The notes under the pieces are model-generated. The model was not told the DNA's origin. It did not search any database and saw only the letters and a list, made by a program, of their open reading frames with translations. Positions 1-13,224 of a stretch of DNA of 13,224 bases are shown in pieces. This DNA is from Gammaproteobacteria bacterium (GTDB lineage: Bacteria > Pseudomonadota > Gammaproteobacteria > DSM-16500): positions 1-13,224 of the forward strand of contig JABDEF010000031.1 of NCBI GenBank assembly GCA_013287235.1, given 5' to 3'. Positions within the stretch are counted from its first letter, which is position 1; each line of letters begins with the position of its first letter. Both the position numbers and the translations under genes were made by a program.

Positions 1-5
1 TCACT

Positions 6-1154
6 TTAAGGTAACGAAGATAAATAATTCTCTAACCCAAAAACTTCAATATCTTTCGACAATAGAAAATGATTTTTTCCAGGAAAAATAACATATAACT
101 TATCTAAGTTAAGATCTTCTAATGCAATTGTCATCGATTTTGTGATTTTGGGTTTATCGGTATATTTAAATTCGAATCCTAAACGTCTGCCGTTTTTGAT
201 AATGAGTAAATCCAATTCTGCATGTGCTAAAGTTCCCCAAAAATAATATTCTCCTTCCGTTGCTTCATGATGACGAATAATCGATTCTAATGCAAAACCT
301 TCCCATGAAGCGCCCAATTTTGGATGATGCAATAAATTCAATTCATCTGGAATATTTAATAAAAAATGCAAAATGCCGCTATCGCGAAAATAAATTTTTG
401 ATGATTTGATTTGTCTTTTCGAAATATTTTCAAACCAAGGTTGTATTTCTCGAATCATAAAAGTCCCATTTAAAATATCTGCATAATGACGAATGGTTTT
501 ATGATTTAAGCTCAAGGCATTTCCTATTTCGCTCGCATTAAATATATTGCCATGATAATGTGCGAGCATCATCCAAAAGCGACGCAACTGTGTGGCGGGA
601 ATTTGTATCCCTAAATTGGGGATGTCTCTTTCTAAAAAAGTTTGTGTATATTCACGACGCCATATAAAACTTTCTTCATCATTATCGGCTAAATATGATA
701 AAGGAAATCCACCGCGTAACCATAAGCGGTTTATATGATCCGTTTCTTCATAAGAAAAAGGCGTTGTTTCGATAAATTGTATTCGCCCCGCGAGTGTTTC
801 TGAGGATTGATGTATCAAGTCGCGAGATGCGCTGCCAAGAATTAAATAATGCTGGTCTTTGACATGATCGACTAATACCCGGATGGTTGGAAAAAGTTCT
901 CGAATACGTTGAATTTCATCGATCACAATCAAACCTTGCAGGGGTTCTAAGCTAAGTTGTGGGTTGGCAAGCCTTGCAATATCTGTGTTTTTTTCTAAAT
1001 CAAAATAGTTTTTTTCTTCAAAAGCTTTCTGCTGGAAAGCAATATAATCTTTTGCTAAGGTTGTTTTTCCGCATTGTCGGGGGCCAAGGAGTGCCACAAT
1101 TTTGTGTGTTTTAAACGCTTTTTTAATGCGATCTAGGTAATGTTGGCGTTTCAA
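6..1154 (-). CDS. AAA+ ATPase with C-terminal DUF4143 domain
   Basis: Predicted cytoplasmic ATP-binding protein of the widespread AAA/DUF4143 family, whose role is mostly unknown; toxin-antitoxin-like or accessory functions have been suggested. Counting from the TTG proposed here (382 residues), the Walker A motif GPRQCGKTT is at about 24-32, the Walker B LIVIDEIQ at about 75-82 and a sensor-1-like LILGSAS at about 104-110. The C-terminal part has the DUF4143 pattern, including WEGFALE, AELDLLI and GFEFKYTDKP, which resembles a PD-(D/E)XK nuclease-like fold. The frame stays open to a TTG at 1220 and contains an ATG at 1193. I prefer the TTG at 1154 because AAGGAG (1164-1169) lies 9 nt upstream and the protein then begins LKRQHYLDRIKKA, the usual family N-terminus. 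The longer versions only add residues encoded by a palindrome. The gene reads alone, with its stop at the window edge. Family assignment is secure; function is not. Confidence 0.88.
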   Translation of the reverse strand: MKRQHYLDRIKKAFKTHKIVALLGPRQCGKTTLAKDYIAFQQKAFEEKNYFDLEKNTDIARLANPQLSLEPLQGLIVIDEIQRIRELFPTIRVLVDHVKDQHYLILGSASRDLIHQSSETLAGRIQFIETTPFSYEETDHINRLWLRGGFPLSYLADNDEESFIWRREYTQTFLERDIPNLGIQIPATQLRRFWMMLAHYHGNIFNASEIGNALSLNHKTIRHYADILNGTFMIREIQPWFENISKRQIKSSKIYFRDSGILHFLLNIPDELNLLHHPKLGASWEGFALESIIRHHEATEGEYYFWGTLAHAELDLLIIKNGRRLGFEFKYTDKPKITKSMTIALEDLNLDKLYVIFPGKNHFLLSKDIEVFGLENYLSSLP

Positions 1155-1164
1155 GCTTGAATTC

Positions 1165-1203
1165 TCCTTGTAAATTGGGAGTCTGTATCCCATTTTACAA
1201 GGA
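1165..1203. promoter_or_regulatory. Palindrome overlapping the ATPase promoter and RBS (possible operator or leader hairpin)
   Basis: TCCTTGTAAA (1165-1174) pairs perfectly with TTTACAAGGA (1194-1203). Inside it TGGGA (1176-1180) pairs with TCCCA (1188-1192), leaving one T/T mismatch and a 7-nt centre. On the minus strand this dyad covers a candidate -10 TAAAAT and the Shine-Dalgarno sequence of the ATPase gene. It could be the operator of an autoregulator or, if transcripts start further upstream, a hairpin hiding the ribosome binding site. The structure is seen directly; the role is inferred. Confidence 0.6.
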
Positions 1204-1220
1204 ATATTACATTTTTGCAA
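1191..1220 (-). promoter_or_regulatory. Candidate sigma-70 promoter of the ATPase gene
   Basis: On the minus strand TTGCAA (1215-1220) is followed after 17 nt by TAAAAT (1192-1197). Transcription would start near 1185, giving a leader of about 30 nt that carries AAGGAG and then TTG. The -35 matches consensus at 4 of 6 positions and the -10 at 5 of 6. In this model the two upstream in-frame start codons (1220, 1193) are promoter sequence, not coding. Confidence 0.4.
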
Positions 1221-1324
1221 TTAAATCATGGATCTAAACTAAGAAAATTGGGTCATAGATGGGCAGATCATTTTTTTATACAAAATTGAGAGAACAACTG
1301 CGAGTTCATTCCGTTGCTAGGCTT

Positions 1325-2206
1325 TTAGGGCCAGGGCAGGATATGACTATTTTGAATCAGCCGCTGCGGTGACAAATGGGGATGCTGCATTTTTTCAAGA
1401 TGAGGATAAAACGTTTGTTCTAACACATATCTTCCTCGAAGCGCTGCATGCGAGACAAGATCTGTAAAAACAATCCACGTACTGCCTGGCGGAAACGCAA
1501 TCGTTTCATCTTTCACGTTTTGCTGATATTGCATATCTTTTTTCATGCGATTGTGAATCTGTAACATACAGTGATCATACAAATCTCTTTTTTTACGCGT
1601 GAGGCCCATCACAGAAAGAAAACTTGCCTCAAAGGGCAGCATACGACGTACTTTAGGTAAAAATTGTTGAATCACTTCTTGAAAAGATTCCCCTAATCGC
1701 CACACGCGCGATTCCTGAAAAAGATTAATATTAGTAAAAACACGTAAAATACGTAAATCATTCACCGGCGTTGCAGGAAATGCATCGACATGCAAACGGG
1801 TATCATCTTTGCGATAGGAGGCGGGTTTTCGACCCATAATTTCGATCGGACGAAAACTGGTGCGACCGAATGAATGTGATGATTCATATGTCGGACATAA
1901 TTTTTCTAAAAGTGCGATAGTCCTATCATGATAACGTTTCATCATTTTCATGATCGTAATAATATGCTGATCTTTTTTATCTAATCCACCGAGACGATTT
2001 TTTTTGTGATCAAAACTGATATTTTTTGCGCGCTTAAGATCAAAAGATCTATTTAATAAAATATTTTCTTCATTTTCTAATAAAAAAGATAATTTCGGCA
2101 AATAAATGACTTTTCCTTCTTCCAAAGCAAGCATCGCCTTTTTTGCAAGATTATTTTCAACATTTGGCTTCCAAACATCTATGTTTAATTCGAGTAAATG
2201 GTTCAT
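1325..2206 (-). CDS. kdoO: Kdo hydroxylase (Fe(II)/2-oxoglutarate dioxygenase)
   Basis: 293 residues that read as a full-length member of the Kdo hydroxylase family, non-haem Fe(II)/2-oxoglutarate enzymes that hydroxylate Kdo to Ko in the lipopolysaccharide inner core of Burkholderia and Yersinia. The iron-binding HxD is visible at H139-D141 in TRLHVDAFPATP. The distal histidine is probably H253 in VSHAALRGRY, with R257 or R259 available for 2-oxoglutarate. There is no signal peptide or membrane segment, so it should act on lipid A-Kdo precursors at the cytoplasmic side. The ATG overlaps the stop of the upstream permease gene as ATGA (2203-2206), with AGGA 8 nt upstream of it; this is translational coupling as the last gene of the efflux operon. 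The family call rests on remembered family sequence and these motifs, and I am fairly confident. Confidence 0.85.
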   Translation of the reverse strand: MNHLLELNIDVWKPNVENNLAKKAMLALEEGKVIYLPKLSFLLENEENILLNRSFDLKRAKNISFDHKKNRLGGLDKKDQHIITIMKMMKRYHDRTIALLEKLCPTYESSHSFGRTSFRPIEIMGRKPASYRKDDTRLHVDAFPATPVNDLRILRVFTNINLFQESRVWRLGESFQEVIQQFLPKVRRMLPFEASFLSVMGLTRKKRDLYDHCMLQIHNRMKKDMQYQQNVKDETIAFPPGSTWIVFTDLVSHAALRGRYVLEQTFYPHLEKMQHPHLSPQRLIQNSHILPWP

Positions 2207-5200
2207 GGATTCATTCCTGCCTCCTTCCGAAGTAAATCAAGTGCATCCTTTTTCTTTTTATGATCTTCCGCAAGAAACATATACATCGTAGGTACGACAA
2301 ATAAAGTAAAAAGTGTCCCAATGCTTAAACCGGAGGCAATCACCATTCCAATATTAAATCGACTGACCGCTCCCGCACCTGACGCAATAATGAGTGGTAC
2401 CACCCCAAATACCATGGCAGCCGTTGTCATGAGAATAGGACGCAAACGAATACTTGCGGCATCGATAATGGCTTCACGTTTATTTTTCCCAGTTAATTGT
2501 AAATCATTCGCAAATTGAACGATCAAAATACCGTGTTTGCTGATCAAACCAATCAAAGTCACCAACCCCACTTCCGTATAAATATTTAAACTTAAACCGC
2601 CAATCCCTAAACTAATAAAAATCATCGCCCCACAAATCGACATCGGAACGCTGATTAATACAATCACAGGATCTCGAAAACTTTCAAATAATGCTGCAAG
2701 CGATAGGAAAATAACAATCAATGCAAAAAAGAATGTGACAATCATGCCACCGCTTTCTTGTATAAATTGACGCGAGGGTCCCGCATAATCAATGCCATAT
2801 CCTTCTGGTAGTACTAGAGCTGCCATTTGTTTCAATGCATTCAATGCATCTCCATCGGTAATACCCGGCGCTGCAACGGCAGAAAAGGTGGCCGAATTCA
2901 CTTGTTGAAAATGATTCAGGGATTCAGGAACAATTTTTGTTTTTAACTTCGCAATCGTACTTAATTGAATAGTATTCCCCGCGAGCGTATTAATATAATA
3001 ATGTAAAGTATCGGATGCGTTATATCGATCAATTCGATTCATCTGCGGAATCACTTCGTATGAACGCCCGCCATAATTAAAATAATTAATATAACCTTGG
3101 CTTAAAGCAGCCCCTAAATCATTCGCGACATCATTCATGGTCAAGCCAAATTCTGCCGTTTTATCGCGATCGAGTAAAATGTTCGTTTGTGCTTTATCAA
3201 TTTTTAAATCAGTATCCGTAAAAATAAAAAGACCACTGCTTCGTGCTTTTTCTAAAAACGCTTGATTCACTTCATTCAAACGATCAAAAGAATCTGTGGT
3301 CGTTAACACAAATTGAATGGGAACACCGCGCGCACCAGGCAAAGGCGGCAATTGAAATGCCGCAATGATTGCGCCTGTAATACCACCCAATTTTTTTTGC
3401 ACTAAGGGTTGTAATTGGTTAGAAGTACGTTTGCGTTTATCCCAGGGTTTCAATCCCATACCAATAATAGCTGTATTCAAACCGCTGATACCATTCAGTT
3501 GAAACATGCGTTCAGTTTCTGGGAAAGATTCAAAAACTTTTAAAACTGCATCCGAATATATCATTGTTTGTCCCAATGTTGCATTGGGCGCTGTTGTCGC
3601 TTGCGCGATAATAATACCTTGATCTTCCATAGGCGCAAGTTCTCTTTTAGACGTTGAATACAGAAAATAAATACTCACCAAAATAATCGCGGCAAAAACG
3701 GCGGTCACGGGTAAATAATTTAAAACATTGTGCAATACTTTTTTATATTTTTCTTTGAGACGCTCAAATTGTCTATCGATAAATGCCACAAATCCGCCTT
3801 CTTTGCTTTCCGTATGTTTTAATAATTTAGAACTCATCATCGGTGACAAGGTTAAGGCAATGATGGCAGAAATGGTGACAGCACCTGCTAACGTAAACGC
3901 AAATTCTGTAAATAAAGCACCTGTCAATCCACCTAAAAATCCAATCGGGACATACACCGCAATCAAAACAATCGTGATTGCGATAATGGGATTTGCGAGT
4001 TCTCGTGCACCCTGAATGCCTGCTTTAATAGGTGAATCACCCGCTTCAATATGTCTTTGCACATTTTCAACAACAATAATTGCATCATCCACAACTAACC
4101 CTATCGCGAGCACTAACGAAAGTAGCGTCAATAAATTGACGGAATATCCCAGTATAAACATTACAAAAAAAGCCCCAATCAATGATAAAGGGATAGTAAC
4201 TAAGGGAATGGATACGGATCGAATAGAGCCTAAAAATAAAAAAATGACGAGCGCAACAATCGCGAGCGCCTCCGAGAGAGAGACGATCACTTCACGAATG
4301 GAACTATTCACGAAATCGGTTGAGTCATACACAATTTTTGCATTTAATCCAACGGGTAATTGCGCTTGAATATCGGGGAAGATTTTTTTTACATCATTAA
4401 TCACGGTTAACAAGTTTGCATCCGGTGTTGTCAAAATGCCAATATAAACCGCCTTTAAATTATTAAAACTAACCGATGTGTCATAACCCGTTGCACCCAA
4501 TGAAACGTCCGCGACATCTCGGAGACGAATGATGGCACCATTTTGTGCTTTAATCACCATGTTTTTAAATTCTTCGACTGAGGTAAGATTTGTATTTGCC
4601 GCCAAATTCACCGTAAACATGTTACCATCTGTTCGCCCAGCCGCTGAAATAATGTCATTATTGGCAAGGGCAATCGAAATATCATTCGGCGATAAACCAA
4701 ATCCTGCTAATTTTTGAGGATTCAGCCACGCACGCATCGCAATGGGTTTATCACCTTTCAACTCTGCAGTTTCGACTCCTGGGATCGCTTGCAATTTTGG
4801 CTGCACCACACGTGTTAGATAATCGGTGATTTGATTCGGTTTCAGTACACTGCTATAAAACCCTAGATACATTGCATCGATCGTTTGACCAATTTGAATA
4901 TCTATCACAGGCAATTGTGAATTTTTCGGTAATTGATTAAGAACCGCATTGACCTTCGTATTGATATCTGCAAGTGCTTTTTCAGGATCATAATTTAAAC
5001 GTAAATTGACCGTGATCGAACTAATACCTTGTATGCTCGTCGATGTCATATAATCTATGCCATTCGCACGCGCAATGGATTGTTCCAAAGGTGTTGTGAT
5101 AAATCCAGCGACAACATCAGGATCTGCACCAAAATAATAAGTCGTGACAGTGATAATGGCGTTTTGCGTATAGGGATATTGACGAACCGGCATCAATCCC

Positions 5201-5286
5201 AAAGAGCGGAGTCCTAATACTAAAATAATGAGACTCACAACGGTTGCGAGTACGGGACGTTCGACAAAAATATCTGTAAAGCGCAT
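2203..5286 (-). CDS. RND multidrug efflux permease (HAE-1 family)
   Basis: Inner-membrane proton/drug antiporter of the AcrB/MexB type, about 1027 residues, a full family length. It begins MRFTDIFVERPVL, the usual family start, and shows the two halves of the fold: TM1, a large periplasmic loop, TM2-6, TM7, a second loop, TM8-12. The proton-relay acidic pair lies in GLVVDDAIIVVEN (about residues 396-408) and its basic partner in LISKHGILIVQF; an arginine in IRLRPILM corresponds to the other conserved TM11 charge. The frame is open to an ATG at 5307 that overlaps the adaptor gene, but family alignment favours the ATG at 5286, 7 nt after the adaptor stop. Neither start has a strong Shine-Dalgarno sequence, so translation may depend on coupling. 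It works with the adaptor encoded upstream and needs a TolC-like channel not encoded here. Substrates cannot be predicted. Confidence 0.95.
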   Translation of the reverse strand: MRFTDIFVERPVLATVVSLIILVLGLRSLGLMPVRQYPYTQNAIITVTTYYFGADPDVVAGFITTPLEQSIARANGIDYMTSTSIQGISSITVNLRLNYDPEKALADINTKVNAVLNQLPKNSQLPVIDIQIGQTIDAMYLGFYSSVLKPNQITDYLTRVVQPKLQAIPGVETAELKGDKPIAMRAWLNPQKLAGFGLSPNDISIALANNDIISAAGRTDGNMFTVNLAANTNLTSVEEFKNMVIKAQNGAIIRLRDVADVSLGATGYDTSVSFNNLKAVYIGILTTPDANLLTVINDVKKIFPDIQAQLPVGLNAKIVYDSTDFVNSSIREVIVSLSEALAIVALVIFLFLGSIRSVSIPLVTIPLSLIGAFFVMFILGYSVNLLTLLSLVLAIGLVVDDAIIVVENVQRHIEAGDSPIKAGIQGARELANPIIAITIVLIAVYVPIGFLGGLTGALFTEFAFTLAGAVTISAIIALTLSPMMSSKLLKHTESKEGGFVAFIDRQFERLKEKYKKVLHNVLNYLPVTAVFAAIILVSIYFLYSTSKRELAPMEDQGIIIAQATTAPNATLGQTMIYSDAVLKVFESFPETERMFQLNGISGLNTAIIGMGLKPWDKRKRTSNQLQPLVQKKLGGITGAIIAAFQLPPLPGARGVPIQFVLTTTDSFDRLNEVNQAFLEKARSSGLFIFTDTDLKIDKAQTNILLDRDKTAEFGLTMNDVANDLGAALSQGYINYFNYGGRSYEVIPQMNRIDRYNASDTLHYYINTLAGNTIQLSTIAKLKTKIVPESLNHFQQVNSATFSAVAAPGITDGDALNALKQMAALVLPEGYGIDYAGPSRQFIQESGGMIVTFFFALIVIFLSLAALFESFRDPVIVLISVPMSICGAMIFISLGIGGLSLNIYTEVGLVTLIGLISKHGILIVQFANDLQLTGKNKREAIIDAASIRLRPILMTTAAMVFGVVPLIIASGAGAVSRFNIGMVIASGLSIGTLFTLFVVPTMYMFLAEDHKKKKDALDLLRKEAGMNP

Positions 5287-5293
5287 AGTGTGT

Positions 5294-6427
5294 TTACCAA
5301 TGATCATTCAACGCAATCGGATGCGGATTATTTTCAGGCACGAGAGAATTATTGATTGAGACGCGCGAACCTTTTTTCAATTTCAACTGTCCACTGGTGA
5401 CAATCATATCTCCTTCTTTAATGCCTTTTAAAATTGCAATTTGATCACCACGCGTTTCACCGGTGATCACAAACGCGGGCGTTGCAGTTAAAATAGGGCC
5501 TTTTTCATCTTTCCCTTCATTTTTAACAATATAAACAATATCACCGTATGGATTAAATGCGACCGCTGTTTGTGGCAAGGTCAAATATTTTTTAGGATTC
5601 CCCGTCACAACCGTAACTGTCCCAAACATTCCTGGTGCCAAATCCAGTTGTTTATTTTGAAGCGTTGCCTCGACCAACACATTACGCGTTCCCGTTTCAA
5701 CCTGTGGATTTATTGTCGTAATTTTTCCAAAAAATGATTTATGGGGATAAGCATCTGTCGTCAATTTTGTCGATAAACCTATTTTTAATACAGAGAGTGA
5801 TTGTTGCGGCATGTAAAAATCTACATAAATAGGATCCAGCGTTTGCAGGGAGGTGACGCTATCTCCTGTATTTAAATATTGACCGGGATTTACATTATTT
5901 ATACCCAAACGACCGGTGAAAGGTGCACGTAGAGTTTTCTTTGCAACAGTTGCCGCCTGTTGCTTTACTTGTCCTATGAGGTTTTGTAAATTTTCAAAAT
6001 CCGTATCGAGTTGTTGTTTACTCACTGCGCGAATAGCATATTGTTTTTTATCACGATCAAGGGTAATTTTTGCAAGGGCTGCTTGCGCTTCTAAAGATTG
6101 TAATTGACCAATCTCGGTCCCTGCATTCAATTGTACGAGTATCCTCCCTTCTTTGACATAAGATCCCGGAATAAAATAAATCGTTTGGACCATCCCTGCT
6201 AATTCTGTTGTCACATTAACCCCTTTGATCGCGCGTAAGCTTCCACTTGCGCTTAATTGAGACGGCCATTCACTAAATTCAACTTTCATGGCTGAGACAG
6301 GGATAATAGGATTTTTATTTTCTGCAATGGATTTTTTAATCAAGACGCCGATCATGGCTTTGAAAAGAAAAATGAGGCCAAAGAGAATAAAAAGGCAAAA
6401 CAACATGATAAACATCCGTTTTCGCAT
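5294..6427 (-). CDS. RND efflux periplasmic adaptor (membrane fusion protein)
   Basis: 377-residue HlyD/AcrA-type adaptor that bridges the permease and an outer-membrane channel. An N-terminal hydrophobic segment (about residues 5-30) without a convincing lipobox suggests a signal anchor in the inner membrane. Then come a lipoyl half-motif (GMVQTIYFIPGSYVKEG, about 78-94), a short helical hairpin (about 105-165), the second lipoyl half (LRAPFTGRLGI), a beta-barrel, and the membrane-proximal domain ending in EGDMIVTSGQLKLKKGSRV. I start at the ATG at 6427 because GGAG (6434-6437) lies 6 nt upstream. The frame extends to 6511, but those extra 28 codons are read from a palindromic repeat. It is first in an operon with the permease and the Kdo hydroxylase genes. 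Family and role are secure. Confidence 0.93.
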   Translation of the reverse strand: MRKRMFIMLFCLFILFGLIFLFKAMIGVLIKKSIAENKNPIIPVSAMKVEFSEWPSQLSASGSLRAIKGVNVTTELAGMVQTIYFIPGSYVKEGRILVQLNAGTEIGQLQSLEAQAALAKITLDRDKKQYAIRAVSKQQLDTDFENLQNLIGQVKQQAATVAKKTLRAPFTGRLGINNVNPGQYLNTGDSVTSLQTLDPIYVDFYMPQQSLSVLKIGLSTKLTTDAYPHKSFFGKITTINPQVETGTRNVLVEATLQNKQLDLAPGMFGTVTVVTGNPKKYLTLPQTAVAFNPYGDIVYIVKNEGKDEKGPILTATPAFVITGETRGDQIAILKGIKEGDMIVTSGQLKLKKGSRVSINNSLVPENNPHPIALNDHW

Positions 6428-6449
6428 TAAAAACTCCGTTTTTTTATAG

Positions 6450-6501
6450 AATTCCAGATAGGTCTTTTGGTAAAAAGCAACCAAAAGACCTATCTGGAAT
6501 T
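6450..6501. repeat. Palindromic 50-bp repeat, copy 1 (leader of the efflux operon)
   Basis: A perfect 22-bp inverted repeat: arms 6450-6471 and 6480-6501 with an 8-nt centre (AAAAAGCA). The arm core is CCAGATAGGTCTTTTGGT. The reverse complement of 6451-6500 matches copy 2 (6664-6713) at 45 of 50 positions. It lies 12 nt upstream of the Shine-Dalgarno sequence of the adaptor gene, so a transcript begun upstream would carry a very stable hairpin directly before the ribosome binding site. Confidence 0.9.
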
Positions 6502-6519
6502 TAATTCTCAAGTTCTTCT

Positions 6520-6541
6520 ATGTTTCATGTTCAAGAAACAT
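6520..6541. promoter_or_regulatory. Small dyad, possible repressor operator upstream of the efflux operon
   Basis: ATGTTTC (6520-6526) and GAAACAT (6535-6541) form a perfect 7-bp dyad with an 8-nt spacer. Its size and place upstream of an RND operon fit a TetR-type operator, but no regulator gene is present and AT-rich DNA gives such dyads by chance. The structure is real; the role is speculative. Confidence 0.3.
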
Positions 6542-6571
6542 TAGAAAATGATATTATGTTATTATTTGGCT

Positions 6572-6599
6572 TTTATAAGCAATAGATATTTTTTTACAA
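6572..6599 (-). promoter_or_regulatory. Candidate promoter of the efflux/Kdo hydroxylase operon
   Basis: On the minus strand TTGTAA (6594-6599) and TATAAA (6572-6577) are 16 nt apart. They match the sigma-70 hexamers at 4 and 5 of 6 positions. Transcription from here would include the dyad at 6520-6541 and palindrome copy 1 in a leader of roughly 140 nt. The AT-rich setting makes this tentative. Confidence 0.3.
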
Positions 6600-6663
6600 A
6601 AAAGTAAGAAATAATAATACATCATTTTTTAACATTTTTGGATTTTATTTTTATACTATTAGA

Positions 6664-6713
6664 ATTTCAGATAAGTCTTTTGGTCGCTTTTTACCAAAAG
6701 ACTTATCTGAAAT
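6664..6713. repeat. Palindromic 50-bp repeat, copy 2
   Basis: A perfect 21-bp inverted repeat: arms 6664-6684 and 6693-6713 with an 8-nt centre (CGCTTTTT). The arm core is TCAGATAAGTCTTTTGGT. It is inverted relative to copy 1. The five differences are two compensatory arm pairs and one centre base, so both copies stay perfect palindromes. It lies 26 nt past the dehydrogenase stop and may terminate or protect that transcript, though no U-tract follows it on the minus strand. Confidence 0.9.
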
Positions 6714-6719
6714 GCTATA

Positions 6720-6753
6720 TTTGGTGCTTTTTACTAAATTATTTATCTGAAAT
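6720..6753. repeat. Decayed half copy of the palindromic repeat, overlapping the end of the dehydrogenase gene
   Basis: The stretch TTTGGT-GCTTTTTAC followed by TTATCTGAAAT matches the second half of copy 2 in the same orientation. After a one-base gap near the start, 24 of 28 positions agree. The stop codon and last four codons of the dehydrogenase gene (Ile-Ser-Asp-Lys) lie within it. The pairing arm has largely decayed, leaving only a weak stem near the centre. Confidence 0.65.
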
Positions 6754-9700
6754 TTTATCGTACAATTCGCGGAGTACAATAAAAAACATGGAATAATCAA
6801 TGTTGGGATTCCCTAAAATCATCTCAACCATTTTTTCCCAGCGAGCAACTGGCCGAGGATGATTACTGATCCAATCATCAATCAATTTCGTGACATTGTC
6901 TTCTTTTTTATTACTTTGCAGGATAATAATCGTTAATAATTTTTGCAGCACATCCAATTCATCACGCAATGTCAAACGTGCAAGGTTATACCAATGACCT
7001 TCACGCGCATCCATTGCAATATGATCTCTGAACCACACAAAATTAAATCTTGTTCCTATGTCATAATACATTTTTGCTGTTTTAAACATCTCAAACTTAT
7101 ACTGAGATGCAACATCAATGACATTTAACAAAATATAAAGCGCGCGATACGTTGCAATACGCTTTGCGGCTTCTTTTGGAATGCCTGCATGTATAAATTG
7201 ATCAGTCAGTGTTTTCAAATATGCTTTCGTATTACCGCTCACCAAGTCTGGAACAATGGGTTCTAACTTTTTAATAGGAACATAAAAATATTTTATCGTC
7301 TGCTCAATATCGAAGGTATCATATTTAGGGTTTCGCAAAAACCAGCGTGTCGAAAGATTAATAAGATGACGTGTATGATGTAATAAATCATATTGTAATT
7401 TTGCAGACACTTTAAAATTAAAAGATTCAATCAAATGCTCCATCGCTTCGGATTCGAAAATTTTTGATGAAATCACATAAGCGCGAATGACTTCTGACAC
7501 CGTTGCACCAATTTCATCCTGGACACGATAAACAAATGTTACGCCCATTTCATTCACAATTTTATTAGATAATTGTGTCGCAATAATTTCTCGATACAAA
7601 CGATGCGTACGCATGAGTGATTGAAAGTTTTTTTGATGTAATGTTTTTGGAAACTCAGACTCGAGTTCTCGAATAAAAAATGCATCTTCAGGAATATCGG
7701 ATTTTAAAATTTCATTTTTTACATGAATTTTGCTATAAGCCAAAAGAATTGCAATTTCCGGAGATGTTAAACCTTGATTTGCCGCTTTTCTTTCAAGAAT
7801 GGTTTTTGCATCCGGTAAAAATTCGAGGGCACGATCAATGTCATTCGACGCTTCCAGCATTTTAATAAAATTTTCGTAAAGCCCCGTATTTGTCATCGAT
7901 CGTTCTCTTGAAAGACTTAAGGTCAGGGCTTGATCGTAATTATCACGTAACACTAACTCTGCGACTTCATCCTTCATTTTAGATAATAACGCATTACGCT
8001 CATGATTCGTTATTCTTTTAAGTGACTCCGCTTTATCTAATAAAATTTTAATATTCACCTCATGATCCGAGCAATCCACCCCTCCTGAATTATCGATAAA
8101 ATCCGTATTGATAAGTCCGCCTAAAAGAGCGAATTCCACTCGAGCAAGCTGAGTAAATCCTAAATTGCCGCCCTCACCCACCACTTTCACTCGTAATTCA
8201 TTCGCATTGATACGACAAAAATCATTGGCTTTATCCAACACATCATCATTTTTTTCATCACTTCCTTTTACAAAGGTACCGATGCCGCCATTATAAAGTA
8301 AATCACAAGGTGCTTTTAAAATCGCTACAATGAATTCGTCAGGTGAAAGCGATGTTTTATCGATTTTTAAAACATTTCGTATCTCAGGCGTGACGGAAAT
8401 AGATTTTGTGAAGCGGCTAAAAACACCGCCTCCTTTTGAAATCAACCCTCGATTGTAATCTTGCCACGAGGAATTTTTGCTTTGAAATAACCGTTTTCTT
8501 TCTCGATAAGATTTTTGTGGATCGGGATCCGGATCAATAAAAATATCTTGACCATTAAAAGCCGCAATCAATTTGATGTTTTTCGAATAAAGCATTCCAT
8601 TTCCGAAAACATCTCCACCCATATCACCAATGCCAATCACCGTAAACTCATCTTGATCAATGTTGATGTCACATTCACGGAAATGACGGCGTATTGATTC
8701 GAATGCGCCTCTCGCGGTAATTCCCAGCGCTTTATGATTGTAACCGGTTATCCCACCGGAGGCAAAAGCGTCTCCCAGCCAAAAATCATATTCTTTCGCG
8801 ATGCTATTCGCAATATCTGAAAATGCACCCGTACCCTTATCCGCGGCTACCACAAGATATGGATCAAAATCATCCATACAAAAAACATGTGAGGGATGAA
8901 TCATTTCACCTTTTTGAATATTATCAGTCAAATCGAGTAACCCACGAATAAATAATTTATAACAATTTACCGCTTCATTTTCAGAAAAACGATTTTTCTT
9001 TAAAACGAATCCTCCTTTCGCACCACCCGGAACAATAACGGCATTTTTTACACGTTGCGCTTTCATCAATCCTAAAATTTCGGTACGTAGATCTTCACGT
9101 CTATCGGACCAACGTATCCCACCTCGAGAAACCTTACTGCTTCGCAAATGAATGCCTTCAAATCTTGCGGAATAGACAAAAATTTCATACAAGGGACATG
9201 GCTTGGGTAAATCTGGAATTGCTTTCGAATAAAATTTTAATGCCAGATAATCCTTATGGTTATTATGATTTTTTTGAAAATAATTCGTGCGCACGGTTGC
9301 TAGCATTAAATAATAAAATTGACGCATAATACGATCTTCCGCCAATATTTCAATACCATCTAATTCTTCTAAAATTTTATTGTCCAATTTTTTTAATAAA
9401 TTTTTATATTTTTTTTTCAAGCTAAATCGCGCTTTAAAAAATTTTACTAAATTTTTACTGAGCTCCGGATGATTAGAAACCGTTTCTTCAATATAAGAAA
9501 GACTAAAACGAAAACCGGCTTGACCTAAATATTTTGCATAGGCACGTAATATCGTAATTTCACGATAAGAGAGCATCGCACCTAAAACCAATTTATTCAT
9601 TGCATCATTTTCAGACCTCCCCAAACAAATTTGCAGAAATGCTTCTTTAAAAAGTGGCTTGATTTTTTTGATATCCCACGTTTTTTGCATAACGGGAATC

Positions 9701-10077
9701 ACTGCAAAATCACTGATCCAACCCTGCGTTTTTTTAAGAGAGACTTCATAGGGGTGTTCGCTCAGTGTGCGTAATCCTAAATTTTCTAATATGGGTAAAA
9801 TATCTGATAGAGGAATGGGTTTACTATATTGATACAATCGTAAATGCAGCGCTATCTCCCGCTCTTCTTTGATTTCATAAAGATGAATAGAAAATGATTT
9901 TTTTTGTGAAAGATTTTCAAAGCGAATAATATCTCGGAGCGCCATTTGTACGGTGCATTCTTCTGCATAACTCGTCAGGAACGCCTTACTGTATTTAACG
10001 AAAAGGGCTTGGCCTTTGTGAACACCAAATTTTTTGATTAAACGCGCTTCGAGTTCATCTCGCCAAGCATTATCCAT
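6739..10077 (-). CDS. NAD-specific glutamate dehydrogenase, large bacterial family, lacking the N-terminal regulatory region
   Basis: Oxidatively deaminates glutamate to 2-oxoglutarate and ammonia with NAD; cytoplasmic. From the ATG at 10077 it has 1112 residues, whereas bacterial members of this family usually have about 1600. It begins (MDNAWRDELEARL) where full-length relatives are several hundred residues in, so the N-terminal ACT-like regulatory part is absent. The catalytic region is intact: GGIRWSDRREDLR (about 319-331), VPGGAKGGF with the catalytic lysine (about 349-357), MDDFDPY (about 401-407) and the NAD-binding GIGDMGGDVFGNG (about 482-494). The C-terminal helical region is full length. 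I chose this start for AAGGA (10086-10090) 8 nt upstream. An ATG at 10179 adds 34 codons but lacks a Shine-Dalgarno sequence and is preceded in frame by TAA seven codons earlier; its VEVIFV could be leftover ancestral sequence. It looks monocistronic and functional, since a long frame with all motifs survives. Confidence 0.88.
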   Translation of the reverse strand: MDNAWRDELEARLIKKFGVHKGQALFVKYSKAFLTSYAEECTVQMALRDIIRFENLSQKKSFSIHLYEIKEEREIALHLRLYQYSKPIPLSDILPILENLGLRTLSEHPYEVSLKKTQGWISDFAVIPVMQKTWDIKKIKPLFKEAFLQICLGRSENDAMNKLVLGAMLSYREITILRAYAKYLGQAGFRFSLSYIEETVSNHPELSKNLVKFFKARFSLKKKYKNLLKKLDNKILEELDGIEILAEDRIMRQFYYLMLATVRTNYFQKNHNNHKDYLALKFYSKAIPDLPKPCPLYEIFVYSARFEGIHLRSSKVSRGGIRWSDRREDLRTEILGLMKAQRVKNAVIVPGGAKGGFVLKKNRFSENEAVNCYKLFIRGLLDLTDNIQKGEMIHPSHVFCMDDFDPYLVVAADKGTGAFSDIANSIAKEYDFWLGDAFASGGITGYNHKALGITARGAFESIRRHFRECDINIDQDEFTVIGIGDMGGDVFGNGMLYSKNIKLIAAFNGQDIFIDPDPDPQKSYRERKRLFQSKNSSWQDYNRGLISKGGGVFSRFTKSISVTPEIRNVLKIDKTSLSPDEFIVAILKAPCDLLYNGGIGTFVKGSDEKNDDVLDKANDFCRINANELRVKVVGEGGNLGFTQLARVEFALLGGLINTDFIDNSGGVDCSDHEVNIKILLDKAESLKRITNHERNALLSKMKDEVAELVLRDNYDQALTLSLSRERSMTNTGLYENFIKMLEASNDIDRALEFLPDAKTILERKAANQGLTSPEIAILLAYSKIHVKNEILKSDIPEDAFFIRELESEFPKTLHQKNFQSLMRTHRLYREIIATQLSNKIVNEMGVTFVYRVQDEIGATVSEVIRAYVISSKIFESEAMEHLIESFNFKVSAKLQYDLLHHTRHLINLSTRWFLRNPKYDTFDIEQTIKYFYVPIKKLEPIVPDLVSGNTKAYLKTLTDQFIHAGIPKEAAKRIATYRALYILLNVIDVASQYKFEMFKTAKMYYDIGTRFNFVWFRDHIAMDAREGHWYNLARLTLRDELDVLQKLLTIIILQSNKKEDNVTKLIDDWISNHPRPVARWEKMVEMILGNPNIDYSMFFIVLRELYDKISDK

Positions 10078-10113
10078 GTGATCAATCCTTTTAATGTTGT
10101 CATTGCCATCCAC

Positions 10114-10119
10114 ATTATA
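10114..10119 (-). promoter_or_regulatory. Candidate -10 element of the dehydrogenase gene
   Basis: A perfect TATAAT on the minus strand lies 36 nt upstream of the ATG at 10077, which would give a leader of about 30 nt carrying AAGGA. No good -35 hexamer lies 16-18 nt upstream. The site falls inside the 34-codon extension from 10179, which mildly supports the shorter start. Tentative. Confidence 0.3.
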
Positions 10120-10313
10120 TTTCCATCGAAATGCTTTGATTGGGACAAAAATAACTTCAACTTTCTTTAAGTTTAACATTGCAAATAATTTCTGTGCTTA
10201 AATTTTATAATTCATACCAAAAGTTCTTATGAGTATTATTTTAATTATCAATAACCTACACAAAGACACGGGGGGTTTTTGAGGAATATGTTTTTACATG
10301 ATCACAAAAAGTA

Positions 10314-10333
10314 CAAAATCACGACTTTTCAAC
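10314..10333 (+). repeat. 20-nt direct repeat, copy A
   Basis: CAAAATCACGACTTTTCAAC recurs at 10772-10791 with one mismatch (C to T). One copy lies upstream of the Sel1 remnant and the other upstream of the intact Sel1 gene, as expected if the two genes and their flanks arose by duplication. Confidence 0.55.
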
Positions 10334-10400
10334 ATTTAATAATTCCTTAATCACATCCGGCTAATACTATTATTATTTTTAAAACCTACAGACAGACGAA

Positions 10401-10420
10401 AATATTTTAAATTTTGCCCA
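10401..10420. repeat. Imperfect inverted repeat flanking the Sel1 remnant, left arm
   Basis: AATATTTTAAATTTTGCCCA is matched by the reverse complement of 10827-10845 with one substitution and one missing T. The two arms bracket about 445 bp that include the Sel1 remnant. This could be the boundary of a decayed insertion or chance in AT-rich DNA. Confidence 0.35.
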
Positions 10421-10541
10421 TTTTATGTTATTTTGTATAAATATAGCGTTGATCTTGAACGTTTAGACTAAAAGATATTCAGAAATAAGAAGTAAGCGAG
10501 AGCTCAATTATTTTTAAGATTTAATGAACGAGGAATACAAA

Positions 10542-10740
10542 ATGGCTTTTTTTCGAAGTAATTCTAAAGACCAAGAACCTGGCTCTAATGATCTATACAT
10601 GCTTGGACAAAAACATGAGGAATCTAAAGAATAAAAAAGCAGTCGAATTTTATCTCAAAGCAGCAAATCAAGGACATGTTTATGCGCAATATATTTCATA
10701 CAAAATCTCTTTTTGCAGTATTAAAATCTTTCAACTATGA
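10542..10740 (+). pseudogene. Frameshifted remnant of a Sel1-repeat gene
   Basis: An ATG at 10542 with AGGA (10531-10534) 7 nt upstream opens a 30-codon frame, MAFFRSNSKDQEPG through NDLYMLGQKHEESKE, ending at TAA 10632-10634. The next frame, from about 10627, reads NKKAVEFYLKAANQGHVYAQY, the second half of a Sel1 repeat, and stops at TGA 10738-10740. Joined, the two give the start and one repeat of a Sel1 protein related to the intact gene downstream. The break lies beside an A6 run (10633-10638). Even with the frame restored only about 65 residues would be made, so this is a 5' remnant rather than a phase-variable gene. Confidence 0.75.
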
Positions 10741-10771
10741 ATAAGTTGCACAAAGATTCCATAGCAAAGAC

Positions 10772-10791
10772 CAAAATCACGATTTTTCAAC
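10772..10791 (+). repeat. 20-nt direct repeat, copy B
   Basis: CAAAATCACGATTTTTCAAC differs from copy A (10314-10333) at one base. It lies about 140 bp upstream of the intact Sel1 gene. Both copies are preceded by CACAAAGA, but at different distances, so one flank has gained or lost sequence. Confidence 0.55.
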
Positions 10792-10826
10792 GTAAAATCC
10801 AATTTGACATGAATCGAATACCGCCT

Positions 10827-10845
10827 TGGGCAAATTTCAAATATT
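10827..10845. repeat. Imperfect inverted repeat flanking the Sel1 remnant, right arm
   Basis: TGGGCAAATTTCAAATATT is the near-complement of 10401-10420 (one substitution, one gap). It lies between the Sel1 remnant and the promoter of the intact Sel1 gene. Confidence 0.35.
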
Positions 10846-10866
10846 GGTAAAATAACAAACACTTGC

Positions 10867-10895
10867 TTGCATTTGACCCTTCTGTAATGTACAAT
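10867..10895 (+). promoter_or_regulatory. Candidate promoter of the Sel1-repeat gene
   Basis: TTGCAT (10867-10872) and TACAAT (10890-10895) are 17 nt apart, matching sigma-70 hexamers at 3 and 5 of 6 positions. Transcription would start near 10902, about 29 nt before the ATG. The leader carries GGGGTAGG (10913-10920), a reasonable ribosome binding site about 10 nt from the start codon. Confidence 0.4.
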
Positions 10896-10930
10896 AAAAA
10901 AACCATTTATGTGGGGTAGGTTAATTTATT

Positions 10931-13177
10931 ATGCAGTCGCACAACCTAGAAAATACTTTTGCTCCTTTGCCTTATCAAAAAACTTATGAAAAACATGTCA
11001 TTGCGCTCGCAAATCAATTAAAAGAAGATGCAAAAAAAGTTATTGATTCATATGATTTAGCTGCGAGAGAAAATAATACGTTAGCATTATACAATCTTGG
11101 AGTAATTTATACAGAAAGCATTGAAGTAAACAAAGATTTCGAAAAAGCCGTGCGTTTGTATCGCAAGGCTGCTGATCAAGGCTATGCTCCAGCACAAAAT
11201 AGTCTTGGGTGCATGTATTGGAACGGCTTTGGGGTAGAAAAAGATTACAAAGAAGCCATACGTTTTTATCTCAAGGCTTCCGATCAAGGCCATGCTGAGA
11301 CACAAAATCATCTTGGAAACATGTATAGGCTCGGCTTTGTGATAGAAAAAGATTACAAAGAAGCCGTGCGTTTTTATCGTAAGGCTTCCGATCAAGGCAG
11401 TGCAATAGCACAATATAATCTTGGGTACATGTATAAGAACGGCTTAGGGGTAGAAAAAGATTACAAAGAAGCCATGTGTTTATATCGCAAAGCTTCCGAT
11501 CAAGGCCTTGCAACAGCACAAAATAATCTTGGGTGCATGTATCGGAACGGCTTAGGGGTAGAAAAAGATTATAAAGAAGCCGTGCGTTTTTATCGCAAGG
11601 CTTCCGATCAAAACAATGCATCAGGACAAGATAATCTTGGGTACATGTATGAGAACGGCTTAGGGGTAGAAAAAGATTACAAAGAAGCCATGTGTTTATA
11701 TCGCAAAGCTTCCGATCAAGGCCTTGCAACAGCACAAAATAATCTTGGGCGCATGTATCGGGACGGCTTAGGGGTAACAAAAGATTACAAAGAAGCCATG
11801 TGTTTATATCGCAAAGCTTCCGATCAAGGCCTTGCAACAGCACAAAATATTCTTGGGTGCATGTATCGGGACGGCTTAGGGGTAACACAAAATTACAAAG
11901 AAGCCATGCATTTTTATCGCAAGGCTTCCGATCAAGGCTATGCATCAGGACAAAATAATCTTGGGTGCATGTATCGGGACGGCTTAGGGGTAACACAAAA
12001 TTACAAAGAAGTCATGCATTTTTATTGCAAGGCTTCCGATCAAGGCTATGCATCAGGACAAAATAATCTTGGGTGCATGTATCGGGACGGCTTAGGGGTA
12101 ACAAAAGATTACAAAAAAGCCATGTGTTTATTTCGCCTGGCTGCAAATCAAGGCTTGGCAGATGCAGAAAGGAATCTAGAATTAATAGCACAACTAGAGC
12201 AACGAAAGCTCGCATCCACTATCGCACTTTTTGAAAAAGAACGGTTAGAACAAAAACTACAGCCAAATATCGCACAAACTAACAAAGGCGATACAGTGGA
12301 CACATTAGAGCAAAAGAAAAAAAACTATACTGATAGTATTCAAATCTACTTAAGTTATAAACCCACGATAATGGATGTAAAATACCCAACTTCATCTACA
12401 GCAATAGACCTAAAAAATCAAATCGAAAAGTATGAAAACATTTTAGACGATTGGGCTAAAAAAAGTTCATTGGTATTGAAGACCACTAAAAACGAAATGA
12501 ATAATGACAAGAAAAAAATTGTCGAAACACTTGCTGCATTCGCCAAACAATACAAAGCGGCTAAAAAGAAAAAAAGCATAACGGGGAAGCAAATAAATGA
12601 ACTTATCTCTAATGAGGCAGAAATGCGTGAATCGCATGAGCAGGCATTAAAAGAATTAAACGATGCGCAAGAAGCTTATAAAAGTTATGAAAACGAGCAA
12701 ATAAAAAACATTAAAGAAAAAGAAGATAAAGAACAAAAACCAAGAGAAGAGTTATCTGCAAAATGGCAAAATCTCAAAGATACATTCCAAGAAGAATACA
12801 AAACTTACAATAAAAATATCAATCACCTCATCACATTGTATGAAGCCAGATGTCATTTAAACCCATCCAGTAAAAAGAATCCGCCTCAGGGGATAGTAAC
12901 ATATGTGTTAAGCTATCGAGTGGATGATAAGAAACATCCTTATAATCTCTTCCAAGAAAAAGCACAGATGAAGGATGATGCTCCGATATTGGATAATAAT
13001 ATTAAAAAAATGGAAGAATACAATGAGATCCTGCGTAAGGCAAATAATACTATTAATACCAGCATTAATTTTACCAAGGACAATTTGGTTACGTTGGAAC
13101 AAAGAGAACAGGTTAATAAAAAATCTGAAAAAAAAGAAGTAAAAATTAATCCTCATTATCGCGGGTTTATAACTTAA
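10931..13177 (+). CDS. Sel1-repeat protein with a charged coiled-coil-like C-terminal half (candidate secreted effector)
   Basis: 748 residues. Sel1 repeats are helical hairpins related to tetratricopeptide repeats that usually bind other proteins. After a hydrophilic N-terminus of about 55 residues without a signal peptide come ten contiguous 36-residue units (about 56-415), each of the form LGxMYxxGLGVxKDYKEAxxxYxKASDQGxAxAQNN. Units 4-10 are nearly identical to each other, while unit 1 is the most diverged. From about residue 416 the protein is rich in lysine and glutamate with long helical stretches and no domain I recognise, ending EKKEVKINPHYRGFIT. Sel1 proteins such as LpnE and EnhC act in Legionella-host interaction, and a glutamate-rich tail with late hydrophobic residues is compatible with a Dot/Icm signal; both are analogies, not proof. 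It is the only intact plus-strand gene and stands beside a Sel1 remnant. A cytoplasmic scaffold is an alternative. Confidence 0.88.
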   Translation: MQSHNLENTFAPLPYQKTYEKHVIALANQLKEDAKKVIDSYDLAARENNTLALYNLGVIYTESIEVNKDFEKAVRLYRKAADQGYAPAQNSLGCMYWNGFGVEKDYKEAIRFYLKASDQGHAETQNHLGNMYRLGFVIEKDYKEAVRFYRKASDQGSAIAQYNLGYMYKNGLGVEKDYKEAMCLYRKASDQGLATAQNNLGCMYRNGLGVEKDYKEAVRFYRKASDQNNASGQDNLGYMYENGLGVEKDYKEAMCLYRKASDQGLATAQNNLGRMYRDGLGVTKDYKEAMCLYRKASDQGLATAQNILGCMYRDGLGVTQNYKEAMHFYRKASDQGYASGQNNLGCMYRDGLGVTQNYKEVMHFYCKASDQGYASGQNNLGCMYRDGLGVTKDYKKAMCLFRLAANQGLADAERNLELIAQLEQRKLASTIALFEKERLEQKLQPNIAQTNKGDTVDTLEQKKKNYTDSIQIYLSYKPTIMDVKYPTSSTAIDLKNQIEKYENILDDWAKKSSLVLKTTKNEMNNDKKKIVETLAAFAKQYKAAKKKKSITGKQINELISNEAEMRESHEQALKELNDAQEAYKSYENEQIKNIKEKEDKEQKPREELSAKWQNLKDTFQEEYKTYNKNINHLITLYEARCHLNPSSKKNPPQGIVTYVLSYRVDDKKHPYNLFQEKAQMKDDAPILDNNIKKMEEYNEILRKANNTINTSINFTKDNLVTLEQREQVNKKSEKKEVKINPHYRGFIT
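11096..12175 (+). repeat. Ten tandem 108-bp units encoding Sel1 repeats
   Basis: Ten in-frame 108-bp units, each starting at the Leu-Gly codons. Similarity at DNA level is highest from about 11413 to 12120: the run ending CTTGCAACAGCACAAAATAA recurs in units 4 and 6 and, with one base changed near its end, in unit 7, and units 8 and 9 differ by only a few bases. This points to recent unit duplication by slippage or recombination, so copy number may vary between strains. Confidence 0.9.
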
Positions 13178-13189
13178 GTAGATTTGAAT

Positions 13190-13210
13190 ACTATCAGTAT
13201 AGTTTTTTTT
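13190..13210 (+). terminator. Probable weak rho-independent terminator after the Sel1 gene
   Basis: Thirteen bases after the TAA stop, ACTAT (13190-13194) pairs with ATAGT (13199-13203) around the loop CAGT, followed by a run of eight T (13203-13210). The stem is short and AT-rich, but its place and the T-run fit a terminator. Confidence 0.5.
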
Positions 13211-13224
13211 CTTTTGCTCTAATG

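What the first reader, a model, noticed from the sequence alone, without database searches (positions are those of the whole stretch)
6450..6713. Two inverted copies of a 50-bp palindrome that differ only by compensatory changes
6451-6500 (reverse complement) and 6664-6713 match at 45 of 50 positions. Four of the five differences form two base pairs (C-G to T-A, and G-C to A-T at symmetric arm positions); the fifth is in the 8-nt centre. Both copies therefore remain perfect palindromes of at least 21 bp although the sequence has diverged. This suggests selection for the fold (RNA hairpin, cruciform, or a transposase/RAYT substrate), or arm-to-arm correction during replication. The copies enclose 163 bp of AT-rich DNA, so the whole 263 bp might be a small non-autonomous element.
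Basis: partly seen in the sequence, partly recalled or inferred. Interest (0 to 1): 0.72.

Follow-up and report, generated by a model that had tools for sequence, protein, structure and literature searches.

The report
Hairpin DNA repeats near gene starts
The two mirror-image DNA palindromes belong to a family of short hairpin repeats also found in relatives of the bacterium Aquicella; their stems change sequence but stay paired, and many copies sit just in front of genes.

Summary
In detail: 45 of 50 positions match, four of the five differences form two compensated pairs, and both copies stay perfect palindromes. The window's own genome is not held. In the order of Aquicella siphonis the same element occurs at 13 places in one genome (G393) and 1 in another (G399), of 36 searched. 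Fifteen aligned copies share a base TTTCAG/CTGAAA and a tip TTTTGG–T-rich loop–CCAAAA; the 7-bp middle varies but stays paired: 40 doubly changed cells against 10.7 in shuffles and at most 8 when slid. Mismatches show no G·U excess (5 G·T, 6 A·C, 22 other), so pairing seems to be kept at DNA level. 9 of 12 G393 places lie next to a gene start, against 1 of 13 of two other palindrome families there. In the window, copy 1 lies 22 nt before an RND-pump adaptor gene. No transposase, target duplication or empty site was found. Best reading: a lineage-restricted family of non-autonomous hairpin repeats, comparable to REPINs and Correia elements but a member of neither. Mobility and any effect on genes are inferred.

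The parts
6450..6501 (-). Palindrome copy 1: 22-bp perfect arms, 8-nt loop (6472-6479); T-loop on the - strand, pointing at the RND adaptor gene
   Evidence: family model score 80.8 bits (it is one of the model's own training rows)
6660..6717 (+). Palindrome copy 2: 21-bp perfect arms (25 with one mismatch), 8-nt loop (6685-6692); T-loop on the + strand
   Evidence: 82.6 bits (also a training row)
6720..6758 (+). Decayed half copy (loop and right arm), overlapping the last codons of gdh
   Evidence: (D6)
6445..6449 (+). Outer end motif TATAG next to copy 1
   Evidence: sequence; similar CTCTATA-like flanks in G393 copies
6715..6719 (+). Outer end motif CTATA next to copy 2 (reverse complement of TATAG)
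   Evidence: sequence
6502..6659 (.). AT-rich spacer between the copies; no counterpart found
   Evidence: its best matches in 36 genomes are short AT-rich stretches (41-43 nt, E 2.4e-5 and 3.4e-5)
5294..6427 (-). RND efflux membrane-fusion (adaptor) protein; start codon 22 nt from copy 1
   Evidence: Pfam HlyD_D23, HlyD_3; start read by eye
2203..5307 (-). RND transporter (AcrB family)
6739..10179 (-). NAD-glutamate dehydrogenase, short form; its 3' end abuts the repeats

Best explanation
The two palindromes are copies of a lineage-restricted family of short (about 46-60 bp) hairpin repeats, of the broad kind of non-autonomous palindromic elements. Shown: a multi-copy family in a related genome; a nearly invariant stem base (TTTCAG/CTGAAA), a nearly invariant tip with a T-rich loop, and a middle stem that changes but stays complementary; a bias to sites just upstream of start codons. 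Inferred: copies were spread as DNA hairpins by a transposase not identified here; arms are kept alike by arm-to-arm template switching during replication while base and loop are held by recognition of the hairpin; many copies were kept at gene starts because the hairpin, as extruded DNA or as mRNA leader, affects the next gene. In the window copy 1 would act on the RND pump operon; copy 2, inverted and at the 3' end of gdh, is its partner in an inverted doublet.
For: Family: 13 places in G393 (E 3.0e-16 to 0.0135) and 1 in G399 (6.5e-14) of 36 genomes; 12 of the 13 listed again in 1.35 Mb of G393 (the second C38 copy overlaps the first by one base and was not listed). Covariation, 15 copies: 90.6% of 298 cells paired (shuffled 76.6 +/- 1.3), 13 of 20 pairs with double change, 40 doubly changed cells (shuffled 10.7 +/- 2.6; slid at most 8), score 0.393 against 0.132; the weakest measure, further pair types, is 23 against 18.0 (6 of 500 shuffles reach it). 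Among the 7 copies with at least 19 Watson-Crick pairs, 21 non-independent comparisons give 92 compensated, 10 one-sided and 8 otherwise changed pairs. DNA level: of 33 non-Watson-Crick cells 5 are G·T, 6 A·C, 22 other. Gene starts: 9 of 12 G393 places against 1 of 13 for two other palindrome families of the same genome (one-sided Fisher 0.0009); by flank orientation, read by eye, 9 of 13 copies point at a start within 60 nt (10 with one inside a signal-peptide region), null 15.6%. Longer elements with similar ends in G383, G380, G403, G404.
Against: No transposase with matching ends was found, no clear target duplication, no empty site. The window's genome is not held, so its copy number is unknown. 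Only G393 has many copies: of 369 class genomes, G393 among them, 3 matched at E up to 0.01 and the other two are weak (only 14 candidates scored per genome); 1 weak match in 143 genomes of the Legionella order (37 candidates scored). A selfishly spread family would not obviously prefer gene starts; the sampled copies of G393's other palindromes do not. 5 of the 12 G393 places are also within 60 nt of a gene end, as are 5 of the 13 controls.
Confidence: 0.6

Rival explanations
1. Cis-regulatory hairpin, not mobile: a DNA cruciform or mRNA-leader hairpin with a T/U-rich loop, inherited and selected at gene starts as a set of co-regulated genes.
For: 9 of 12 G393 places near starts; sense orientation in 9 of 13 by flanks; downstream genes are often envelope or division genes: MurC, MreB, OmpA-like, MscS, TauE, DUF2807, a ZapB-like match below Pfam's cut-off and the window's RND adaptor.
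Against: Both orientations inside one intergenic region (window c1/c2); c2 and G393 C38b point at 3' ends of genes, C21 lies between converging genes; no G·U excess; one copy lies inside an N-terminal coding region (C4b); no convincing copy in the other 34 genomes of the order at R1's sensitivity.
Confidence: 0.25
2. Mutation only: any palindrome is made and kept perfect by template switching; there is no selection on the fold.
For: Perfect arms and few one-sided changes in the best copies; two copies (C38a, C7) have the loop inverted relative to their flanks by my reading, as a switch can do; the mechanism is documented (PMC8794818, abstract and start of the introduction read).
Against: Does not explain why base and tip stay nearly invariant across copies and genomes (columns 12-14, 24, 32, 33, 35, 41 and 56 at 2 bits), nor the position bias.
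Confidence: 0.12
3. The whole 6445-6719 block is one miniature transposon whose 57-bp terminal repeats are themselves palindromic.
For: 57-nt, 89% inverted arms with outer TATAG/CTATA; G393 C38 shows a doublet with similar outer ends.
Against: The spacer has no counterpart; C38's spacer is about 15 bp, not 163, and its two loops point the same way; 11 of 13 G393 places are single.
Confidence: 0.2
4. Bidirectional transcription terminators.
For: Two terminator-like calls against 0.1 expected.
Against: Both calls are on the + strand; the neighbouring genes are on the - strand; relatives of the element sit at gene starts.
Confidence: 0.03

Closest known systems
REPINs / REP sequences with RAYT (PMC3116915 and PMC8266576, passages read)
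   Same: Short palindromes, intergenic, inverted doublets, conserved ends with a middle in which compensatory changes are common (so stated for REPINs in PMC3116915)
   Different: No GTAG consensus, no Y1 transposase found in G399 or G404; single perfect stems up to 27 bp with a T-rich loop; gene-start bias
Correia elements / NEMIS / CREE of Neisseria (PMC2649163, PMC2229807, passages read)
   Same: TATAG ends, hairpin, many copies 5' of genes, including one in front of an RND pump operon (mtrCDE)
   Different: Not the GGATTAA that follows TATAG in their ends; most commonly 104-108 or 153-157 bp versus about 46-60 bp; here compensated changes and no clear target duplication
RUP of pneumococcus (PMC2229807, passages read)
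   Same: Small non-autonomous repeat with TA-type termini
   Different: RUP is tied to an IS630 transposase; none (DDE_3) found in G393, G399, G404
Coxiella QMITE1 / QMITE2 (PMC5896051, abstract and two results sections read)
   Same: Palindromic repeats in a related gammaproteobacterium; QMITE2 contains a REP
   Different: 300-400 and 150-190 bp, with direct repeats; QMITE2 mainly in 3' untranslated and intergenic regions
Template-switch-maintained hairpins (PMC8794818, abstract and start of the introduction read)
   Same: Explains paired changes without wobble intermediates
   Different: A mutation process described in RNA genes, not a repeat family

Membership tests
REP/REPIN | Conserved 5' tetranucleotide (GTAG or similar) at the hairpin | tested here: not met
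   A3 columns 5-8 carry at most 0.71 bits each and no GTAG consensus
REP/REPIN | RAYT (Y1 transposase) in the same genome | tested here: not met
   PF01797 in 20 of 36 genomes but not in G399 or G404; G393's single copy is next to a TnpB-like reading frame (IS605-like, my reading), and the flank parts printed lack the motif
REP/REPIN | Inverted doublets | tested here: inconclusive
   Window pair; G393 C38 by flanks only; the other 11 G393 places are single
Correia/CREE | Ends TATAG[CT]GGATTAA | tested here: not met
   Ends here are TATAG-N3-TTCAG at best
Correia/CREE | Target duplication | tested here: not met
   Longest abutting repeat 6 nt; at least 4 nt in 6 of 15 copies, at least 5 in 3, at least 6 in 1, against 41%, 11% and 2% of random places; a 2-nt TA duplication cannot be excluded
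Correia/CREE | Frequent position 5' of genes | tested here: met
RUP / IS630-type MITE | IS630 transposase with the same terminal repeats | tested here: not met
   DDE_3 in 9 of 36 genomes, not in G393, G399 or G404; of 12 DDE_3 loci 10 were examined: three one-mismatch end motifs, none with an inverted partner
Rickettsia palindromic elements | In-frame insertions in genes (recalled) | tested here: not met
   1 of 12 G393 places lies inside a reading frame
Coxiella QMITE1/2 | Element size 150-400 bp with direct repeats | tested here: not met
   46-60 bp hairpins, no clear direct repeats
Known RNA family | Rfam match above gathering score | tested here: not met
   0 matches; 38 matches below threshold in a lax search, none reaching its family's cut-off
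Intrinsic terminator | Hairpin and T tract on the strand of the upstream gene | tested here: not met
   Terminator-like calls only on the + strand, genes on the - strand
Any mobile element | Empty sites in close relatives | not testable with these tools

The most novel reading that the evidence does not exclude
A DNA-level hairpin regulator: an unknown protein recognises the extruded hairpin by its TTTCAG/CTGAAA base and T-rich loop, whatever the stem sequence, and controls a set of mainly envelope and division genes; the stem evolves by arm-to-arm copying, so the element keeps its shape while its sequence drifts.
Probability: 0.13. Interest if true: 0.8.

Novelty: new member of a known kind. 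Interest (0 to 1): 0.5.

Why it matters
It gives a natural set of 15 aligned palindromes with near-invariant base and loop and a drifting but paired stem, which allows a test of whether selection or template switching keeps hairpins perfect. If the gene-start bias reflects function, it is a case of a small repeat family distributed in front of envelope genes, comparable to Correia elements in Neisseria but with a different structure.

Tried and rejected
Intrinsic terminators: terminator-like calls are on the strand without neighbouring genes. Known RNA family: none. RAYT/REPIN: no GTAG consensus, Y1 transposase not found in two carriers. IS630-type MITE: no DDE_3 in G393, G399, G404; 10 of 12 DDE_3 loci examined, no inverted pair of end motifs. 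Autonomous element in G393 by its end motif: none seen by eye among 50 motif hits with up to 2 mismatches (1.35 of about 1.5 Mb). Strict end pattern TATAGCRYTTCAG in 36 genomes: 12 hits in 8 genomes against 4 for the reversed control; some belong to long hairpin elements, others look like chance. Viral contigs: 0 core hits, 0 hits of the family pattern; the end pattern hit two contigs, apparently the same site, inside a phage reading frame, chance; no relative of the adaptor protein. Plasmids: for the window block 8 short chance-level matches, for three related elements none. The single core hit in the species-genome collection lies in a Campylobacteraceae contig, in what I read as coding sequence, without the arms: chance. 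R2 hits in G224 and G246 (stretches read), and R1 hits in G394, G385, G386, G154, G396, G381 with E 0.004-0.8, are weak; I treated them as chance or unproven and did not align them. Also left out of the 15-row alignment: the weak G393 copy C2:93974-94036 (E 0.0135) and all longer elements. The first target-duplication control gave implausible values for long repeats, probably from runs of N, and was repeated without N. Literature searches, judged by titles and starts of abstracts, listed nothing that describes this family; that covers only the held open-access library.

Full report
Check of the observation. The two 50-mers were compared letter by letter. They match at 45 of 50 positions; four of the five differences are two symmetric, compensated pairs and the fifth is in the loop. 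Both arms are perfect, 22 and 21 bp. The inverted similarity extends to 57 nt on each side (6445-6501 and 6663-6719, 89%), and outside the hairpins the outer ends read TATAG and CTATA. A third, decayed half copy lies at 6720-6758. As single-stranded DNA the region folds into the two separate hairpins (-59.3 kcal/mol against -20.0 +/- 2.95 in shuffles); as RNA of the gene strand the two copies pair with each other (-96.6 against -43.6 +/- 3.8).

Where it lies. The neighbours are, on the - strand, NAD-glutamate dehydrogenase (6739-10179), then the repeats, then an RND adaptor (5294-6427), an AcrB-type transporter and a Kdo hydroxylase. The nearest proteins to the GDH are unnamed (93%, 68%, 61%); named ones below them are Gammaproteobacteria MAGs, Legionella and Aquicella siphonis (best 120 listed). 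No genome of the window is held. I reached relatives through a class sample (134 of 369 genomes with a match, best 60%) and then searched the whole held order of the best hit, 36 genomes. That order contains a genome whose contig length equals that of the Aquicella siphonis record (2,411,764 bases); this is how I name it. A second order of 143 genomes contains a contig whose length equals that of the Legionella norrlandica record (28,785).

Finding the family. A DNA comparison of 6440-6760 with the 36 genomes gave a match over copy 2 in G399 (7.9e-8), two in G393 (7.6e-4, 0.0185) and several right-arm matches in G404 (four at 0.005-0.019 and one at 0.22); AT-rich matches to the spacer reach 2.4e-5, so E-values alone do not separate these, the hairpins do. 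Six hairpins aligned without reference to structure gave 93.3% paired cells and 9 of 20 pairs with changes on both sides. A covariance model (R1) then found 13 places in G393 and 1 in G399; of the other 34 genomes 7 had hits at E 0.0014-0.8 that I do not count, one of which, in G383, is a 100-bp element with TATAGCACTTCAG ends. A scan of 1.35 Mb of G393 listed 12 of the 13 places. A second model (R2, 15 copies) matched 3 of 369 class genomes at E up to 0.01, G393 and two weak ones (only 14 candidates per genome scored), and 1 of 143 genomes of the Legionella order (E 0.003), a longer hairpin with a TATAGCCTCAG end. The exact core occurs once in the species-genome collection, by chance. The family therefore looks restricted to this lineage, within the sensitivity of these searches.

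What is conserved. In 15 copies the base TTTCAG/CTGAAA and the tip TTTTGG-loop-CCAAAA with a T-rich loop are nearly invariant, while columns 15, 19 and 21 and their partners vary through three to four pair types. Pairing is far above the controls: 90.6% of cells against 76.6 +/- 1.3 shuffled and at most 45.0 slid; 40 doubly changed cells against 10.7 +/- 2.6 and at most 8; score 0.393 against 0.132 +/- 0.020 and at most 0.083; further pair types 23 against 18.0 +/- 2.0, reached by 6 of 500 shuffles. The pair C38a/C1 in G393 repeats the window's observation: two compensated pairs and nothing else in the stem. Cautions: copies in G393 may be related by duplication, and rows found with a structure model are favoured if paired. 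Decayed copies were kept in the count: C7 (14 Watson-Crick pairs of 20), C9 and C6 (15), C21 and C10 (16), C4b and G399 (17).

DNA or RNA. If the RNA fold were what is kept, G·U pairs should exceed A·C. They do not: 5 against 6, among 33 non-Watson-Crick cells. The number is small, so this is a lean, not a proof. Correction of one arm by the other during replication (template switching, PMC8794818) can give such changes, but does not by itself keep base and loop constant; recognition of these parts by something is the simplest addition. REPINs show a similar combination of conserved ends and compensated middle (PMC3116915).

Position. Around each copy I called reading frames (starts are the first possible codon, so distances are approximate) and identified neighbours: TauE, MurC, OmpA-like, DUF2807, MscS, GatC/MreB, an acetyltransferase after UvrA, a dCTP-deaminase-like gene, an amidohydrolase after PyrI, and a ZapB-like match below the cut-off; the G399 neighbour has no Pfam match. 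In G393, 9 of 12 places (the C38 pair counted once, the weak C2 copy included) lie within 60 nt of a start codon, against 1 of 13 places of two other palindrome families in the same genome (one-sided Fisher 0.0009). The controls are the copies with an exact core (8 and 5), not all members of those families. By the CTCTATA-like flank, read by eye, 13 copies can be oriented (C1 and C17 cannot) and 9 point at a start within 60 nt, where random intergenic placements give 15.6% (P 2.2e-5 for 9, 1.6e-6 for 10); the two window copies and G399 are in that 13 although the null is from G393. Copies against the trend: window c2, C38b, C21, and C4b, which lies inside a reading frame. In two copies (C9, C38a) a ribosome-binding-site-like stretch follows the TATA directly, so there the TATA can hardly be the -10 box of that gene and the hairpin would lie in the transcript.

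Related longer elements. G404 has elements of about 150 bp with ends TATAG-N-TTCTCAG. G383 has a 100-bp element with two TATAGCACTTCAG ends; G380 and G403 have longer hairpins with one TATAGCATTTCAG end and a CTGAG or CTGAAATT end, each a few bases before a start codon by my reading. They suggest a wider set of hairpins sharing ends but not interiors. The strict end pattern occurs 12 times against 4 for the reversed pattern, so this link is suggestive only.

Rearrangement. In four of five relatives examined (G154, G399, G397, G391) gdh and the adaptor-RND block face each other tail to tail; the fifth, G389, has only a distant RND (30%) in another arrangement. In the window the block follows gdh head to tail, so the repeats sit at the junction of an inverted block. 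One case; cause not shown.

Conclusion. A lineage-restricted family of small hairpin repeats with family-wide compensatory evolution and a gene-start bias. Spread by transposition, arm correction by template switching and an effect on downstream genes are inferences. Correia elements are the closest functional parallel (TATAG ends, 5' of genes, one in front of mtrCDE; PMC2649163), but their defining end sequence is not met.

Noticed in passing
window 12303-12373 and 13154-13224: 71-nt, 99% inverted repeat with one arm at the very end of the window: looks like a fold-back contig end (assembly or amplification artefact); the last codons of the Sel1 protein run into it.
   Followed up: partly
window 10931-13177: Sel1-repeat protein with nine 108-nt repeats (10 Sel1 matches), a type often found in intracellular bacteria (the last remark is recalled).
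   Followed up: no
window 1165-1203: Another hairpin (16-bp arms, 7-nt loop) near the junction of the Kdo hydroxylase and AAA/DUF4143 genes; not of this family.
   Followed up: no
window 5294-10179: Adaptor-RND block inverted relative to gdh compared with four of five relatives; the palindrome pair lies at the junction.
   Followed up: partly
G393, e.g. L144 675-765, L153 2536-2664: Two other palindrome families in the same genome (cores CTGAGCGCAGCGAAGGATC and CCTCCACG); 1 of 13 sampled copies lies near a gene start.
   Followed up: partly
L095-L099 (G404), L210 (G380), L216 (G403), L218 (G383): Longer hairpin elements with similar ends (TATAG-N3-TTCAG type, or TATAG-N-TTCTCAG in G404) and unrelated interiors.
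   Followed up: partly
G154 order and Legionella order: Many genomes carry two NAD-glutamate dehydrogenases, a short one (about 1,125 aa, like the window's) and a long one (about 1,620 aa).
   Followed up: no
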